Origin: Actinocatenispora sera
GTDB taxonomy: Bacteria > Actinomycetota > Actinomycetes > Mycobacteriales > Micromonosporaceae
Assembly (NCBI RefSeq): GCF_018324685.1
Contig: NZ_AP023354.1
Coordinates: 6,468,426-6,532,425, forward strand
Direction: 5' to 3'
Length of the DNA: 64,000 bases
Shown here: in pieces, positions 1 through 64,000 of the stretch
Numbering within the stretch: position 1 is the stretch's first letter
Layout: every line of letters begins with the position of its first letter
Position numbers and translations under genes: made by a program
The notes under the pieces: generated by a model
What the model was told of the DNA's origin: nothing
Database searches by the model: none
What the model saw: the letters and a program-made list of their open reading frames with translations, nothing else

Positions 1-2
1 CC

Positions 3-1031
3 GCGTTCCCGGACGTCCGGGTGGTCGCCTGCACCGACCTGGAGCTCTCGCGAGCCCGCGACGCCGCCCAGCGGTACGGCATCCCGGTGGTGGGCGACAC
101 CGCCGCGGTGATCGGCCACCCGGACGTCGAGATCGTGGTCAACCTGACCATCCCCGCGGTACACACCGAGGTCGCGCGCGCCGCGGTCGCCGCCGGCAAG
201 CACGTGTACTCGGAGAAGCCGCTCGCGCTGGCGCCCGACGACGGGGCCGCGCTGCTCGCCGCCGCCGACGCCGCCGGAGTCCGCGTGGCGAACGCACCGG
301 ACACGTTCCTCGGCGCCGGGTTGCAGACCGCGTACCGGATGATCGCCGAAGGCGCCATCGGTACCCCGCTGACCGCGCTGACGCTGATGCAGAGCCCCGG
401 ACCCGAGTCGTGGCACCCGAACCCGGCGTTCCTGTTCCAGCGCGGCGCCGGCCCGCTGTTCGACATCGGGCCGTACTACCTGACCACGCTGGTCGGTGCG
501 TTCGGCCCGGCCCGGTCGGTGGCCGCGGTCGGCCGGCGGGCCCGCAACAGCCGGGTGGTCGGCTCCGGTCCGCTCGCCGGTACCGCGTTCGAGGTGGAGG
601 TGCCGACGCACGTCGCGGCGCTGCTCGACTTCACCGGTGGCCAGGCCGCGACCAGCGTGCTCAGCTTCGACTCGCCGCTCGCCCGCGCCGGGTTCGTCGA
701 GATCACCGGGTCCGAGGCGACCATGGCGCTGCCCGACCCCAACACGTTCGGCGGCACCATCAGGCTGCGCCGGGCCGGCGACGACGACTGGTCCGCGGTA
801 CCGGCGAAGGGGCCGGACGCCGGCCGCGGCCTCGGCGTGCTCGACCTCGCCCGCGCGCTGCGGGCGGGCACGCCGCACCGCGCGTCCGGCGAGCTGGCGC
901 TGCACGTACTGGAGCTGATGACCGCGATCGCGCGCTCGGCCGAGGACGGCGCCTTCGTCCCGATCGACTCCACCTGCACGGCGCCGGCGCTGCTCCCGGA
1001 CGAGTTCGACCCGTACACCGCGACGCTGTGA
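3..1031 (+). CDS. Gfo/Idh/MocA family oxidoreductase, 5' end cut by the window
   Basis: This is an NAD(P)-dependent sugar or cyclitol dehydrogenase-like protein. The reading frame is open from base 3, so the gene starts before the window and its GxGxxG dinucleotide motif is missing here. Visible family features are the strand-turn ending in VVACTDLE and the conserved EKP motif at about nt 213-221, which carries the catalytic-site lysine in this family. The C-terminal alpha/beta sheet domain follows, with a GPLFDIGPYY segment at about nt 450-480. The stop is at 1029-1031 and a strong hairpin follows immediately. The substrate cannot be told from sequence. A leftward sugar-catabolic set containing another member of this family starts about 1.7 kb downstream. 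Confidence 0.88.
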   Translation, partial: AFPDVRVVACTDLELSRARDAAQRYGIPVVGDTAAVIGHPDVEIVVNLTIPAVHTEVARAAVAAGKHVYSEKPLALAPDDGAALLAAADAAGVRVANAPDTFLGAGLQTAYRMIAEGAIGTPLTALTLMQSPGPESWHPNPAFLFQRGAGPLFDIGPYYLTTLVGAFGPARSVAAVGRRARNSRVVGSGPLAGTAFEVEVPTHVAALLDFTGGQAATSVLSFDSPLARAGFVEITGSEATMALPDPNTFGGTIRLRRAGDDDWSAVPAKGPDAGRGLGVLDLARALRAGTPHRASGELALHVLELMTAIARSAEDGAFVPIDSTCTAPALLPDEFDPYTATL

Positions 1032-1035
1032 CCAA

Positions 1036-1066
1036 CGGCCCGGCCCGTCGAGCACGGGTCGGGCCG
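1036..1066 (+). terminator. Hairpin terminator after the dehydrogenase gene
   Basis: A 13-base-pair stem with a single G-U pair and a 5-nt loop (arms 1036-1048 and 1054-1066) begins five bases after the stop codon. No T-run follows, which is usual in high-GC actinomycetes. Confidence 0.6.
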
Positions 1067-1090
1067 ACCGACCGCGCCCCACCGATCCGG

Positions 1091-1260
1091 TGGCCACCCG
1101 CCACCGATCCGGCTCGACGTGATCCGCCGGAACCGAGCCAGCGTGGCCACCCGCCACCGATCCGCCTCGACGTGATCCGCCGGAACCGAGCCGGCACGGC
1201 GTGGCCGCTCGATCCGATCGGCCGCAACCGAGCCGGCGTGGCGTGGCCAGTCGGCACTGA
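1091..1260. repeat. Degenerate tandem repeat, 53-bp unit
   Basis: Two nearly identical copies of a 53-bp unit start with TGGCCACCCGCCACCGATCC at 1091 and 1144. They are followed by shortened, diverged copies at about 1202 and 1245. Each unit ends in a variant of CCGGAACCGAGCC. The array lies between two converging genes and does not look coding. Confidence 0.7.
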
Positions 1261-1291
1261 TCCGGCTTGGCATGGTCCCGCGGCGTCGCCT

Positions 1292-1306
1292 TTGTCCACA
1301 GTGGAC
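1292..1306. promoter_or_regulatory. DnaA-box-like sequence inside a small dyad
   Basis: TTGTCCACA at 1292-1300 matches the actinomycete DnaA-box consensus. It is embedded in the near-palindrome TGTCCACAGTGGAC (1293-1306). It is a single site, not a cluster, so binding is only a possibility. Confidence 0.3.
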
Positions 1307-1312
1307 TGGCGG

Positions 1313-1861
1313 TCAGTCGAGCAGGTTACGGTCCAGCCGCCGGGACATCGCCCGCAGCGCCGCCTCGGCCCGGGCGACCACCTGATCCTGGTCGTCCGCG
1401 ACGGCCTCCCGCAGGGCCGGCGCATGCTCGGCCTCGCCGACCACGCCCAGGGCACGCGCCGCCGCGATCCGCACCCGGGGTACCGGATCGGACAGCAGCG
1501 GCACCAGCCGATCGCCGGCCGCGCCGATCTCGTGCGAGATGACCACCTTCGCCACCATCTCCCGTACCCGCCAGGCCCGGTCACCGAGCGCGTCGAGCAC
1601 CGCCGGGATCGCCGCGTCGTCCCACACGTAGACCAGCGCACGCGCCGCCCAGACCCGCGGCCAGTACAGCAGGGACGGGTCGTCCTCGGGGGTGCGCAGC
1701 CGCATCTCGTTCTCGGCCGACGCACCGGCCAGCCAGACGATGAACTCGACCTCGGCGAACGGGTCACCGTGCTGCAGCAGCGCCACGCAGCGCGCCACCA
1801 TCTCGTCCGTGCCGAGCCGCTGCTCGGTGGCCCGCGCCAGCTCCGCCGGTGTCGCACCCAT
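1313..1861 (-). CDS. HEAT-repeat protein
   Basis: This 182-residue soluble protein of unknown function is made largely of helical repeats. From about residue 60 there are three HEAT-like units, each with a hydrophobic helix pair and a conserved Arg-Ala-Ala pattern (WAARALVYVWDD, then DRAWRVREMVAKVVI, then DPVPRVRIAAARALG). HEAT repeats normally serve as protein-binding scaffolds. No enzyme motif is present. The start chosen is ATG at 1861, the only good start before the repeats. The gene stands alone between the repeat array and a divergent regulator gene at 1933; the 71-bp gap must hold both promoters. Confidence 0.75.
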   Translation of the reverse strand: MGATPAELARATEQRLGTDEMVARCVALLQHGDPFAEVEFIVWLAGASAENEMRLRTPEDDPSLLYWPRVWAARALVYVWDDAAIPAVLDALGDRAWRVREMVAKVVISHEIGAAGDRLVPLLSDPVPRVRIAAARALGVVGEAEHAPALREAVADDQDQVVARAEAALRAMSRRLDRNLLD

Positions 1862-1932
1862 CCGCCCAGGTTGCCACAGCGACGGCGGAAACGCGTTGAA
1901 GGCGTTCGCCGGCGCGGCTAGCGTCGGCTGCC

Positions 1933-2487
1933 ATGCGCGATATCAGTACCGCGGCGGCGCTGCTCGCCGCGCTCGGTTCCGCCGACCGGCTCGCCCTTCT
2001 CACCGCGGTCGGTACCGGCCGCGCCGGCACGGTCACCGACGCGGCGGCCGAGACCGGCCTGCCGGTACGGCGGGTGCTCAAGGAGGCCGCCCGCCTCGCC
2101 GACTGCGGACTGTTGCGCCTGGACGGGCAGCGGGTGTCCGCCGACCTCGCGGTACTGGCCGGGGCCGCCGACGCGCTGGACGCGGCGCAGCCGACGGCAG
2201 CGTTGCTGGCCGACGACCCGGTGCTGGCGCGGCACTTCCGACACGGTCGGCTCCGCGCCGTCCCGGAGGACCTCGCGCTGCGGCACCGGCTCGCCGACCT
2301 CGCGGCCACCCTGCTGCCACCGGACACCACGCTGACCGAGACCGAGGTGAACGCCGCGCTGCACGAGCTGTACGACGACCACGCCGCGCTGCGCCGGCTG
2401 CTCGCCGACTTCGGTCGCGTCACCCGGGACGGCTCCGCCCGCTACCGGGTCGTACCTCCGGCCGACCGGCCACCGCTGCCGGGTTGA
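1933..2487 (+). CDS. DUF2087-domain transcriptional regulator
   Basis: This 184-residue protein has two parts. Residues 1-75 form an ArsR-like winged helix (helix SADRLALLTAVG, recognition helix VRRVLKEAARLADCGLL, wing DGQRV). Residues 100-180 are a DUF2087 domain, recognised by the pattern HFRHGRLRAVPED, then TLTETEVNAALHELYDDHAALRRLL, then a closing ARYRVVP. Proteins with this architecture are presumed DNA-binding regulators; the ligand is unknown. It is monocistronic and divergent from the HEAT-repeat gene, with no obvious operator in the short shared region. Confidence 0.8.
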   Translation: MRDISTAAALLAALGSADRLALLTAVGTGRAGTVTDAAAETGLPVRRVLKEAARLADCGLLRLDGQRVSADLAVLAGAADALDAAQPTAALLADDPVLARHFRHGRLRAVPEDLALRHRLADLAATLLPPDTTLTETEVNAALHELYDDHAALRRLLADFGRVTRDGSARYRVVPPADRPPLPG

Positions 2488-2707
2488 CCCGCGGCACCGA
2501 CGGTCACCGGCCCCGCGGAGCCTGCCCAGGGCGGCGCCGTCGGCCCGACGGCGCACCAGCGCACCAGCGCCCGGACCGGCGGGCACGACGACACCGCCCG
2601 GACCGACGGGCGCGATGACACCGCCCGGACCGGCGGGCGGCGGTGGCGCCGTCCTCGTCGGGCCGGCTGGGCACGCCCCGCCGCCCCGGCCGGCGGTCGG
2701 CGTGTCG

Positions 2708-3715
2708 TCAGTCGTTCGAGCCGAAGGCGGCGTCGAAGGAGGCGGCCGGCGGCTCGATCGCGGCGAGCTTGCGGACGAACGCCAGCGCCTCGGGTGCGCC
2801 GGTGAGCCGGTCCATGCCGGCGTCCTCCCACTCGATCGAGATCGGCCCGTCGTAGGAGATCGCATTGAGGGTGCGGAAGCACGCCTCCCAGGGCACGTCG
2901 CCGTGCCCGGTGGAGACGAAGTCCCAGCCGCGCCGCGGGTCGCCCCACGGCAGGTGCGAACCGAGCCGGGTGTTGCGGCCGTTGAACTGCTTCTTCGACT
3001 CCTTGCAGTCCACGTGGTAGATGCGGTCCTGGTAGTCCCACAGGAAGCCGACCGGGTCGAGGTCCTGCCAGATGAAGTGCGACGGGTCGAAGTTGAGCCC
3101 GAACGCCGGCCGGTGCCCGATCGCCTCCAGCGCCTTGGCCGTGGTCCAGTAGTCGTAGGCGATCTCGGTCGGGTGCACCTCGTGCGCGAAGCGCACCCCC
3201 TCGGCGTCGAACACGTCCAGGATCGGGTTCCACCGGTCGGCGAAGTCCTGGTAACCGCGCTCGATCATCGAATCCGGAGTGGGCGGGAACATCGCCAGCG
3301 TGTACCAGATGGACGAGCCGGTGAAGCCGACCACGGTGGACACGCCGAGCGCGGCGGCGGCCCGGGCGGTGTCCTTCATCCGTTCCGCGGCCCGCTGCCG
3401 CACCCCTTCGGCGTCGCCGTCGCCCCAGACCGCGGCCGGCACGATCGCCTGGTGCCGCTCGTCGATCGGGAAGTCGCACACCGCCTGGCCGACCAGGTGG
3501 TTGGAGATCGCGTACACCGAGAGGCCGTGCTCGGCGAGGATCCGCTTCCGTCCGTCCACGTAGGACGGATCGGACAGCGCCTTGTCGACCTCGAAGTGGT
3601 CACCCCAGCAGGCGATCTCCAGCCCGTCGTAGCCCCACTGCGAGGCCAGCCGGCACACCTCGACGAACGGCAGGTCCGCCCACTGGCCAGTGAACAGCGT
3701 GATCGGTCGCGCCAT
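2708..3715 (-). CDS. Sugar phosphate isomerase/epimerase (TIM barrel)
   Basis: This 335-residue protein belongs to the xylose-isomerase-like TIM-barrel family that interconverts keto-sugars or cyclitol intermediates. Metal and substrate residues are recognisable in order: the Glu-His pair in FAHEVHPTE, Asp-His in NFDPSHF, the HVDCKESKK strand and the final Glu in SIEWED. ATG at 3715 is chosen because GAAGGGAG lies just upstream and an in-frame upstream extension has no family character. It is the last gene of a leftward set, 46 bp after a Gfo/Idh/MocA dehydrogenase and behind a ROK protein. This order is typical of inositol-like or rare-sugar oxidation clusters. The exact substrate is unknown. 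Confidence 0.85.
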
Positions 3716-3761
3716 GGCGCGTGCTCCCTTCGTACGGTCGACTCGCGGGAGTCGGGAGTCC

Positions 3762-5021
3762 TCAGTGGACAGTGTTGGTCCAGGTGCTGTCGCGGGCGCT
3801 GCGGCCCACGGCGTCGAGCACGCGCTGGGCGGCGAGGCCGTCCTCGAACGACGGGCGTACCGGATCGCCACCGCCCACCGCGGCGAGCAGGTCGCGGGCC
3901 TGGTGGGTGAACGCGTGCTCGTAGCCGAGCAGGTGCCCCGGCGGCCACCAGGCCGACAGGTACGGGTGGTCGGGCTCGGTGACGAGGATCCGGCGGAAGC
4001 CCGCCTCGGCCGACAGCTGGCCGCCGTCGTAGAACTCCAGCTCGTTGAGGCGTTCCAGGTCGAACGCGAGGGTACCGAGGGTGCCGTTGACCTCGATGCG
4101 CAGCGCGTTCTTGCGCCCCGTCGCGTACCTGGTCGCCTCGAACGTGCCGACGACACCGCCGGAGAGCCGGGCAAGGAACAGCGCCGCGTCGTCGACGGTG
4201 ACGGGAGCGTTGCCGGTACCGCCGGGCAGCGGTCGCTCGGTCACGAACGTCTCGGTCAGCGCGCTCACCGACTCGAACTCGGCACCGGTGAGGAACCGTA
4301 CCGCGTCGATCACGTGCGCGCCCAGGTCGCCGAGCGCGCCGGAACCGGCCCGGTCCGCCGACAGCCGCCAGGTCCACGGCGCGGCCGGGTCGACCAGCCA
4401 GTCCTGCAGGTAGCAGGCGCGTACCTGGCGGATCCGGCCGATCCGGCCCGCCGCAACGAGATCGTGCATCAGCGTCACGGCCGGCACCCGCCGGTAGGTG
4501 AAGCCGCACATCGCCACGGTGCCCGCATCCCGGGCGGCCGCGGCCATCGCCTCGGCCTCGGCCACGGTGTTCGCGAGCGGCTTCTCGCACAGCACGTGCT
4601 TTCCGGCGGCCAGCGCGGCGATCGCGATCTCGGCATGCGTGTCGCCGGGCGTGCAGATGTCGACCAGCTCGACGTCGTCCCGGTCGATCAGGGCGCGCCA
4701 GTCGGTTTCGGTGGCGGCCCAACCCAACCGGCTCGCCGCCGCCTCGGTACGCGCCGGGTCGCGGCCGCAGATCACCGCCATCCGCGCGGTCACCGGCAGG
4801 TCGAAGACCCGGTTGACGGTACGCCAGGCCTGCGAGTGCGCGGCACCCATGAACGCGGTGCCGACCATCCCGACGCCGACGGTGCGGCCCCGGGCGCCCT
4901 CGTCGCCCGCCCGATCCCCGCCGGCTGCGACGTTGCGGCGAGCCCGGTCGACTTCGCCGGCACCGCTCCGGCCGACCCCGTCTACAGTGGACACGCGGTT
5001 GACTCCGTCAACGCTGGACAC
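3762..5021 (-). CDS. Gfo/Idh/MocA family oxidoreductase
   Basis: This is an NAD(P)-dependent dehydrogenase, second in the leftward sugar set. It shows the Rossmann start GMVGTAFMG, the CTPGDTHAE turn, the CEKPLAN motif and a [17 protein letters not shown] segment that carries the conserved Asp-His of the catalytic site. The start is set at GTG 5021 because GAGGAAAGG sits 9 bases upstream and no later in-frame start precedes the Rossmann strand. This leaves about 50 extra N-terminal residues of simple, repeat-derived sequence. The gene begins 29 bp after the ROK gene, so the two are probably cotranscribed. The substrate is unknown, likely a sugar or inositol derivative passed to the isomerase. 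Confidence 0.82.
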
Positions 5022-5049
5022 ACGGCCCGCCTTTCCTCGATGCGCTCGA

Positions 5050-6258
5050 TCACGACTGCCGGAAGACCAGGTCGCTGGCGAGCTTCGCGGCGCCGAGGGC
5101 ACCGGCCCGCTCGCCCAGTTCGGACACCACCAGCGGCAGGTTGCCGGTGGCCAGCGGCAACGACCGCCCGTACACCACGGCGCGGACCTCGGCGAGCAGC
5201 CGGTGGCCGAGCCCGGCCAGGCCGCCGCCGATCACGATCATCGACGGGTTGACGAAGCTGACCAGGCTCGCCAGTACCCCGCCGAGCGCGGCACCGCCGG
5301 CCCGGATCAGCGCCACGCTCGTCGCGTCGCCGGCCGCCGCGGTCTGCCCCACGTCGTACGCGCTGAGCGTGCCGTGCTCCGCCAGCCGGGCGGCGAGCGG
5401 TTCGGACCGCCCGGCCCGCGCCGCCGCGACCGCGTCCCGGGCCAGCGCGGCGCCGCCGAACACCGCCTCCAGGCAGCCGGTGTTACCGCAGGCGCAGACC
5501 GGGCCGTGCGCGACGACCTGCATGTGGCCGATGTCGCCGGCGCAGCCGTCCTTGCCGCGGAACACCTCGCCGCCGAGGTGGATGCCGCAGCCGATGCCGG
5601 TACCGAGCTTGACGAACAGGAAGTCGTCGACCGATCGGGCCACTCCCCCGTAGCCCTCCCCGATCGCCATGATGTTGACGTCGTTGTCGACCACGACCGG
5701 GCAGTTGTGTTCGTGCGCCAGCATCTCCCGCACCGGGAAGCCGTCCCAGCCGGGCATGATCGGTGGCGACACCGGCACCCCGTCGCGGAAGCTCACCGGG
5801 CCGGGCAGTCCCACACCGAGCCCGTCGAGCTGGCGGTACGCACCCTCCGCGCGCAGCTTCTCCAGCAGGTCGGTGACCACCCGCAGGACCGGCCGCGGGC
5901 CGGACCGGATGTCGACCGCTTCCTCCACGGCGGCGACCGGATCGAGGTTGCGGTCGGTGACCTCGATCCGTACCGAGGTGGCGCCCAGGTCGACGGCGCC
6001 GTACCGGTGCCGCGGCGACAGCTCGATCAGGGTCGAGCGCCGGCCACCGCGGGACGCCGCGGGCCCGGCTTCCCGTACCCGATCGGTCTCGGTGAGGCGG
6101 GTCAGCTCCGACAGCAGCCTGGCGCGCGGCACCGCCAGCCGGTCGGCGAGCTCGACCCTGGACAGCGGCCCGTGTTCCCGCAGCAGGCACAGCACCTGGT
6201 ACGCCAGCCCCTCCGCCACCGCCGCCCCTTCGGTCGTACGCAAGCCAACTTTTGCCAT
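5050..6258 (-). CDS. ROK family regulator / sugar kinase-like protein
   Basis: This 402-residue protein has an N-terminal winged helix (about residues 10-65, with helix SRVELADRLAVPRARLLSELTRL) and then a ROK kinase fold. Kinase landmarks are the phosphate-1 strand DLGATSVRIEVTD, the DNDVNIMAIGE segment and the zinc-binding CACGNTGC motif of the ROK signature. This architecture is that of XylR/NagC-type repressors that sense a sugar, sometimes with residual kinase activity. ATG 6258 starts the recognisable HTH; no good ribosome site precedes it. As the first gene of the set it probably controls the dehydrogenase and isomerase genes behind it. A dyad overlaps its start codon. Confidence 0.85.
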   Translation of the reverse strand: MAKVGLRTTEGAAVAEGLAYQVLCLLREHGPLSRVELADRLAVPRARLLSELTRLTETDRVREAGPAASRGGRRSTLIELSPRHRYGAVDLGATSVRIEVTDRNLDPVAAVEEAVDIRSGPRPVLRVVTDLLEKLRAEGAYRQLDGLGVGLPGPVSFRDGVPVSPPIMPGWDGFPVREMLAHEHNCPVVVDNDVNIMAIGEGYGGVARSVDDFLFVKLGTGIGCGIHLGGEVFRGKDGCAGDIGHMQVVAHGPVCACGNTGCLEAVFGGAALARDAVAAARAGRSEPLAARLAEHGTLSAYDVGQTAAAGDATSVALIRAGGAALGGVLASLVSFVNPSMIVIGGGLAGLGHRLLAEVRAVVYGRSLPLATGNLPLVVSELGERAGALGAAKLASDLVFRQS

Positions 6259-6271
6259 CTTGAACGAAAGT
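6248..6271. promoter_or_regulatory. Possible ROK operator over the start of its own gene
   Basis: ACTTT (6248-6252) and AAAGT (6267-6271) form a dyad with a 14-nt spacer that spans the ATG of the ROK gene. The segment is AT-rich for this genome. ROK repressors often bind such AT-rich half-sites; that this one does so is inference. Confidence 0.35.
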
Positions 6272-6347
6272 AGCCGCGAACACAACCGCGGACCGGCGAT
6301 CGGGCGCTCGCGACCCGGCGCCGCCGGCGCGCTGGCACGATGGCGCC

Positions 6348-6740
6348 ATGACGGCGGTGGTGGGACTGCGCACGATCGTGGACCTGGACGAGGCGGGGTC
6401 GACCGCGCGGACGCTGTCGGCGACCGCGCGCCACGAGGCGGTACTGGCCGACGGGCGGCACGTGCTGCTGCTCGACGACCGGGGCTGGGGCGCCTCCGGC
6501 CCACCCGACAGCTGGGCGGCGACCAGCGTGGCGGACGTCGAGGCCACCGCGCGGACCGTGGTCGGCCCGGACGAGCCGTTCGCCGAGCACACCGCGGCGG
6601 AGATGGCCGCCGACCACTGGGCGCACCTCGCCGACGTCCTGCGCCGGGCCGGCGTCACCGTCGACGCAGACCGGCTGGCCCGGCTGCCGCACGAGGTCGT
6701 CCTCAGCAACCGGTTCCGCGCCCGGCTCGGCAGCCGCTGA
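6348..6740 (+). CDS. Conserved hypothetical protein, 130 residues
   Basis: This is a short soluble protein with no recognised domain. Residues 1-60 look like a compact beta-rich region (VLADGRHVLLLDDRGWG). Residues 70-130 are helical and rich in Ala, Glu and His (AAEMAADHWAHLADVLRRAGV). Codon use is the strong GC3 pattern of the genome, which supports it as a real gene. It is divergent from the ROK gene with an 89-bp shared promoter and is followed after 39 bp by a small membrane protein on the same strand. Confidence 0.65.
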   Translation: MTAVVGLRTIVDLDEAGSTARTLSATARHEAVLADGRHVLLLDDRGWGASGPPDSWAATSVADVEATARTVVGPDEPFAEHTAAEMAADHWAHLADVLRRAGVTVDADRLARLPHEVVLSNRFRARLGSR

Positions 6741-6779
6741 CCCCCGCCCGCCCGGGCGGCGGGCGGTAGGCTGCCCGTC

Positions 6780-7178
6780 GTGCCGGTGCTGATCATGTTT
6801 CTAACCATCGCCGCCGTCGGCGTGGCGTTCCTGGTGGCGACGCTGGTGCCGATCCTGCGCAGCGCCGCGGTGCGGCGCACCGGTACCCGGGTGACCGGAT
6901 CGGTGACCGGCAACGACATCAAGCGGGTCGGCAACGGGGCAAGCTGGCGGGTCCCGACCGTCGGCTACACCCTCGACGGCCACCGGTACGACGCGCGACT
7001 GGCCAACTACACCTCGAACGCCGGGCTACCGGAGGGCAGCGCGGTCCGGCTCGCGGTGTCACCGAAAAATCCGTACCGGCCGGTCGCGGTCGAGCTGAGC
7101 TCGTGGCCGACCGTGTACTGGTGCCTGATCCCCATCGCCGTCGGCGTGCTCGGCGCCCTCTGCACCGGCATCCGGTAA
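6780..7178 (+). CDS. DUF3592-like small membrane protein
   Basis: This 132-residue protein has a membrane helix at residues 2-26, a central soluble segment of about 75 residues and a second membrane helix at about 108-130. The middle segment has the beta-rich pattern of DUF3592 proteins (GSVTGNDIKR, then VGYTLDGHRYDARL, then AVSPKNPYRPVAVE with the typical Pro-x-x-Pro turn). No function is known for the family. Start GTG 6780 precedes the first helix directly. It converges with the aldo/keto reductase gene, only 31 bp away. Confidence 0.68.
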   Translation: MPVLIMFLTIAAVGVAFLVATLVPILRSAAVRRTGTRVTGSVTGNDIKRVGNGASWRVPTVGYTLDGHRYDARLANYTSNAGLPEGSAVRLAVSPKNPYRPVAVELSSWPTVYWCLIPIAVGVLGALCTGIR

Positions 7179-7209
7179 CCGCCACGGCGCCCCGGCCGGT
7201 CGACGACCG

Positions 7210-8220
7210 TCAGGCCGCGTTGTCGCTGCGCATGCCGTTGACCGCACCGTCGATGGGGACGGACAGCCGGTCGAGTCGTTCGGCCAGTTCGGCGGGAAGC
7301 TCCAACTCGGTGAGGTTCTGCTCGATCTGGTCGAGAGTGCGCGGGCCGACGACGGTCGAGGTGATGCCCGGCCGGCCGTGTATCCAGGCCAGCGCGACCG
7401 CGGCGGTGGAGGTGTTCAGTTCGACGGCGACCCGTCCGACCTCCTCGGCGATGCGCAGCGTCCGCTCGTTGAGCAGGCCGGCCGCCCAGCGGTGGGCCTC
7501 GGGTACGGGCGAGGCGAACAGCCGGCCCAGCCGCGTGTCGCCGGACGGACTGGTGTCGCGGTAGCGACCGGTGAGGACACCGGACCCCAACGGGCTCCAT
7601 GCCGTGACGCCCAGCCCGTGCCGCTGGCAGGTCGGCAGGATCTCCGCCTCGATCGTCCGGGCAACCAACGAGTACTGGGCCTGCAGGGCGGTGAACGCCG
7701 TGCCACCGAGCCGTTGCGCGGCCCACTGCGACTCGACGATCTGCGCGGCGGTGAAGTTCGAGGCACCCAGGTACCGGACCTTTCCCGCGCGGACGAAGCC
7801 GTCCAGGGTCGCCATCGTCTCCTCGATCGGCGTCACCCCGTCCCACTGGTGGCAGTAGTAGATGTCGAGGTAGTCGGTGTCGAGGCGGCGCAGGCTCGCC
7901 TCCAACGCTCTGGTCAGGTGGACCCGGGACAGGCCGCGGTCATTCGGCCCGTCGCCCTGCGGCAGGAACGCCTTGGTCGAGAGGACCACCTGGTCGCGCC
8001 GCCGGTGGATCGCCCGCCCGACGATGCGCTCGGACTCCCCGCCGGTGTAGCCGTCGGCCGTGTCGATCATGACGTGCCCTGCCGCCAGGAACCGGTCGAT
8101 GATGCGCCGCGCCTCGGTCTCGTCGCTGCTGGCGAAGTATGCCGACGCCCCGAAGTTCATCGCGCCCAGCGCGAGCTTCGAGACCTTCAGGCCGGAGCGG
8201 CCCAGCGGTTGGAAGTCCAT
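7210..8220 (-). CDS. Aldo/keto reductase
   Basis: This 336-residue NADPH-dependent oxidoreductase of the AKR superfamily has an (alpha/beta)8 barrel. The catalytic tetrad is visible: Asp and Tyr in DTADGYTGG, Lys in VVLSTKAF and His in IYYCHQWD. The cofactor-binding C-terminal part has the expected TVVGPRTLDQIEQNL segment. Substrates of this group are small aldehydes or ketones; none can be assigned. The gene is divergent from a TetR regulator with clear inverted repeats between them, so it is probably that regulator's target. Confidence 0.92.
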   Translation of the reverse strand: MDFQPLGRSGLKVSKLALGAMNFGASAYFASSDETEARRIIDRFLAAGHVMIDTADGYTGGESERIVGRAIHRRRDQVVLSTKAFLPQGDGPNDRGLSRVHLTRALEASLRRLDTDYLDIYYCHQWDGVTPIEETMATLDGFVRAGKVRYLGASNFTAAQIVESQWAAQRLGGTAFTALQAQYSLVARTIEAEILPTCQRHGLGVTAWSPLGSGVLTGRYRDTSPSGDTRLGRLFASPVPEAHRWAAGLLNERTLRIAEEVGRVAVELNTSTAAVALAWIHGRPGITSTVVGPRTLDQIEQNLTELELPAELAERLDRLSVPIDGAVNGMRSDNAA

Positions 8221-8254
8221 GTGGCGTCCTCGGTCGATACAATCGGACTCGTGA

Positions 8255-8287
8255 TTCCGCTTAGAATATACGGAACTTGCATTCCGT
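8255..8287. promoter_or_regulatory. TetR operator between aldo/keto reductase and its regulator
   Basis: ACGGAA (8270-8275) and TTCCGT (8282-8287) are perfect inverted arms with a 6-nt spacer. A further TTCCG at 8255-8259 pairs with CGGAA at 8271-8275. The region is locally AT-rich and lies in the divergent promoter. Binding by the adjacent TetR protein is inferred from position and symmetry. Confidence 0.6.
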
Positions 8288-8306
8288 TTGTCAATCGGCC
8301 CACGTC

Positions 8307-8879
8307 ATGACCGCGGACCGACCGCGCCGCGCCGACGCCGCACGCAACCGGATCCGAGTCCTGGAAGCCGCGGAGACGGTGTTCACCGAACGCGGCATCG
8401 AGGAACCGGTCGAGAAGGTGGCGCAGGCCGCCGGTGTCGGCGTCGGCACCGTCTACCGGCACTACCCGACCAAGCGGCACCTGGTCGAGGCCATCGTCGC
8501 GCGGCGCATGCGCAGGGTCGTGGACGAGGCCAGGATCCTTGCCGCCCAAGGCGATCCACGAACGGGGCTGTTCGACGTGATGAACCGGGTGATGGCCGAG
8601 GCGATCGTCAAGATGCATCTGGGCGTCACGATCGACAAGACGGGTTCCGCCGCGGCCGGTGCCGAGCCCATGGCCGAGATCGCCGGTGACCTCACGGCGG
8701 CGCTGGCGACGTTGCTCGCCCGGGCCCAGCAGGCGGACGCGGTCCGACACGATCTGGGGCCCACCGACATCCTGCAGACCTTGTACGGGCTCAGCGCCGC
8801 CGCGGAGCACTACCGCTGGAACGCCGCCGAGCGGTCGCACGCCATCGCCATCGCGGTCGACGGGCTCCGGCCCCGGTAG
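8307..8879 (+). CDS. TetR/AcrR family transcriptional regulator
   Basis: This 190-residue repressor has an N-terminal HTH at about residues 10-57 (RIRVLEAAETVFTERG, then VAQAAGVGVGTVYRHYPTKRHLVEA) and a helical ligand-binding C-terminal domain. ATG 8307 is chosen: an upstream TTG would place the start inside the operator. It is divergent from the aldo/keto reductase gene and probably represses both. The inducer is unknown. A short gap separates its end from the DUF4233 gene coming from the other side. Confidence 0.88.
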   Translation: MTADRPRRADAARNRIRVLEAAETVFTERGIEEPVEKVAQAAGVGVGTVYRHYPTKRHLVEAIVARRMRRVVDEARILAAQGDPRTGLFDVMNRVMAEAIVKMHLGVTIDKTGSAAAGAEPMAEIAGDLTAALATLLARAQQADAVRHDLGPTDILQTLYGLSAAAEHYRWNAAERSHAIAIAVDGLRPR

Positions 8880-8919
8880 CCGCCCGCGCAACCGGTCGCC
8901 CGGATCTCCGGCGCTGGGC

Positions 8920-9615
8920 TCAGATGCGTCCGAGGACTGTGCGGCGCACGTGCAACACGTACAGCCAGATCGCGGCGAACAGGCAGCCGATCACCGCGAT
9001 CGCCCAGTGCGCCACGCCCGTCGCGATGACCAGCGCCTGCAACACGATCCCGGCATACCAGGCCCAGCGCCGCTTGAGCAGCCCGATCAGCACGATCGCC
9101 AGCGCGGCCAGGATCGCCACCGCCGCCATGCCCCAGCCGGGCGCCTTCAGCATCCGCAGCGGCAACACCGCGAGCAGCAGCACCAGTGCCTCGATCGAGA
9201 GCACCCCGGCGCCGGCGCCGCGCAGCGCACCGGCCGGGTTCCGCAACCCCGACACCGGCGCCCAGCCCCCGTCGGTACCGGCCCCGGCCGGTTCGGCACC
9301 GTCGACCGCCTCGGCGCCCTCCGCGGTCTCGGTGCGATCCGCGGGCTCGGTGGACTCGCTGCCACCCGCAGGCTCGGCGGGCTCGGACCGGTCGGTGGTC
9401 TCGCCGCCATCCGCGTGCTCAGCGGGCTCGGCACCGCTCGCAGGCTCGGCGGCGCCCGCTGGAGCGGCGGCACCCGCAGGCTTGGCGCCATCCGCAGGCC
9501 CGGCGGGCTCCGCAGCTTCGGCCCGCATGCCGTTGGCCGGGGTGCCGTTCGCGGGGGTGCCGGGGGCGCCGGCGGTGCCCGGATCGCGGGCCTGGTCGGG
9601 GCGCTCGTCGGTCAT
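8920..9615 (-). CDS. DUF4233 membrane protein with long low-complexity N-terminus
   Basis: The C-terminal 100 residues form a DUF4233 domain with about four membrane helices (SIEALVLLLAVLPLRML, MAAVAILAALAIVLIGLL, YAGIVLQALVIATGVAHWAI, CLFAAIWLYVL). The first 125 residues are a disordered Ala/Pro/Glu/Gly region made of loose PAxGAEPA repeats, presumably cytoplasmic. DUF4233 genes commonly lie directly after folC in Actinobacteria, as here. The start ATG overlaps the folC stop by 4 bp, so the two are translationally coupled. The function is unknown. Confidence 0.85.
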   Translation of the reverse strand: MTDERPDQARDPGTAGAPGTPANGTPANGMRAEAAEPAGPADGAKPAGAAAPAGAAEPASGAEPAEHADGGETTDRSEPAEPAGGSESTEPADRTETAEGAEAVDGAEPAGAGTDGGWAPVSGLRNPAGALRGAGAGVLSIEALVLLLAVLPLRMLKAPGWGMAAVAILAALAIVLIGLLKRRWAWYAGIVLQALVIATGVAHWAIAVIGCLFAAIWLYVLHVRRTVLGRI

Positions 9616-10961
9616 CGCAGCAGCAGCTTCCGCGCGTCGGCGACGGTGACCACCGACCCGGTGATCAGCACACCGAGGCCGCCCAGTGCCGGATCCTCGC
9701 CCTGCTCGGACAGGCCGACCGCCTCCTGGATCGCGTCCGGCAGCTCGGGCTCGACGTGTACCCGGTCGGCGCCGAAGATCTCGGTGGCGAGCGCGGCGAG
9801 CTGCGCCACCGGCATCGCCCGCGACGACGAGTTGCGGCTCACGACGATCTCGTCGGCGACCGGCTCGAGCAGCTCCAGCATCGAGCCGACGTCCTTGTCG
9901 GTGAGCGCGGCGACCAGCACCACCAGCCGGCGGAACTCGAACTCCTCGGTCAGCGCGGTGACCGTCGCGGTCATCCCCGCCGGGTTGTGCGCCGCGTCCA
10001 GCAGCACGGTCGGCGAGGTGCGTACCCGCTCCAGCCGGCCGGGTGAGCTGACCTGCGCGAACCCGTCCCGTACCAGGTCGGCGGACAGGGCCCGGCCGCC
10101 GGCGCCGGCGCCGAACAGTGCCTCCACCGCGGCGAGCGACACCGCCGCGTTCTGCGCCTGGTGCGCGCCGTGCAGCGGCAGGAAGACGTCGGAGTACACC
10201 TCGCCGAGGCCCTGCAGGTTGAGCAGCTGGCCGCCGATCGCGACCTGCCGGCGCAGCACGCCGAACTCACTGCCCTCCCGGGCGAGGGTCGCCTCGACCT
10301 CGGCGCATCGCTCGACGATCGGCCGAACCGCCTCCTCGGCCTGCGCGGCGGCGATCAGCGTGGCGCCCTCGTGCACGATGCCCATCTTCTGGGTGGTGAT
10401 CTCGGCGATCGTGTCGCCCAGCCACTCCGAGTGGTCCAGCCCGACCGGGGTGAGCACGCACACCGGCGCGTGCAGCACGTTGGTGGCGTCGGTGGCGCCG
10501 CCGAGCCCCACCTCGACCACCGCCACGTCCACCGGCGCGTCCGCGAACGCCGCGAACGCCATCGCGGTGGTCAGCTCGAAGTAGGTCACCGGCTCCGGGT
10601 ACTCGGCGTCGACCATCGCCACCATCGGCGCGATCTCCTCGTACACCTCGACGAAGCGGCGCTCGCTGATCGACTCGCCGTCGATGGAGATGCGCTCGCG
10701 CACCGTCTCCAGGTGCGGGCTGGTGTACCGGCCGGTGCGCACGCCGTGCGTGCGCAGCAGCGAGTCGATCATCCGAGCGCTCGAGGTCTTGCCGTTCGTG
10801 CCGGTCAGGTGGATGGCCCGGAACGCGCGCTGCGGGTTGCCGAGCAGATCCAGCAGCATGATGATGCGCTCGGGCTCGAAGACCATCCGGGTGAAGCCGC
10901 GCTCCAGCAGCTCCGCGTCGACCGCCGCGAAGTCCGCCGACTCGTCGCCGCGATCAGCCAC
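9612..10961 (-). CDS. folC: Dihydrofolate synthase / folylpolyglutamate synthase
   Basis: FolC adds glutamate to dihydropteroate and to folates in the cytoplasm using ATP. The 449-residue protein has the Mur-ligase-like ATP loop [10 protein letters not shown] at residues 53-62, the substrate-side segment [13 protein letters not shown] and the central [11 protein letters not shown] motif with the conserved Asp-Asn region. The C-terminal domain carries DAAHNPAG. Its start overlaps the valS stop by 8 bp and its end overlaps the DUF4233 start by 4 bp, so valS-folC-DUF4233 is a tight operon. Length and motifs agree with the family. Confidence 0.95.
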
Positions 10962-13575
10962 GCCCGGCCAGCCCGGACAGCGCGGCGGTCAGACGCTCGA
11001 TGTCGGCGGTCGCGACGGCCTGCCGGTCGCGGATCTTCGCCACCACCGGCTCCGGCGCCTTGGCCAGGAACGCCTCGTTCGCCAGCTTCTTCGTCGTCCC
11101 GTCGAGCTCCTTACGGGCGGCCGCCAAGTCCTTCTCCAGCCGGGCCCGCTCGGCCGCCACGTCGATGCTGCCGCGGGTGTCCAGCTCCACCGTGACGCCG
11201 GTGACGGTGACGCTCGCGGTCGGCTCGAAGCCGTCGGACGGCTCGTTGAGCCGGGCCAGCGAACCGATCAGCTGGTGGTGGCCGCCGATGCCGGCCTCGG
11301 CCAGGCCGGCCAGCCGGGCCGCGACCCGCTGCCCCGGCTTGAGCCCCTGGTCGGAGCGGAACCGGCGGATCTCGGTGACCACCCGCTGCAGGGTGACGAC
11401 CTCGGCCTCGGCGGCGGCATCGACCAGCGACTCGTCGGCCGTCGGCCAGCTCGCCACCATCACACTGTCCGCACCGGTCAGGGTCGACCACAGCTCGTCG
11501 GTGACGAACGGCATCACCGGGTGCAGCAGCCGCAGCAGCGTGTCGAGAACGTGCCCGAGCACCCGCCGGGTCACCCGCGCGGCGTCGCCGTCGGCGGCGA
11601 GCACCGGCTTGGCCAGCTCCAGGTACCAGTCACAGACGTCGTCCCAGGCGAAGTGGTAGAGCAGGTCGCAGACCTTGGCGAACTCGTACGACTCGAACAG
11701 CCGGTCGACCTGCGACACGGTGCGCTGCAGCCGGGACAGCACCCAGCGGTCCACAGTGGACATCTCGGCCGTCGCCGGCAGGTCGCCCTCGACGGTGGCG
11801 CCGGACAGCAGCGCGAACCGGGTCGCGTTCCACAGCTTGTTGCAGAAGTTGCGGGAGCCCTGCGCCCACTCCTCGCTGACCGCCACGTCCGACCCCGGGT
11901 TCGCGCCGCGGGCCAGGGTGAACCGGGTGGCGTCGGCGCCGAAGGAGTCCATCCACTCCAGCGGATCGACCACGTTGCCCCGCGACTTCGACATCTTCTT
12001 GCCGAACTGGTCGCGCACCAGGCCGTGCAGCACCACCTGATCGAACGGCTGCCGGCCGTCCATTGCGTACAGCCCGAACATCATCATCCGGACGACCCAG
12101 AAGAACAGGATGTCGTAGCCGGTGACCAGCACGCTGGTCGGGTAGAACCTCGCCAGCTCCGGCGTCTGCGCCGGCCAGCCGAGGGTCGAGAACGGCCACA
12201 GCGCCGACGAGAACCAGGTGTCCAGCACGTCGGAGTCCTGCGTCCAGCCGTCGCCGGTCGGCGGTTCCTCGTCCGGACCGACGCACACCATCTCGCCGCC
12301 CGGCCCGTACCAGATCGGGATCCGGTGGCCCCACCACAGCTGCCGCGAGATGCACCAGTCGTGCATGTTGTCGACCCAGTCGAAGTAGCGCTTGCGCTGC
12401 TCGACCGGGTGGATGGTGACCCGGCCGTCGCGCACCGCGTCGCCGGCCGCCTTGGCCAGCGGCTCGACCTTGACGAACCACTGCTTGCTCAACCGCGGCT
12501 CGACGGTCGTGTTGCAGCGCGAGCAGTGCCCGACGGCGTGCACGTACGGCCGCTTCTCGGCGACGATGCGGCCCTGCTCGCGCAGCGCCGCCACGATCGC
12601 CGGCCGCGCCTCGAACCGGTCCAGCCCCTCGAACGGGCCGTGCGCGATGATCACCCCGTGCTCGTCGAGCACCGTGATCGACGGCAGGTCGTGCCGCCGC
12701 CCGATCTCGAAGTCGTTCGGGTCGTGCGCCGGGGTCACCTTGACCGCACCGGTACCGAACTCGGGGTCGACGTGCCCGTCGGCCACCACCGGGATCCGGC
12801 GGCCGGTGAACGGCAGCTCCACGGTGCGGCCGACCAGGTGCGCGTAGCGCTCGTCGTCCGGGTGCACCGCGATCGCGGTGTCACCGAGCATCGTCTCGGC
12901 CCGCGTCGTGGCCACCACGATCGCGTCGTCACCCTCGCCGTACCGGATGGAGACGAGCTCACCGTCGTCGTCGGAGTGCTCGACCTCGATGTCGCTCAGC
13001 GCGGTCAGGCAGCGCGGGCACCAGTTGATGATGCGCTCGGCGCGGTAGATCAGGCCCTCGGAGTAGAGCCGCTTGAAGATCGTCAGCACCGCGCGGGACA
13101 GCCCGGCGTCCATGGTGAACCGCTCGCGGCTCCAGTCGACCGAGTCGCCGAGCCGGCGCATCTGGCCGAGGATCCGGCCGCCGAACTCCTCCTTCCACTG
13201 CCACACCCGCTTGACGAACGCGTCCCGGCCGAGGTCGTGCCGGGACTTGCCGTCCTGCTCGGCGAGCTGGCGCTCCACCACGTTCTGGGTGGCGATGCCG
13301 GCGTGGTCCATGCCCGGCATCCAGAGCGCCTCGTAGCCCTGCATCCGGCGGCGGCGGATCAGCGAGTCCTGGATGGTGTGGTCGAGCGCGTGGCCCATGT
13401 GCAGCGAACCGGTCACGTTCGGGGGCGGGATCACGATCGAGAACGGCGGCCGCTGCGACGCCGCGTCCACCCCGAAATACCCCGCCGATACCCACTGCTC
13501 GTAGCGGCGGGCCTCTACCTCGCCGGGCTGGTACGCAGCGGACAGGTCGGGCTGGGTCTGCGGAGTCACGGTCAC
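10954..13575 (-). CDS. valS: Valyl-tRNA synthetase
   Basis: ValS charges tRNA-Val with valine and edits mischarged threonine. The 873-residue protein has [15 protein letters not shown] with the class I HMGH signature at residues 59-62, the CP1 editing domain in the middle, and KKMSKSRGN as the second class I signature. The anticodon-binding domain includes [10 protein letters not shown]-terminal coiled coil from about residue 800 ([19 protein letters not shown]) is the usual tRNA-contacting arm of ValRS. It is the first gene of the valS-folC-DUF4233 operon. The start at 13575 follows a purine-rich stretch; a GTG two codons earlier is an alternative. Confidence 0.97.
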
Positions 13576-13760
13576 CCCAACGAGTCTACGGAGCCCACGT
13601 CACGCGATGCCACGGGGCGCCCGCCGTCGACCGGTCCGCCCGAGGTCTGCGCAGCCGCCGTCAGCGAGGCGATGCTCGGGCGGACGGGCTTCGAGACCCG
13701 GCCGCCGCCGGCCGACCACGGGCGCGGTCGCCGAACGACCGACCACGGACCCGCGTACGC

Positions 13761-13802
13761 AACGTGGACAGGTAAACGTGGACAGGTAAACGTGGACAGG
13801 TA
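13761..13802. repeat. 14-bp tandem repeat, three copies (AACGTGGACAGGTA)
   Basis: The core CGTGGACAGGTA starts at 13763, 13777 and 13791 with an exact 14-bp period. The period is not a multiple of three and the array lies upstream of valS. It may be a slippage array or a set of direct binding sites. Confidence 0.85.
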
Positions 13803-13824
13803 GCCGGGGCGGACGAGTCAGGGC

Positions 13825-13866
13825 GGACTTGCCGGGCCGGACTTGCCGGGCCGGACTTGCCGGGGC
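13825..13866. repeat. 14-bp tandem repeat, three copies (GGACTTGCCGGGCC)
   Basis: GGACTT starts at 13825, 13839 and 13853 with an exact 14-bp period. This array begins 23 bp after the end of the preceding 14-bp array, has the same period and copy number, and shares the GGAC core. Confidence 0.85.
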
Positions 13867-14015
13867 GGGCGAGCCGAGGCGGGACGAATCACGGCAAATG
13901 CGGCCTGTCGGGCTTCGTCACTTCCGGTCGTTGCCCGGTCAGGCCTCGCGCCACCACCACCGGCCCCTACCAGAAGGCCCGCGCACGCGCCGCGGGCGCA
14001 CCGAGTGCAACGCCT

Positions 14016-14549
14016 TCACTGCCAGGGGCCGTGCGGCCCGGGCCCGTACTGCCCTGGCCCGTACTGCCCCGGCCCGTACCCGTACTGCCCGTACGGATCG
14101 GCCGGCGGCGGCTGCTGCAGCACGGTGCCGGAGCGGTACCAGGCCATGGTGTCCGGCCGGCGCAGCACGAACAGCGCGTAGATGCCGCAGGGGATGCCGG
14201 CCAGCAGGCAGCACCCGGTGAACGGCACGATCGCGAGCACCGCACCCACCGTGGACAACCGGCGGTTGCGGCGGCGCAGCATCTGCACCCCGCCGATGAT
14301 CGTCGCCGGCGACAGGAACACCGTCAGCACCGGCGAGAAGAGGATGACGTACGCGACGACGTCGCTGCCGCCGAAGCTCACCTCCTGCACCTCGTCGTGC
14401 AGCTCCGACAGGCCGGCGGCCATCCAGATCGCCGCGCAGACGAAACTCGCGCCGCCGGACAGGATCAGCGCGATCGCGGCGCCGGTCACGCCACGCGGTC
14501 GGGAATGCATCGGGGCCGCTGTCGCGGGCTGGTACGGCTGGTACGCCAT
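14016..14549 (-). CDS. Membrane protein with proline/tyrosine-rich tail
   Basis: This 177-residue membrane protein is of unknown function. A short N-terminal YQPYQP segment precedes about four membrane helices (AAIALILSGGASFVCAAIWMA, AYVILFSPVLTVFLS, then VGAVLAIVPFTGCCLLAGIPCGIYALFVL). The C-terminus is a repetitive YGPGQYGPGQYGPG tail. The layout resembles DUF4190-like actinobacterial membrane proteins. ATG 14549 is used because the helices begin soon after it. It is divergent from the 290-residue exported protein at 14772, and the 222-bp shared region should hold both promoters. Confidence 0.68.
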   Translation of the reverse strand: MAYQPYQPATAAPMHSRPRGVTGAAIALILSGGASFVCAAIWMAAGLSELHDEVQEVSFGGSDVVAYVILFSPVLTVFLSPATIIGGVQMLRRRNRRLSTVGAVLAIVPFTGCCLLAGIPCGIYALFVLRRPDTMAWYRSGTVLQQPPPADPYGQYGYGPGQYGPGQYGPGPHGPWQ

Positions 14550-14771
14550 GATCGCAAGATAGCCGCCCGGCTCCACCCAGGCCGTCGGCCTTTCGTACCG
14601 GGCGTCCCGATCCACCGAAAGGCCGAGGCCGTAACGCCGGAACGGACGATAACGTGTCTCGGCCCCACGCCAGCTCCATCACCGGCGGCCCCGGCGGTAC
14701 GACCCTGCCGTACCGCTGCGCCGATCCCCGGACACCTCCACGCCCCGGGGCCGCCGCATCGTAGGAGCAGC

Positions 14772-15644
14772 ATGGCCTCAGCAGACGACCCCGCACCGCT
14801 CACCGACGGCGCGCAACCCGCGGAGCCGGGCCGGATGCCGCGGACCGTCGGGCCTGCCGCGTCGCCCGGACCGCCGCGATGTGCGGCATCGTCGGTGACC
14901 CCGCAGGCTCCACCGGCCGCGGCGACTTCCGACCCAGCGCCAAGCGCGGCGACTCCCTCCCCAGCCCCGGACCCGGCGCCTCCGGGGTCGGCGGTCTCGG
15001 CCGCTCCCCTGGTGTGGCCGGACCCGGCGAGTCCCGGGGCGCAGCCGGAGCCGCGACGGAAGCTCCCCTGCAGGCTGCTGACCGGGCTTCGGATCGCGGT
15101 CGTCGCGGTACTGCTCCTCGGCGCCGGCGGGTTCCTGACCTGGCCGAAGATCCGGGCCGCTCTCAACCCGGACGCGGGCACCAGGCTGACCGTACCGGCC
15201 CGAGCTGGTGGGCTACGCAGGACCGATGCCCCAGACCTCCTGGCCGGGGCGGATCCTGCGATGCTCTCCACTCTCCGCAGCAGGATCTCCGCCGTGTACG
15301 GCGTCCCCGGCACGAGCGACGGACCGGTCGCGGTCGTGGGCGGTCTGTTCGCGCATCCCGCCACCGACGAACCCGACGATGCGGTCGACGGATTGTTCCT
15401 CGCCCTGTCGTACAGCGATGTGCGGGCGAGCGGCAGGCGTCTTGTCGTCCCACCACGCCCCGTCGACGGCTCCATGACCTGCGCCGCGATCACCGTCACG
15501 GGCGGTGGGACCGCGGCACACGGCGGATTCTGTGTCTGGGTGAACCGAGCCGCGGTGGTGGAACTGTTCACGGTCGATCACGACGTCGACGAAACCATCC
15601 GGTACGCCAGGCGGGTGCTGCCCGACATCGTGCACCGGGACTGA
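14772..15644 (+). CDS. Single-pass exported protein, paralogue of the next gene
   Basis: This 290-residue protein has a disordered Ala/Pro/Ser-rich cytoplasmic part (residues 1-100), one membrane helix (about 105-125, [18 protein letters not shown]) and an extracellular domain of about 165 residues. The outer domain contains two cysteines in [11 protein letters not shown] and [13 protein letters not shown] that could form a disulfide, and ends [11 protein letters not shown]. The next gene has the same layout and endings, so the pair arose by duplication. ATG 14772 follows GTAGGAG. No function is assigned; the domain is seen here as an actinobacterial membrane-anchored hypothetical. Confidence 0.75.
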
Positions 15645-15697
15645 CCGCTGGCCGGGGGTCGTACCCTGGCGGCACCCGCATCCCGATCGGAGCACCG

Positions 15698-16678
15698 ATG
15701 TCCTCGCCGTACCCCCCAGGTCCCCCCGGCCCGGATCCGCAGTGGCAGCCACAGCAGTACGAGGTGTCGCCGTTCGGCGACCGGGGCCAGCCGGGCGGCC
15801 AGCCCGGTGGCCAGCCGTACGGGGGCGGGCAGCCGGCGGCGCCGCAGTACGGGGGCGGGCAGCCGGCGGCGCCGCAGTACGGCCAAGGGCAGCCACCGGG
15901 ATCGCCGTACGGCGCGGGCGGGTACCCGGCGGGGCCGTACGGGGCCGAGGCGCCCGGCACCGCGTACGGCGTGCCGCCCGCCGGCGGGCCCGGCTACCCG
16001 ACTCCGGACTACCCGGCGTCGGGATACCCCGGCGCGGGCTACCCGGCGCCGGGGTATCCGGCGCCCGCGCCACCGGTACCGGCGAAGAAGTCCCGGACCG
16101 GGCTGATCATCACGCTGGCCTGTGTCGGCGCCCTGCTGCTGGTCCTGTGCGGCATCGGCGGGTACGCGGCGGTGCAGGGCACGGTCGGCATCGGCCTCGG
16201 CGCCAAGAACTCCGCCACCACGCTGTCCACCCCGGACTCGGCCGACGGCCTGACCAAGAAGCCCGGCGACACGGTCGCCGCGTCGATGAAGCGCGAGCTG
16301 GACGGCGAGGAGGAGTTCGCCACCACCATCGGCGCCGCGTACACCGACGGCTCGGACACCACCGTCTACGTGTGGGGCGGCACCATGGACAGCTCGCTGG
16401 ACAGCGTCGAGAACCACCTCGACGACTTCTTCTCCGGCCTGTCCGGCGACTCGGTGACGGTCAGCGGACAGCACTCGGTCGACCCGCCGTCCGCGGTCGG
16501 CGGGTCGATGGAATGCGCCAAGGTCGACTTCGGGTCGTCCGGTGCCAAGGGCGGGGTCTGCGCCTGGGCCGACCGGGTCGCCCTCGTCGGCGTGATGAGC
16601 CTGACCAGCGACGAGCCGACCGTCGAGACGCTCGCCGGCAAGCTTCTCCCCGACGTCGTACACAAGGGCGGCAGCTGA
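15698..16678 (+). CDS. Proline/glycine/tyrosine-rich single-pass exported protein
   Basis: This 326-residue protein begins with about 125 residues of low-complexity sequence containing ten-residue [10 protein letters not shown] repeats (DNA repeats around 15820-15895) and later [10 protein letters not shown] repeats. A membrane helix follows (about 135-160, [21 protein letters not shown]), then an extracellular domain with the cysteine pair [10 protein letters not shown] and [13 protein letters not shown] and the ending [11 protein letters not shown]. It is a paralogue of the preceding gene and lies 53 bp behind it on the same strand, with GGAGCACCG upstream of the ATG. The pair probably acts at the envelope; the role is unknown. 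A very strong terminator follows. Confidence 0.78.
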
Positions 16679-16850
16679 CCGCCCCACGAACCAGCGTCGC
16701 TCCGACCGCCCGCGAACCTGGGCCGAGCGCGCCGGCGTCAAGCCGACCGGGCCGACCGCGCCGGCGCCAGACCGACCGCGCCGACCGCGCCGACCGCGCC
16801 CGACCAAGCCGGCGTCGGACCGACCGGGCCGAGTGCACCGGCAACACGGA

Positions 16851-16894
16851 GACGACGAAACGGCCCGGGCGATCGCCCGGGCCGTTTCGTCGTC
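16851..16894. terminator. Perfect 44-bp palindrome, bidirectional terminator
   Basis: The arms GACGACGAAACGGCCCGGGC and their exact reverse complement meet at a self-complementary GATC, giving 22 uninterrupted base pairs. It lies between two converging genes, 172 bp after the exported-protein stop and 7 bp from the clpX stop, so it can stop transcription from both sides. Confidence 0.85.
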
Positions 16895-16901
16895 TGGTCG
16901 G

Positions 16902-18194
16902 TCAGGCCGACTTCTCGCGGCGCTCCCGGGTACGCGTCTCGCGCGCCTCGCGCGGCACGATCGTCGGGTTCACGTTCTCCAGCACCACGTCGCGGGTCAC
17001 CACCACGCGGGCCACGTCCAGCCGGGACGGGATCTCGTACATCACGGGGAGCAGGACCTCCTCCATGATGGCGCGCAGTCCGCGGGCGCCGGTGCCGCGC
17101 AGGATCGCCTGGTCGGCGATGGCCGCGAGCGCCTCAGGGTCGAACGCCAGCTCGACACCGTCCAGCTCGAACAGCCGCACGTACTGCTTGACCAGCGCGT
17201 TCTTCGGCTCCTGCAGGATCCGGATGAGCGCGTCGCGGTCCAGGTTGCGCACGCTGGTGACGATCGGCAGCCGGCCGTTGAACTCCGGGATCATGCCGAA
17301 CTTGAGCAGGTCCTCCGGCATCACGTCGGCGAACACGTCGTCGGTGGAGCGCTCTTCCTTGCTGTGCAGCTGGGCGCCGAAACCGATGCCCTTGCGGCCG
17401 ACCCGCTGCTCGATGATCTTCTCGAGACCGGCGAACGCGCCACCGCAGATGAACAGCACGTTGGTGGTGTCGATCTGGATGAACTCCTGGTGCGGGTGCT
17501 TGCGGCCGCCCTGCGGCGGGACGCTCGCGGTGGTGCCCTCCAGGATCTTCAGCAGCGCCTGCTGGACGCCCTCGCCGGACACGTCGCGGGTGATCGACGG
17601 GTTCTCGCTCTTGCGGGCCACCTTGTCGATCTCGTCGATGTAGATGATGCCCGTTTCGGCGCGTTTGACGTCGTAGTCGGCCGCCTGGATGAGTTTGAGG
17701 AGAATGTTCTCCACGTCCTCGCCGACGTAGCCGGCCTCGGTCAGCGCGGTCGCGTCCGCCATCGCGAACGGCACGTTGAGCATCCGGGCCAGGGTCTGCG
17801 CCAGATGCGTCTTGCCGCAGCCCGTCGGCCCGATGAGCAGGATGTTCGACTTGGCCAGCTCGACCGGGTCAGCGCCCGAGGTGCGGTGCCCGGCGGCATC
17901 CGCCTGGATGCGCTTGTAGTGGTTGTAGACCGCCACCGACAGGGCGCGCTTGGCCCCGTCCTGACCCACCACGTACTGGTCGAGGAACTCGCAGATCTCC
18001 TTGGGCTTGGGCAGCTCGTCCCACTTGACGTCGCCCGACTCGCTCAGCTCTTCCTCGATGATCTCGTTGCACAGGTCGATGCACTCGTCGCAGATGTAGA
18101 CCCCAGGGCCCGCGATGAGCTTCTTGACCTGCTTCTGGGACTTCCCGCAGAAGGAACACTTGAGCAGGTCACCGCCGTCGCCGATCCGTGCCAC
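16902..18194 (-). CDS. clpX: ATP-dependent Clp protease, ATPase subunit ClpX
   Basis: ClpX unfolds substrates and feeds them to the ClpP proteolytic chamber. The 430-residue protein has the N-terminal zinc-binding domain (CSFCGKSQ, then ICDECIDLC), the AAA+ domain with Walker A GPTGCGKT and Walker [10 protein letters not shown], the ClpP-docking IGF loop ([10 protein letters not shown]) and the sensor-2 region GTGARGLR. Length and all key motifs are normal. It is the last gene of the leftward tig-clpP1-clpP2-clpX block, 143 bp after clpP2, so it may also have its own promoter. Confidence 0.97.
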
Positions 18195-18298
18195 CTACGA
18201 CTCCCCTGCACCGGCGGCCGGGGCACCCGACCGCTCCTGACTGATTCGCGCTGCACCTGCTCCAGCGCCGTACCTGTCGAACAGACTCTTCGACCGTA

Positions 18299-18333
18299 CC
18301 CGCTCGGAGGCCCGAAACGGACCCCCGAGCGGG
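18299..18333 (-). terminator. Hairpin between clpP2 and clpX
   Basis: Arms CCCGCTCGG (18299-18307) and CCGAGCGGG (18325-18333) form a perfect 9-bp stem five bases after the clpP2 stop. With no T-run it may be a partial terminator or an mRNA-stabilising stem inside the operon. Confidence 0.45.
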
Positions 18334-18337
18334 GCTT

Positions 18338-19024
18338 TCAGCCCGCCACCGCCGCGGCCGCGTTCTTCTTGCGGCTCGGCAGCACCTGGTCGACCAGCCC
18401 GTACGCCATCGCCTCGTCGGCCGTGAGGATCTTGTCACGGTCGATGTCCCGCTTGACCTGCTCGACGTCGCGGTCCGAGTGCTTGGAGATCAGGTCTTCC
18501 AGCAGCGTGCGCATCCGCATGATCTCCCGCGCCTGGATCTCGATGTCGGACCCCTGACCGTACCCGCCTTCGGTCGCCGGCTGGTGGATGATGATCCGCG
18601 AGTTGGGCAGCGCCATCCGCTTGCCGGGCGCACCGGCCGCCAGCAGCACCGCCGCGGCGGACGCGGCCTGGCCCAGGCAGGCGGTGGAGATGTCACACCG
18701 GATGTACTGCATCGTGTCGTAGATCGCGGTCATCGCGGTGAACGAGCCACCCGGCGAGTTGATGTACATGGTGATGTCGCGGTCGGGGTCCATCGACTCC
18801 AGCGCGAGCAGCTGCGCCATCACGTCGTTGGCCGACACGTCGTCGATCTGCGCGCCGAGGAAGATGATCCGCTCCTCGAACATCAGGTTGTACGGGTTGG
18901 ACTCCTTCACCCCGTACGACGTGCGCTCGACGAACGACGGCAGGATGTAGCGGTTCTGCACCGGCGCGAAACCGGTCGGCATGGCGACCCCGCCGAACGG
19001 GCTGCCGGGTGTGGAAAGACTCAT
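18338..19024 (-). CDS. clpP2: Clp protease proteolytic subunit ClpP2
   Basis: This is one of the two non-identical ClpP rings that actinobacteria combine into an active ClpP1P2 protease. The 228-residue protein has the catalytic triad Ser122 ([10 protein letters not shown]), His147 (IIIHQPA) and Asp197 (DIDRDKI). The ATG at 19024 gives an N-terminal propeptide-like stretch before [10 protein letters not shown], in keeping with processed actinobacterial ClpP2. It follows clpP1 by 50 bp on the same strand and precedes clpX. Confidence 0.96.
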
Positions 19025-19074
19025 GGTGAATTCCTTCGTTGAGGCCGGGCGTTGACTCGGGGACGACTGCTGAC

Positions 19075-19695
19075 TCAGGACAGCCCGGCGCCACCGGGGA
19101 CCTGCGCGGCGCCGGTCACCACGTGGTCGATGAAGCCGTAGTCCTTCGCCTCCTCGGCGGTGAACCACCGGTCCCGGTCGGAGTCGGTCTCGATCTGCTC
19201 CAGCGTCTGCCCGGTGTGGCGCGCGACGCACTCCTGGAACATCTTCTTCGTGTACACCATCTGCTCGGCCTGGATGGCGACGTCGGCCGCCGTTCCGCCG
19301 ATGCCACCGGACGGCTGGTGCATCATGATCCGCGCGTGCGGCAGCGCGTACCGCTTGCCGGTGGTGCCGGCGCACAGCAGCAGCTGACCCATCGAGGCTG
19401 CCATGCCGAGCGCGTAGGTCGCCACATCGTTCTTGACGAACTGCATGGTGTCGTAGATCGCCATGCCCGCGTAGACCGAGCCACCCGGCGAGTTGATGTA
19501 GAGCGAGATGTCGCGCTCCGGATCCTCGGCGGCGAGCAGCAGCAGCTGGGCGACGACCCGGTTCGCGGACTCGTCGCTGACCTCGCTGCCCAGGAAGATG
19601 ATCCGCTCCCGCAGCAGCCGGTTGAAGACCAGGTCGTCGAATCCGCCACCGCCGGTGTCCGCGGAGCGCGCGGAAGGCGTGTACAGGTCAGTCAT
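19075..19695 (-). CDS. clpP1: Clp protease proteolytic subunit ClpP1
   Basis: This is the partner subunit of ClpP2 in the heteromeric Clp protease. The 206-residue protein has catalytic Ser101 (GMAASMGQ), His126 (MMHQPSGG) and Asp175 (DSDRDRWF). ATG 19695 is preceded by GAGAGGAT; a longer in-frame version from 19761 lacks family character. It is separated from tig upstream by 224 bp that include a strong terminator, so clpP1-clpP2 probably have their own promoter in that gap. Confidence 0.96.
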
Positions 19696-19862
19696 GTTGC
19701 GATCCTCTCGGCCCACACGGCGCCGGTGGCGATGCTGCCGGCCCGGCGCTGGTTTCGTCATCGACCCTAGCCGGTACGTGCGCCCAACCGCCGCCGACGG
19801 GCCGGGTGTTCGCTCTCAGCGCATCGCCGTGCGCCCGCCACGACAACCGGACGACGAACGGC

Positions 19863-19900
19863 GACCGGCCCGCACCCGGGACACGGGTGACGGGCCGGTC
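19863..19900 (-). terminator. Strong hairpin terminator after tig
   Basis: GACCGGCCCG (19863-19872) pairs with CGGGCCGGTC (19891-19900), and inside it CACCCG pairs with CGGGTG. The result is a 16-bp stem with one bulged A and a 5-nt loop. It begins 20 bp past the tig stop and separates tig from clpP1. Confidence 0.8.
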
Positions 19901-19919
19901 GGCACGGAACGGAATCAGC

Positions 19920-21356
19920 TCACTCGGCCCTCGCCGCAGCCTCCTGCTCGGCCCCCTCGGCGGGCGCCTCGGCCTGGGCCGTGTCGCCCTCGGCAGCGTC
20001 GCCCTCGGCCGTGTCGCCCTCGGCGCGCGGCTCACCGGCCGGGTTGAGCACCGCGGTCAGGTCGACCTCGTTGCCGGCCGAGTCGGTCACCTTGGCGTGC
20101 TCCAGCACCATCGACAGCGCCTTGCCGCGGCGCACGTCGGCCACCACACCGGCGAGCTGGCCGGACCGCACCAGCTGGTCGGCGAACTGCTGCGGCGGGG
20201 CGCCGGCCTGCTGCGCCCGGCGCACGACCTCCTCGGTCAGCTCCTGGTCGTTGACGCCGACCTCCTCGGCGTCCGCCAGCGCGTCCAGGACCAGCTGGGT
20301 CTTCACGGCTTCCTCGGCGTTGCCCTTGAGCTCGGCGTCGAAGTCCTCGGCCGACTTCTCCTCGGCCGCGAGGTACTGGTCGAGGCTGGAGCCCATCTGC
20401 TCCAGCTGCTCGGACATGTTCTGCTTGCGGTAGTCGACCTCCTCGGTCACCACGCCCTCGGGGATCGGCACGTCGGTGGCCGCGAGCAGGGCCTCCAGCG
20501 CCTTGTCCCGCGCCTGGTACGCCTGGTCGAGCTTCTTCTGCCGCTCGACCCGGCCGCGGCTGTCGGCGCGCAGCTCGTCCAGGGTGTCGAACTCGCTGGC
20601 CAGCTGGGCGAACTCGTCGTCCAGCTCGGGCAGCTCCTTCTCCCGGACGCTGCGGACGGTGACCTCGATCTGCGCGTCCTCACCCGCGTTCGGGCCGCCC
20701 ACCAGCTTGCTCGTGAAGGTGGTCGTCTCGTCCTTGCTCAGGCCGACGATCGCGTCGTCGATGCCGTCGAGCAGCTGGCCGGAGCCGATCTCGTACGACA
20801 TGCCGCTGGCGGTGCCGCCCTCGACCTGGTTGCCGTCCACCGTGGCGGCCAGATCGATGGAGACGAAGTCGCCGGTCTGCGCCGGCCGCTCGACGCCCTT
20901 GAGGGTGGCGAACCGGTCGCGCAGCTGCGCGATCTGGGCGTCCACGTCCTCGTCGGTCACCGTGATCTCGTCGACCGTCGCGGTGATCGTGGACAGGTCC
21001 GGCAGGGTGATCTCCGGGCGGACGTCGACCTCGGCGGTGAAGGTGACCTTGTCACCGTCGTTCAGCTCGGTCACCTCGACCTCGGGGCGGCCGATCGCCT
21101 TGACGTCGTGCTCCTTGATCGCCGCCATGTACTGCTCCGGCAGCGCCTCCTGCACCGCCTCCTGCAGCACCGCACCTCGACCGACCCGCTGGTCGATCAG
21201 CCGGGTCGGCACCTTGCCGGGCCGGAAGCCCGGAATGCTCACCTGCTGGGCAATGGTCCGATACGCCTTCTTCACGCTCGACTCGAGCTCGGAGAAGGGC
21301 ACCTCGACCGACACCTTCACCCGGGTAGGGCTCAACGTCTCGACGGCGCTCTTCAC
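19920..21356 (-). CDS. tig: Trigger factor, ribosome-bound chaperone and prolyl isomerase
   Basis: Trigger factor binds nascent chains at the ribosome exit. The 478-residue protein has the N-terminal ribosome-binding signature GFRPGKVP at about residues 43-50, a central FKBP-type isomerase domain (residues ~150-240, GDFVSIDLAATVDG) and a helical C-terminal arm. The last 45 residues are an acidic Ala/Gly/Thr repeat tail (GDTAEGDAAEGDTA) built from a short DNA repeat; it is longer than in most homologues and probably disordered. The start is the ATG at 21356. Placement before clpP1-clpP2-clpX is conserved in bacteria. Confidence 0.96.
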   Translation of the reverse strand: MKSAVETLSPTRVKVSVEVPFSELESSVKKAYRTIAQQVSIPGFRPGKVPTRLIDQRVGRGAVLQEAVQEALPEQYMAAIKEHDVKAIGRPEVEVTELNDGDKVTFTAEVDVRPEITLPDLSTITATVDEITVTDEDVDAQIAQLRDRFATLKGVERPAQTGDFVSIDLAATVDGNQVEGGTASGMSYEIGSGQLLDGIDDAIVGLSKDETTTFTSKLVGGPNAGEDAQIEVTVRSVREKELPELDDEFAQLASEFDTLDELRADSRGRVERQKKLDQAYQARDKALEALLAATDVPIPEGVVTEEVDYRKQNMSEQLEQMGSSLDQYLAAEEKSAEDFDAELKGNAEEAVKTQLVLDALADAEEVGVNDQELTEEVVRRAQQAGAPPQQFADQLVRSGQLAGVVADVRRGKALSMVLEHAKVTDSAGNEVDLTAVLNPAGEPRAEGDTAEGDAAEGDTAQAEAPAEGAEQEAAARAE

Positions 21357-21565
21357 AGGGGTACTCCTCGGCAGGTGATCGGGTGCTTAACCACGGCGGT
21401 CTGGTGTTCTGGACGTGCGCCCACGCGGGCAGACCCGCCGCTGACCGACCGAGTCTAGGCGAGCGCCACGGAACGCAAGGACTCGGGCGCCCGACCGGCC
21501 GGATGGCACGACGCCACCAAGCGTACGCCGGACCCACCGTCCCCCCGGCGCCGCCTCATGCCTGC

Positions 21566-21841
21566 TCAGGCGGCCGGGGTCGCGTGCAGGTCGATGAAGG
21601 TGAACGGCGGCTCCGCACCCGGCCGGTAGACCACCACGGTCACCGGCGACTCCGGCCGCACCGGGCCGACCCGGTCCAGGATCGACGACAGCGACTCCTC
21701 GGCCAGCGCGAGTACCAGGTGGCTGCCGGCGCGGAACGTGACCGACCGGGCCAAACACCGAAACATCGGGTCCCGCAGCCGGCTCGCGAACTCCCGCGCG
21801 GCCCGCCAGGCCACCACCTCAGAAACCCCTGCACCGCTCAT
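21566..21841 (-). CDS. Hypothetical protein, 91 residues
   Basis: This small soluble protein has no recognised domain. It begins MSGAGVSEVVAWRAAREFASRL and ends with a beta-rich part (VTVVVYRPGAEPPFTFIDLHA). ATG 21841 is chosen over an upstream in-frame start at 21904 because the extra residues look non-coding. It lies upstream of tig on the same strand with a 209-bp gap that should hold the tig promoter. The codon pattern supports a real gene. Confidence 0.55.
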   Translation of the reverse strand: MSGAGVSEVVAWRAAREFASRLRDPMFRCLARSVTFRAGSHLVLALAEESLSSILDRVGPVRPESPVTVVVYRPGAEPPFTFIDLHATPAA

Positions 21842-22036
21842 CGTGTACCCATCGTGGCGCGGCCGCGGGCGCCAGGACACCGGCCGCCCGTCCCACCAGC
21901 GCACGCCGTTGGGTCAGCCCCAACAACCCGAACCACCGACCCGACGCCTCGCCCGGCCCCTGACCTGAACCGGGCCGTCCCCGGACACGACACGACCCCG
22001 GCCGCACGATCGCGGGCCGGGGTCGGGGTCACCGGG

Positions 22037-22110
22037 TCGGGGTGGCGGGATTTGAACCCACGGCCCCTCGCTCCCAAAGCGAGTGCGCTACCAAACTGCG
22101 CCACACCCCG
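22037..22110 (-). tRNA. tRNA-Pro, anticodon TGG
   Basis: Read on the minus strand, the acceptor CGGGGTG pairs with CACCCCG. The D arm GGCGCAGTTTGGTAGCGC, the anticodon stem-loop with loop TTTGGGA (anticodon TGG) and the T arm GTGGGTTCAAATCCC all fold normally. The length is 74 nt with discriminator A. CCA is not encoded. Confidence 0.95.
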
Positions 22111-22216
22111 GGTGCCTGCGACAGTGTAGGCCGTCGGTCCGCCGAGCCGCGCACACTGCCCCGCCGCTCCCTATGTACCCTGATGCGGCAGGCCCCGTAC
22201 CGCCGGGGTCGGCGTC

Positions 22217-22290
22217 GCGGGTGTAGCTCAATGGCAGAGCCCCAGCCTTCCAAGCTGGTCATGCGGGTTCGATTCCCGTCACCCGCTCCA
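22217..22290 (+). tRNA. tRNA-Gly, anticodon TCC, with encoded CCA
   Basis: The acceptor GCGGGTG (22217-22223) pairs with CACCCGC (22280-22286). The D arm, the anticodon loop CTTCCAA (anticodon TCC) and the T arm GCGGGTTCGATTCCCGT are normal. The discriminator is T at 22287 and CCA is encoded at 22288-22290. The 3' half is repeated in diverged form at 24747-24787, marking this gene as the probable target of an integrated element. Confidence 0.95.
22249..22289. repeat. Left end of element: tRNA-Gly 3' half (att-like)
   Basis: This 41-nt segment runs from the anticodon loop to the CC of the tRNA tail. It matches 34 of 41 positions without gaps at 24747-24787, with the last 20 (CGATTCCCGTCACCCGCTCC) identical. 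Confidence 0.7.
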
Positions 22291-22338
22291 CTGTCCCGGA
22301 CCAGGTCACAGGGTGTTTCAGACCTGGACCAACAACCA

Positions 22339-22690
22339 TCAGGCACCCTTCTTCTTCCGGCCGTGCCCCTTACGTGCCCGACCGACGCCCTCCCCACCGG
22401 GTAGAGCGGTGGAAGTTCCCGCGTCGGAGCGGTGCGCCGTGGGCGCCCGTGAAGACCGGCGCGTCCGGGTCGGTAGCGGTGAACTCGTAGACCAGTTGCC
22501 CACCGGCCTGTTCGACGGTGGCGGCGGGACACCCACGAGTGTTCTCCTGGACCGCCTTTTGACCCGGCAGGGGAGCAGTGGATCAGTTCGTCATCCACGG
22601 CGGTGTTCAGGACGGCACGCAGCAGGCGGTACGCCTTGGCAGCCGTGGTCGCAGAGACGCCACGGGAGAGTAGATGGGCCCGTCAGGCAC
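22339..22690 (-). pseudogene. Tyrosine integrase remnant
   Basis: Reading leftward from 22690, typical actinobacterial phage/ICE integrase sequence appears: LLSRGVSATTAAKAYRLL, then RAVLNTAVDDELI. A frameshift and an internal deletion follow, after which TVEQ runs into DPDAPVFTGAHGAPLRR and GNFHRSTRW in another frame. The tail RARKGHGRKKKGA with its stop at 22339 lies in a third frame. The catalytic Arg, His-x-x-Arg and Tyr boxes are gone, so it cannot be active. It lies 50 bp from the tRNA-Gly 3' end, the usual place for an integrase beside its attachment site. Confidence 0.7.
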
Positions 22691-23171
22691 AGGATGGGCG
22701 GGCGCCGGCGGTTCGGGCACGCGCCTGGCCCCGCTCCGCTGTCGCTACGCGACTGGACGCTCAAGGCCCGCAGCCGGCGCGCACGAAAAGGCGGACCGCC
22801 GAACCCGGAGTCTCACCGAGATCAACGACCCGCGTCGGGTCTGCTCACTACCGACCGCACACAGTGGCCCGGGGGCTCCGGCCAGGCCGGCGGTCTGCTG
22901 GTGGCCGGGTGGTCACTGCCACGCCGGGGGACGCGGGGCACGCCCCGGTCGCCGGACGGGCCACCGGGAGGCGCCGCCCCAGGCACAGCCGAGCAGGCTG
23001 CCGCCGGGAGGGGCATGGCGATGACGGGATGGCTCCCGGCTCATATTGTCCGTAAGGGATAACCGGCCTAGCAGCACGTCCGTGCCGGTCCCACCGAGCC
23101 GGGTCCGTGATCGTGCAGCAACTTTCCGGCGGCACACTTTCCGCACGAACTCCAGACGGGGGACCGGTCGA
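22691..23171. other. 480-bp region without recognisable gene
   Basis: This lies inside the putative element, between the integrase fossil and a small membrane-protein gene. No frame shows a domain or a sustained coding pattern. The last part (from about 23035) is AT-richer and may contain the promoter of the gene at 23172. Confidence 0.4.
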
Positions 23172-23387
23172 ATGAGTGGATTTAGCGAAATCAACCTATT
23201 CACGCTGGCCCTTGTCTTCGGCTGTGCCGTGATACCGGTACTCATCGTCGGATCACTGGTGCTGTGCCAGGCGCGCGGATCGTCAAGAGGTGCGCGCTGG
23301 GCGCTGCCGGCCCTCATCATCCTCGGCGCAGTGGTGAGCGTCATGTGGCTGTTGGACCTCCTGCTCGTAATAGCAAATCCGATCTGA
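23172..23387 (+). CDS. Small two-helix membrane protein, 71 residues
   Basis: The protein begins MSGFSEINLFTLALVFG and has two hydrophobic helices (about residues 8-32 and 43-68) joined by a short basic loop, CQARGSSRGARW. The sequence resembles small actinobacterial membrane proteins of unknown role. Its base composition is less GC-biased than neighbours, in line with an accessory origin. An ATG in front of a complete two-helix unit is the best start. It sits inside the tRNA-Gly-bounded segment. Confidence 0.55.
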   Translation: MSGFSEINLFTLALVFGCAVIPVLIVGSLVLCQARGSSRGARWALPALIILGAVVSVMWLLDLLLVIANPI

Positions 23388-23537
23388 TGAGCAGGCCGAT
23401 GTGACCGTCGTGCAAGCAGTTGGTTCCTCAAGACCATGCCCCGCACGTGCCCGAGGCTGTAGCCAACAGGGGTCAATTCCAAGCCCTCTGGGTGGCGGTC
23501 CTCGTGCTGGCGGTTCGACGGCCCCGGGGTGCGCCTG

Positions 23538-23930
23538 TCAGGTACGCTTCTCCAGCGCTACCGGGGCTCGGGTCATCCCCGGGATGAGGACGGCCGCGAG
23601 GCCGAGGTGCATGAGCGCCAGGCTGGTTCGCGTCGCGGTTGCCATGGGACCGGTCAGCAGGACGAACGATCCCGCGAGCGTGACCAGCGCGGCAACGGTC
23701 CACACCGTACGGCCGTGTCGGGTGAGACGTTCCAGAGCCGCCAGCAGCGCCCACCCGGCCAGAGCCGCGGCGAGTGCGAGCACGATGACGGTGCCGACGC
23801 GGATCTCCAGCGATGGTGGCCCTTCGACCCGAAGCCGGTGGCCGAGCAGCGGCACGGTCACGATCCAGACGAATACCGGCACCGCCACGGCGGCGATGAC
23901 CACGCTGCCGCGGATGGCGGCCCGTCTCAC
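23538..23930 (-). CDS. DUF6069-like four-helix membrane protein
   Basis: This 130-residue integral membrane protein has four predicted helices (about 8-28, 46-66, 77-97 and 103-123). The pattern AAALAGWALLAALERLT, the Arg-x-x-TVWTVAALV helix start and the final MHLGLAAVLIPGM fit the DUF6069 family of actinobacterial membrane proteins, which are often found beside TetR regulators. Its start overlaps the end of the TetR gene by 4 bp, so the two form an operon controlled by that repressor. The transport or stress role is not known. Confidence 0.72.
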   Translation of the reverse strand: MRRAAIRGSVVIAAVAVPVFVWIVTVPLLGHRLRVEGPPSLEIRVGTVIVLALAAALAGWALLAALERLTRHGRTVWTVAALVTLAGSFVLLTGPMATATRTSLALMHLGLAAVLIPGMTRAPVALEKRT

Positions 23931-24517
23931 GAGGGCTCCGCGAGCGCGCCGTGCAGGAACACCGCCACCAGGTCGCCGGTCGACAGTGGAGTACGAGGCC
24001 GGGCGAACAGCAGTCCGAGGAACACCGCGGCCGCCTGGTCCCGGGGTACCCGGAGGGGCGGGGCGTCGTCGCCGAACAGGTCGGTGATCGCCTCCCGGAT
24101 GGCGGCGACGGACTGCTCCCGGCTGTCGGCGGGCGGGCGTTCGGCCCGACTGCGGTGACCGGAACCGAGCAGCGCCCCGGCGACGGCGCCCATCCGGTCG
24201 AGGTGGGCGTCGAGCGCGTCGGCGGCTCCGGTGAGCCGATCGGCCAGTGGCAGATCGGTGGGAATCGACGCGATCTCGCGGACGGCGTGGTCGGGCCGCA
24301 CCGCTTCGGCCATGCAGGCATCCAGCAACTCGTTCTTGTCGGCGAACGCGCGGAAGATGGTGCCCTCGCCGATGCCGGCAGCGCGGGCAACCTGTCCGGT
24401 CGTGACCTTCGCGCCGTGCTCGGCAACGAGGGGCAGCGCGGCCGCGATGATCATCACGCGGCGTTGTTCGGGACTCATCCCCGGGGCGCGGCGCCGGGTC
24501 TCCTTCGGTGGTGTCAT
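23927..24517 (-). CDS. TetR family transcriptional regulator
   Basis: This 196-residue repressor has its HTH at about residues 15-60 (RRVMIIAAALPLVAEHG, then VARAAGIGEGTIFRAFADKNELL) and a helical effector domain. ATG 24517 is chosen because it starts the family sequence just downstream of two perfect operators. A TTGACG box followed by 17 bp of operator and TACGGT looks like its own promoter, so it should be autoregulated. It is cotranscribed with the DUF6069 gene behind it. Confidence 0.88.
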   Translation of the reverse strand: MTPPKETRRRAPGMSPEQRRVMIIAAALPLVAEHGAKVTTGQVARAAGIGEGTIFRAFADKNELLDACMAEAVRPDHAVREIASIPTDLPLADRLTGAADALDAHLDRMGAVAGALLGSGHRSRAERPPADSREQSVAAIREAITDLFGDDAPPLRVPRDQAAAVFLGLLFARPRTPLSTGDLVAVFLHGALAEPS

Positions 24518-24530
24518 GACGACCACCGTA

Positions 24531-24576
24531 CGGAGTGAGTACTCACTCCGTCAAGATTGGAGTGAGTACTCACTCC
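24531..24576. promoter_or_regulatory. Two identical TetR operators (GGAGTGAGTACTCACTCC)
   Basis: A perfect 20-bp palindrome at 24531-24550 and a perfect 18-bp palindrome at 24559-24576 share the same core, with centres 27 bp apart. The first fills the spacer between a TTGACG -35-like box and a TACGGT -10-like box reading toward the TetR gene. Confidence 0.85.
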
Positions 24577-24746
24577 ACGACGTGATGCTCCGCCGAGAGC
24601 CGGGCCGCGGCACGCCGGAGACGCGCCGGAGCTCCGTACCACCGCAACACCACCCCGTCCGCGCCGGGGCGGTGCAGGCCAGTCAAGATGGCCCACCGGG
24701 GGTGAATGCCCGAGCCCGCGGGATGATCATCAGATCGGGAGCTCCG

Positions 24747-24787
24747 TCCAAGCCGGCGGTACGAGTCCGATTCCCGTCACCCGCTCC
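24747..24787. repeat. Right end of element: diverged tRNA-Gly 3' half (att-like)
   Basis: This is a 41-nt copy of the tRNA-Gly 3' half (34 of 41 identical, last 20 exact). It is not part of a full tRNA because the 5' half is missing. It has the form expected for the far end of an element integrated into the tRNA gene. Confidence 0.65.
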
Positions 24788-24872
24788 CCGGGGCCCGGCC
24801 GAGGCCAGCCACTCCGCCACGTTCGGGTACGGTGGCGCGAGCGTCGCGTGTCGGTGGCAGGCCGTGCCAGGC

Positions 24873-24959
24873 ATGGAGGCGTGGGATCCGAAGGAGTACG
24901 ACGATGATGACGTCGTTCCCTTCGCCCTCACATGGCTGAGGGCGAGAAGACCAGGCTGA
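24873..24959 (+). CDS. Possible leader peptide overlapping the hemerythrin start
   Basis: A 28-residue frame from ATG 24873 encodes MEAWDPKEYDDDDVV and a hydrophobic-basic end. It overlaps the hemerythrin ATG by 28 bases in another frame. A 9-bp stem (24922-24930 with 24937-24945) puts that ATG into a 6-nt loop. Translation of the leader could open the stem. This is proposed from sequence only. Confidence 0.3.
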   Translation: MEAWDPKEYDDDDVVPFALTWLRARRPG

Positions 24960-25402
24960 TCGCCTGGAGCACCGAACTGCGAGCCGTGCACCAGCGGCTG
25001 CGCGAGGCGCTACGAGTCACCCGCGCGGCACTGGATGGCGGGGCCGCGAACGATCCGATCGCACCCGACCTGCTGCTGTTCTGCCACGGCTTCTGCACCG
25101 CGCTGACCGGCCACCATCAGGGTGAGGACCGCGAACTGTTCCCGGCCATCGCGGCCGCTCATCCGGAACTTCGCGAGACGCTGCGGAAGCTGACCCACGA
25201 TCACACGATGATCGGCCAGCTGATGGCCGACCTGCAGGCGGCGGTCGAACGGGATGGCTCGCCGGCCGCTCTCCGGCGGCACCTCGAGGGGATCGCCGCC
25301 ATCATGGAGTCGCACTTCCGGTACGAGGAGCGCCAGCTGCTCGCGGTCCTCGAATCGCTGGCGCTGGACGCCGACCCGCACGACGTCCTCGGGCCCCTCT
25401 GA
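24932..25402 (+). CDS. Hemerythrin HHE-domain protein
   Basis: This 156-residue four-helix protein of the HHE cation-binding family likely holds a di-iron centre for oxygen, nitric oxide or redox sensing. Candidate ligands are spaced as in the family: His20 (AVHQRL), His61/His62 and Glu65 (GHHQGEDRELFP), His89/His91 (THDHTMIG), His128 and Glu132 (SHFRYEERQ). It lacks a clear ribosome site, and its start codon lies in the loop of a small hairpin overlapping a leader frame. It is just outside the tRNA-Gly-bounded segment. Confidence 0.85.
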   Translation: MAEGEKTRLIAWSTELRAVHQRLREALRVTRAALDGGAANDPIAPDLLLFCHGFCTALTGHHQGEDRELFPAIAAAHPELRETLRKLTHDHTMIGQLMADLQAAVERDGSPAALRRHLEGIAAIMESHFRYEERQLLAVLESLALDADPHDVLGPL

Positions 25403-25447
25403 CCTCGGTCCGCGACCGCGTCACGGCCCTGCAGCCGGTCGGCACGG

Positions 25448-25930
25448 TCAGTGCTGCACGAGGCCGCCGACCGGAACCGGCGGAACGTGGCCGTCGGCGG
25501 GGCGCGTACGGGCCAGTGCGAGGCCGACGTCGACGAGCGACGAGCGGCGCAGGGCGACGACGTCGGGGATCGGCGTCCAGACCGACTCGGAGGCCTCACC
25601 GTTCGGCTCCGGTCGCAGCGTGTCGCCGGTGATCCCGACCTGGTAGAAGACGCCCACGTTCTGGTGCTCCGAACCGCGCCGGCTCTCGGCGGCCGGGATC
25701 ACCCTGCACGCCGGGTACGCGGCCAGCCGGAAACCGCCCCCCACCTCCGATGAGGTTCGTAGCCGTCGCTCCGGACACCGAACACGCTCACCGTACGGCG
25801 GGGTCGAGCGCCTGGTCACCGACCGTTCCGCCGGCAGCTCGGCGAGCCGGAGAACACGGTGTCGGCGGGCGGCGTGCAGGGTCGGCGGTACCGCCCGGCC
25901 ATCGGTTCGACGTCGAGACCGTGCCGGTCG
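25448..25930 (-). pseudogene. Nudix hydrolase remnant
   Basis: The last 70 codons read like the end of a Nudix protein (NVGVFYQVGITGDTLRPE, then ASESVWTPIPDV, then LRRSSLVDVGLALAR). Upstream, GLDVEPMAGRYRRP (the part after the Nudix box) appears in a different frame before a stop, and the Nudix box itself is absent. The gene therefore looks 5'-truncated and frameshifted. It lies directly behind the CPT-like kinase gene. Confidence 0.45.
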
Positions 25931-25941
25931 GTCCAAGGCGC

Positions 25942-26544
25942 TCAGGCAAGCCGCGGAAAGGCCGACCCGGGCCCTTCTTCGATCCGGCGTTCGATCAGAT
26001 CGGCGCACTCGGCCGGGCTGGACACCGACGTGTCGACCTCGAGGTCGTAGTGCCCGGGGTCGTGGACCGCCCGCTGCCACAGGCCGACCGGATCGGCCAC
26101 CGAACCGAGGCGTTGATAGCCGACGCCACCCCAGGTGGCTCGCCGGCGTTGCAGGAGCACTTCTCGGGGGCAGCGAACTCCGACGAAGAAGACCGGCAGG
26201 CCGTGCAGGCGTCGGGCGCACCGGGACAGGATGTTGCGCGGTACCGAATAGCTGTCGTGATGGACGGCGTCGACGACGACGTTGAGGCCGAGCCGGCTGT
26301 GCGCCGCGATCGACTCGTACATCGCGTCGTACAGCGTCACGATCAGCGGTTCGAGGTCGGGCCGCTCAGCACCCGGGCGCAGGCCGATGGCCGGTTGCCA
26401 CCGCTGGGGTGCCATGTGCTTGAACCGATCGACGCCGAGGTTCATCCAGACCCCGGCGAACCGATCCTGAATGGCTGCCGCGATGCTCGACTTCCCCGAA
26501 CGCGGCGGACCGTTCAGGATGACGATGCGACCTGTCTCTTCCAC
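25942..26544 (-). CDS. Chloramphenicol phosphotransferase-like P-loop kinase
   Basis: This 200-residue P-loop protein has Walker A GPPRSGKSS at about residues 11-19, followed by the Asp of NLGVDRF and the VVVDAVHHD and FFVGVRCPREVL segments typical of the CPT-like family. Such proteins phosphorylate small hydroxylated substrates; resistance to chloramphenicol cannot be assumed. The GTG start at 26544 has a near-perfect AGGAGG six bases upstream, while a longer in-frame extension to 26853 lacks one. Confidence 0.78.
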   Translation of the reverse strand: MEETGRIVILNGPPRSGKSSIAAAIQDRFAGVWMNLGVDRFKHMAPQRWQPAIGLRPGAERPDLEPLIVTLYDAMYESIAAHSRLGLNVVVDAVHHDSYSVPRNILSRCARRLHGLPVFFVGVRCPREVLLQRRRATWGGVGYQRLGSVADPVGLWQRAVHDPGHYDLEVDTSVSSPAECADLIERRIEEGPGSAFPRLA

Positions 26545-26794
26545 GAGTCCTCCTGCGATCCAGAGTGGACCGGACCGGGCTCGGTCCGGGGCTGTTCCCG
26601 AGCGGCGAAACGGTGGTCGGCTCGGTGCTGCCGGCGGCATGCGGGTCGTCGGGGCGGGCTTGGGCCGCATCGTCGTTTCGGGGCGTTCGCTCGCGGGTAG
26701 AAAACGTTCAGATCGTTGAAATGTCGTCCAAACGGCAAGGCAGCGGTCACGCGTCGGCGACGCGAGGTCGCCGGCACAGGACGTTGGAGGCGAC

Positions 26795-27001
26795 GTGCGC
26801 ATCGGACGCATCGGCATCGTCGTGGTACTCGTCTGGCTCATCATCGGCGCCATCGCCGCGGCCCAGCGCGGCTACTTCGGCAGTCCGAAGGCACACTGCG
26901 GGACGGTCGGCAGCACCGTCGTGACGATCATCGCCGGCCCGCTCAACTATCTCGGCGTCAACCCGAAGATCAGCTGCCACGTCCCGCAACCCGCGAAGTA
27001 G
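26795..27001 (+). CDS. Small exported or membrane protein, 68 residues
   Basis: This short protein begins with a hydrophobic helix (MRIGRIGIVVVLVWLIIGAI) and then a polar part containing two cysteines (KAHCGTV and PKISCHVP) that could pair outside the membrane. The ending is NYLGVNPKISCHVPQPAK. The GTG start has GGAGG six bases upstream, strong support for translation. It is divergent from the CPT-like gene. The layout is shared with a widespread class of small actinobacterial secreted peptides of unknown role. Confidence 0.68.
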   Translation: MRIGRIGIVVVLVWLIIGAIAAAQRGYFGSPKAHCGTVGSTVVTIIAGPLNYLGVNPKISCHVPQPAK

Positions 27002-27059
27002 CTCCCTGCGCTTTCTGCCGGCTCGGCGCGTCGTTCGGTTCCGGCCGCCGGCCGGCGGG

Positions 27060-28046
27060 TCAGGTGGGGGTGTCGAGGAGGGCGAGGCCCAGCTGCGTCG
27101 GGGTGTGCAGGGCGGAGTTGCGGTACCGGACGGTGTGCACCAGGCCGGCCGCCCGCAGCACCGTGGCGTGCTGGCTCGCGCCGGCCGGCGACACGTCGGC
27201 CAGCCGGGCCAGTTCGGTGGTGGTGCAGGAGGGATGGGCGGCGATCGTGGTGAGGATCGTGGCGCGGGTCTGGCCGAGCAGGGCGGCGACCGCGGTGCCG
27301 TTCGGCTGCTGCGGTGCGAGTGCGGTGAGTCCGACGAGCGCGTCGCCCCCGCCGGCGGGGTAGGCGACGACCGGTTGCCGGTCCACCTCGACGGTGACGT
27401 ACGGGCGGGTGGCGAACGCGGACGGCGCGAGCAGCAGCCCCTGCCCCTCCAGGTACAGGTCGTGTTCGATGCCGGAGGGGATGCGGATCTCCAGCACCGG
27501 GGGGCGCCAGCGCAGCCACTCCGGGGAGGCCGCGGACAGCACGGCAGCGATGCCGCCGGCCTGGAACTGGCGCAGCCGAACCGCCCGGTCGGCCGCGTAC
27601 GCCTCGGTCAGTTGCGACCAGTACGGCGCCAGCAGCAGCGCGAACAACTGCTCGACACCGGTGTGCAGCCGGTCCCGCAGCTCGGCGTCGCGACCGAGCC
27701 CCGCAGCCCAGGACGGCAACGGATCGCGGCACGCGATCTCGGCGAGTTCGGCGGCCACCACGTCGTTCGGGGTGGCACGTGCCTGTTCGAGGAGCTGTTC
27801 GGGGGCGCCGGGCAACTCGGGCCAGCAGAACGTCGGCGCCACCATGTTCGGCCGGCTGAGCGACAGCGCCAGCCGCGCCGGCTCCGACAGGGCCCCGGCA
27901 CATGCCCGCCGCCACGCCCCGAACCGCAGCGGCTGACCGCGGTCCTGCAACGCGCGTACCGCGACGTGCAACTCCTGCAGCGGCAACGGTTCCGGGGACA
28001 CCCGGGTACGGGCGAGGTCGTGCACGGTGAAATGGATCCGGTACAC
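27060..28046 (-). CDS. ArsR-type winged-helix regulator with N-terminal DUF5937-like domain
   Basis: This 328-residue regulator has a long N-terminal sensor-like domain (residues 1-240, beginning IHFTVHDLARTRVS) and an ArsR-type winged helix at about 255-325 (ATILTTIAAHPSCTTTELARL, then VSPAGASQHATVLRAAGLV). The HTH at the C-terminal end and the FTVHDLARTR start are typical of DUF5937/ArsR proteins. GTG 28046 is selected because AGGGGG lies just upstream; the longer frame above it is not family-like. The ligand is unknown. It is divergent from recQ with a 226-bp gap. Confidence 0.8.
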   Translation of the reverse strand: MYRIHFTVHDLARTRVSPEPLPLQELHVAVRALQDRGQPLRFGAWRRACAGALSEPARLALSLSRPNMVAPTFCWPELPGAPEQLLEQARATPNDVVAAELAEIACRDPLPSWAAGLGRDAELRDRLHTGVEQLFALLLAPYWSQLTEAYAADRAVRLRQFQAGGIAAVLSAASPEWLRWRPPVLEIRIPSGIEHDLYLEGQGLLLAPSAFATRPYVTVEVDRQPVVAYPAGGGDALVGLTALAPQQPNGTAVAALLGQTRATILTTIAAHPSCTTTELARLADVSPAGASQHATVLRAAGLVHTVRYRNSALHTPTQLGLALLDTPT

Positions 28047-28272
28047 GAAACCCCCTGAACGTGATGACCGATGCCGTCTTCGATCATGCCGCGAAATGTC
28101 CCCCTTCAGCCTCGGCTGACGGCTGTCGTGATTCCGACTCGACGGCACACGCGCGAAGCGCGGGTCGCCGTACGCCGGGGCGACCGCGCGGCGTCGTCGG
28201 CGGCCGGCGGCGGCGACGCCGCGACGCGCCGGGGCGCTGGGCGGCCGGTGCCGCGCTGCGTACGATCGGGTG

Positions 28273-30090
28273 ATGTCTTTCCGGGGGCTCGACGCCATCG
28301 ACGTGCTGCGCAAGGTGTTCGGCTACGACGAGTTCCGGGGCGAGCAGCAGGACATCATCGAGCACGTGGTCGGCGGCGGCGACGCGCTGGTGCTGATGCC
28401 GACCGGTGGCGGAAAGTCGCTGTGCTACCAGATCCCGGCGTTGGTGCGCGACGGCGTCGGGGTGGTGGTGTCCCCGCTGATCGCGTTGATGGCCGACCAG
28501 GTCGACGCGCTGACCGCGCTCGGCGTGCGGGCCGGCTTCCTCAACTCGACGCAGGACTTCGACGAGCGCCGACTGGTGGAGCAGGAGTTCCTCGCCGGCG
28601 AGCTCGACCTGCTCTACCTGGCGCCGGAACGGCTGGGGGTGCCGGCCACCCAGCGGCTGCTGGAGCGCGGCACGATCAGCCTGTTCGCGATCGACGAGGC
28701 GCACTGCGTGTCGCAGTGGGGCCACGATTTCCGGCCCGACTACCTGGGGCTGTCGATGCTGCACGAGCGGTGGCCGGACGTGCCGCGCATCGCGCTGACC
28801 GCGACCGCCACCCCGGCCACCCACACCGAGATCGCGCAGCGGCTCAACCTGACCGGCGCGCGGCACTTCGTGGCGAGCTTCGACCGGCCGAACATCCAGT
28901 ACCGGATCGTGCCGAAGGGCGAGCCGCGCAAGCAGCTGCTGCAGTTGCTGCGCAGCGAGCACGCCGGCGACGCGGGCATCGTCTACTGCCTGTCCCGCAA
29001 CTCGGTGGAGAAGACCGCCGCGTTCCTGACCGACCAGGGCATCGAGGCGCTGCCGTACCACGCGGGGCTGGACGCGCGCACCCGCGCGACGAACCAGTCC
29101 CGGTTCCTGCGCGAGGACGGCATCGTGATGGTGGCGACGATCGCGTTCGGGATGGGCATCGACAAGCCCGACGTGCGGTTCGTCGCGCACCTCGACCTGC
29201 CGAAGTCGGTGGAGGGGTACTACCAGGAGACCGGCCGGGCCGGCCGGGACGGGCTGCCGTCCACCGCGTGGCTCGCATACGGGCTGGCCGACGTGGTGCA
29301 GCAGCGCAAGATGATCGACGACTCGGACGGCGACGGCGCGCACCGCCGGCAGCTGACCGCGCACCTGGACGCGATGCTGGCGCTGTGCGAGACCGTGCAG
29401 TGCCGGCGGGTGCGGCTGCTCGACTACTTCGGCGAGCAGGCGCAGCCGTGCGGCAACTGCGACACCTGCCTCGACCCGCCGGCCTCCTGGGACGGTACGG
29501 TCCCGGCGCAGAAGCTGCTGTCCACGGTGTTGCGGCTGGACCGCGAGCGCGGCCAACGGTTCGGCGTCGGGCAGGCGATCGACATCCTGCTCGGCCGGCA
29601 GACCCCGAAGGTCACCCAGCACCGGCACGACCAGCTGTCGGTGTTCGGCGTCGGCGCCGACCTGTCCGAGGCGCAGTGGCGCACGGTGACCCGGCAGCTG
29701 CTCGCGCAGGGCCTGCTGAACGTCGAGGGCGACTACGGCACGCTGGCGTTGACCGGCCGCAGCGCCGACGTGTTGCGCGGCGAGTTCCCGGTGCGGCTGC
29801 GCACCGAGCCGGAGCGGCGCAAGGCGGCGAAGACCAAGCGCGCCACCGCATCCGCGGAGCTGGCGCCGGAGGCGCAGCCGGTGTTCGAGGCGCTGCGCAG
29901 CTGGCGGGGCGCGACCGCGAAGGAGCAGGGCGTCCCGGCGTACGTGGTGTTCCACGACGCGACGCTGCGCGAGATCGCCACCCGCCGGCCGGTCGACCTG
30001 AGCGAGCTCGGCACCGTCTCCGGTGTCGGCGAGAACAAGCTCGCCAAGTACGGCGAGGGCATCCTCGCGGTCCTCGCCGAGCACCGCTGA
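28273..30090 (+). CDS. recQ: ATP-dependent DNA helicase RecQ
   Basis: RecQ unwinds DNA 3' to 5' in recombination and repair. The 605-residue protein has Walker A TGGGKS at residues 44-49, the DEAH box (IDEAHCVSQWG), the aromatic-rich loop next to it, helicase motifs V and VI (AFGMGIDKPDVRFV and QETGRAGRDG), the RQC zinc knuckle with cysteines in CRRVRLLDYF and CGNCDTC, and a C-terminal HRDC domain. Domain order and length match bacterial RecQ. ATG 28273 is used although GTG one codon earlier is possible. Confidence 0.96.
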   Translation: MSFRGLDAIDVLRKVFGYDEFRGEQQDIIEHVVGGGDALVLMPTGGGKSLCYQIPALVRDGVGVVVSPLIALMADQVDALTALGVRAGFLNSTQDFDERRLVEQEFLAGELDLLYLAPERLGVPATQRLLERGTISLFAIDEAHCVSQWGHDFRPDYLGLSMLHERWPDVPRIALTATATPATHTEIAQRLNLTGARHFVASFDRPNIQYRIVPKGEPRKQLLQLLRSEHAGDAGIVYCLSRNSVEKTAAFLTDQGIEALPYHAGLDARTRATNQSRFLREDGIVMVATIAFGMGIDKPDVRFVAHLDLPKSVEGYYQETGRAGRDGLPSTAWLAYGLADVVQQRKMIDDSDGDGAHRRQLTAHLDAMLALCETVQCRRVRLLDYFGEQAQPCGNCDTCLDPPASWDGTVPAQKLLSTVLRLDRERGQRFGVGQAIDILLGRQTPKVTQHRHDQLSVFGVGADLSEAQWRTVTRQLLAQGLLNVEGDYGTLALTGRSADVLRGEFPVRLRTEPERRKAAKTKRATASAELAPEAQPVFEALRSWRGATAKEQGVPAYVVFHDATLREIATRRPVDLSELGTVSGVGENKLAKYGEGILAVLAEHR

Positions 30091-30356
30091 CCCTGCCGCC
30101 CGGGCCGGCCGCGACCGCCCGGGCGCCGAGCGCACCGAGACCGGTCGGCACCGACCGGAACGCGACGGTCCGTCCGGTGAGGTCCGGCACGATCCGACCT
30201 TCGGCCGTTCGGCTGATTTCCGGCGGGTTTCTGTCCGCACTGTCCGGTCTTGCGCCGGATCCCGGTATTGACCGGTACGCAAGACTGGCGGCACCTCGCG
30301 TTCCGCGCCCGGTGCGCGCGAGCCGGACGACGATTCCCACCCCCGGAAGGGTTTCC

Positions 30357-31094
30357 GTGAAGCTCACCCTGCTCGCCGCCGGGTTCGCCGGCGGCGTCCT
30401 CGTGTTGGCCGGAGCGACCGCAGCCGCGGCCGACCCGCCCGGACCCGGTGGCCCCGGCGATCCCGGCGCCCACCACCCGGTCACCGTGTCCGCGTCGTGG
30501 TCGCAGAAGCTCGCCTACCAGGGCGACTCGGTGGTGCTGACCGCCGTGGCGGCCCAGCCGTCGGTGCCGACCCCGTCGATCACGATCACCGCGACGGTGC
30601 CGGCGGACATGCTGAGGCCGGCTGACGGTGCCGGTTGCCGCACCGACCCGGCGGCCAACACGATCACCTGCAGCAGCACCTCGTACCGGAAGGCGCCGTT
30701 CCGGTTCGTGGTCAAGGCCGCCGAGTCGCGGACGGTGGTTGCATCGGTCACGGCGAAGGCCGGTACCGGTGACGCCGGCCGGACCCAGGCCGAACTGGCG
30801 GTGGACGCCACGACGAGCCCGTCGCCGTCCGCGTCGAGCAGCCCGAGCGCACCGCCGAGCGACTCGCCCAGCGAGTCGCCGAGCGCGCAGCCGAGCGACT
30901 CGACCGCACCGTCGGATTCGGCGAGCGCGTCGCCGATCGAGTCGGCGCCGCCGTCGGCGAGCCCGTCGTCGGATGGCGGCGGCCTGCCGGTGACCGGTAC
31001 GTCGCTGACCATCTTCGGGGTGCTCGCGGCGGTCCTGCTGGCGGCCGGCGGTGTCCTGCTGGTGTTGGCCCGCCGGCGGCGCACCGGCCGGTAG
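30357..31094 (+). CDS. LPxTG-anchored surface protein with Ser/Pro-rich stalk
   Basis: This 245-residue cell-wall protein has a signal peptide (residues 1-26, cut after AAAAD), a beta-sandwich-like domain (residues 40-155) with two cysteines (AGCRTDP and ITCSSTS), then a 60-residue Ser/Pro/Asp stalk of PSDSPSES-type repeats. The C-terminus has the sorting signal LPVTG, a membrane helix ([18 protein letters not shown]) and a basic RRRR tail, so sortase should attach it to the wall. The GTG start has GGAAGGG upstream. It stands alone after recQ with 266 bp between, where its promoter should be. Confidence 0.85.
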   Translation: MKLTLLAAGFAGGVLVLAGATAAAADPPGPGGPGDPGAHHPVTVSASWSQKLAYQGDSVVLTAVAAQPSVPTPSITITATVPADMLRPADGAGCRTDPAANTITCSSTSYRKAPFRFVVKAAESRTVVASVTAKAGTGDAGRTQAELAVDATTSPSPSASSSPSAPPSDSPSESPSAQPSDSTAPSDSASASPIESAPPSASPSSDGGGLPVTGTSLTIFGVLAAVLLAAGGVLLVLARRRRTGR

Positions 31095-31163
31095 CGGTGC
31101 GGCTCCTCGCACCGCGGGACAAGGCGGCTGCGTCGTGGCGGGCCGCGATTACCGGCGGGTAAC

Positions 31164-32249
31164 GTGACGGCGGTGAACACCCCGCCGAGCTCGTCCGACA
31201 CGGTCACCCCGTCCGTCACCGTCACCGGTACCGCGCAGCACGCGGCGTGGCAGCGCCGCGTGCTGCCACCGGTCGAGCAGGTACGGCCGGGGTTGTGGTC
31301 GGTGCCGGTGCCGATCCCGCACAACCCGCTGCGGTACACGCTGTGTTACCTGTTCCCGGGCGCCGGCGGGGTGGTGCTCGTCGATCCCGGCTGGGACAGC
31401 CCGGACGGCCGCGCCGCGCTCACCGCCGGGCTGGCCGCCGCCGGTGCCGGACCGGACGACGTGGCCGGCGTCGTGATCACCCACACCCATCCCGACCACC
31501 ACGGCCTGAGCGGCTGGCTGCGCGAGACCGCGGGCGCATGGGTCGCGATGCATCCGGACGAGGCGGCGAGTATGCCGTCCCGGCTGTGGCAGGGGCTCAC
31601 CCTCGACGACGACAGGGCCTTCCTGCGTACCCACGGGGTACCGGCGGGCGAGGTCGACACGATCGCGGTCGACCCGGGGCAGGTCGCCGCGCTGCTCGCG
31701 ATGGCCGAACCGGACCGGTACCTGGCCGACGGCGAGCTCGCGCCGATCCCGGACCGGCAGGTACGGGCGGTGCTCACGCCCGGCCACACGCCGGGGCACC
31801 TGTGCCTGCACGACGCCGAGGCGGGCGTGCTGCTCACCGGCGACCACCTGCTGCCGCGGATCAGCCCGACGATCGGGGTGCACACCGAGCGGGACGGCGA
31901 CCCGCTCACCGACTACCTGGCCGCGCTGCGCCGGATGGACGCGTACGGCGAGGTCGAGGCGCTGCCGGCACACGAGTACCGGTTCCGCGGGGTGCCCGAC
32001 CGGGCCCGGCAGCTCGCCGCGCACCACGACCACCGGGCCGCGGAGATCCTCGCCGTGCTCGACGCGGTACCGGCGCCGACCACCTGGCAGCTGGCCGAGC
32101 GGATCACCTGGTCGCGCGGCTGGGACCAGCTCGTCGGGGTGCCCCGCCGGCTGGCGCTCGCGGAGACCGTCGCCCACCTGTACCAGCTGCGCACGGCCGG
32201 CGTCGTCACCGACAGCACCGACACCCCGACCCACTGGTACCGGGCCTGA
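31164..32249 (+). CDS. MBL-fold metallo-hydrolase
   Basis: This 361-residue protein of the metallo-beta-lactamase fold has the metal motif THTHPDHHG (HxHxDH), a second-metal Asp/His region in LTPGHTPGHLCLH and a TGDHLLP segment. The C-terminal 70 residues (LAERITWSRGWDQLVG) form a small helical, winged-helix-like cap, as in LACTB2-like and glyoxalase II-like actinobacterial hydrolases acting on thioesters or lactones. The start GTG 31164 or 31173 is undecided. A LuxR-type regulator follows 24 bp downstream on the same strand. Confidence 0.85.
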   Translation: MTAVNTPPSSSDTVTPSVTVTGTAQHAAWQRRVLPPVEQVRPGLWSVPVPIPHNPLRYTLCYLFPGAGGVVLVDPGWDSPDGRAALTAGLAAAGAGPDDVAGVVITHTHPDHHGLSGWLRETAGAWVAMHPDEAASMPSRLWQGLTLDDDRAFLRTHGVPAGEVDTIAVDPGQVAALLAMAEPDRYLADGELAPIPDRQVRAVLTPGHTPGHLCLHDAEAGVLLTGDHLLPRISPTIGVHTERDGDPLTDYLAALRRMDAYGEVEALPAHEYRFRGVPDRARQLAAHHDHRAAEILAVLDAVPAPTTWQLAERITWSRGWDQLVGVPRRLALAETVAHLYQLRTAGVVTDSTDTPTHWYRA

Positions 32250-32273
32250 CGCCGAGCTACCGCTCGATGCCTG

Positions 32274-33299
32274 GTGACCGGGCTCGTGACCAGGCAAGAT
32301 GGGTGGGTGCTCGAGCCGATCGGTGTCCGCCCCGAGGATGAGGCGGTCTACCGGCGGCTGCTGTCTCGCCCGGACGCCTCCGCGCACGACCTCGCCGCGG
32401 CGCTGGATCGTACCGTGACCGACATCGGTGCCTCGCTGGCCAGGCTGGCGGAGCTGGGCCTGGTGCACGAGCTGCCGGGCCAGCCGGCCCGGATGCGCGC
32501 GGCGCGGCCGGATGTGGCGATCGACGCGCTGGCCGAGCGGCGCCGCGAGGAGCTTGCCCGTACCCAGCTCGCCGCGCGGGCCCTGCTCACCGAGATGCCG
32601 GCGGAGGAGCGGTACCGGCCGGAGGAGATCGTCGAGGTACTGGTCGGCTGGGCGGAGACCGCGGCCCGGTTCGAGCAGCTGCTCGGCACCACCCGGCACG
32701 AGCTGATGGTCATCGACCGCCCGCCGTACGTGGCCGATCCGGGGCGCTCCGACACCTCGGTACGCCGGCTGCTGCGCGCGAACGTGCGGGTGCGCGGCCT
32801 CTACGCGCCCGAGGCGCTGGAGCTGCCGGGCGCGCTGGCGGAGGTCGAGGACGCCGCCGGGGCCGGCGAACAGTCCCGGGTGCACGCCGGGCTGCCGATG
32901 AAGCTCGCGATCGGCGACCGCCGGCTGGCCATCCTGCCGCTCGGCGGTGCGGGCGTCGATGCGGCGGTCTGTATCCGCCCGTCCACCCTGCTGGATGCGC
33001 TGATCCAGCTGTTCGAACTGCTCTGGGAGCAGGCGACGCCGATCGTGCTGCCGGCACCGGCGGACACCACCGGCGACCGGCAGCTCGCGGCGCTGCTCGC
33101 CTCCGGCGCCAAGGACGACGTGGTCGCCCGCCGGCTCGGCACCAGTACCCGCACGCTCAGCCGGCGGATCGCTGAGCTGATGGACCACCTGCACGTCCGC
33201 ACCCGGTTCCAGGCGGGCGTGCAGGCGGCCCGGCTCGGTTGGCTTCAGCCCTCAGCGCACGACGTCGAAGGCCCGGACGATCGTCTGGTCGACCGCTGA
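32274..33299 (+). CDS. LuxR-type regulator with TrmB-like N-terminus
   Basis: This 341-residue regulator has an N-terminal TrmB-like winged helix (residues 20-70, AAALDRTVTDIGASLARLAELGLV), a central PLD-like sensor region (residues 120-265) and a C-terminal LuxR-type HTH (residues 270-330, DDVVARRLGTSTRTLSRRI). This layout is common in Streptomyces and Micromonosporaceae for pathway regulators. Its last 48 bp overlap the 3' end of the converging PA-domain protein gene. The start could be GTG 32274 or 32286; the more upstream one is used. Confidence 0.78.
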   Translation: MTGLVTRQDGWVLEPIGVRPEDEAVYRRLLSRPDASAHDLAAALDRTVTDIGASLARLAELGLVHELPGQPARMRAARPDVAIDALAERRREELARTQLAARALLTEMPAEERYRPEEIVEVLVGWAETAARFEQLLGTTRHELMVIDRPPYVADPGRSDTSVRRLLRANVRVRGLYAPEALELPGALAEVEDAAGAGEQSRVHAGLPMKLAIGDRRLAILPLGGAGVDAAVCIRPSTLLDALIQLFELLWEQATPIVLPAPADTTGDRQLAALLASGAKDDVVARRLGTSTRTLSRRIAELMDHLHVRTRFQAGVQAARLGWLQPSAHDVEGPDDRLVDR

Positions 33300-35627
33300 G
33301 CCGCTGGTGTCCTGCGCGTGCAGCCGCAGCGACACCGGGCCGCTGCCGGCCGGCAGCTCGACCCGCCAGCCGTCGGCGTCGCGGGTGACTCGCGCCGCCC
33401 GCCAGCTCGCACCGTCGTCGTACGAGGCGTCGATGCTCGGCGTGTCGCTCAGCTCCGGCGACGTGCCGTCCGGGCGCCGCAGCCCGAGGCCGAAGGCAAC
33501 CCGGCCGTGCCGGTCGGCCCGGACCCGGTTGTGCAGGTCGACGCCGACGTCGTAGCCGGGCAGCAGCACCGGCACGGTCCGTACCGCGTCGGTGGTCGCG
33601 GACGGGAAGCTCCACGCGGTGTCGGTGTGCGTCGACAGCTCGTTCCAGCTCTGCGGGTTGTCCGCGGTGAACGAGATCGAGACGCGCGAGGCGCCGCCGG
33701 GAAGCTGGACCGTACCGGAAGGCAGGTTGTCGGTCTGGCCCACCAGCGCGCCGTCGGCCCGGATCGCCAGGTGGGTCTGCACGCCGCTCGGGTCGGTGTA
33801 CTCGGAGCCGTGGTTGCCGTCCGCGTCGGTGAAGCCGTCGACGGCCACCCGCATCAGGTCGCCGGACCGCTGTACCGGACGGGCCGGGTTCGGCGCCGCC
33901 GCGATCGGCGCGCGGCCGAAGGCGAGCCGGCCCCGGTCGTGGTCGGCGTAGGACTCTCGACCCGGCCGAGACAGCGTCATGGACTGCACGGGCGCCGCCG
34001 GGAACATCGTGTTGTACCTGGTCCCCGGGGCGAACACGGCGTAGGCCCAGGCGGTGTCGGGATCGGCGACGCGGTACTCGGTGCGGGTACGCGGTCCGCC
34101 CTGGAACGGGAACACGGTCGAGACGACGAACCCGTCGCCGGGCTGCCAGGGGTACGCCGCCTCGGAGAACGTCGAGGGCTGCGACGGCTGGCCGTACACC
34201 CGGTTGGTCTGGGTGGCGAGGTGGCCGCGGGTGGCGACGTAGCTCGGGTGGGCCGGGATCCGCTGCTTCTCCCGCAGGTACAGGTCGTAGACGTACGGGC
34301 TGGCCGGCTCGCCGCCGACGGTCACCCGGGCACCGCGCGGCAGGTGGGCGAGCGCGAGCCCCTCCGCCCGGTTCAGCCGGATCGTCGGCGCCCGCAGCTT
34401 GACGCCGGTACCGCCCGGATCGCTGATGTCGCCGGGGCCGTCGTTGCGGACCACCACGAGCGCGGCGCCGTGCGCGGCGGCGTTGTTGGACTGTTCGGCG
34501 ATCGACAGGCCGGCGTCGTGCGTGACCAGCGCGAGCGCGCCGTTGAGCCGCCGGCCGGCGAGCTCGGCCGCGGTGGCGCGCCCGACGTCCACCACCCGCA
34601 GCCGGGTGGTGCCGTCGACCACCGGGAAGTCCGAGGCGACGTCGGAGAACCAGGTCCGGTCGACGTACTCCGGGTGCAGCTTCGGCGCGGTCGGCGCGGA
34701 CAGCGTGATGTCCGGGGCCTCCAGCCGGACCCGGGTGCGCGCCTGGAACTCCCCGACCGACACCGTGGCCGTCGGCTGGAGGTAGAAGTGCTGGTCGAGC
34801 AGGTACGACGGGTGCATGTCCAGGTGCAGCGCGGACCCGTCGGCGGCGGTCCGGTCGTACCCGAGGAGCATGGCGCCCTGCGGCGGCACCTTGGTGGTAC
34901 GGCCCGGGGTCCGGATCGCGAGCTGCTGCGCGTCGCGCGCGTCGAACGCGAAGGTGCGCTCCCCGGTCACCGCCGTCTCCGGCTGGCCGACCAGCGAGAT
35001 GTTCTGGTACGTACGGCTGCTGCCGATGCTCGGCGTCTGCGCCGGCAGGGTGGAGACGAACGCCATCACCGAGTACCGGCCGGGCGGGACCAGCGCGCAG
35101 GTGGTCCGGGCGAAGCTCGCCGCGGTGCACTCGTCGCCGGGCGCGGGATCGACGGCCAGCTGCCGGGTCCATGCGTTCCCGTGGTCCAGGTCGAACACGG
35201 TGATGTACGCCTCGGCGGCCCGGCCGTCCCGGCCCAGCGCGGAGAAGTGCAGCGGGACCGCGTCGGCGGCGGCGGCGCTGGCCCGCGCGGCATGGCCGTC
35301 GATCACGGTGGGGGCGCCGCCCGCACCGGTGGTCTGCACGGTCGTACCGGTCTTGTCGGTCGCCACCACGAGGCCGGGGGTCGCCCCGTCGGCGGCGGGC
35401 AGCGGGGCGAGCGCGGTGGCACCGGAGTCGCCCACCGGCGTCAGCGCGACCCTGGTGCCGCCGACCGACACGACCCGATCGGCAGCGGCCGGGGCGATGC
35501 CGGTGACGGTGCCGGCCGCCGGGGTCTGCGCGCTGGCCACGGACGGTACGGCGGTGAGCAGGCCGGCCACGACGGCGAGCGAGGTGACCGCCGCGGCGCC
35601 CACCCGCGGTGGGATCGAGAGTGGCAT
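33252..35627 (-). CDS. Secreted multidomain protein with PA domain, no protease domain
   Basis: This 791-residue exported protein has a signal peptide (residues 1-33, AAAVTSLAVVAGLL, then VPSVASAQ), beta-rich domains to about residue 330, a protease-associated (PA) domain at about 360-450 (ALVTHDAGLSIAEQSNNAAA, then HGAALVVVRND) and further beta domains. This is the accessory part of many S8 subtilisin-like proteases, but no Asp/His/Ser catalytic boxes are present. It may be a substrate-binding relative. The ATG at 35627 follows GGGAGTCCTGGAAG. Its end converges with and overlaps the LuxR-type gene by 48 bp. Confidence 0.75.
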   Translation of the reverse strand: MPLSIPPRVGAAAVTSLAVVAGLLTAVPSVASAQTPAAGTVTGIAPAAADRVVSVGGTRVALTPVGDSGATALAPLPAADGATPGLVVATDKTGTTVQTTGAGGAPTVIDGHAARASAAAADAVPLHFSALGRDGRAAEAYITVFDLDHGNAWTRQLAVDPAPGDECTAASFARTTCALVPPGRYSVMAFVSTLPAQTPSIGSSRTYQNISLVGQPETAVTGERTFAFDARDAQQLAIRTPGRTTKVPPQGAMLLGYDRTAADGSALHLDMHPSYLLDQHFYLQPTATVSVGEFQARTRVRLEAPDITLSAPTAPKLHPEYVDRTWFSDVASDFPVVDGTTRLRVVDVGRATAAELAGRRLNGALALVTHDAGLSIAEQSNNAAAHGAALVVVRNDGPGDISDPGGTGVKLRAPTIRLNRAEGLALAHLPRGARVTVGGEPASPYVYDLYLREKQRIPAHPSYVATRGHLATQTNRVYGQPSQPSTFSEAAYPWQPGDGFVVSTVFPFQGGPRTRTEYRVADPDTAWAYAVFAPGTRYNTMFPAAPVQSMTLSRPGRESYADHDRGRLAFGRAPIAAAPNPARPVQRSGDLMRVAVDGFTDADGNHGSEYTDPSGVQTHLAIRADGALVGQTDNLPSGTVQLPGGASRVSISFTADNPQSWNELSTHTDTAWSFPSATTDAVRTVPVLLPGYDVGVDLHNRVRADRHGRVAFGLGLRRPDGTSPELSDTPSIDASYDDGASWRAARVTRDADGWRVELPAGSGPVSLRLHAQDTSGSAVDQTIVRAFDVVR

Positions 35628-35856
35628 CTTCCAGGACTCCCAGTGGTCGGAGGGGTGTCCTCCTGTTCTTAGCCGAGCCGGGTGGGCGCCGGACAGCACG
35701 GCCGCTGGCGATTACCAGCCATGGCTGCCGGCCGCCACCGGTCCTTACCGACCTCACCGGTAACGGCACGCAGCGCCACCCATCGGCGTTGCGCGACCTC
35801 GGGTCGCGGCGCCGTGCCCGGCTCGGGTGTCACGTCAGATCGCGCGGCGCGGCCGG

Positions 35857-36837
35857 TCAGGGTTGGGCGGGCAGCCGGACCGGGCCGCGGTCGAGCACCT
35901 CCGCGAGGCGTCGCGCGGTCGCGGTCAGGGTGGCCCGGTCGCCGGTCCACACGTTCCAGCCGAGATGGGTGAACCCGATGTACAACTCGTAGCAGTGATG
36001 CCGCTGCGCGGCGTCGACCAGCGCACCGTGCTCGGCGGTGACGGCGGGGTCGGAAAGCAGGCCGGGCAACGGATCCACCGCGGCGATGCCCGGAAGGAAC
36101 GGCGCCCAGAAGCTGCACCACGCGGCGTCGTAGAGGAAGTCGCCGCGCACCGAGCATTTCCAGGACAGCACCGCCATCACCCTGCTCGCGTCCGGCGACA
36201 GCAACACGTTGCCGTGCAACAGGTCCCCGTGTACCAGGTCGCGCCGCTCCGGGCACGCCTCGGCCAGCGCGGTCACCCGGTCGGCGACCGCTCTCGACAG
36301 CGCGGCCAGCTCGGGGTCGTCGGCGAGCGCGGCGCTCCAGCCGTGCACCAGGTTGTCCGGATCGTCGACGAGACCGGCGCGCAGGTACTCGCGCCAGCTC
36401 GCCGGAGACGCGTCCGGCTGGTGCCAGACCACCGGCGCGTCCGGATCGGCCGGCGCCCGGTACAGCGCGATCAGCAGCCGGGTCAGCGTCGGTTCGAGGG
36501 CGGCGGCCTCCTCGACCGAGGTGTCTTCGAGGAACCGCCCGTACCGGCGTTCCGACACCGCGAACGCCCGACCTTCTCCGGTGGTACCGACCTGCCGCAC
36601 CGGCGGCACCGGCAGGTCCGGGCCGGCGAACCGGACCGCCGCGCGATCCGCCTGGTACCAGGAGATCTCCCGGCCGAACCGGACGACCAGCTCCGCGCCG
36701 CCGGACCGGTACGCCCAGGCCGACGACCAGGCGCCGCCGGTCAACGGTTCCAGTGTGGCCGCCGCCCCGGGCACGTCGGCGAGAAACGCCGCCGCCTCGG
36801 CCCTGCTCCCCTGCTCCACCACCCCAGTATCCGGCAC
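35857..36837 (-). CDS. Aminoglycoside phosphotransferase-like (APH) family protein
   Basis: This 326-residue kinase-fold protein has a nucleotide-side N-lobe (residues 20-100, LTGGAWSSAWAY) and the Brenner catalytic motif LVHGDLLHGNVLL. The metal-binding segment reads VLSWKCSVRGDFLYDAA where most relatives have an IDWE; Ser replaces the usual Asp at that point. It may therefore be altered in activity. The family phosphorylates varied small molecules; antibiotic resistance is not implied. The start at 36837 is GTG, and another GTG six codons on is an alternative. Confidence 0.8.
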   Translation of the reverse strand: MPDTGVVEQGSRAEAAAFLADVPGAAATLEPLTGGAWSSAWAYRSGGAELVVRFGREISWYQADRAAVRFAGPDLPVPPVRQVGTTGEGRAFAVSERRYGRFLEDTSVEEAAALEPTLTRLLIALYRAPADPDAPVVWHQPDASPASWREYLRAGLVDDPDNLVHGWSAALADDPELAALSRAVADRVTALAEACPERRDLVHGDLLHGNVLLSPDASRVMAVLSWKCSVRGDFLYDAAWCSFWAPFLPGIAAVDPLPGLLSDPAVTAEHGALVDAAQRHHCYELYIGFTHLGWNVWTGDRATLTATARRLAEVLDRGPVRLPAQP

Positions 36838-36873
36838 ACCGGCATGCGGGACCGACGCCCCGGTCGGTACGGT

Positions 36874-37059
36874 TCAGCTTCGCTCGGCGAGCCGAACGGT
36901 GATGGAGTCGGCCATCACCAGCTTCGCCAGATCTCCGACGTCGCCCACCATTCCCAACATGAACTCCTCGCGGGTCCACAGGCGGCCGCGGCGGGCGTTG
37001 AGCTCGTCGTACAGGTCGTGCACCCGGACCGCCATCTCGCGCAGCTGCTCGATGTCCAT
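36874..37059 (-). pseudogene. Truncated MazG-like pyrophosphohydrolase
   Basis: This 61-codon frame starts like a MazG-like nucleotide pyrophosphohydrolase (MDIEQLREMAVRVHDLYDEL, then WTREEFMLGMVGDVGDLAKLV) but stops soon after the first helix pair. The second half with the conserved E-x-x-D metal residues is absent; the unusual end VMADSITVRLAERS looks like fused sequence. The downstream APH-like gene begins 37 bp further on. It is probably a deletion remnant, or at best a short regulatory protein. Confidence 0.5.
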
Positions 37060-37071
37060 TCGGGGACCGTA

Positions 37072-38229
37072 TCAACTGTCCACAGTGGACGACAGGTCGT
37101 GCGGAAGGGCCGGCGGGACCCAGTCGGTGAAGCGGGCCGCCTGGCGGCGCCACAGCGGCGGCGGGATGATCCGGGCGAGCCGGGTCACCGCCCGGTAGTG
37201 CTTCGCGTTCAGCTCGGCCTGCTTTGCCGCGGCCCGCGCGACGAGCTGGGTGCGCGGGCGCCGCTGACGGTCGTACGAGCCGATCGCGGTGGCGAGGTCG
37301 CCGTGCGCGGCCACCGCGGCGGCGAGCACCACCCCGTCCTCGATCGCCTGGCAGGCGCCCTGCCCCAGGTCCGGGGTCTGCGCGTGCGCCGCGTCGCCGA
37401 GCAGCACCGCCCGGCCGCGGGCGAAGCCGGGCACCGGATCCAGCGCGTACAGGTCGTGGTGCAGCACGCTGCCCGGCGTCGTCGCCGCCAGCAGCTCGCC
37501 GATCGGCGGGTGCCAGCCGGCGACCCGGTCGGCCACCGCGGCCAGCTCGTCGGCGAACCGCTCGCCGGGGCGAGCGGCCGGCGCGGTGAGGAACCAGTAC
37601 ACCGCGTCGCCGGGCAGCGGCAGGATGCCGAACTGGCGGTCCGCGCCGAGCGTCAGGCTCGCCTCGATGCGCGGCGCGCCCGCACCGACCACCGCTCGCC
37701 AGACCCTGCGGCCGTCGAACCGCGGCTCGTGCCCCGGCCACATCGCCTGCCGCAGCACCGAATGCAGCCCGTCCGCGCCGACGACCAGGTCGGCACCGCG
37801 CTGCCGCGTCTCGCCACCCTGCCGGTACGCCACGGTGCCGGCGGCGAGGTCGACCGAAGTCACCGTGGCGCCCGGTATCAGCGCGTCGGCCGGCAGCGGC
37901 GCGCGCATCGCCTCGTGCAGCGCCGCCCGGTGCACCATCAACACGTGCACGTCGTCGGGGCGGGCATGCCGCAGCCAGCCGCCGGACGGCAGCCGCAGCC
38001 CGCCGCGCGAGACCGCAGCGACGCCCGCGGCCCGTACCTGCGGGCCGACGCCCAGCTCGTCCAGCGCGCGCAACGCGTTCGGCCACAGCGACAGGCCGGC
38101 CCCCACCTCGGCGAACTCGGCCGCCTGCTCCAGCACGGTGACCTGCCAGCCGACCTGCCGCAGCCCGAGCGCCGCGGCCAGCCCGCCCATCCCACCGCCG
38201 ATGACCAGTGCCGTCCCCCGTGAGCTCAT
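37072..38229 (-). CDS. FAD-dependent monooxygenase (PHBH family)
   Basis: This 385-residue flavoprotein hydroxylase has the FAD-binding GxGxxG segment VIGGGMGGLAAALGL near the N-terminus, the DG motif DLVVGADGLHSVLR and the GD motif VLLGDAAHAQTPDLGQGA. These are the three fingerprints of the para-hydroxybenzoate hydroxylase family, which use NAD(P)H and oxygen to hydroxylate aromatic or polyketide-like substrates. The substrate is unknown. The DNA near its stop includes the TGTCCACAGTGGAC dyad (37077-37090). It shares its direction with the truncated MazG-like gene, which begins 13 bp beyond its stop. Confidence 0.9.
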   Translation of the reverse strand: MSSRGTALVIGGGMGGLAAALGLRQVGWQVTVLEQAAEFAEVGAGLSLWPNALRALDELGVGPQVRAAGVAAVSRGGLRLPSGGWLRHARPDDVHVLMVHRAALHEAMRAPLPADALIPGATVTSVDLAAGTVAYRQGGETRQRGADLVVGADGLHSVLRQAMWPGHEPRFDGRRVWRAVVGAGAPRIEASLTLGADRQFGILPLPGDAVYWFLTAPAARPGERFADELAAVADRVAGWHPPIGELLAATTPGSVLHHDLYALDPVPGFARGRAVLLGDAAHAQTPDLGQGACQAIEDGVVLAAAVAAHGDLATAIGSYDRQRRPRTQLVARAAAKQAELNAKHYRAVTRLARIIPPPLWRRQAARFTDWVPPALPHDLSSTVDS

Positions 38230-38301
38230 TCGCCCATGATGACCGCGGTGCGCTCGAACGGGGACCTGCCCGGCGAACCTGACTCCTGGGTCACACGGCG
38301 C

Positions 38302-39000
38302 TCAGAACAGCGTGGCGGGCGCCGCCACCGGGACCGGGTCGAGCAGGTGCGGGCCGTCGTTGCGGACCGACCCGACCGCGGCCCCGACCGGCCGGACCTC
38401 CAGTCCGGCAACCAGCTCGTCGGACGGCGGCACGGACAGCAGCTCGGCCGCGTCGGCGCCGGGCGCGAGCCACGCCGCGCGATCGGCTCCGGCCAGCAAC
38501 AGCGGCATCCGCTCGTGCACGGTGCGCAGCTCGCCGACCGCCGCGGTGGTGATGATCGTGCAGCTCAACAGGCGGCCGTCCGGGCCGTCCCACCAGGAGA
38601 ACAGGCCGGCCGCGGTGAGCAGCCCGGCGTCGCGCGGCACCAGGTAGCACGGTTGCTTGCCGGACTCACCGACCCGCCACTCGAACCAGCCGTCCATCGG
38701 CACCAGTGCCCGCATCGACCGCACCGCCGACCGGTACGCGGGCTTGTCCGCCACGGTCTCCGCCCGCGCGTTGATCATGCGCGAGCCGATCGACGGATCC
38801 TTGGCCCAGAACGGCACCAGCCCCCAGCGCGCCGCCTGGATCGCGCGCCGCTCGCGCTCCGGGTCGTACACCACGATGCGGACCGGCTGGGTCGGCGCCG
38901 TGTTGTACCGACCCGGGACGTCGCCGCCGGTGTCGTCGTCGGCGTCGAAGTAGGCGGACAGGTCGTCGGTAGAGCGGTGCGAGTCGTAGCGGCCACACAT
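38302..39000 (-). CDS. SOS response-associated protein, HMCES/YedK type
   Basis: This 232-residue protein covalently traps abasic sites in single-stranded DNA through its N-terminal cysteine. The start MCGRYDSH puts Cys2 in place after removal of Met, as the family needs. Other active-site landmarks follow: INARAET (Asn and Glu), PMDGWFEW and HERMP (the His). The length is normal. ATG 39000 is fixed by the requirement for Cys2. It is divergent from a very small membrane-protein gene at 39072. Confidence 0.93.
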   Translation of the reverse strand: MCGRYDSHRSTDDLSAYFDADDDTGGDVPGRYNTAPTQPVRIVVYDPERERRAIQAARWGLVPFWAKDPSIGSRMINARAETVADKPAYRSAVRSMRALVPMDGWFEWRVGESGKQPCYLVPRDAGLLTAAGLFSWWDGPDGRLLSCTIITTAAVGELRTVHERMPLLLAGADRAAWLAPGADAAELLSVPPSDELVAGLEVRPVGAAVGSVRNDGPHLLDPVPVAAPATLF

Positions 39001-39071
39001 GGCGTGCAGGCTAACCCCCGGGTACGACGGTCGCCACCGCCCGGTTGCCGACACCGGCTACGGTGCCGGCC

Positions 39072-39215
39072 ATGGTTGCGATCAGGCCGGTCGACGTGCT
39101 CGCCGGGTTCTGCTGTCTCGCCGTGGTCGCCGCCGTCGTGGTGCTGATCGTGGTGCTGGTGACCCGCAGGAACTCCACCGACAAGCGGAACGGCCCGCCG
39201 GGGCCGCCCCGGTAG
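39072..39215 (+). CDS. Very small membrane protein, 47 residues
   Basis: This short gene encodes a polar start (MVAIRPVDVLAG), one strong membrane helix (residues 12-32, FCCLAVVAAVVVLIVVLV) and a basic, Pro-rich tail (TRRNSTDKRN, then GPPGPPR). The GC3-rich codon use and the single-helix design support expression. It is divergent from the HMCES-type gene by 71 bp. Such small proteins often modulate larger membrane partners; no partner is evident here. Confidence 0.5.
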   Translation: MVAIRPVDVLAGFCCLAVVAAVVVLIVVLVTRRNSTDKRNGPPGPPR

Positions 39216-39224
39216 CGCCTCGCC

Positions 39225-39320
39225 TCACCGTCCGAACTGGACGGCCGACCACTGCTCGGCGAGGCCGGTGTCCTCCACCCGGAAGGTCACGATCCCGTCG
39301 CTGCGGATCGCCGTGGTGGG
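39225..39320 (-). pseudogene. 3' fragment of an unknown gene
   Basis: Reading leftward, an open frame gives TTAIRSDGIVTFRVEDTG, then LAEQWSAVQFGR and a stop at 39225-39227. The frame has coding-like codon use but no start. It runs directly back into the operator-like sequence at 39320-39333. It appears to be the tail of a lost gene. Confidence 0.35.
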
Positions 39321-39342
39321 TGAGTACTTACTCTCTTGTCAA
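39320..39342. promoter_or_regulatory. Orphan TetR-operator-like sequence with TTGACA box
   Basis: GTGAGTACTTACTC (39320-39333) closely resembles the core of the two operators at 24531-24576. On the minus strand a TTGACA lies on its outer side as in the TetR promoter there. No TetR gene is adjacent. Confidence 0.4.
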
Positions 39343-39359
39343 GGGAGGGCGCGCTCCCC

Positions 39360-39387
39360 CGGCGGAGGGAGCTCGTACCCTCCGCCG
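39360..39387. promoter_or_regulatory. 10-bp perfect hairpin upstream of the membrane protein at 39427
   Basis: CGGCGGAGGG (39360-39369) and CCCTCCGCCG (39378-39387) form a perfect stem with an 8-nt loop, 39 bp before the start codon. It could end transcription from the left or act as a leader structure. Confidence 0.4.
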
Positions 39388-39426
39388 AGCGAGGCGATCA
39401 CGGACGAGTGAGCCGACCCTGGGCGC

Positions 39427-40515
39427 ATGAGGAACCGATTCGAGCTCGGCTTGGCCGCCGCCACCGCCGCCTGGGCCCTCGGGTACGGCGGGCTGCGGGT
39501 CTGGTGGGCGACCGGGCACCGGCCCGCGTTCGCGCCGCTCGGCTGGGATCTGCTGCTGGTCTCCCCCTGGCAACCGGTACTGGTGTGCGCCGCGGCGCTG
39601 CTCGCCGTGCTGGCGATGCTGACCGCGCCGCGCCGCTGGGCGCCACCGGTCGGCAGCGCGGTGCTCGCCGCGACGATCGTGGTGTCCTGCCCGCTGGTCC
39701 TGCTCGACCTGGTCGCCACCGTGCTGCCCGGCCTCGGGCTGCCGTACGATCCGGTCTCGATCCTCAGCCGCGCCGGGTACCTGCTCGGCGCGGCGCTGCT
39801 CGCGGTCGCCGCGATCCGCCGCACCCGCACGCTGCGCGGCGCCTGCCTGCGCTGCGGTCGGACCGACCGGAGCCGGCACGTCGGCCGGGTGCCCGCCTGG
39901 GCCTGGCTCGGCGCGTACCTGGCGGTCGCGGGCTGCCTGACCCGGCTCGCCGCCCAGCTGGCGGTCGGTCTCGGCGCCGGACCGATGCAGGCCGCGCCGG
40001 CCACGGTCGCCTTCGAGGTCGGTTTCCTGCTCGCCGGGACCCTGCTGCCGCTCGCGACCGTGCACCGCTGGGGCCGGGTGTGGCCGTGCTGGCTGCCCGG
40101 TCTGCGCGGCCACCGGGTGCCGCGCTGGCTGGTGCTCGGCCCGGCCAGCGTGCTGGCGGCCGGCCTGCTCGTCTACTTCGGGATCAGCCTGGCGCAGCTG
40201 GTCGTCGACCCCGCTGGCTGGACCGCCGGCTACGACCTTCCGCTCGGGTTCTTCTGGGTCGCGATCCCGGCGTACGTGCTGTGGGGGCTCGGGCTCGCCG
40301 CCGGCACCGTCTGGTACCAGCGGCGGACCCGACCGCACTGCCGCCGCTGCGGCCGGGGCGCACCCGGCCCCCGCTCGGCGCCGCAGCCCCGCACCGGCGG
40401 GCCGGGGCGCCGTTCGGGGCCGTCAGACCAGGGCGCGGAGCGCCTCGATCAGCAGCCACACGCCGAAGATCGCGAACAGCACCGCGGCGCCGTACCGGAT
40501 GAAACGCTCCGGTAG
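39427..40515 (+). CDS. Polytopic membrane protein, about eight helices
   Basis: This 362-residue membrane protein has no recognised family. Hydrophobic helices lie at about residues 9-28, 40-65, 73-100, 112-130, 153-172, 192-212, 236-258 and 272-295. Two cysteine pairs (RGACLRCGRTDRS at about 140 and HCRRCGRG at about 310) resemble zinc knuckles on the cytoplasmic side. After residue 315 the sequence is low complexity and overlaps the TMEM165 gene on the other strand by 93 bp; it is read here to its stop. The start ATG follows a hairpin. Confidence 0.65.
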   Translation: MRNRFELGLAAATAAWALGYGGLRVWWATGHRPAFAPLGWDLLLVSPWQPVLVCAAALLAVLAMLTAPRRWAPPVGSAVLAATIVVSCPLVLLDLVATVLPGLGLPYDPVSILSRAGYLLGAALLAVAAIRRTRTLRGACLRCGRTDRSRHVGRVPAWAWLGAYLAVAGCLTRLAAQLAVGLGAGPMQAAPATVAFEVGFLLAGTLLPLATVHRWGRVWPCWLPGLRGHRVPRWLVLGPASVLAAGLLVYFGISLAQLVVDPAGWTAGYDLPLGFFWVAIPAYVLWGLGLAAGTVWYQRRTRPHCRRCGRGAPGPRSAPQPRTGGPGRRSGPSDQGAERLDQQPHAEDREQHRGAVPDETLR

Positions 40516-41010
40516 CGCCTTGCCGAGCAGCCGCCCGACCGCGATCGCCAGCGCGTCCGCAGCGACCATGCCCAGCGTCGAACCGATCCAGGTACCGAGC
40601 CAGCCGTGGTTGGTGGCCAGCGTGATCGTCGCAAGCATCGTCTTGTCGCCCAGCTCGGCCAGGAAGAACGCCACCGAGGCGGCCACCACGGCCGAGCGGG
40701 TCGACTTCTGTGCCTTCTCCCGCTCCTCGTCGGTGAGCTTGTCGCCGCGCAAGGTCCACGCCCCGAACGCGAGGAACGCCACCCCGGCGACCAGCGAGAT
40801 CCAGTCCGTCGGCAGGGCCGCACCCAGCCCGTACCCGATGCCCACCGACACCGCGTGCACCACGGCGGTGGCCGCCGAGATGCCGATCAGTACCGGCAGG
40901 GCCCGGTACCTGGTGGCGAACGTCAGCGCCATCAACTGCGACTTGTCGCCCAGCTCGGCGACGAAGATCACCGCGAAGCTGAGCGCCAACGCGCTCCAGA
41001 CAGCGGTCAT
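40423..41010 (-). CDS. TMEM165/GDT1 family manganese exporter (MntX-like)
   Basis: This 195-residue membrane transporter is made of two repeats of three helices, each with the family signature: ELGDKS at residues 19-24 and ELGDKT at 119-124. Members export Mn2+ or move Ca2+/Mn2+ against protons. ATG 41010 begins directly before the first repeat. A yybP-ykoY riboswitch-like leader precedes it, so expression should rise with manganese, consistent with protection from excess metal. It converges with the membrane protein at 39427. Confidence 0.92.
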   Translation of the reverse strand: MTAVWSALALSFAVIFVAELGDKSQLMALTFATRYRALPVLIGISAATAVVHAVSVGIGYGLGAALPTDWISLVAGVAFLAFGAWTLRGDKLTDEEREKAQKSTRSAVVAASVAFFLAELGDKTMLATITLATNHGWLGTWIGSTLGMVAADALAIAVGRLLGKALPERFIRYGAAVLFAIFGVWLLIEALRALV

Positions 41011-41069
41011 GTCATCCTCTCGGTCACACCGGACCGAGGCATGCGAGACCACGACCCGGCACAGTTGCC

Positions 41070-41178
41070 AGATCGAAGGTCTCGCCCGCCCGACGAATCG
41101 GGCCGCGCGGCCGGGCTACCGGTGCGACACCGGCGGCCAGTCTGTCGACCGCGACATTGGGGGCTACTCCCCTTCGCG
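41070..41178 (-). ncRNA. yybP-ykoY manganese riboswitch
   Basis: In the leader of the MntX-like gene, reading leftward, the motif GAAGGGGAGTAGCCCCC (41163-41172 core) is followed about 80 nt later by GGGCGAGACCTTCG. These are the two conserved loops of the yybP-ykoY Mn2+ riboswitch, which fold together around the metal. A GC-rich stem region lies between them. The downstream gene family is one of the classic targets. Confidence 0.8.
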
Positions 41179-41233
41179 CCGACAACGATAACCCACGCCA
41201 CGGCCGGGGCGGGTGGCGCACCGGACCCCGGTG

Positions 41234-41578
41234 TCAGGGCAGGCGGACGGCGCGGGGGTGGATCGGGAGGTCGGGCAGTTCGAGAACGACCAGGGTCAGG
41301 TCCTCGATCGCACGGGTCGTGTGCGGTTCGCCGGCTCGCCAGATCGCGGCCTGGCCCGCTTCGATCGGCCGCCAGGCGCCGTCACCGCCGGACACCTCAC
41401 CGCGCCCGGCGACGACGAGCAGTGCCTGGTCCGCGACGGCGGGATGCCGCGGGATCTCGGCGCCCGCCTCGACCCGAAGTACGCCCAGATGCGCCTCCTC
41501 GCCGCCGACCACGCCGGCCCCGGTGAAGCCCGGCGCGATCTGCCGGGCCACCCCCGCGGTGACATCGATCATCTCCAT
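41234..41578 (-). CDS. Cupin-domain protein
   Basis: This 114-residue single-domain cupin folds as a small beta barrel. Its two cupin motifs are reduced: the first is around GAEIPRHPAVADQALLVVAGRGE, in which His42 is visible, and the second is around WRAGEPHTTRAIED with one His. With fewer metal ligands than the consensus it may bind a ligand without catalysis. The start chosen is ATG 41578 (MEMIDVTAG). It faces the GNAT gene divergently across 156 bp. Confidence 0.78.
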   Translation of the reverse strand: MEMIDVTAGVARQIAPGFTGAGVVGGEEAHLGVLRVEAGAEIPRHPAVADQALLVVAGRGEVSGGDGAWRPIEAGQAAIWRAGEPHTTRAIEDLTLVVLELPDLPIHPRAVRLP

Positions 41579-41734
41579 GACCGGACGGTAGGACTCCGCC
41601 GCCCATCGCCGTCCGCCGTGCCGGCACATGTCCGACATCGGCGTGCCGATCACCCGTCCGCCGTGGTGGGCCAGGTCCTCAATCGGGGTGCGGGCGGTCG
41701 CGGATGGTCGGCATCATGCGCCATGGAGGTGTCC

Positions 41735-42154
41735 ATGGCAACGGATCCGGAGCTGGCCGTGCGCGGTGCGGTGACCGACGGCGAGATGCACACGCTGTTC
41801 GCGGCGGCCTGGGGCGGTGACAGCGACACGAGCTGGGCGCCCATCCTCGCCCGCAGCCTGGCCTGGATCACCGCCCGGCGGGACGGGACCCTGGTCGGCT
41901 TCGTCAACGTGGCCACCGACGGCGGCAGCCACGCGTTCCTGCTCGACACCACCGTGCACCCGGACGAGCAGCACCGCGGCCTCGGCACCCGGCTGGTACG
42001 GGCCGCCACCGAGCAGGCGCGCGCGGCCGGCGCGGAGTGGCTGCACGTGGACTACGAACCGCACCTGACCGGCTTCTACGCGGGGTGCGGGTTCCGGCCG
42101 ACCGACGCCGGGCTGCGCCGCCTCGCGCCGGCGCCGACTGCCGCTCCCGGCTGA
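41735..42154 (+). CDS. GNAT family N-acetyltransferase
   Basis: This 139-residue acetyltransferase transfers acetyl from acetyl-CoA to an unknown amine. The pyrophosphate-binding loop QHRGLGTRLVRAATEQA (Q/RxxGxG/A) and the following beta-bulge EWLHVDYEPHLTGFYAGCGF are diagnostic. ATG 41735 is selected because GGAGGTGT lies directly upstream, although an in-frame ATG exists at 41723. It is monocistronic and followed by a short GC-rich repeat region before pyrE. Confidence 0.87.
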   Translation: MATDPELAVRGAVTDGEMHTLFAAAWGGDSDTSWAPILARSLAWITARRDGTLVGFVNVATDGGSHAFLLDTTVHPDEQHRGLGTRLVRAATEQARAAGAEWLHVDYEPHLTGFYAGCGFRPTDAGLRRLAPAPTAAPG

Positions 42155-42204
42155 CCACCGATCCTCCCGAGACGCAGCTCGGCCGCCGAGACCGGCGGCC
42201 GCAA

Positions 42205-42296
42205 CACGGTCGGCGCGTCCGGTCGGGCCCCGGCGGCACGGTCCGACCGGCGCGTCCGGTCAGGCCCCGGCGGCACGGTCCCACCGGCGGGTGCGG
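42205..42296. repeat. Short tandem repeat before the pyrE stop
   Basis: The unit CGGCGCGTCCGGTC plus GGCCCCGGCGGCAC occurs at about 42209 and 42249, and a third shorter form (GGCGGGTGCGGTCAGGCC) reaches the pyrE stop. The first two copies are about 40 bp apart. It lies between two converging genes. Confidence 0.55.
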
Positions 42297-42824
42297 TCAG
42301 GCCGCGGCGGCGACCAGCTGGGACATGGTGAACACCGGGCGCAGGTCGAGGCCGGCGGCGGCCAGGTTCGCGGCTCCGCCGGACTCCCGGTCGATCACGC
42401 AGACCACCGTGTCGACCTCGGCGCCCAGCGCGCGCAGCTCCGCGGTGGAGGCGAGGATCTGGCCGCCGGAGGTGACCACATCCTCGATCACCACCAGCCG
42501 CCGGCCCGCGACCTCGCCGCCCTCGGCGAGCCGGGCCGTCCCGTACGGCTTGGCCTGCTTGCGGACGAACAGCGCCGGCAGCCCACTCGCCTGGCTGGCG
42601 GCGACCGCCACTGGCACCCCACCGAGTTCCAGCCCGGCGAGCCCGTCGGCGCCGGCCGGCAGCAGCGCGGACACCTCGGCACCGATCTCCGCGAGCAGCG
42701 CCGGATCGGACTCGAACAGGTACTTGTCGAAGTACTCGTCGCTGGTCGCGCCGGAGCGCAGCAGGAACGTCCCGGTCAGGTGCGCGGTGCGGTACACCCG
42801 CGCGGCGAGCTCGCTGTTCGTCAC
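42297..42824 (-). CDS. pyrE: Orotate phosphoribosyltransferase
   Basis: PyrE joins orotate to PRPP in pyrimidine synthesis. The 175-residue protein carries the PRPP-binding motif VVIEDVVTSGGQ near residues 110-121, the flexible loop lysines in VRKQAKPYGTA, and the N-terminal segment DEYFDKYLFESDP expected for OPRT. The length is slightly below average but complete. It is a single gene away from other pyrimidine genes, transcribed leftward with the kinase gene upstream of it (73 bp gap). Confidence 0.94.
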   Translation of the reverse strand: MTNSELAARVYRTAHLTGTFLLRSGATSDEYFDKYLFESDPALLAEIGAEVSALLPAGADGLAGLELGGVPVAVAASQASGLPALFVRKQAKPYGTARLAEGGEVAGRRLVVIEDVVTSGGQILASTAELRALGAEVDTVVCVIDRESGGAANLAAAGLDLRPVFTMSQLVAAAA

Positions 42825-42897
42825 GGCTGGAGGATACGGCCCGACGCGACGGCGAAGGAGAGGATCGGGCGCCCGCGCGCCGGTGCGGCCCCGCTCG

Positions 42898-44916
42898 TCA
42901 CAGCTGGCCGACGACCCAGTGGTAGGCCTGGCTGACCCAGTCGACCCGGGCGGCGAAGCTGCAGCCGGCGGCCACCAGGTAGGCGGCGACGGCCAGGTGC
43001 GACAGCCGGGCGCTGGCCCGCGACCGGTGCATCATCCCCTCGATCACCAGCCGGCCGATCAGCCGGCACAGCGCGAACAGACCGACCGCGATCACCAGGA
43101 CCAGCACGAACATCATGAAGTTGTTGGCCAGCCGGGCGTCCCGGTTGGCGATCGCGAAGACGCCCCAGCACACGAACGCGAACAGCGCGCCGGTGATCGA
43201 CAGGCCGATGCCGCGGCGCAGCGTGTGCAGCCGGGCGCCGGGCAGCGGCCGCAGCCGGTCGCGGTCCGGCTCGGCCGGCGGTTGCTCCGGCTCCTCCCCG
43301 TACGGCCGCTGGGCCGGCTGCGGGACCGACGCCACGCCACGCTGCTGCGGCTCGCCCCGCGGCGGTTCCACCGGCTGCTGGCCACCCTGGTACGGCGCTC
43401 CCCCGCCCGGGTACGCCCGGGCCGCGGCGCCCTGCTGGTACCGGTCGCCGGCCATCACCCGGGTGCCGTTCGCGCCGCCCGCCGGGACGGGCGCGCTGCG
43501 TACGGTCGGGTCGACGCCGGCGGACTCGCCGGCGCGCTGCTGGCGCACCGTCGAGCGGGCCGGCCAGAGCGGGCTGTCGCCCAGCGGCGCGGTCGCCGCC
43601 GCCCCGGACGCGGCCCCCACGCCACCACCGGCACGCATCGTCGCCTGCTGCGCGCCGTCCGCACCCGGCGTCGCACCCCTGCCGCCCGCTGCCGCCGGCG
43701 CCGCACCGTGGGCGGCGGCCGCTCCCGCACCCAGCGCGGCACCCGCGGCGAGGCCGGCCGCCGGGCCGCCGAGGGCGGCACCGCCGCGACCGTTCCGGGA
43801 GTCACCCAGCGCGGCGCGTAGCTCCACGACCTCCTGTTCGAGCCGTTCCACCCGGGACCAGTCGTCGGTCGCGGCGACCGGGCCGGGCTTCACTCCGGCC
43901 CGGCCGACCACCCGGGCAGATCGGGAGACGCCCCAGTACATGCCGACGTCCGGGGTACCGGCGCGGTCGACCAGGTCGGCCAGCCGGGCGGTCCAGGCGG
44001 TCAGCTCCTCGGTACCGGGCCGGTCGGCCGGGTCGTCGGCGAGCGGCGCCAGCAGGTGGTCGCGCAGCGCCGGGTGCGCCTCCAGCAGCGGATGGCGGCG
44101 CAGCACCGCCCACGGCGGCAGCGGCTCGGCGCCCGCCATCGCCTGCTGCGGCGACTCGGTACGCGGGAAGGTCCCGGTGATCATGTAGTACGCGACGGCG
44201 CCGAAGCCGTGCACGTCGTACGCCGGGCCGACGGTGCCGCTGAACGCCTCGGGGCCGCCCGCCTCGCGGGTGTAGGCGATCGTGGTGATGTGACCGCTGC
44301 GGTGGTAGCGGGCGCCGGTGAAGTCGATCAGCCGCGCCTCACCGGAGGGCAGCACGATCACGTTCGACGGCTTGATGTCCATGTGCACCACCGGCGAGGC
44401 ACCGGGCTCGCTCGGGTGGTGCAACGCGAGCAGCACCCGGACCAGCGTGTCCAGGGTGCCCACCGCGTCGAGCCGGGCGCCCGCACCGGCCTCGGCACCG
44501 CCGGCGGGACCCGCGGCGCGCTGCCGGACGTACTCGCGCAGGTTGACGCCGGGCAGGTAGTCGAGCACCTGGTACGGCTCGGGTTCGCCGCGCGGTGAGC
44601 TGCCCGGCGGGTGCGGCGGCGGCCCGTAGAAGCCGTCCGCGCGCCGGCAGATGCCGGCCACGCCGCGGCTGTTGAGGTCCATCAGCACCGCGTCGCCCTT
44701 GTCCCAGGACATCAGCTGCTCGGCGCGCGGCCGCGAGTCGTCCAGCCGGAACACCTTGACGGTCAGCGGCGCCGAGCTGACCCCGTTGGACAGCCGGACC
44801 GCGCGGTACACCTCGGCCTGCCCGCCGGAGGCGATGTGCGCCACCAGCCGGTAGCGCTGGTGGGTCTCGGGGAGCGGGCTCGCCGGGCCGCAGACCAGAT
44901 CGAGCAACTCGGCCAC
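42898..44916 (-). CDS. Serine/threonine protein kinase-like protein with membrane tail
   Basis: This 672-residue protein has an N-terminal kinase fold (residues 20-345): glycine loop IASGGQAEVY, ATP Lys54 in LTVKVF, catalytic loop HMDIKPSN (178-185) and metal motif DFT at 198-200 in place of DFG. A long Ala/Gly/Pro-rich linker (345-545) follows, then about four membrane helices (SITGALFAFVCWGVFAI, FVLVLVIAVGLFALC and two more). The kinase faces the cytoplasm. GTG 44916 is used because GAGGGGG lies upstream. The DFG change and a missing APE motif suggest altered or weak activity. Confidence 0.85.
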   Translation of the reverse strand: MAELLDLVCGPASPLPETHQRYRLVAHIASGGQAEVYRAVRLSNGVSSAPLTVKVFRLDDSRPRAEQLMSWDKGDAVLMDLNSRGVAGICRRADGFYGPPPHPPGSSPRGEPEPYQVLDYLPGVNLREYVRQRAAGPAGGAEAGAGARLDAVGTLDTLVRVLLALHHPSEPGASPVVHMDIKPSNVIVLPSGEARLIDFTGARYHRSGHITTIAYTREAGGPEAFSGTVGPAYDVHGFGAVAYYMITGTFPRTESPQQAMAGAEPLPPWAVLRRHPLLEAHPALRDHLLAPLADDPADRPGTEELTAWTARLADLVDRAGTPDVGMYWGVSRSARVVGRAGVKPGPVAATDDWSRVERLEQEVVELRAALGDSRNGRGGAALGGPAAGLAAGAALGAGAAAAHGAAPAAAGGRGATPGADGAQQATMRAGGGVGAASGAAATAPLGDSPLWPARSTVRQQRAGESAGVDPTVRSAPVPAGGANGTRVMAGDRYQQGAAARAYPGGGAPYQGGQQPVEPPRGEPQQRGVASVPQPAQRPYGEEPEQPPAEPDRDRLRPLPGARLHTLRRGIGLSITGALFAFVCWGVFAIANRDARLANNFMMFVLVLVIAVGLFALCRLIGRLVIEGMMHRSRASARLSHLAVAAYLVAAGCSFAARVDWVSQAYHWVVGQL

Positions 44917-45082
44917 CCGCACAACCCCCTCGACTGCCTGCCTCGCCCGACCCGGGCCCGCCCGCACGCGAGCCCCCTCGGCGATGCCGGTCTATCGAGG
45001 GTAGCGAGGGCCGGCCACGCGGCACCCGCCCCATGCAGGAAATGGGGGGCCGATCGGGGGGCTGCTGGGATAGACAGGCGTG

Positions 45083-46309
45083 ATGGACAACTACGAGCTG
45101 CGACCCATCACCGAGGACGAGGTGTACTCGTTCCAGCGGTGCTTCGGGAAGGCGTTCGGGCACGACCACCACGACGACGAGGCGAAACTCGAACGCGACC
45201 TGTACGAACTGGGACGCACGCTCGCGGTGGTGCACGAACGCGACGGTGTGGTCGGTACCGCGGTCTCGATGCGCCGCGAGCTGGGCATTCCCGGCGGAAC
45301 GGTACCGGCGGCGCACGTCACGCTGGTCGCGGTGTCCGGTACGCACCGGCGGCGCGGGCTACTGCGCCGGATGATGACCCGCCAGCTGACCGACCTGGCG
45401 GGCACCGACGAGGCGATTGCCGTGCTGTGGCCGAGCGAGCCCGTCATCTACGGACGGTTCGGATACGGCCCCGCCACGTACACGCTGGAGTTCCACGCCG
45501 ACAACCGCGAGCTGGCGCTGCCGGCCGCCGCCGAGCCGTCCGGCCTCCTGCGCGAGGTGGAGCTGCCGGACGCGCTGAAGGTGCTGGCGGAGGTGTTCGA
45601 CGCGGCGCGGGTGGACCGGCCCGGCATGTCCGGCCGTACCCCGGCGGGCTGGCGCGTGGTCACCGCGGACCTGGAGCACCAGCGTCACGGCCGCTCCGCC
45701 CTCCGCACGATCGTGCACGAGGGACCGGACGGGCCGGACGGGTACGCGATGTTTCGGATCGAACGCGGCGGCGACGCCACCGGGCCGCAGGCGGTGGTGC
45801 ACGTCGAGGAGGCGGTCGCGACCAACCTCGACGCGTACCGGCAGCTGTGGCGGTTCCTGTTCGACATCGACCTGACCCGGCAGGTGCACTACGACTACGG
45901 GGTACTGGACGAGCCGCTGCGCTACCTGGTCAGCGACCCGCGCCGGCTCGGCGCCCGCCTCACCGACGGCGTCTGGCTGCGCATCCTGGACCTGCCGGTG
46001 GCGCTCGCCGCCCGCAGCTATCCGGTCGCGGTGGACGCCGTACTGGACGTCACCGACGAGCTGCTGCCCGGCAACGCCGGGCGCTGGCACCTGCGGGCCG
46101 CCGGCGACGAGCTGACCTGCGAGCGGACCGACCGGCCGGCCGACGTGGCGCTGTCGATCGCCGAGCTGGGCGCCGCGTACCTCGGCGGTACGTCGCTCGC
46201 GGCGCTCGCGGTCGCCGGCCGGGTCACCGAGCTGCGCGACGGCGCGCTCGCGCCGCTGTCCGCCGCGTTCGGCTGGCACCGCGAACCAGCCGCCGTCGAG
46301 GTCTTCTGA
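45083..46309 (+). CDS. Eis-like GNAT acetyltransferase
   Basis: This 408-residue protein has the three-part layout of Eis: an N-terminal GNAT domain (residues 1-140, acetyl-CoA loop TLVAVSGTHRRRGLLRRMM), a second GNAT-like domain and a C-terminal sterol-carrier-like domain (from about residue 300). Eis enzymes acetylate amines such as aminoglycosides and protein lysines. The C-terminal carboxylate F408 matches the family in which the terminal group takes part in catalysis. It is a single gene, start ATG 45083, converging with an MFS transporter gene. Confidence 0.88.
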   Translation: MDNYELRPITEDEVYSFQRCFGKAFGHDHHDDEAKLERDLYELGRTLAVVHERDGVVGTAVSMRRELGIPGGTVPAAHVTLVAVSGTHRRRGLLRRMMTRQLTDLAGTDEAIAVLWPSEPVIYGRFGYGPATYTLEFHADNRELALPAAAEPSGLLREVELPDALKVLAEVFDAARVDRPGMSGRTPAGWRVVTADLEHQRHGRSALRTIVHEGPDGPDGYAMFRIERGGDATGPQAVVHVEEAVATNLDAYRQLWRFLFDIDLTRQVHYDYGVLDEPLRYLVSDPRRLGARLTDGVWLRILDLPVALAARSYPVAVDAVLDVTDELLPGNAGRWHLRAAGDELTCERTDRPADVALSIAELGAAYLGGTSLAALAVAGRVTELRDGALAPLSAAFGWHREPAAVEVF

Positions 46310-46327
46310 TCCACCCGCCGCGCGCCG

Positions 46328-47575
46328 TCAGCTGCGTAGGGCGGCGCGGGGCAGGGCGCGTTCCAGCCGGGTGAAGGCGGCTGCGGTGGCGACGTCCAGT
46401 ACCGCGAGGGCGAGCCACGGCAGCGCCCGGTGCACCCCGAACAGGGTCGCGAAGAACGTCGGTGCCACGATCCCGGCCAGTGTGAACGAGTACTGGAAGC
46501 TGGCCAGGTAGCGGCCGCGGGTGGCCGCCGGTGCGACCGCCGCGGCGAGCGCCATCGAGGTCGGCGCGTGCAGCGACTCGGCCACGGTGAACAGCAGCGT
46601 GCCGACCGCGAGCAGCGGTACCAGCACCAGCAGGCTGCCGGGGCGCAGCGCGGCGAGCAGCAGCGCCCAGGCCGCCCACACCAGCAGCGCGCCGACCAGT
46701 ACCCGGGTGCGCCGGGAGCCGGCGACCCGGCGTACCAGCGGGGCGGTGGCGAGCGACACCAGCACGGTGTTGCCGGACAGCAGTGCCGCGGTCAGCCAGC
46801 CGGGGCCGTGCAGCCCGCTCGCCACGAACGTCGGCAGCGCCAGCCCGAGCATCATCGAGGTCATCGCACAGATGGTGTTGAGGCCGGTCAGACCGAGGAA
46901 CGGGCGGTCTCGCAGCAACGCACGGTAGCCACCGGCCGGCTCGTCGTGCGCCCGCGGTCGCGGCGCCCGGACGCACAGCCCGATCGCCGCCGCCGCGGCG
47001 AAGAAGCAGCCGGCCGTCGCGTACGCGACCAGGTGGTACGCGCCGGTCCGGTCGGCGCCGACCACCAGTCCGGTCACCAGGCCGCCGACGCCCAGCCCGG
47101 CGGTGCGGGTCATGTTCGCCCAGGCGTACCAGTCGTCCTTGGTCAGCCGGCCGCCCGGCCGGCCGTCGGCGTAGTCGGTGATCGCGGTGAAGATCGCCGA
47201 CCAGAAGAACCGCACCCCGATCGCCGCGGCGGTCATCGCCAGGAACACCGGCACCGGGGTGCGCACGTACGCGTAGGCGAGGAAGCCGGCGGCCTGCAGC
47301 AGTTGCGCGCCGACCACCAGCGGTACCGCACCGAACCGGTCCACCAGCGCGCCGGCGAACACCGGGATCGGCAGTGTCAGCACGTTGCCGACGCTGATCA
47401 GCACGCCCAGCAGCGCCAGCGGGATGTCGGTCAGCCTGGTGAAGTAGACCAGCGACAGCGGCAGGAACAGCCCGTTGCCCAGCGCGTCCACGACCAGCCC
47501 GGCGATCAGCACCGACCCGCCCCGACTCGTACGGCGGTGGTCGACGGCGCCCGCGACGGCGCTGCGCTCGCTCAT
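46328..47575 (-). CDS. MFS transporter
   Basis: This 415-residue major facilitator transporter has about 12 membrane helices. The signature between helices 2 and 3 is loose (ALVDRFGAVPLVVG). Basic inner loops occur after helices 2, 4 and 8 (RRVAGSRRTRV), as in drug or metabolite exporters of the family. The substrate cannot be told. The ATG at 47575 is preceded by a GGACGAGAGATG context. It converges with the Eis-like gene (18 bp apart) and stands alone otherwise. Confidence 0.87.
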   Translation of the reverse strand: MSERSAVAGAVDHRRTSRGGSVLIAGLVVDALGNGLFLPLSLVYFTRLTDIPLALLGVLISVGNVLTLPIPVFAGALVDRFGAVPLVVGAQLLQAAGFLAYAYVRTPVPVFLAMTAAAIGVRFFWSAIFTAITDYADGRPGGRLTKDDWYAWANMTRTAGLGVGGLVTGLVVGADRTGAYHLVAYATAGCFFAAAAAIGLCVRAPRPRAHDEPAGGYRALLRDRPFLGLTGLNTICAMTSMMLGLALPTFVASGLHGPGWLTAALLSGNTVLVSLATAPLVRRVAGSRRTRVLVGALLVWAAWALLLAALRPGSLLVLVPLLAVGTLLFTVAESLHAPTSMALAAAVAPAATRGRYLASFQYSFTLAGIVAPTFFATLFGVHRALPWLALAVLDVATAAAFTRLERALPRAALRS

Positions 47576-47693
47576 CTCTCGTCCCGTCGTCGTGGTCGGC
47601 GCCGGCCACGCTAGCGGTCGCGGAACCGGCTGGCGAACGCTTTCCCGCCACCGGCCGCCGCCCCCGGAAGGCCCGTCCGGGCGGCCCGCGGCG

Positions 47694-48566
47694 TCAGTCC
47701 ACCCTGATCTCGGCGATGGTCAGGTAGCGCTCGACGGTGCCCGCGTCGTGGTGCCGGATGGCCCAGTCGACCTGCCGCAACGCCATCGACGCCCAGTACG
47801 GCCGGAGCTCGTCGACGGTCAGCCGGGCGGCGATGTCGGCGTCCAGCCGCGCGGCGAGCGCCGGCTGGCCCGGTGGGATCGCGAAGCGCAGCGTGACCAG
47901 GTCGAAGCGCCGGTCGCCGCGGGCCGCGCCGTCCCAGTCGATGATGCCGGTCACCGTGCCGGCCCCGTCGACCAGCACGTTGCCGGGGTGGAAGTCCAGG
48001 TGCACCAGGTCGTCGCCGGTCATCGTCGGCGGGCTCACCGCACCGACCGCCTCGATCCAGGACAGCAGCCGGGCGGTACGCCGGTCGTGGGCGGCGAGCG
48101 GGCCGTGCAGGCAGAAGCCCGGGCCGTCGTCGGTCAGGTACAGCGCGGCGGCGGGCACGTCGGGCCGGTCGGCGAGCACTCCGGCGAACCGTTCGTGCGC
48201 GGCGAGCATCCCGGTGACAAGCGTCTCGTCGTACCGGTCCGGGGTGCTGCCGGGCAGCCGTTCCTGCACCACGGCCACCGCCGGCTCGCCGCCCACCGTC
48301 AACGGCACCACCAGCTCGTACGCCGGGACCGGCACGCCGCGCGAGCGGGCCAGCGCGAGCAGCGACGCGATCTGGCGTTGCCGGTCGAGCAGCGGCCCGG
48401 GCTGCCAGGTCAGTACGCCGGGCCGCCCGTCCGGCCAGGTCACGTACGCGGCGCCGACCTCGCCGCCGGGGCAGCGCCCGCGGAAACCCAGCGGTACGCC
48501 GGTCGCCGCGGAGACGCGGGCCACGAGGTCCGGACCTTCGAGTTGCTGAGCGCGCGGCCAACTCAC
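47694..48566 (-). CDS. Aminoglycoside phosphotransferase-like (APH) family protein
   Basis: This 290-residue kinase-fold protein has the catalytic motif LVHLDFHPGNVLV (Brenner box) and metal segment GIIDWDGAARGDRRFDL, both complete. The N-lobe has AAYVTWPDGRPGVLTWQPG as its ATP sheet region. The family includes antibiotic and homoserine/choline kinases; no substrate is implied. GTG 48566 is chosen, and a longer in-frame start at 48665 would overlap the promoter of the divergent HTH-MurA gene. It differs clearly from the APH-like protein at 35857. Confidence 0.85.
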   Translation of the reverse strand: MSWPRAQQLEGPDLVARVSAATGVPLGFRGRCPGGEVGAAYVTWPDGRPGVLTWQPGPLLDRQRQIASLLALARSRGVPVPAYELVVPLTVGGEPAVAVVQERLPGSTPDRYDETLVTGMLAAHERFAGVLADRPDVPAAALYLTDDGPGFCLHGPLAAHDRRTARLLSWIEAVGAVSPPTMTGDDLVHLDFHPGNVLVDGAGTVTGIIDWDGAARGDRRFDLVTLRFAIPPGQPALAARLDADIAARLTVDELRPYWASMALRQVDWAIRHHDAGTVERYLTIAEIRVD

Positions 48567-48674
48567 GGTAGGGCCCCGGTAAACGTCATGACACGGATCG
48601 TATCTGCCGGTTTGACCGCCATCACAGCGATATTTCTCCGCGATCCGCCGCGCGTCGTACCTCAATCATGAGAT

Positions 48675-50219
48675 ATGGTCCCGGGCATGCCCGACGACCA
48701 GTACCTGCAGCGCATCGGCCGGCTCATCCGTGACTCGCGCAAGCACCGCGGCTGGACCCAGACCCAGCTTGCCACCGCGCTCGGCACCAGCCAGAGCGCC
48801 GTGCACCGCATCGAGCAGGGTGGCCAGAACCTGAGCCTGGAGATGCTGACCCGCATCTCCGACGCGCTCGACTCCGAGATCGTGTCGCTCGGGCACTCCG
48901 GCCCGATGCACCTGCGGGTGCGCGGTGGCGCCAAGCTGTCCGGCAGCATCGACGTCAAGACCAGCAAGAACGCCGGGGTCGGCCTGCTGTGCGCGGCGCT
49001 GCTGAACAAGGGCCGCACCACGCTTCGCCGGGTCGCCCGGATCGAGGAGGTCAACCGGATCCTCGAGGTGCTCAACTCGATCGGGGTCAAGACCCGCTGG
49101 CTCAACGAGGCCAACGACCTGGAGATCGTCCGGCCGGCGCAGCTCGACCTGGCCGCGATGGACGCCGAGGCGGCGCGCCGCACCCGCAGCATCATCATGT
49201 TCCTGGCGCCGCTGATGCACGACCACGAGCGGTTCGAGCTGCCCTACGCGGGCGGCTGCGACCTGGGCACCCGCACCGTCGAGCCGCACATGACCGCGCT
49301 GCGACCGTTCGGCCTGGAGGTCAAGGCGACCGGCGGCTCGTACCACGCCGAGGTGGACGGCGACGCCGTGCCGGACCGCCCGGTGGTACTGACCGAGCGC
49401 GGCGACACGGTCACCGAGAACGCGCTGATGGCCGCCGCCCGCCGGGACGGCGTGACGATCATCCGCAACGCCAGCCCGAACTACATGGTGCAGGACGTCT
49501 GCTTCTACCTCACCGCACTCGGCGTGCAGATCGACGGCATCGGTACCACCACGCTGACCGTGCACGGGGTGCCGAACATCGAGCGCGACATCGACTACGC
49601 GCCCAGCGAGGACCCGATCGAGGCGATGAGCCTGATCGCCGCCGCGCTGGTCACCGAGTCGGAGATCACGGTCCAGCGGGTACCGGTGGAGTTCCTGGAG
49701 ATCGAGCTGGCGCTGCTGGAGGAGATGGGCCTGGACTACGACCGGTCCGCCGAGTACCCCGCCGCCAACGGGCACACCCGGCTGGTCGACCTGACGATCC
49801 GCCCGTCCACGCTGCACGCGCCGCTGGACAAGATCCACCCGATGCCGTTCCCCGGCCTCAACATCGACAACCTGCCGTTCTTCGCGGTCATCGCCGCAAC
49901 CGCGCAGGGCCAGACGCTGATCCACGACTGGGTGTACGAGAACCGCGCCGTCTACCTCACCGAGCTGACCAAGCTCGGCGCCCGGGTGACCCTGCTCGAC
50001 CCGCACCGGGTGTACGTGGAGGGCCCGACCCGGTGGTCCGGTACCGAGGTGATCTGCCCGCCGGCGCTGCGCCCCGCCGTCGTGGTGCTGATCGCGATGC
50101 TCGCCGCGAAGGGCACCTCGGTGCTGCGCAACGTGTACGTGATCAACCGCGGGTACGAGCAGCTCGCCGACCGGCTCAACCTGCTCGGCGCCGAGATCGA
50201 AACCTTCCGCGACCTCTGA
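48675..50219 (+). CDS. XRE-HTH domain fused to a MurA-like enolpyruvyl transferase
   Basis: This 514-residue fusion has an XRE/Cro HTH at residues 12-65 (IGRLIRDSRKHRGWTQTQLA, then SQSAVHRIEQGGQNLS) joined to a MurA-type domain (residues 78-510). MurA landmarks persist in altered form: SGSIDVKTSKNA with Lys98-Asn99 for SGAKN, and YAGGCDLGTRTVEPH with the reactive Cys195 but RTVE in place of RPVD. It could make UDP-GlcNAc enolpyruvate, sense it, or act on DNA through the HTH. ATG 48675 or 48687 is possible. A MOSC gene follows directly. Confidence 0.88.
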   Translation: MVPGMPDDQYLQRIGRLIRDSRKHRGWTQTQLATALGTSQSAVHRIEQGGQNLSLEMLTRISDALDSEIVSLGHSGPMHLRVRGGAKLSGSIDVKTSKNAGVGLLCAALLNKGRTTLRRVARIEEVNRILEVLNSIGVKTRWLNEANDLEIVRPAQLDLAAMDAEAARRTRSIIMFLAPLMHDHERFELPYAGGCDLGTRTVEPHMTALRPFGLEVKATGGSYHAEVDGDAVPDRPVVLTERGDTVTENALMAAARRDGVTIIRNASPNYMVQDVCFYLTALGVQIDGIGTTTLTVHGVPNIERDIDYAPSEDPIEAMSLIAAALVTESEITVQRVPVEFLEIELALLEEMGLDYDRSAEYPAANGHTRLVDLTIRPSTLHAPLDKIHPMPFPGLNIDNLPFFAVIAATAQGQTLIHDWVYENRAVYLTELTKLGARVTLLDPHRVYVEGPTRWSGTEVICPPALRPAVVVLIAMLAAKGTSVLRNVYVINRGYEQLADRLNLLGAEIETFRDL

Positions 50220-50239
50220 TGACCCTGGGAGCAGCGCCC

Positions 50240-50782
50240 ATGCAGGGCACCGTGACGGCCGTCAGCAGCGACGACGACCACGCGTTCAGCAAGCCGAACC
50301 GGGACCGGATCACGCTGCTGGCCGGGCTCGGCGTCGAGGGTGACGCGCACGCCGGCGTACGGGTGCAGCACCGGTCCCGGGTCGCCCGCGACCCCAGCCA
50401 GCCCAATCTGCGCCAGGTCCACCTCATCGGCGAGGAGCTGTTCGCCGAGCTGGGCGCGGCCGGCTTCGCGGTCTCGCCCGGCCAGCTGGGCGAGAACGTC
50501 ACCACCCGCGGCGTCGACCTGCTGGGGCTGCCGGTCGGTACCGTGTTGCGGCTCGGCCCGGCGGCCGTGCTGGAGTTGACCGGACTGCGCAACCCGTGCC
50601 GCCAGATCGACGACTTCCAGCCCGGGCTGCTCCGGCAGGTGGTCGACCGGGACGCGGCCGGCAACCTCGTGCGCAAAACCGGGGTGATGAGCATCGTCCG
50701 GGTCGGCGGCCCGGTACGCCCGGGCGACGCGATCACCGTCCAGCTCCCCGCCGGCCCGCACCGGCCGCTGGACCGGGTCTGA
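50240..50782 (+). CDS. MOSC-domain protein
   Basis: This 180-residue single MOSC domain belongs to the fold of molybdenum cofactor sulfurases and YiiM-like reductases, which bind sulfur or Mo cofactor. The motif HLIGEELFAEL, the GENVTTRGVDLLGLPVGTVLRLG core and the conserved cysteine in LTGLRNPCRQID are present. ATG 50240 is selected because GGGAG lies seven bases upstream; an ATG at 50219 overlaps the stop of the HTH-MurA gene, so the two may be coupled in translation. Confidence 0.88.
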   Translation: MQGTVTAVSSDDDHAFSKPNRDRITLLAGLGVEGDAHAGVRVQHRSRVARDPSQPNLRQVHLIGEELFAELGAAGFAVSPGQLGENVTTRGVDLLGLPVGTVLRLGPAAVLELTGLRNPCRQIDDFQPGLLRQVVDRDAAGNLVRKTGVMSIVRVGGPVRPGDAITVQLPAGPHRPLDRV

Positions 50783-50797
50783 CGCGACCACGGCGCC

Positions 50798-50822
50798 CGG
50801 GCCGTCACCCGGTGACGGCCCG
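50798..50822. terminator. Bidirectional hairpin between MOSC and SnoaL genes
   Basis: CGGGCCGTCACC and GGTGACGGCCCG form a perfect 12-bp palindrome with one central base. It lies 15 bp after the MOSC stop and includes the stop of the opposing SnoaL-like gene. Confidence 0.65.
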
Positions 50823-51317
50823 TTGGTAGGCGGCGAGGGCGGCCGGATCGTCGATGCTGCCGTGGTGGTGGAACTGGCGCCATCGCCCGTCCGCGTAACG
50901 GAAGTAGCGGGTGGTACGGATGGTGAGCGGCACCTCGACGCCGTCCGGCCCGGCCCAGCTGCCCACCTCGCGGCCGGCGAACACGGCGTGGTCATCCCCC
51001 AGGTACTCGACGATGTCGCGGAAGGTGGCGGTCACCCGGACCGGGCCGGTGAAGATCCGGTCGTAGAGCGCGGTGATCGACTCGCCGCCGCGCAGGATGC
51101 CGCCGAGCGGATTGTTCAGCTGGGCGAGTGGATCGTCCGACCAGTCTGCCCGCAACACGTCGGCATCGCGCTGGTTGAGCGCGTAGTAGAACGTCTCCAG
51201 GGCGGCGCGAGCACCGTCCGCGCCGGCGTGGCCGGTCTCGGCGAGCCGGTTGCGCGACTCCGGGCCATGACGGTGACTGGTGGCGTCGATCAACTGCCGA
51301 CCGGTCGCACTCATCAT
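50805..51317 (-). CDS. SnoaL/SgcJ-like (NTF2-fold) protein
   Basis: This 170-residue protein of the NTF2-like cone fold, found in ketosteroid isomerases, polyketide cyclases and SgcJ-type proteins, shows a helical start (ARAALETFYYALNQRDADVL), the D-P-x-x-x motif (WSDDPLAQLNNPLGGI) and the beta sheet RYFRYADGRWRQFHHHG. Its function is unknown. ATG 51317 follows GAGGTGG. It is divergent from the CGNR zinc-finger gene and shares a promoter with repeated CTCACGT half-sites. Confidence 0.82.
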   Translation of the reverse strand: MMSATGRQLIDATSHRHGPESRNRLAETGHAGADGARAALETFYYALNQRDADVLRADWSDDPLAQLNNPLGGILRGGESITALYDRIFTGPVRVTATFRDIVEYLGDDHAVFAGREVGSWAGPDGVEVPLTIRTTRYFRYADGRWRQFHHHGSIDDPAALAAYQRAVTG

Positions 51318-51321
51318 CCAC

Positions 51322-51400
51322 CTCACGTTTTCGTGGCTGCTTTTCCGTGATGCCGACGCTAGATCCATTCTCACGGATAAGTCAACGTAGTAACGTGAGA
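51322..51400. promoter_or_regulatory. Repeated CTCACGT/ACGTGAG half-sites in divergent promoter
   Basis: CTCACGT (51322-51328), CTCACGG (51370-51376, part of TCTCACG) and ACGTGAG (51393-51399, part of CGTGAGA) occur between the SnoaL-like and CGNR genes. TCTCACG at 51369-51375 and CGTGAGA at 51394-51400 form a perfect inverted pair. Confidence 0.55.
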
Positions 51401-51402
51401 GC

Positions 51403-51948
51403 GTGATCGAGGACGCACCCGGCGAAGCCGACCATCCGGCGGTAGCCCTGGCCAACACCCGGCACCGCACCGGCGACGAACTCGCCGACGCCGACGCCGC
51501 GGCCGGCTGGCTGCGCCGGCGCGGCCACCCGGTACGCCTGGACGAGGCCGCGCTGACCCGGCTGGTGGCCCTGCGCGGCGCGGTCCGCGACGTGCTGCTC
51601 GCAGCCGGCACCGGCACCGCGCCGGCTCCCGACGCGGTGACGCTGGTCAACGAGGCCGTACGCGCCGCGCCCGGCGCCGACCTGCTGGTGTGGGACGCCG
51701 ACGGCCCGCGCAGCCGGCACGAGTCCGCGGCCGGCTCGCCGCTCGCCGACCTGCTCGGCGCATTCGCCGCCGATGCGGTGGCGCTGCTGGTCGGCCCGGA
51801 CTCCGACCGGCTCGCCGAGTGCGGCGCACCGGGCTGCGTCCGGCTCCTGGTCCGCACGCACGGCCGGCGGCAGTGGTGCTCCACCCGCTGCGGCGACCGG
51901 GTACGCGCCGCCCGCCACTACGCGCGCACCCGGGACGCGGCGACCTGA
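51403..51948 (+). CDS. CGNR zinc-finger regulator
   Basis: This 181-residue protein has an N-terminal ABATE-like domain (residues 1-130) and a C-terminal CGNR zinc finger: the cysteines in CGAPGCVRLLV and RRQWCSTRCGDRVRA form the metal site, and Asp replaces the usual Asn in CGNR. Such proteins are presumed transcription regulators in actinobacteria. It faces the SnoaL-like gene across an 85-bp promoter with inverted half-sites, so it probably regulates it. The GTG start at 51403 follows GAGA. Confidence 0.85.
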   Translation: MIEDAPGEADHPAVALANTRHRTGDELADADAAAGWLRRRGHPVRLDEAALTRLVALRGAVRDVLLAAGTGTAPAPDAVTLVNEAVRAAPGADLLVWDADGPRSRHESAAGSPLADLLGAFAADAVALLVGPDSDRLAECGAPGCVRLLVRTHGRRQWCSTRCGDRVRAARHYARTRDAAT

Positions 51949-51963
51949 CCCGGTCGCGGTGGG

Positions 51964-52797
51964 TCAGCCGGTGGCGGCCACGTAGGCGGCCGGGGTGATC
52001 GCGTAGCAGCGGCGGAACCAGCGGGTCAGGTGTGCCTGATCGGCGAACCCGGCGGTACCGGCCGCGAGCGCCACCGGGGTGCCCGCGGTGAGCAGCCGCC
52101 GCGCGTACCGCAGCCGCAACTGGCGCTGGTAGTCGCTCGGCGACAGGCCGAACGTGGCGCGAAACGCCCGGTACACGGCGAAGCGGCTGGCGCCGGTGGC
52201 CGCGGCCAGCTCCGCGGTGTCCAGCCCGCTCAGGTACGTGCCGTCCAGGTACCGGCGGGCCGCCACGGCGAGGGAGCGCGCTGCCGGCACCGTCGCCGGC
52301 CCCGGCCGGCCGGTCGCGCCGCGCGCCACCAGCAGCCGTACCGCGGTGTCGACCAGTTCGGTGCGCCGCAACGGGGTGGCGATGCCGACCCCGTCGTCGG
52401 GCAGCAGCGCCCGGTGCAGCCGCCGCAGCGCGGCCGCCAGTACCGGGTCGTCCAGCACCGGGTCGACGAACAGCGGCGAGCCGACCGGACGACCGGCGAG
52501 GTCCGCGAGGGCTGCGTCGATCAGATCCGGGCCCAGATGCACGATCCGGTAGGTGAAACCGAGGGCGTCGGCGGCGTGGCCGTCGTGCGGGTCCTCCGGG
52601 TTGAACGCCATCACCATGCCGGCCGCGCTCACCCGCGACGCACCGCGACAGGCGAACGCCTGCGCGCCGGTCTCGGTCACCCCGAACGAGTAGGTGTCGT
52701 GACTGTGCCGGTGGTACACGTGCCGTTCGAAATGCGCGTGCATCGCCTCGATGCGCCCGGTGTCGGACCGCCAGTACCGGGACCAGTCGTGCGTCAC
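51964..52797 (-). CDS. AraC family transcriptional regulator
   Basis: This 277-residue regulator has an N-terminal cupin sensor (YHRHSHDTYSFGVTETG, then FNPEDPHDG with His residues) and a C-terminal double HTH (first at about 185-205, LDTAELAAATGASRFAVYRAF; second at about 235-260, VALAAGTAGFADQAHLTRWF). This AraC_binding-type layout usually senses a small molecule and activates a neighbouring gene. Start GTG 52797. It is divergent from the DUF2000 gene across 80 bp, its likely target. Confidence 0.9.
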   Translation of the reverse strand: MTHDWSRYWRSDTGRIEAMHAHFERHVYHRHSHDTYSFGVTETGAQAFACRGASRVSAAGMVMAFNPEDPHDGHAADALGFTYRIVHLGPDLIDAALADLAGRPVGSPLFVDPVLDDPVLAAALRRLHRALLPDDGVGIATPLRRTELVDTAVRLLVARGATGRPGPATVPAARSLAVAARRYLDGTYLSGLDTAELAAATGASRFAVYRAFRATFGLSPSDYQRQLRLRYARRLLTAGTPVALAAGTAGFADQAHLTRWFRRCYAITPAAYVAATG

Positions 52798-52877
52798 CCG
52801 ACCATCCTGCCTCGCCCGGCGGCGCCGACGCACCAGCGTTCAAGACGGCCCGGCCGGGTCGGCGGGAGGCTGGCGGC

Positions 52878-53288
52878 ATGCGATTCTCCACCAAGATCGG
52901 CGTCGTGGTCCGGGACGACCTGGCGAGCTGGCAGCGGCTCAACGTGACCGCGTTCCTGGCCAGCGGTGTCGCCGGCGCGGTCGGCGAGACCGTCGGCCTG
53001 CCGTACCGGGACGGCTCCGGGGTCGACTACCTGCCGATGTTCCGCCAGCCGGTACTCGTGTTCACCGCCGACGCCGCCGGGCTGAACCGCGCGCACGGCC
53101 GCGCGATCGGCCGCGGGCTGCGGGTCGGCGTGTACACCGAGGAGCTGTTCGGCACCGACAACGACGCCGACAACCGGGCCGCGGTCGCGGCGGTACCGAC
53201 CGAGAAACTCGGGCTGGTCGGCATCGCCGTGTACGGGCCCCGAGCCGACGTGGACAAGGCGCTCAAGGGCCTCTCGCTGCACCCGTGA
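52878..53288 (+). CDS. DUF2000 family protein
   Basis: This 136-residue protein of the DUF2000 fold has KIGVVVRDDLASWQRLNVTA as its start and LGLVGIAVYGPRADVDKALK as its end. The family is often encoded next to AraC regulators and is thought to be a small alpha/beta protein similar to peptidyl-tRNA hydrolase-like folds; no activity is known. ATG 52878. It lies divergent from the AraC-type gene and converges with the LysE-type gene 6 bp beyond its stop. Confidence 0.85.
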   Translation: MRFSTKIGVVVRDDLASWQRLNVTAFLASGVAGAVGETVGLPYRDGSGVDYLPMFRQPVLVFTADAAGLNRAHGRAIGRGLRVGVYTEELFGTDNDADNRAAVAAVPTEKLGLVGIAVYGPRADVDKALKGLSLHP

Positions 53289-53293
53289 CGCCC

Positions 53294-53938
53294 TCAGCGC
53301 GGGGAGGTGGCGAGCTTCGCGGCGAAGCCGACCAGCACGGTGCCGGTGATCCGGTCCGTCCAGCGGTGCACGGCCGGCCGGTCGAGCACCCGGCGGAATG
53401 CGGAGGCCGCCGCGATCAGGGCGGCGAACCACAGCAACCCCTCGGCGTCGTGCACGACCGCGAGCAGCACGCCCATCGCCAGGTGCGACACGTGCGGCGG
53501 CAGGAACTGCGGGAGCACCGCCACGTAGAAGGCGCCGATCTTCGGGTTCAGCAGGTTGGTGGTGAGGCCCTTCAACCAGGCCAGCCGGGCCGAGTCCGGC
53601 ACCGGCGTCGCCGGCGCCACGACCGCGCCACGGCGCCGGAACGACGACCAGATCATCCGGATCCCCAACTGCGCCAGGTAGATCGCACCGGCGATGCGCA
53701 GCACCAGGTAGGCCAGGTGCGAGGCGGTGATCAGGGCGGACACTCCGGCGGCGGCGCCGGCGCCCCAGACCAGGGCACCGGTCGAGATGCCCAGTGCGGT
53801 GGCGGCGGCGTACCGCCGTCCCCGCGCCACCGCCGACCGGAGCACCAGCGCGGTGTCCAGGCCCGGCGTGATCGTCAACAAGCCGGCCACGACGGCGAAC
53901 GAGGCCACGGCAGCAACCACTGTCACGCCACGGATCAT
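53294..53938 (-). CDS. LysE family amino-acid exporter
   Basis: This 214-residue membrane protein of the LysE/RhtB family has six helices. The N-terminal signature GLLTITPGLDTALVLRSAVARG (Pro-Gly-x-Asp) and the central NLLNPKIGAFYVAVLPQF (Asn-Pro-Lys) are diagnostic. Members export amino acids or their derivatives. The substrate is not determined. Start ATG 53938. It converges with the DUF2000 gene and is preceded by 177 bp without genes. Confidence 0.92.
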   Translation of the reverse strand: MIRGVTVVAAVASFAVVAGLLTITPGLDTALVLRSAVARGRRYAAATALGISTGALVWGAGAAAGVSALITASHLAYLVLRIAGAIYLAQLGIRMIWSSFRRRGAVVAPATPVPDSARLAWLKGLTTNLLNPKIGAFYVAVLPQFLPPHVSHLAMGVLLAVVHDAEGLLWFAALIAAASAFRRVLDRPAVHRWTDRITGTVLVGFAAKLATSPR

Positions 53939-54115
53939 GCCGCGGGGTGGGCCGCGGCGGAACCCGCTGTGCCCGACCTCACCGCCGGGCGCACCGGCCC
54001 GCGGCGACCGGGCCAGCTTGCGCTTCCTCCTCCGGGCGCGCCGTGTCGATCCGACCGGGTCGCATCCCGGCGCGCCGGTACCGGCCGGGACGCAGGGGCC
54101 GGGCGCTTCGCGCCC

Positions 54116-54847
54116 TCAGTTGGTGGGCTGCCAGGGGGGTGCGCCGTACCAGCCCATGCCGCAGTTGCGGAACCCGAGCCGTCGCACCTCCCGTACGACG
54201 GTGCCGGTCGCTGCGTCGAACAGGCCGATCGCGGTGTTGTAGTCGGCAACGTCGTCAGCCTTGAGCGCAGCGGCCGCCGCCGCCCAGTACGCGTCGGCGG
54301 CGATGAAGTCGGACTGTGCCTTGGCCACATCGGCACCCCAGGAGCCGCTGCCGTCCGGGGTCGGCCAGGCCCGGGCCATGGCCCGGCGCAGCGTCAACGT
54401 GTCCGACATCCACCGGTAGGTCAACGGGCTGGGCGCCGGCGTGGCCCTGATGACGTATCTGACGCACACGTAGTCGGAGGCGTCGACATAGGCCTTGCGG
54501 CTCGCGACGATCCCGGCCGACGGTGATGGCGCCGGGAACCACCGGTTGCGTAGATCGCTGAACGTACCGATGCCGAAGGCGAACGAGCACAACCCCAGCA
54601 CCGTGCCGATCTTCCCCAACGACGCCCACAGCGAACCGGATCCAGATCCCGACCTCGCGCCGGGCTCGGCCCCAGGTCCTGTGGGGCCGGGCTTGGCCCG
54701 CGGCGCGGCCCCCGACTTCGCACCGGGCTTGGCGTCGGTCCGGGGATCGGCGGTGGTTTTCGGGCCGGTGTTCGACGCGCCGCTGGCGGCCGTCGACCCG
54801 GCCGGCGGCGCCGTGCCACGGCGGGGCGGCTCGCTCGTGTCGGCCAT
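54116..54847 (-). CDS. Hypothetical single-pass membrane protein
   Basis: This 243-residue protein has a Pro/Lys/Ala-rich N-terminal part of about 70 residues (disordered, cytoplasmic), a membrane helix (residues 75-95, LWASLGKIGTVLGLCSFAFG) and an outer domain of about 145 residues with cysteines (DYVCVRYV and FRNCGMGW). The outer domain is mainly helical. It is not similar to the two paralogous exported proteins near 15 kb. No function is known. It lies before the Nei-like gene, 40 bp away on the same strand. Confidence 0.68.
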   Translation of the reverse strand: MADTSEPPRRGTAPPAGSTAASGASNTGPKTTADPRTDAKPGAKSGAAPRAKPGPTGPGAEPGARSGSGSGSLWASLGKIGTVLGLCSFAFGIGTFSDLRNRWFPAPSPSAGIVASRKAYVDASDYVCVRYVIRATPAPSPLTYRWMSDTLTLRRAMARAWPTPDGSGSWGADVAKAQSDFIAADAYWAAAAAALKADDVADYNTAIGLFDAATGTVVREVRRLGFRNCGMGWYGAPPWQPTN

Positions 54848-54887
54848 GCGGCCATTTTCGCGGGCGCGCGCAACACCCGACCACGCG

Positions 54888-55709
54888 TCAGCAGGGTTGG
54901 CAGGTGGGGCACCAGAACAGGTTGCGGGCGGCCATCTCGGCGACCCGCACCTCGGAGCGGCAGACGTGGCACGGTTGGCCGGCCCGGCGGTACACGTAGA
55001 CCTCGCCGCCGTGCGCGTCGACCCGCGGCGGCCGGCCCATCGCGCGCGGTTCGTGCTCCGGGCGCACCGTGTCGATCCGCCCGGTGCGCACCCCGGCGCG
55101 CATCAGCGTCACCAGGTCCGGCCACAGCCGCGCCCAGGCGTCGGCGGGCAGGTCGTGCCCCGGCCGGTACGGCGAGATGCCGTGCCGGAACAGGATCTCC
55201 GCGCGGTAGATGTTGCCGACGCCGGCGACCACGCTCTGGTCCATCAGCAGCTGGCCGACCGGCACCCGGGACCGGGAGATCCGCCGGTACGCCGCGTCCG
55301 GGTCGGCGTCCGGCCGCAGCGGATCGGCGCCGAGCCGCGCGTACAGCGCCTTCTGGTCGGCCGGGGTGTGCAGCTCGCAGGCGTTGGGGCCGCGCAGATC
55401 CAGCCACCCGGCGCTGGCCTGCACCCGCAGCCGGACCGCCCCGGTCGGCGCCGGCGCGAGCCCGCTGCCGGTGAAGAACTTGCCGGCCAGCCCCAGGTGC
55501 ACGTGCAGCCGCAGCAGCTCGCCGCCGGTGGTGCGATACCGGTGGTACAGGTGCTTCCCGTACGCGTCGGTGCCGGTCAGCGTGGCCCCGTCGAGCCGGG
55601 CCGCCCCGGCCGCGAACCTGCCCTGCGGGCTGGACACCGCAAGCGGCACCCCGCGCAGCAGCCGCCGGTGCTCGCGCGCCAGCCGATGAATCGTGTGTCC
55701 CTCGGGCAC
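54888..55709 (-). CDS. Fpg/Nei family DNA glycosylase
   Basis: This 273-residue base-excision repair enzyme has its catalytic Pro2-Glu3 immediately after the start (PEGHTIHR, the Nei form). The helix-two-turn-helix (DQSVVAGVGNIYRAEILF) and the C-terminal zinc finger with cysteines in PCHVCRSEVR and FWCPTCQPC are intact. It removes oxidised bases and cuts the strand. GTG 55709 is fixed by the need for PEG at residues 2-4. It is transcribed leftward ahead of the membrane protein gene. Confidence 0.93.
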   Translation of the reverse strand: MPEGHTIHRLAREHRRLLRGVPLAVSSPQGRFAAGAARLDGATLTGTDAYGKHLYHRYRTTGGELLRLHVHLGLAGKFFTGSGLAPAPTGAVRLRVQASAGWLDLRGPNACELHTPADQKALYARLGADPLRPDADPDAAYRRISRSRVPVGQLLMDQSVVAGVGNIYRAEILFRHGISPYRPGHDLPADAWARLWPDLVTLMRAGVRTGRIDTVRPEHEPRAMGRPPRVDAHGGEVYVYRRAGQPCHVCRSEVRVAEMAARNLFWCPTCQPC

Positions 55710-55925
55710 CGCGCCTCCCCTACCCGAAACCGCGGCAACTCTAGCGCGCGGGGACGTGCTGCCGGCAACGGGAAGGGCCACGGTCGGGGGCGGTGCACGC
55801 GGCCCGACGCCCGAGGTCGTGCGCCAGGTGACCGACCCGGCCCCGCGGTACCGACCAGTGACTCCCGATGCCACTGCCGGTCAGCGACTCCACTGCCGGG
55901 CAGCGGCTGCCGGTGCGGGTGCCGG

Positions 55926-56813
55926 TCAGCGGCTCTCGGTGTCGGTGCCGGCGGCCAGCGCGGCGAAGTAGTCGGCGAGGCGGCGGTGACCGATCGGGGC
56001 ACCGACCATGTCCCGGCGGAGCGATTCGCCGAAGAACGTCAGGAATCCCGCGGCGTTGCGGTTGACCGGCCGCAGCGCCGCGGCCAGCGCCCGCACCGGC
56101 CAGAACGGTATGTGCAGGACACGGCGACGGCGCCCGAGCACCTGCTGGGCGAGCTCGACGATCTCGGCGGCCGTGTAGGTGTCCGGGCCGCCGAAGCCGA
56201 ACTCGGTGTCGCGCCTGGTGTCGTCCCGGATCGACGCGGCGACGAGGTCGCCGATGTCGCGCGGGTGCACCGGATTGATCCGGTGGTGGCCGTCGCCGAA
56301 CACCATGCCGGCACCGCGGCCGGCGAGCCGGAAGATCTCGCCCATGTCGTTGAAAGCACCGGTCGGGCGCAACACCGTCCAGCCGGTACCGCTGTCGACG
56401 AGCCGACGGGTGAACTCCTCCCGCGGCCGCAGGATCGGCACCCGCTGGGCCAGTTCCGCGGCGTGCAGCACGCTGACGAAGAAGAACCGGCCCACCCCGG
56501 CCTGCCGCGCCCGGTCGAGGATGTTGAGGTTCGCGCCGAGGTCGACCTGCTCGGGCGTCGGCTTGGCGCGCAACGTCCGCAGCCCGATCGACGACACGAC
56601 CGCGTCGACGCCGTCGCAGAGCCCGGTCAGGGTCTCCGGCCGCGTCGCGGCGCCGACGAACACCTCGTCGCAGGCGTCCCGGATCGGTTCGAGGCGGCGC
56701 GGATCGCGGGCCAGCGCCCGTACCCGGAACCCGGCCTCGTGCAGCGCGACCGCGAGGTTGCGGCCGATGTACCCGGTCGCCCCGGCGACCAGCACCCGTG
56801 GGTCGTGGTCCAT
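55926..56813 (-). CDS. NAD(P)H-binding atypical SDR protein
   Basis: This 295-residue Rossmann protein of the NmrA/atypical short-chain family has VLVAGATGYIGRNLAVAL as its nucleotide-binding loop, ending TGYIGR. The typical Tyr-x-x-x-Lys active site is not clear. A second half (VHPRDIGDLVAASI, then FGGPDTYTAAEIVELAQQVLG) is conserved among this family. ATG 56813 lies 15 bp after the stop of the TetR gene upstream, so the two form an operon. The regulator's operator therefore should control it. Confidence 0.85.
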   Translation of the reverse strand: MDHDPRVLVAGATGYIGRNLAVALHEAGFRVRALARDPRRLEPIRDACDEVFVGAATRPETLTGLCDGVDAVVSSIGLRTLRAKPTPEQVDLGANLNILDRARQAGVGRFFFVSVLHAAELAQRVPILRPREEFTRRLVDSGTGWTVLRPTGAFNDMGEIFRLAGRGAGMVFGDGHHRINPVHPRDIGDLVAASIRDDTRRDTEFGFGGPDTYTAAEIVELAQQVLGRRRRVLHIPFWPVRALAAALRPVNRNAAGFLTFFGESLRRDMVGAPIGHRRLADYFAALAAGTDTESR

Positions 56814-56827
56814 TCCGGCTCCTTCGG

Positions 56828-57424
56828 TCAGCGCGCCGTGAGGCCGGCGAGCAGCAGGTCGGTGGCGGCGTCGGCGGCCGGCCCGGGCGCCACCCGGGCC
56901 GGGTCGACGAGCCACTGCAGCAGGACCCCCTCGACCAGCCCCACCAGTACCGCGGGGGTCTGCTCGGGCACGTCGGCCGGCAGGGCACCCTCGGCGACGG
57001 CGCGGTCGAGCAGCAGCGCGATGAGCCGGCGGTGCTCCGCGTAGATCCGGGCGAAGTCGACGGTGGCGGCGCCGGGGCCGCGGACGGCCCAGAAGTCGAA
57101 CACGATCCGGGCGAGCTCCGGTTCGGCGGTGGCCCCGGCCACCATGGCGCGCACCAGCGCGTGCAGCCGGTCGAGCGCCGGTTCGGCCGACTCGACCAGA
57201 GCCCGGACGCCGCGCAACGCCTCGTCGGCGAACCGTTCGAACGCGGCGGCGAGGATGTCGTCCCGGCTGGTGAAGTAGAGGTAGATGGTGCCCTTGGCGA
57301 CTCCCGCCTCGCGGGCGACGTCCTCGATCTTGGTCGGGTGGAAGCCGGCGCGGGCGAACACCCGGATCGCCGCGTCGAGGATCTCGGCGCGCTTCTCGTC
57401 CTTGTTCACGGGTCGCGGGCTCAC
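56828..57424 (-). CDS. TetR family transcriptional regulator
   Basis: This 198-residue repressor has its HTH at residues 8-56 (AEILDAAIRVFARAGF, then VAREAGVAKGTIYLYFTSRDDIL). The C-terminal region resembles the TetR_C_6 type. GTG 57424 is chosen because GGAGG is five bases upstream, and an in-frame ATG at 57436 overlaps the operator. It is cotranscribed with the SDR gene. The inverted repeat immediately upstream supports autoregulation. Confidence 0.88.
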   Translation of the reverse strand: MSPRPVNKDEKRAEILDAAIRVFARAGFHPTKIEDVAREAGVAKGTIYLYFTSRDDILAAAFERFADEALRGVRALVESAEPALDRLHALVRAMVAGATAEPELARIVFDFWAVRGPGAATVDFARIYAEHRRLIALLLDRAVAEGALPADVPEQTPAVLVGLVEGVLLQWLVDPARVAPGPAADAATDLLLAGLTAR

Positions 57425-57435
57425 CGACACCTCCA

Positions 57436-57465
57436 TGATGACTGACCAGCCAGTCATCAATATAG
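57436..57465 (-). promoter_or_regulatory. TetR operator and -10 box before the TetR-SDR operon
   Basis: TGATGACTG (57436-57444) and CAGTCATCA (57451-57459) are perfect 9-bp inverted arms with a 6-nt spacer. A TATATT -10-like box directly abuts it on the upstream side. The arrangement suggests repression of the operon by its own product. Confidence 0.7.
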
Positions 57466-57531
57466 CCCGGCCGTACCGCTATGCCCAGCCCGGGCAGCAC
57501 ACCGGTACGGCGGCATCCCGGCGCGGAGCCG

Positions 57532-58020
57532 TCAGCCCGGGCGGCGTTCGGTGCTCACCTCGGTACCGGGGCGCCACCGGCGGACGGTCATCATCCCGTC
57601 GGCGGGGTCGAACCGCACCGTCGCGGCGCGCTCGACGTCCAGCACGAACAGGTGGTAGTCGCCGGTCGGGTGCCAGGCGATCCGCGCCTCGATCGCCTGG
57701 CAGTACCGCTCGCGCAGGTCCGGGTCGGCCACCTCGACGGCGCGCCCGTCCAGCTTGACGTCGCCGCCGGGGTTGTCCTTGCCCGCCGGCAGGCTCAGCA
57801 CGGCCAGCCGCGGGTCGCGGCGCAGGTCCAGCGCCTTGCGGGAGCGCCACATCATGCCGAGCATCAGCTCGTCGGCGGCGAAGTCGACCTCACACGGGCT
57901 GAGCCGCGGCGCCCCGTCGGACCGGATCGTGCCGAGCAGTACCAGCTGGTCGGCGACGAACCGGTCCCGCGCGGCCGCGGCGAGCTCCGGACACTGTACG
58001 GAGAATTCCTGCCATCGCAT
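57532..58020 (-). CDS. Pyridoxamine 5'-phosphate oxidase-like protein
   Basis: This 162-residue FMN- or F420-binding split-barrel protein has LVLLGTIRSDGAPRLSPCEV as its barrel start, MWRSRKALDLRRDPRLAVL as the phosphate-binding helix and HPTGDYHLFVLDVERAATVRF towards the C-terminus. Members include flavin reductases and stress-related proteins. No substrate is apparent. ATG 58020 is used. It lies upstream of ndk by only 113 bp on the same strand but is not clearly in an operon with it. Confidence 0.85.
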   Translation of the reverse strand: MRWQEFSVQCPELAAAARDRFVADQLVLLGTIRSDGAPRLSPCEVDFAADELMLGMMWRSRKALDLRRDPRLAVLSLPAGKDNPGGDVKLDGRAVEVADPDLRERYCQAIEARIAWHPTGDYHLFVLDVERAATVRFDPADGMMTVRRWRPGTEVSTERRPG

Positions 58021-58133
58021 GCGACCGACGCTAGGCCGGTGGCCTGACAGGTGTTGTCAGGTCCGCCGGGCCGATCCCGGACGCAAGGACCGAGTGCCGT
58101 CAGGCGCACCTAGGGTCTGGACGCAACCGGGTG

Positions 58134-58541
58134 TCAGAGCTTCGGGAACCAGAGGGCGATCTCGCGCTCGGCCGAGGCGGTCGAGTCGGAGGCGTGGATC
58201 AGGTTCTCCCGGTTGGACAGGCCGAGGTCGCCGCGGATCGTGCCGGGCGCCGCCTGCCGCGCGTCGGTGGCGCCGGACAACGCGCGGACCACCGCGATCG
58301 CCTCGTCGCCGGAGACCACGAGCGCCAGCAGCGGGCCGGAGGTCATGAACTCCTTCAGCGGCGGGTAGAACGGTTTGGCCACGTGCTCGGCGTAGTGCGC
58401 GTCGGCCAGCGTGGCGTCCATGGTGCGCAGCTCGGCGGCGTCGATCCGCAGCCCCTTGCGCTCCAGCCGGCCGAGAATCTCGCCGGTCAGGCCGCGCCGG
58501 ACGGCGTCCGGCTTGATGAGTACGAGCGTGCGCTCGGACAC
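58134..58541 (-). CDS. ndk: Nucleoside diphosphate kinase
   Basis: Ndk transfers the gamma phosphate of ATP to nucleoside diphosphates through a phosphohistidine. The 135-residue protein has the catalytic His116 in NLIHASDS (the more common form is HGSDS; Ala replaces the Gly here), the ATP-binding start [10 protein letters not shown] and the conserved [18 protein letters not shown] segment. GTG 58541 follows GGGGAGGATCC. In many actinobacteria it follows valS-folC-DUF4233; here it is 48 kb from that operon. Confidence 0.95.
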
Positions 58542-58800
58542 GGATCCTCCCCACGGGATGTGACGGTGCGGCGGTCGCCGCACCCGGGCGAACACGGTGC
58601 GTTCCCGGTTGCCCCAGGCGAGCCTAACGAACGGCGGGTGCGAGCCGGACAAGGCCCGCGCGAGCAGGTACTTTCCAGGACAAACCACTGTGAAAAACCC
58701 CACGACCGTACCGGGGGCCGAGCGCATCGCCGCAGGTCGGCGGCACCATGGCCGGACCGCGTTCAGTTTCCTTTCAGGTCGATTGGGTACCAACTACGCA

Positions 58801-60015
58801 ATGAGTTCCAGCACTACTACCAGCGACCGCATCGGTACCGACAGCGCACCTGTCGGCGACGTCACCGGGGCCGCGGTCCGGGCGAGCGGCACCGCCGCGG
58901 CCCGGGCGACCGGCGGCTTCGGCCAACGGCGCCGCTACCACGAGGTCGACCTGCTCCGGTTGGTCGCCGCGCTGGGTGTGCTCGGCTTCCACTTCCTGTT
59001 CCGGGCCAGCACCACCGACCCGGTGTTCGCACACACCGGCTTCCACGACCCGGGCGGGATCTTCCACTACGGCAACCTCGGCGTCCCGCTGTTCTTCGTC
59101 ATCAGCGGCTTCGTCATCCTCAACAGCGCCTGGAACCGCACCCCGATCCGGTACCTGTCGTCCCGGATCGGGCGGCTCTACCCGGCCTTCTGGACCGCCT
59201 GCACGTTCACCGCGCTGATCATGGCCTTCGACCCCACCGGACGGTTCAGCGTCTCGTTCCAGCAGTGGATCCAGAACCTGTCCATGGCCTCCGAGGCGTA
59301 CGGGGTGGACTACGTCGACGGGGTCTACTGGACGCTCACCATCGAGCTGGCCTTCTACCTGGTCATCCTGGCGTTCGTGCGGATCGGGATCACCACCAAC
59401 CGGGTCATCGCGTTGGGCCTCGGCTGGCTCGCGATCTCGATGTTCGCGCTGCACCACCCGGCGCCGGACTGGCTGAACCTGATCCTGGTACCCGCCTGGG
59501 CGCCGTACTTCGTGGCCGGCATGTTCTTCGCGCTGGTCGCCCGGGACCGTTGGCGCTGGAAGTACGTGCCGCCGCTGGTGGTCGCCTACGGCGTGTGCGG
59601 CCGCTACGCGATCCACTACTTCAACGCGCAGACCGACTACTACCACGTGCTGTTCAGCCCGTGGGTGGTCGCCGCGGTGATCACCGCGATCTTCGCCATC
59701 TTCGCGGCGATCGTCTCCGGCCTGCGGGTCCCGGGTGCGGCGAAGGTCGCCTGGCTCGCCGGGCTGACCTACCCGCTCTACCTCATCCACGAGAACGTCG
59801 GCTTCATCTCGCTGGACTTCCTGCACCACGACCTGGGCCTCAACCGGTACCTGGTGCTCGGGCTCACCATCGCCGGGGTGTGCGGCATCGCCTGGGCGCT
59901 GCACGTACTGGTGGAGAACCGGTTCTCGCGGCCGCTCGCGGAGCTGATCACCCGGGTCTGGCTGCGCATCCGCGGCGCCGTGCTCGCCCGGGTACCGGCG
60001 CTGTCCGAGCGGTGA
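58801..60015 (+). CDS. Acyltransferase family 3 (OafA/YrhL-like) membrane protein
   Basis: This 404-residue polytopic acyltransferase acetylates surface sugars or lipids. After a Ser/Thr/Ala-rich start it shows the family motifs EVDLLRLVAALGVLGFHF with the reactive His, RIGRLYPAFW (the R-x-x-R basic motif) and about ten membrane helices ending YPLYLIHENVGF. ATG 58801 is chosen over several in-frame starts upstream that lie in non-coding-looking sequence. It stands alone. Confidence 0.88.
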   Translation: MSSSTTTSDRIGTDSAPVGDVTGAAVRASGTAAARATGGFGQRRRYHEVDLLRLVAALGVLGFHFLFRASTTDPVFAHTGFHDPGGIFHYGNLGVPLFFVISGFVILNSAWNRTPIRYLSSRIGRLYPAFWTACTFTALIMAFDPTGRFSVSFQQWIQNLSMASEAYGVDYVDGVYWTLTIELAFYLVILAFVRIGITTNRVIALGLGWLAISMFALHHPAPDWLNLILVPAWAPYFVAGMFFALVARDRWRWKYVPPLVVAYGVCGRYAIHYFNAQTDYYHVLFSPWVVAAVITAIFAIFAAIVSGLRVPGAAKVAWLAGLTYPLYLIHENVGFISLDFLHHDLGLNRYLVLGLTIAGVCGIAWALHVLVENRFSRPLAELITRVWLRIRGAVLARVPALSER

Positions 60016-60074
60016 CGCGCGACGGCGCCGGGTGGCCGGCCGCCGATGTCGGACCCGGCGGCTAGGGTCGCCGC

Positions 60075-60362
60075 ATGCATGCAGCAGGGGCCTTCACCGT
60101 CGCCGCGTTCGACCAGACCAGCGGCGTCGGGACGTACGTCGCGATGGAGTCGTTCGAAGGCACCCTCGGCGGTCGTACCGGCGCGTTCAACTTCGCGCAC
60201 TCGGCCACCACCGGCGGCGACGGCGGACGGCACGGCGACCACTTCGTCGTGGTGCCGAGCAGCGGCACCGGCGAGCTGACCGGAATCTCCGGCGTGGGCG
60301 GCATGGCGGTCGATCCGGACGGCATCCACCGCATCTGGTTCGACCACGACCTGCCCGCCTGA
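60075..60362 (+). CDS. Shortened DUF3224-like protein
   Basis: This 95-residue protein has the C-terminal two thirds of DUF3224: GVGTYVAMESFEGTLGGRTG, FNFAHSATT, FVVVPSSGTGELTGISG and HRIWFDHDL. The typical first 40-45 residues of the fold are missing; the sequence jumps from the usual opening HAAGAFTV straight into AAFDQTSG. It seems to have lost an internal segment in frame. A perfect hairpin follows its stop. Function is unknown even for full-length members. Confidence 0.68.
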   Translation: MHAAGAFTVAAFDQTSGVGTYVAMESFEGTLGGRTGAFNFAHSATTGGDGGRHGDHFVVVPSSGTGELTGISGVGGMAVDPDGIHRIWFDHDLPA

Positions 60363-60392
60363 CACACCAGCCGGCCGAAGCCCCGGGCCATC

Positions 60393-60419
60393 GCTCCGGT
60401 CGCCGGAGGCGACCGGAGC
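60393..60419 (+). terminator. 12-bp perfect hairpin after the DUF3224 gene
   Basis: GCTCCGGTCGCC and GGCGACCGGAGC pair fully with a 3-nt loop. The sequence is a close copy of the hairpin after glyS (61303-61331). Confidence 0.75.
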
Positions 60420-60447
60420 ACGGACCCCTGACAGCGCCGACTTCGCC
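60393..60447. repeat. Direct repeat copy A of the glyS 3' end and terminator
   Basis: About 55 bp here (GCTCCGGTCG, then GACCGGAGCACGGA, then ACAG-GCCGAC) matches 61303-61355 with a few substitutions and short indels. The other copy contains the glyS stop and its last four codons. The two copies flank the GntR cassette 0.9 kb apart. Confidence 0.65.
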
Positions 60448-60464
60448 TGCGATGCCGCGGGCGC

Positions 60465-60498
60465 TGTCCTCGACCCGCGCCGGCGCGGGTCGAGGACA
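60465..60498. terminator. Perfect 34-bp palindrome after the GntR gene
   Basis: TGTCCTCGACCCGCGCC and its exact reverse complement meet without a spacer at 60465-60498. It lies 11 bp past the GntR stop on the minus strand and is likely its terminator. An overlapping alternative stem (ACAGCGCC at 60431 with GGCGCTGT at 60460) shares its left edge. Confidence 0.75.
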
Positions 60499-60508
60499 CC
60501 AGGCGCGT

Positions 60509-60778
60509 CTAGGGTCTGTTTCGGGCCACGAAGTAACCGAGCCCCCGCACCGACACCAGGACACCGGCCGCGACGAGATCCGTCAGTGCGTGCCGCACCG
60601 TCCCGCGGGCCACCCCGAGTTCGGCGGCGAGGTCGACCTCGGCCGGAAGCTTGCCCTGGTACGTGCCGTCGTCGACACGGCCACGGATCAGCTCGCGTAT
60701 CTGCTCCCACGCGTAGAGGGGCACATCCGGGTTCACCACACCACGAGCGTGTACCGAAATCGTCCGGCGTAGGTTCAT
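60509..60778 (-). CDS. Short GntR family regulator (HTH only)
   Basis: This 89-residue GntR winged helix has LYAWEQIRELIRGRVDDGTY, then KLPAEVDLAAELGVARGTVRHAL and DLVAAGVLVSVRGLGYFV, but no effector domain; typical GntR proteins are over 220 residues. Such short forms occur on actinomycete integrative elements (KorSA-like). ATG 60778; a later GTG before NPDVPLY is possible. A palindromic site lies in the promoter it shares with the divergent small gene. Confidence 0.85.
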   Translation of the reverse strand: MNLRRTISVHARGVVNPDVPLYAWEQIRELIRGRVDDGTYQGKLPAEVDLAAELGVARGTVRHALTDLVAAGVLVSVRGLGYFVARNRP

Positions 60779-60822
60779 GAGGACTGATTGGGTCTGGCAT
60801 GGTGTCATGTGTGTTACCGATA

Positions 60823-60835
60823 TACACTGTGTATC
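60823..60835. promoter_or_regulatory. GntR operator candidate ATACACTGTGTAT
   Basis: A perfect 13-bp palindrome in an AT-rich patch lies 45 bp upstream of the GntR start and 71 bp before the divergent small gene. Its form is typical of GntR-type sites. Binding by the adjacent regulator is inferred. Confidence 0.55.
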
Positions 60836-60905
60836 CAGGTCAAGACATCACCGAGGGCCAGTGACCCGTTCACCTGGTTCCTGACCGCTCGTGAAGGGAG
60901 CGGGT

Positions 60906-61157
60906 GTGTCCGACACCAAGGCACATCGGATATCCAGCGCGAAGGACGTTCACGCGGGCGACGCCGTGTGGATCTCGCCGGCTGCCGGCGTCCACGGATG
61001 GGGCTCCGGCTGGCACATGGTCGTCAAGACCTCGCCGGCGCTCGTCGAAGGCGCCGTGTACGTCCATGCCGCTCCGCTGGACGACATCGACGGCGCCTCG
61101 CCGGTCCGGGTGTTCTACTGCAGGGTCTCGGGTTTGCTCGTGCGGAGATTGGCTTAG
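60906..61157 (+). CDS. Small hypothetical protein, 83 residues
   Basis: This short soluble protein (VSDTKAHRISSAKDVHAG, then GWGSGWHMVVKTSPALVEGA, then VFYCRVSGLLVRRLA) has a beta-rich pattern and no known domain. GTG 60906 follows GAAGGGAG. It is divergent from the short GntR gene, and together they lie between the two direct-repeat copies of the glyS end. A GntR regulator with a small partner on a repeat-bounded insert is typical of mobile actinomycete modules. Confidence 0.6.
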   Translation: MSDTKAHRISSAKDVHAGDAVWISPAAGVHGWGSGWHMVVKTSPALVEGAVYVHAAPLDDIDGASPVRVFYCRVSGLLVRRLA

Positions 61158-61299
61158 CTGCCGGCGCAAACGGCCCGAACCACGCCATTCACGCTTGACC
61201 GGGGTGGCCGTGGTGAGGAGTCACTGGCTGACCGCGGCCTGAACCCCGTCTGGCGGCGCAGGTCGACGGACCAGCACCGCTCCGGCGGTGGGTCGGGTT

Positions 61300-61333
61300 C
61301 GTGCTCCGGTCGACGGAGAGTGACCGGAGCACG
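61300..61333 (-). terminator. 12-bp perfect hairpin after glyS
   Basis: CGTGCTCCGGTC (61300-61311) pairs with GACCGGAGCACG (61322-61333) around a 10-nt loop, eight bases past the glyS stop. A close copy occurs at 60393. Confidence 0.75.
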
Positions 61334-61340
61334 GATCCCG

Positions 61341-61355
<15 letters not shown>
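61303..61355. repeat. Direct repeat copy B, containing the glyS stop and terminator
   Basis: This is the functional copy: it includes the last four codons and TAA of glyS (61341-61355) and its terminator. It matches 60393-60447. Confidence 0.65.

Positions 61356-64000
<2,645 letters not shown>

What the first reader, a model, noticed from the sequence alone, without database searches (positions are those of the whole stretch)
22217..24787. Decayed integrative element bounded by tRNA-Gly and a diverged copy of its 3' half
Seen: tRNA-Gly at 22217-22290; an integrase fossil 50 bp beyond it on the opposite strand; and a 41-nt ungapped copy (34/41, last 20 identical) of the tRNA 3' half at 24747-24787 without a 5' half. 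Known: actinomycete integrative elements insert at tRNA 3' ends with an adjacent integrase. Inferred: the 2.5 kb between is what remains of such an element, now carrying a TetR-DUF6069 operon and a two-helix membrane protein.
Basis: partly seen in the sequence, partly recalled or inferred. Interest (0 to 1): 0.72.

Follow-up and report, generated by a model that had tools for sequence, protein, structure and literature searches.

The report
Decayed conjugative element at tRNA-Gly
A 2.5-kb stretch of a soil actinomycete chromosome is the wreck of a mobile element that once inserted into a glycine tRNA gene, and it still holds a worn copy of a conserved folded segment that intact elements of the same kind carry.

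Summary
Confirmed, and ordinary in kind. tRNA-Gly(TCC) lies at 22217-22290 and its 3' half recurs at 24747-24787 (34/41; best of 50 shuffled windows 26). Between them, on the minus strand, are pieces of a tyrosine integrase of the family found beside tRNA-Gly genes. In same-genus genome G001 (Actinocatenispora comari) the same site holds a 14.1-kb AICE with intact reading frames (Int, RepSA, FtsK-like Tra), ending in a 46-nt exact copy of the tRNA end and followed by the window's right flank. So 22291-24787 is an AICE remnant.

Unexpected: 22698-23035 is a decayed copy of a ~520-nt noncoding element, detected in 85 of 150 Micromonosporaceae genomes and lying near AICE genes in 16 of 20 fetched loci against 1 of 20 controls. 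In good copies its 160-nt end folds into a covarying rod, also found in pMR2 and in another family; no Rfam family reached its cut-off there. It may be a single-strand origin, a transfer locus or an RNA. An exact empty site was not found; whether TetR-DUF6069 was cargo is open.

The parts
22217..22290 (+). tRNA-Gly(TCC), attachment site; its 3' end is reconstituted at the integrase side
22298..22330 (.). terminator-like inverted repeat behind the integrase fossil; the same kind of repeat stands at the AICE in L034 (far att copy) and at G001's integrase end
   Evidence: sequence; 74% DNA identity 22250-22380 to L034
22342..22389 (-). probable C-terminal tail of the integrase, ending in a stop codon
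   Evidence: tail resembles that next to the far att copy in L034; by eye
22394..22540 (-). integrase piece, about residues 277-324 of the L034 integrase
22542..22682 (-). integrase piece, SAM-like part, about residues 148-195 of the L034 integrase, in another frame
22698..23035 (+). decayed copy of a ~520-nt noncoding element of AICEs (rod domain on the minus strand, broken here)
   Evidence: R1 only 10.3 bits, E 1.6 over it
23172..23384 (+). 71-aa membrane-like ORF, nearly private to this genome
23538..23930 (-). DUF6069 gene
   Evidence: PF19545 E 6e-23
23927..24526 (-). TetR-family regulator gene, overlapping the DUF6069 gene
   Evidence: PF00440 E 4e-11
24532..24576 (.). two identical 18-bp palindromes directly before TetR, a likely operator (inferred)
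24723..24743 (+). element side of the att copy, shared with the right end of the AICE in G001
   Evidence: (alignment 24723-25406 at 87%)
24747..24787 (+). att copy (tRNA-Gly 3' half, 34/41)
24788..25406 (+). right flank with hemerythrin gene (24932-25402), also beside the att copy in G001

Best explanation
[quoted passage not shown] Site-specific recombination left the tRNA intact on the integrase side and a copy of its 3' end at the far side (24747-24787). The element then decayed: the N-terminal third, an inner part and the catalytic C-terminal part of the integrase are gone, and no replication or transfer gene was found. What remains is the integrase-side end, a worn copy of the element's conserved noncoding segment in the usual orientation, the far att copy, and a TetR-DUF6069 pair plus a small membrane ORF of uncertain origin. 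Shown: att pair, integrase pieces, a full AICE at the same site with the same right flank in G001, the noncoding segment. Inferred: that a deletion joined about integrase codon 131 to about position 47 of the noncoding segment (junction 22683-22697), and that the window's element and G001's were relatives.
For: att copy 34/41 against 26 in shuffles; integrase pieces colinear and of the tRNA-Gly integrase family; G001 carries Int-RepSA-FtsK between tRNA-Gly and an exact 46-nt att copy 14.1 kb away, then the same flank at 87%, and pieces of the noncoding segment 0.7-1.2 kb inside that att copy in the window's orientation; an integrase of this family stands beside tRNA-Gly in 8 of the 29 relatives whose locus was returned (4 look intact, 4 are fragments); 22698-23035 matches the AICE-linked segment.
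Against: No RepSA match in the window and no FtsK-like ORF among those scanned, so the label AICE rests on the integrase family, the site and the noncoding segment. No exact empty site. The att copy differs at 7 of its first 21 positions while G001's is exact. The rod of the noncoding copy is not recognisable to the model.
Confidence: 0.92

Rival explanations
1. Accretion: the two att sequences bracket leftovers of two or more different elements (an old one owning the far att copy, a later one owning the integrase and the noncoding segment), with TetR-DUF6069 acquired separately.
For: The att copy is much more diverged than the tRNA; DUF6069's best relatives are in other genera (49% or less) and in 4 of 19 loci the pair TetR-DUF6069 stands away from any tRNA or integrase; accretion of AICEs and remnants at one tRNA is reported (PMC9513070, passages).
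Against: Order and orientation (integrase minus, noncoding segment plus, att copy) fit one element as in G001.
Confidence: 0.35
2. Not an element: a tRNA-Gly tandem duplication that lost its 5' half, with a chance integrase likeness.
For: The copy lacks the att perfection seen in G001.
Against: Integrase score 47 bits against 26 in 200 shuffles; full AICE at the same site in G001 with the same right flank.
Confidence: 0.03
3. The remnant is of a prophage or a non-conjugative integrative element, not of an AICE.
For: No RepSA or Tra left in the window.
Against: Closest integrases sit in AICEs with RepSA and FtsK (L031, L034), and the noncoding segment is AICE-linked.
Confidence: 0.08

Closest known systems
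AICEs (pSAM2, pMR2, pACPL kind) and their remnants at tRNA genes
   Same: tRNA 3' end as site, direct repeats, integrase beside the tRNA; AICE remnants lacking tra or rep are in print (PMC3218068 and PMC9513070, passages seen)
   Different: Window copy has lost replication, transfer and a working integrase; it keeps a worn noncoding segment and two or three unrelated genes
AICE at tRNA-Gly in Actinocatenispora comari (G001, L031)
   Same: Same tRNA gene, same right flank, integrase of the same family, far att copy, pieces of the same noncoding segment
   Different: 14.1 kb, with Int, RepSA and FtsK frames intact; window 2.5 kb
AICE at tRNA-Gly(CCC) in the same genome (L034)
   Same: Integrase family, hairpin and tail beside the far att copy (74% over 131 nt)
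   Different: Other tRNA gene, intact, and no match to the noncoding segment or to R1
Single-strand origins (sso, sti) and clt loci of rolling-circle actinomycete plasmids, recalled; for the rod only
   Same: Noncoding, hairpin-rich, fixed orientation to the replication and transfer genes
   Different: No sequence link to a tested sso or clt was found; a clt for pSAM2 is said not to be described (PMC9513070, passage)

Membership tests
AICE (intact element) | Integration at a tRNA 3' end with flanking att repeats | tested here: met
   G001
AICE (intact element) | Complete tyrosine integrase | tested here: not met
   Only pieces; the stretches that hold the catalytic R, HxxR and Y motifs in intact relatives are missing (motif names recalled)
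AICE (intact element) | RepSA-type (or other) replication initiator | tested here: not met
   None of the 16 RepSA matches in the genome lies in the window; RepAM and RepPP types not tested
AICE (intact element) | FtsK/SpoIIIE-like Tra | tested here: not met
   No such Pfam match among the ORFs of 22293-24526 scanned; no separate six-frame Tra search of the window
AICE remnant at tRNA | Same site occupied by a full AICE with the same flank in a relative | tested here: met
   G001
AICE remnant at tRNA | Exact empty site in a relative | tested here: inconclusive
   G003 has no element but another right flank; G002's contig is rearranged there
sso / clt (noncoding segment) | Conserved, structured, fixed orientation to rep and tra | tested here: met
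sso / clt (noncoding segment) | Needed for second-strand synthesis or for transfer | not testable with these tools
   needs bench work
Rfam family (noncoding segment) | Match above a family's gathering score | tested here: not met
   (7 loci); only sub-threshold matches in the segment (ar45 16.2 bits, cut-off 40)

The most novel reading that the evidence does not exclude
The window remnant preserves a fossil of an apparently undescribed structured cis element (or noncoding RNA) of actinomycete AICEs: a ~520-nt segment with a 160-nt covarying rod, placed just inside the att end opposite the integrase, always on the strand of the tra-rep-int genes, and shared by elements of Micromonosporaceae and Streptomyces. 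It would be the elements' single-strand origin or the missing transfer locus (clt), or an RNA that controls them.
Probability: 0.5. Interest if true: 0.7.

Novelty: new member of a known kind. Interest (0 to 1): 0.42.

Why it matters
As a remnant it shows that the tig-tRNA-Pro-tRNA-Gly locus is a recurrent AICE site in Micromonosporaceae, with intact and dead elements side by side. The worn noncoding segment matters more: it led to a conserved structured segment of AICEs that marks even dead elements and gives a concrete, testable candidate for their unidentified cis-acting replication or transfer locus.

Tried and rejected
Rfam search of 21500-26500: only the two tRNAs above threshold. Idea that the repeat 22698-23035 is coding: stops occur in each of the six frames in most of 23 copies, dropped. 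Idea that it is an IS or MITE: ends are sharp in Actinocatenispora, but the fixed place and orientation beside AICE genes fit an element part better; not excluded, since two Streptomyces plasmid loci (L190, L191) and two loci of genome G331 (L216, L217) carry the rod without AICE genes in the stretch seen. G002 as an empty site: contig rearranged (tRNA pair and recQ inverted against tig). Model R1 on the window: 93 matches at E up to 10, the best unrelated hairpins at 16.8 kb (23.0 bits); the segment itself only 10.3 bits, E 1.6, so the fold is lost here. Strand preference of the fold is mixed: rod better on the minus strand in 23 of 23 copies, 5' unit in 21 of 23, middle hairpin better on the plus strand in 23 of 23, whole length better on the plus strand in 15 of 23. 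My first script printed one misregistered comparison of the att copies (13/41) before the scan gave 33 of 41 in a register one base off; one search has the right register.

Literature: passages only of PMC3218068, PMC3364876 and PMC9513070; all other papers seen as listings. That the rod is undescribed rests on those listings and on Rfam, not on subscription papers.

Full report
WHERE. The window is G000:C1:6468426-6532425 of a 7.04-Mb single-contig genome. A same-genus genome, G001, has a contig of the same number and length (101,059) as NZ_BOPO01000037.1 of Actinocatenispora comari NUM-2625, so the genus is taken to be Actinocatenispora, Micromonosporaceae. The species of the window was not established.

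OBSERVATION. tRNA-Gly(TCC) is at 22217-22290. 24747-24787 repeats its 3' half: 34 of 41, the 7 differences all in the first 21 positions. Fifty shuffled windows reach at most 26. On the minus strand 22542-22682 and 22394-22540 match residues 148-195 and 277-324 of a 413-aa integrase (56% and 43%; E 2e-11 and 5e-9), in different frames and in the right order. A Mutator-type transposase used as a negative control reached E 0.008 at best and an unrelated AICE integrase 0.002. The hairpin and C-terminal tail at 22291-22389 resemble those beside the far att copy of another AICE (L034). The parts of intact relatives that hold SLR-GE, HDLRH and the YQH tyrosine lie outside the two pieces; that these are the catalytic motifs is recalled.

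COMPARISON WITH RELATIVES. The genus sample has 4 genomes. In G001 the DNA left of and through tRNA-Gly matches the window at 91-94%, then 14.1 kb of foreign DNA follow, then an exact 46-nt copy of the tRNA end and 692 aligned bases at 87% that begin 24 bases before the att copy of the window and run through the hemerythrin gene. The 14 kb encode an integrase (PF00589), RepSA (PF20199, E 1e-93), an FtsK/SpoIIIE protein and a DUF5753 regulator: an AICE. G003 has the tRNA-Gly, but in 17.4 kb beyond it no att copy above 23 of 42 and no integrase, hemerythrin, TetR or DUF6069 at E 1e-3; its flank up to ArsR-recQ differs, so it is not an exact empty site. G002's contig is rearranged at this place.

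A RECURRENT SITE. The tRNA-Pro/tRNA-Gly pair matched in 122 of 150 family genomes at E 1e-20; the 30 best loci (the window and 29 others) were returned. In 8 of these 29 an integrase of this family stands beside tRNA-Gly: L069 (G001), L075, L091 and L095 with long open frames, L071, L074, L087 and L089 as fragments or frame-shifted. L071 has only 239 bases beyond the tRNA. Loci were chosen by match score, so 8 of 29 is not a frequency estimate.

GENES INSIDE. DUF6069 relatives occur in 75 of 150 family genomes; those in the genus are 38-41% identical and elsewhere, the best of all (49%) in another genus. TetR stands beside DUF6069 in 4 of 19 loci looked at, none with a tRNA or a family integrase in the locus. 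The 71-aa ORF has one weak match (E 9e-4) besides itself. These genes are accessory, but that does not prove that the AICE brought them.

THE NONCODING SEGMENT. 22698-23035 resembles several other places of the genus. Aligned, these form a sharply bounded segment of about 520 nt. With one good copy (L008) as query, 85 of 150 family genomes and 28 of 44 genera have a match at E 1e-6; many are partial and the list was cut. I fetched 20 loci with long matches, one per genome (3 cut short by contig ends), and 20 stretches, most a million or more bases away, from 12 of those genomes. Rep, FtsK or Int profiles hit in 16 of 20 against 1 of 20; tRNAs were seen in 10 against 3 (one of the 10 lies inside an FtsK frame and is doubtful). 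In all 14 loci with Rep or FtsK these genes lie on the strand opposite to the segment's plus orientation. The window obeys the same polarity: integrase minus, segment plus. In G001 pieces of the segment lie 0.7-1.2 kb inside the far att copy, though the rod model finds nothing there.

STRUCTURE. On the minus strand the 3' end of the segment forms a 160-nt rod. Over 23 copies and 78 pairs (rod plus 5' unit), 98.0% of cells pair; 13 pairs and 50 cells change on both sides, against 3-4 pairs and 3-6 cells when partners are slid. The structure was derived from the same alignment, which favours it; the sequences are related. The rod's consensus energy is -93.5 on this strand and -48.3 on the other; the 5' unit shows no such preference there (-41.0 and -42.2). 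A covariance model of the rod (R1) found 7 of 296 genomes of a phylum sample, five of them in one genus of another family, and, independent of its training set, the AICE plasmid pMR2 of Micromonospora rosaria (115 bits, E 1e-21). pMR2's stem differs in sequence over much of its length but folds into a near-perfect hairpin (-120.7 kcal/mol). There the rod follows integrase and a tRNA-end-like stretch within 0.3 kb. Streptomyces plasmids carry it too. In the window's own genome 8 of 10 rods lie within 13 kb of a RepSA gene and 8 of 10 RepSA loci have a rod within 13 kb; the AICE in L034 has none. In 8 of 10 fetched rod regions Rep and Int (and FtsK in 7) lie on the rod's strand (in L221 one further Rep-profile hit lies antisense); the two others, both from genome G331, show none of these genes.

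MECHANISM. Most likely an AICE integrated at the tRNA 3' end, restored the tRNA from its own att site, and was then disabled; the junction at 22683-22697 suggests one deletion from the integrase gene into the noncoding segment, removing replication and transfer genes. The loss of all change-free selection on the far att copy explains its divergence, although its uneven mismatches (7 in 21, 0 in 20) may instead mean that the older att site matched the tRNA only over its end. For the rod, position beside the att end, one orientation and strand-specific folding fit a single-strand origin or clt as well as an RNA; these tools cannot decide.

KNOWN OR NEW. AICE remnants and accretion at tRNA genes are known (passages of PMC3218068 and PMC9513070). 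The remnant is a new member of that kind. The rod has no Rfam match above threshold in the seven loci tested and I met no description of it in the listings and passages seen; [quoted passage not shown]

Noticed in passing
22698-23035; L008:1118-1636: Decayed copy of a ~520-nt AICE-linked noncoding segment with a covarying 160-nt rod, also in pMR2 and Streptomyces plasmids; not in Rfam.
   Followed up: yes
G000:C1 about 3883000-3962000 (L218, L219): Five RepSA loci spaced by about 16 kb, three with the same score, each with a rod: probably a tandem array of AICEs.
   Followed up: partly
L034 (G000:C1:1043000-1062000): AICE at tRNA-Gly(CCC); beyond its far att copy stand a hairpin and an integrase-like C-terminal tail, then a Mutator-family transposase: an older element probably lies next to it.
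   Followed up: partly
L033 (G002:C49): tRNA-Pro/tRNA-Gly and recQ are inverted relative to tig compared with the window; rearrangement or assembly error.
   Followed up: no
24532-24576: Two identical 18-bp palindromes directly before TetR, a likely operator.
   Followed up: no
25945-26853: Chloramphenicol phosphotransferase-like (PF07931) gene in the right flank, on the minus strand; only its first 59 residues' DNA has a match in the G001 stretch.
   Followed up: no
L064:11177-11512: Integrase fragment near tRNA-Asn with a GNAT gene and a good rod: another AICE remnant in the genus.
   Followed up: partly
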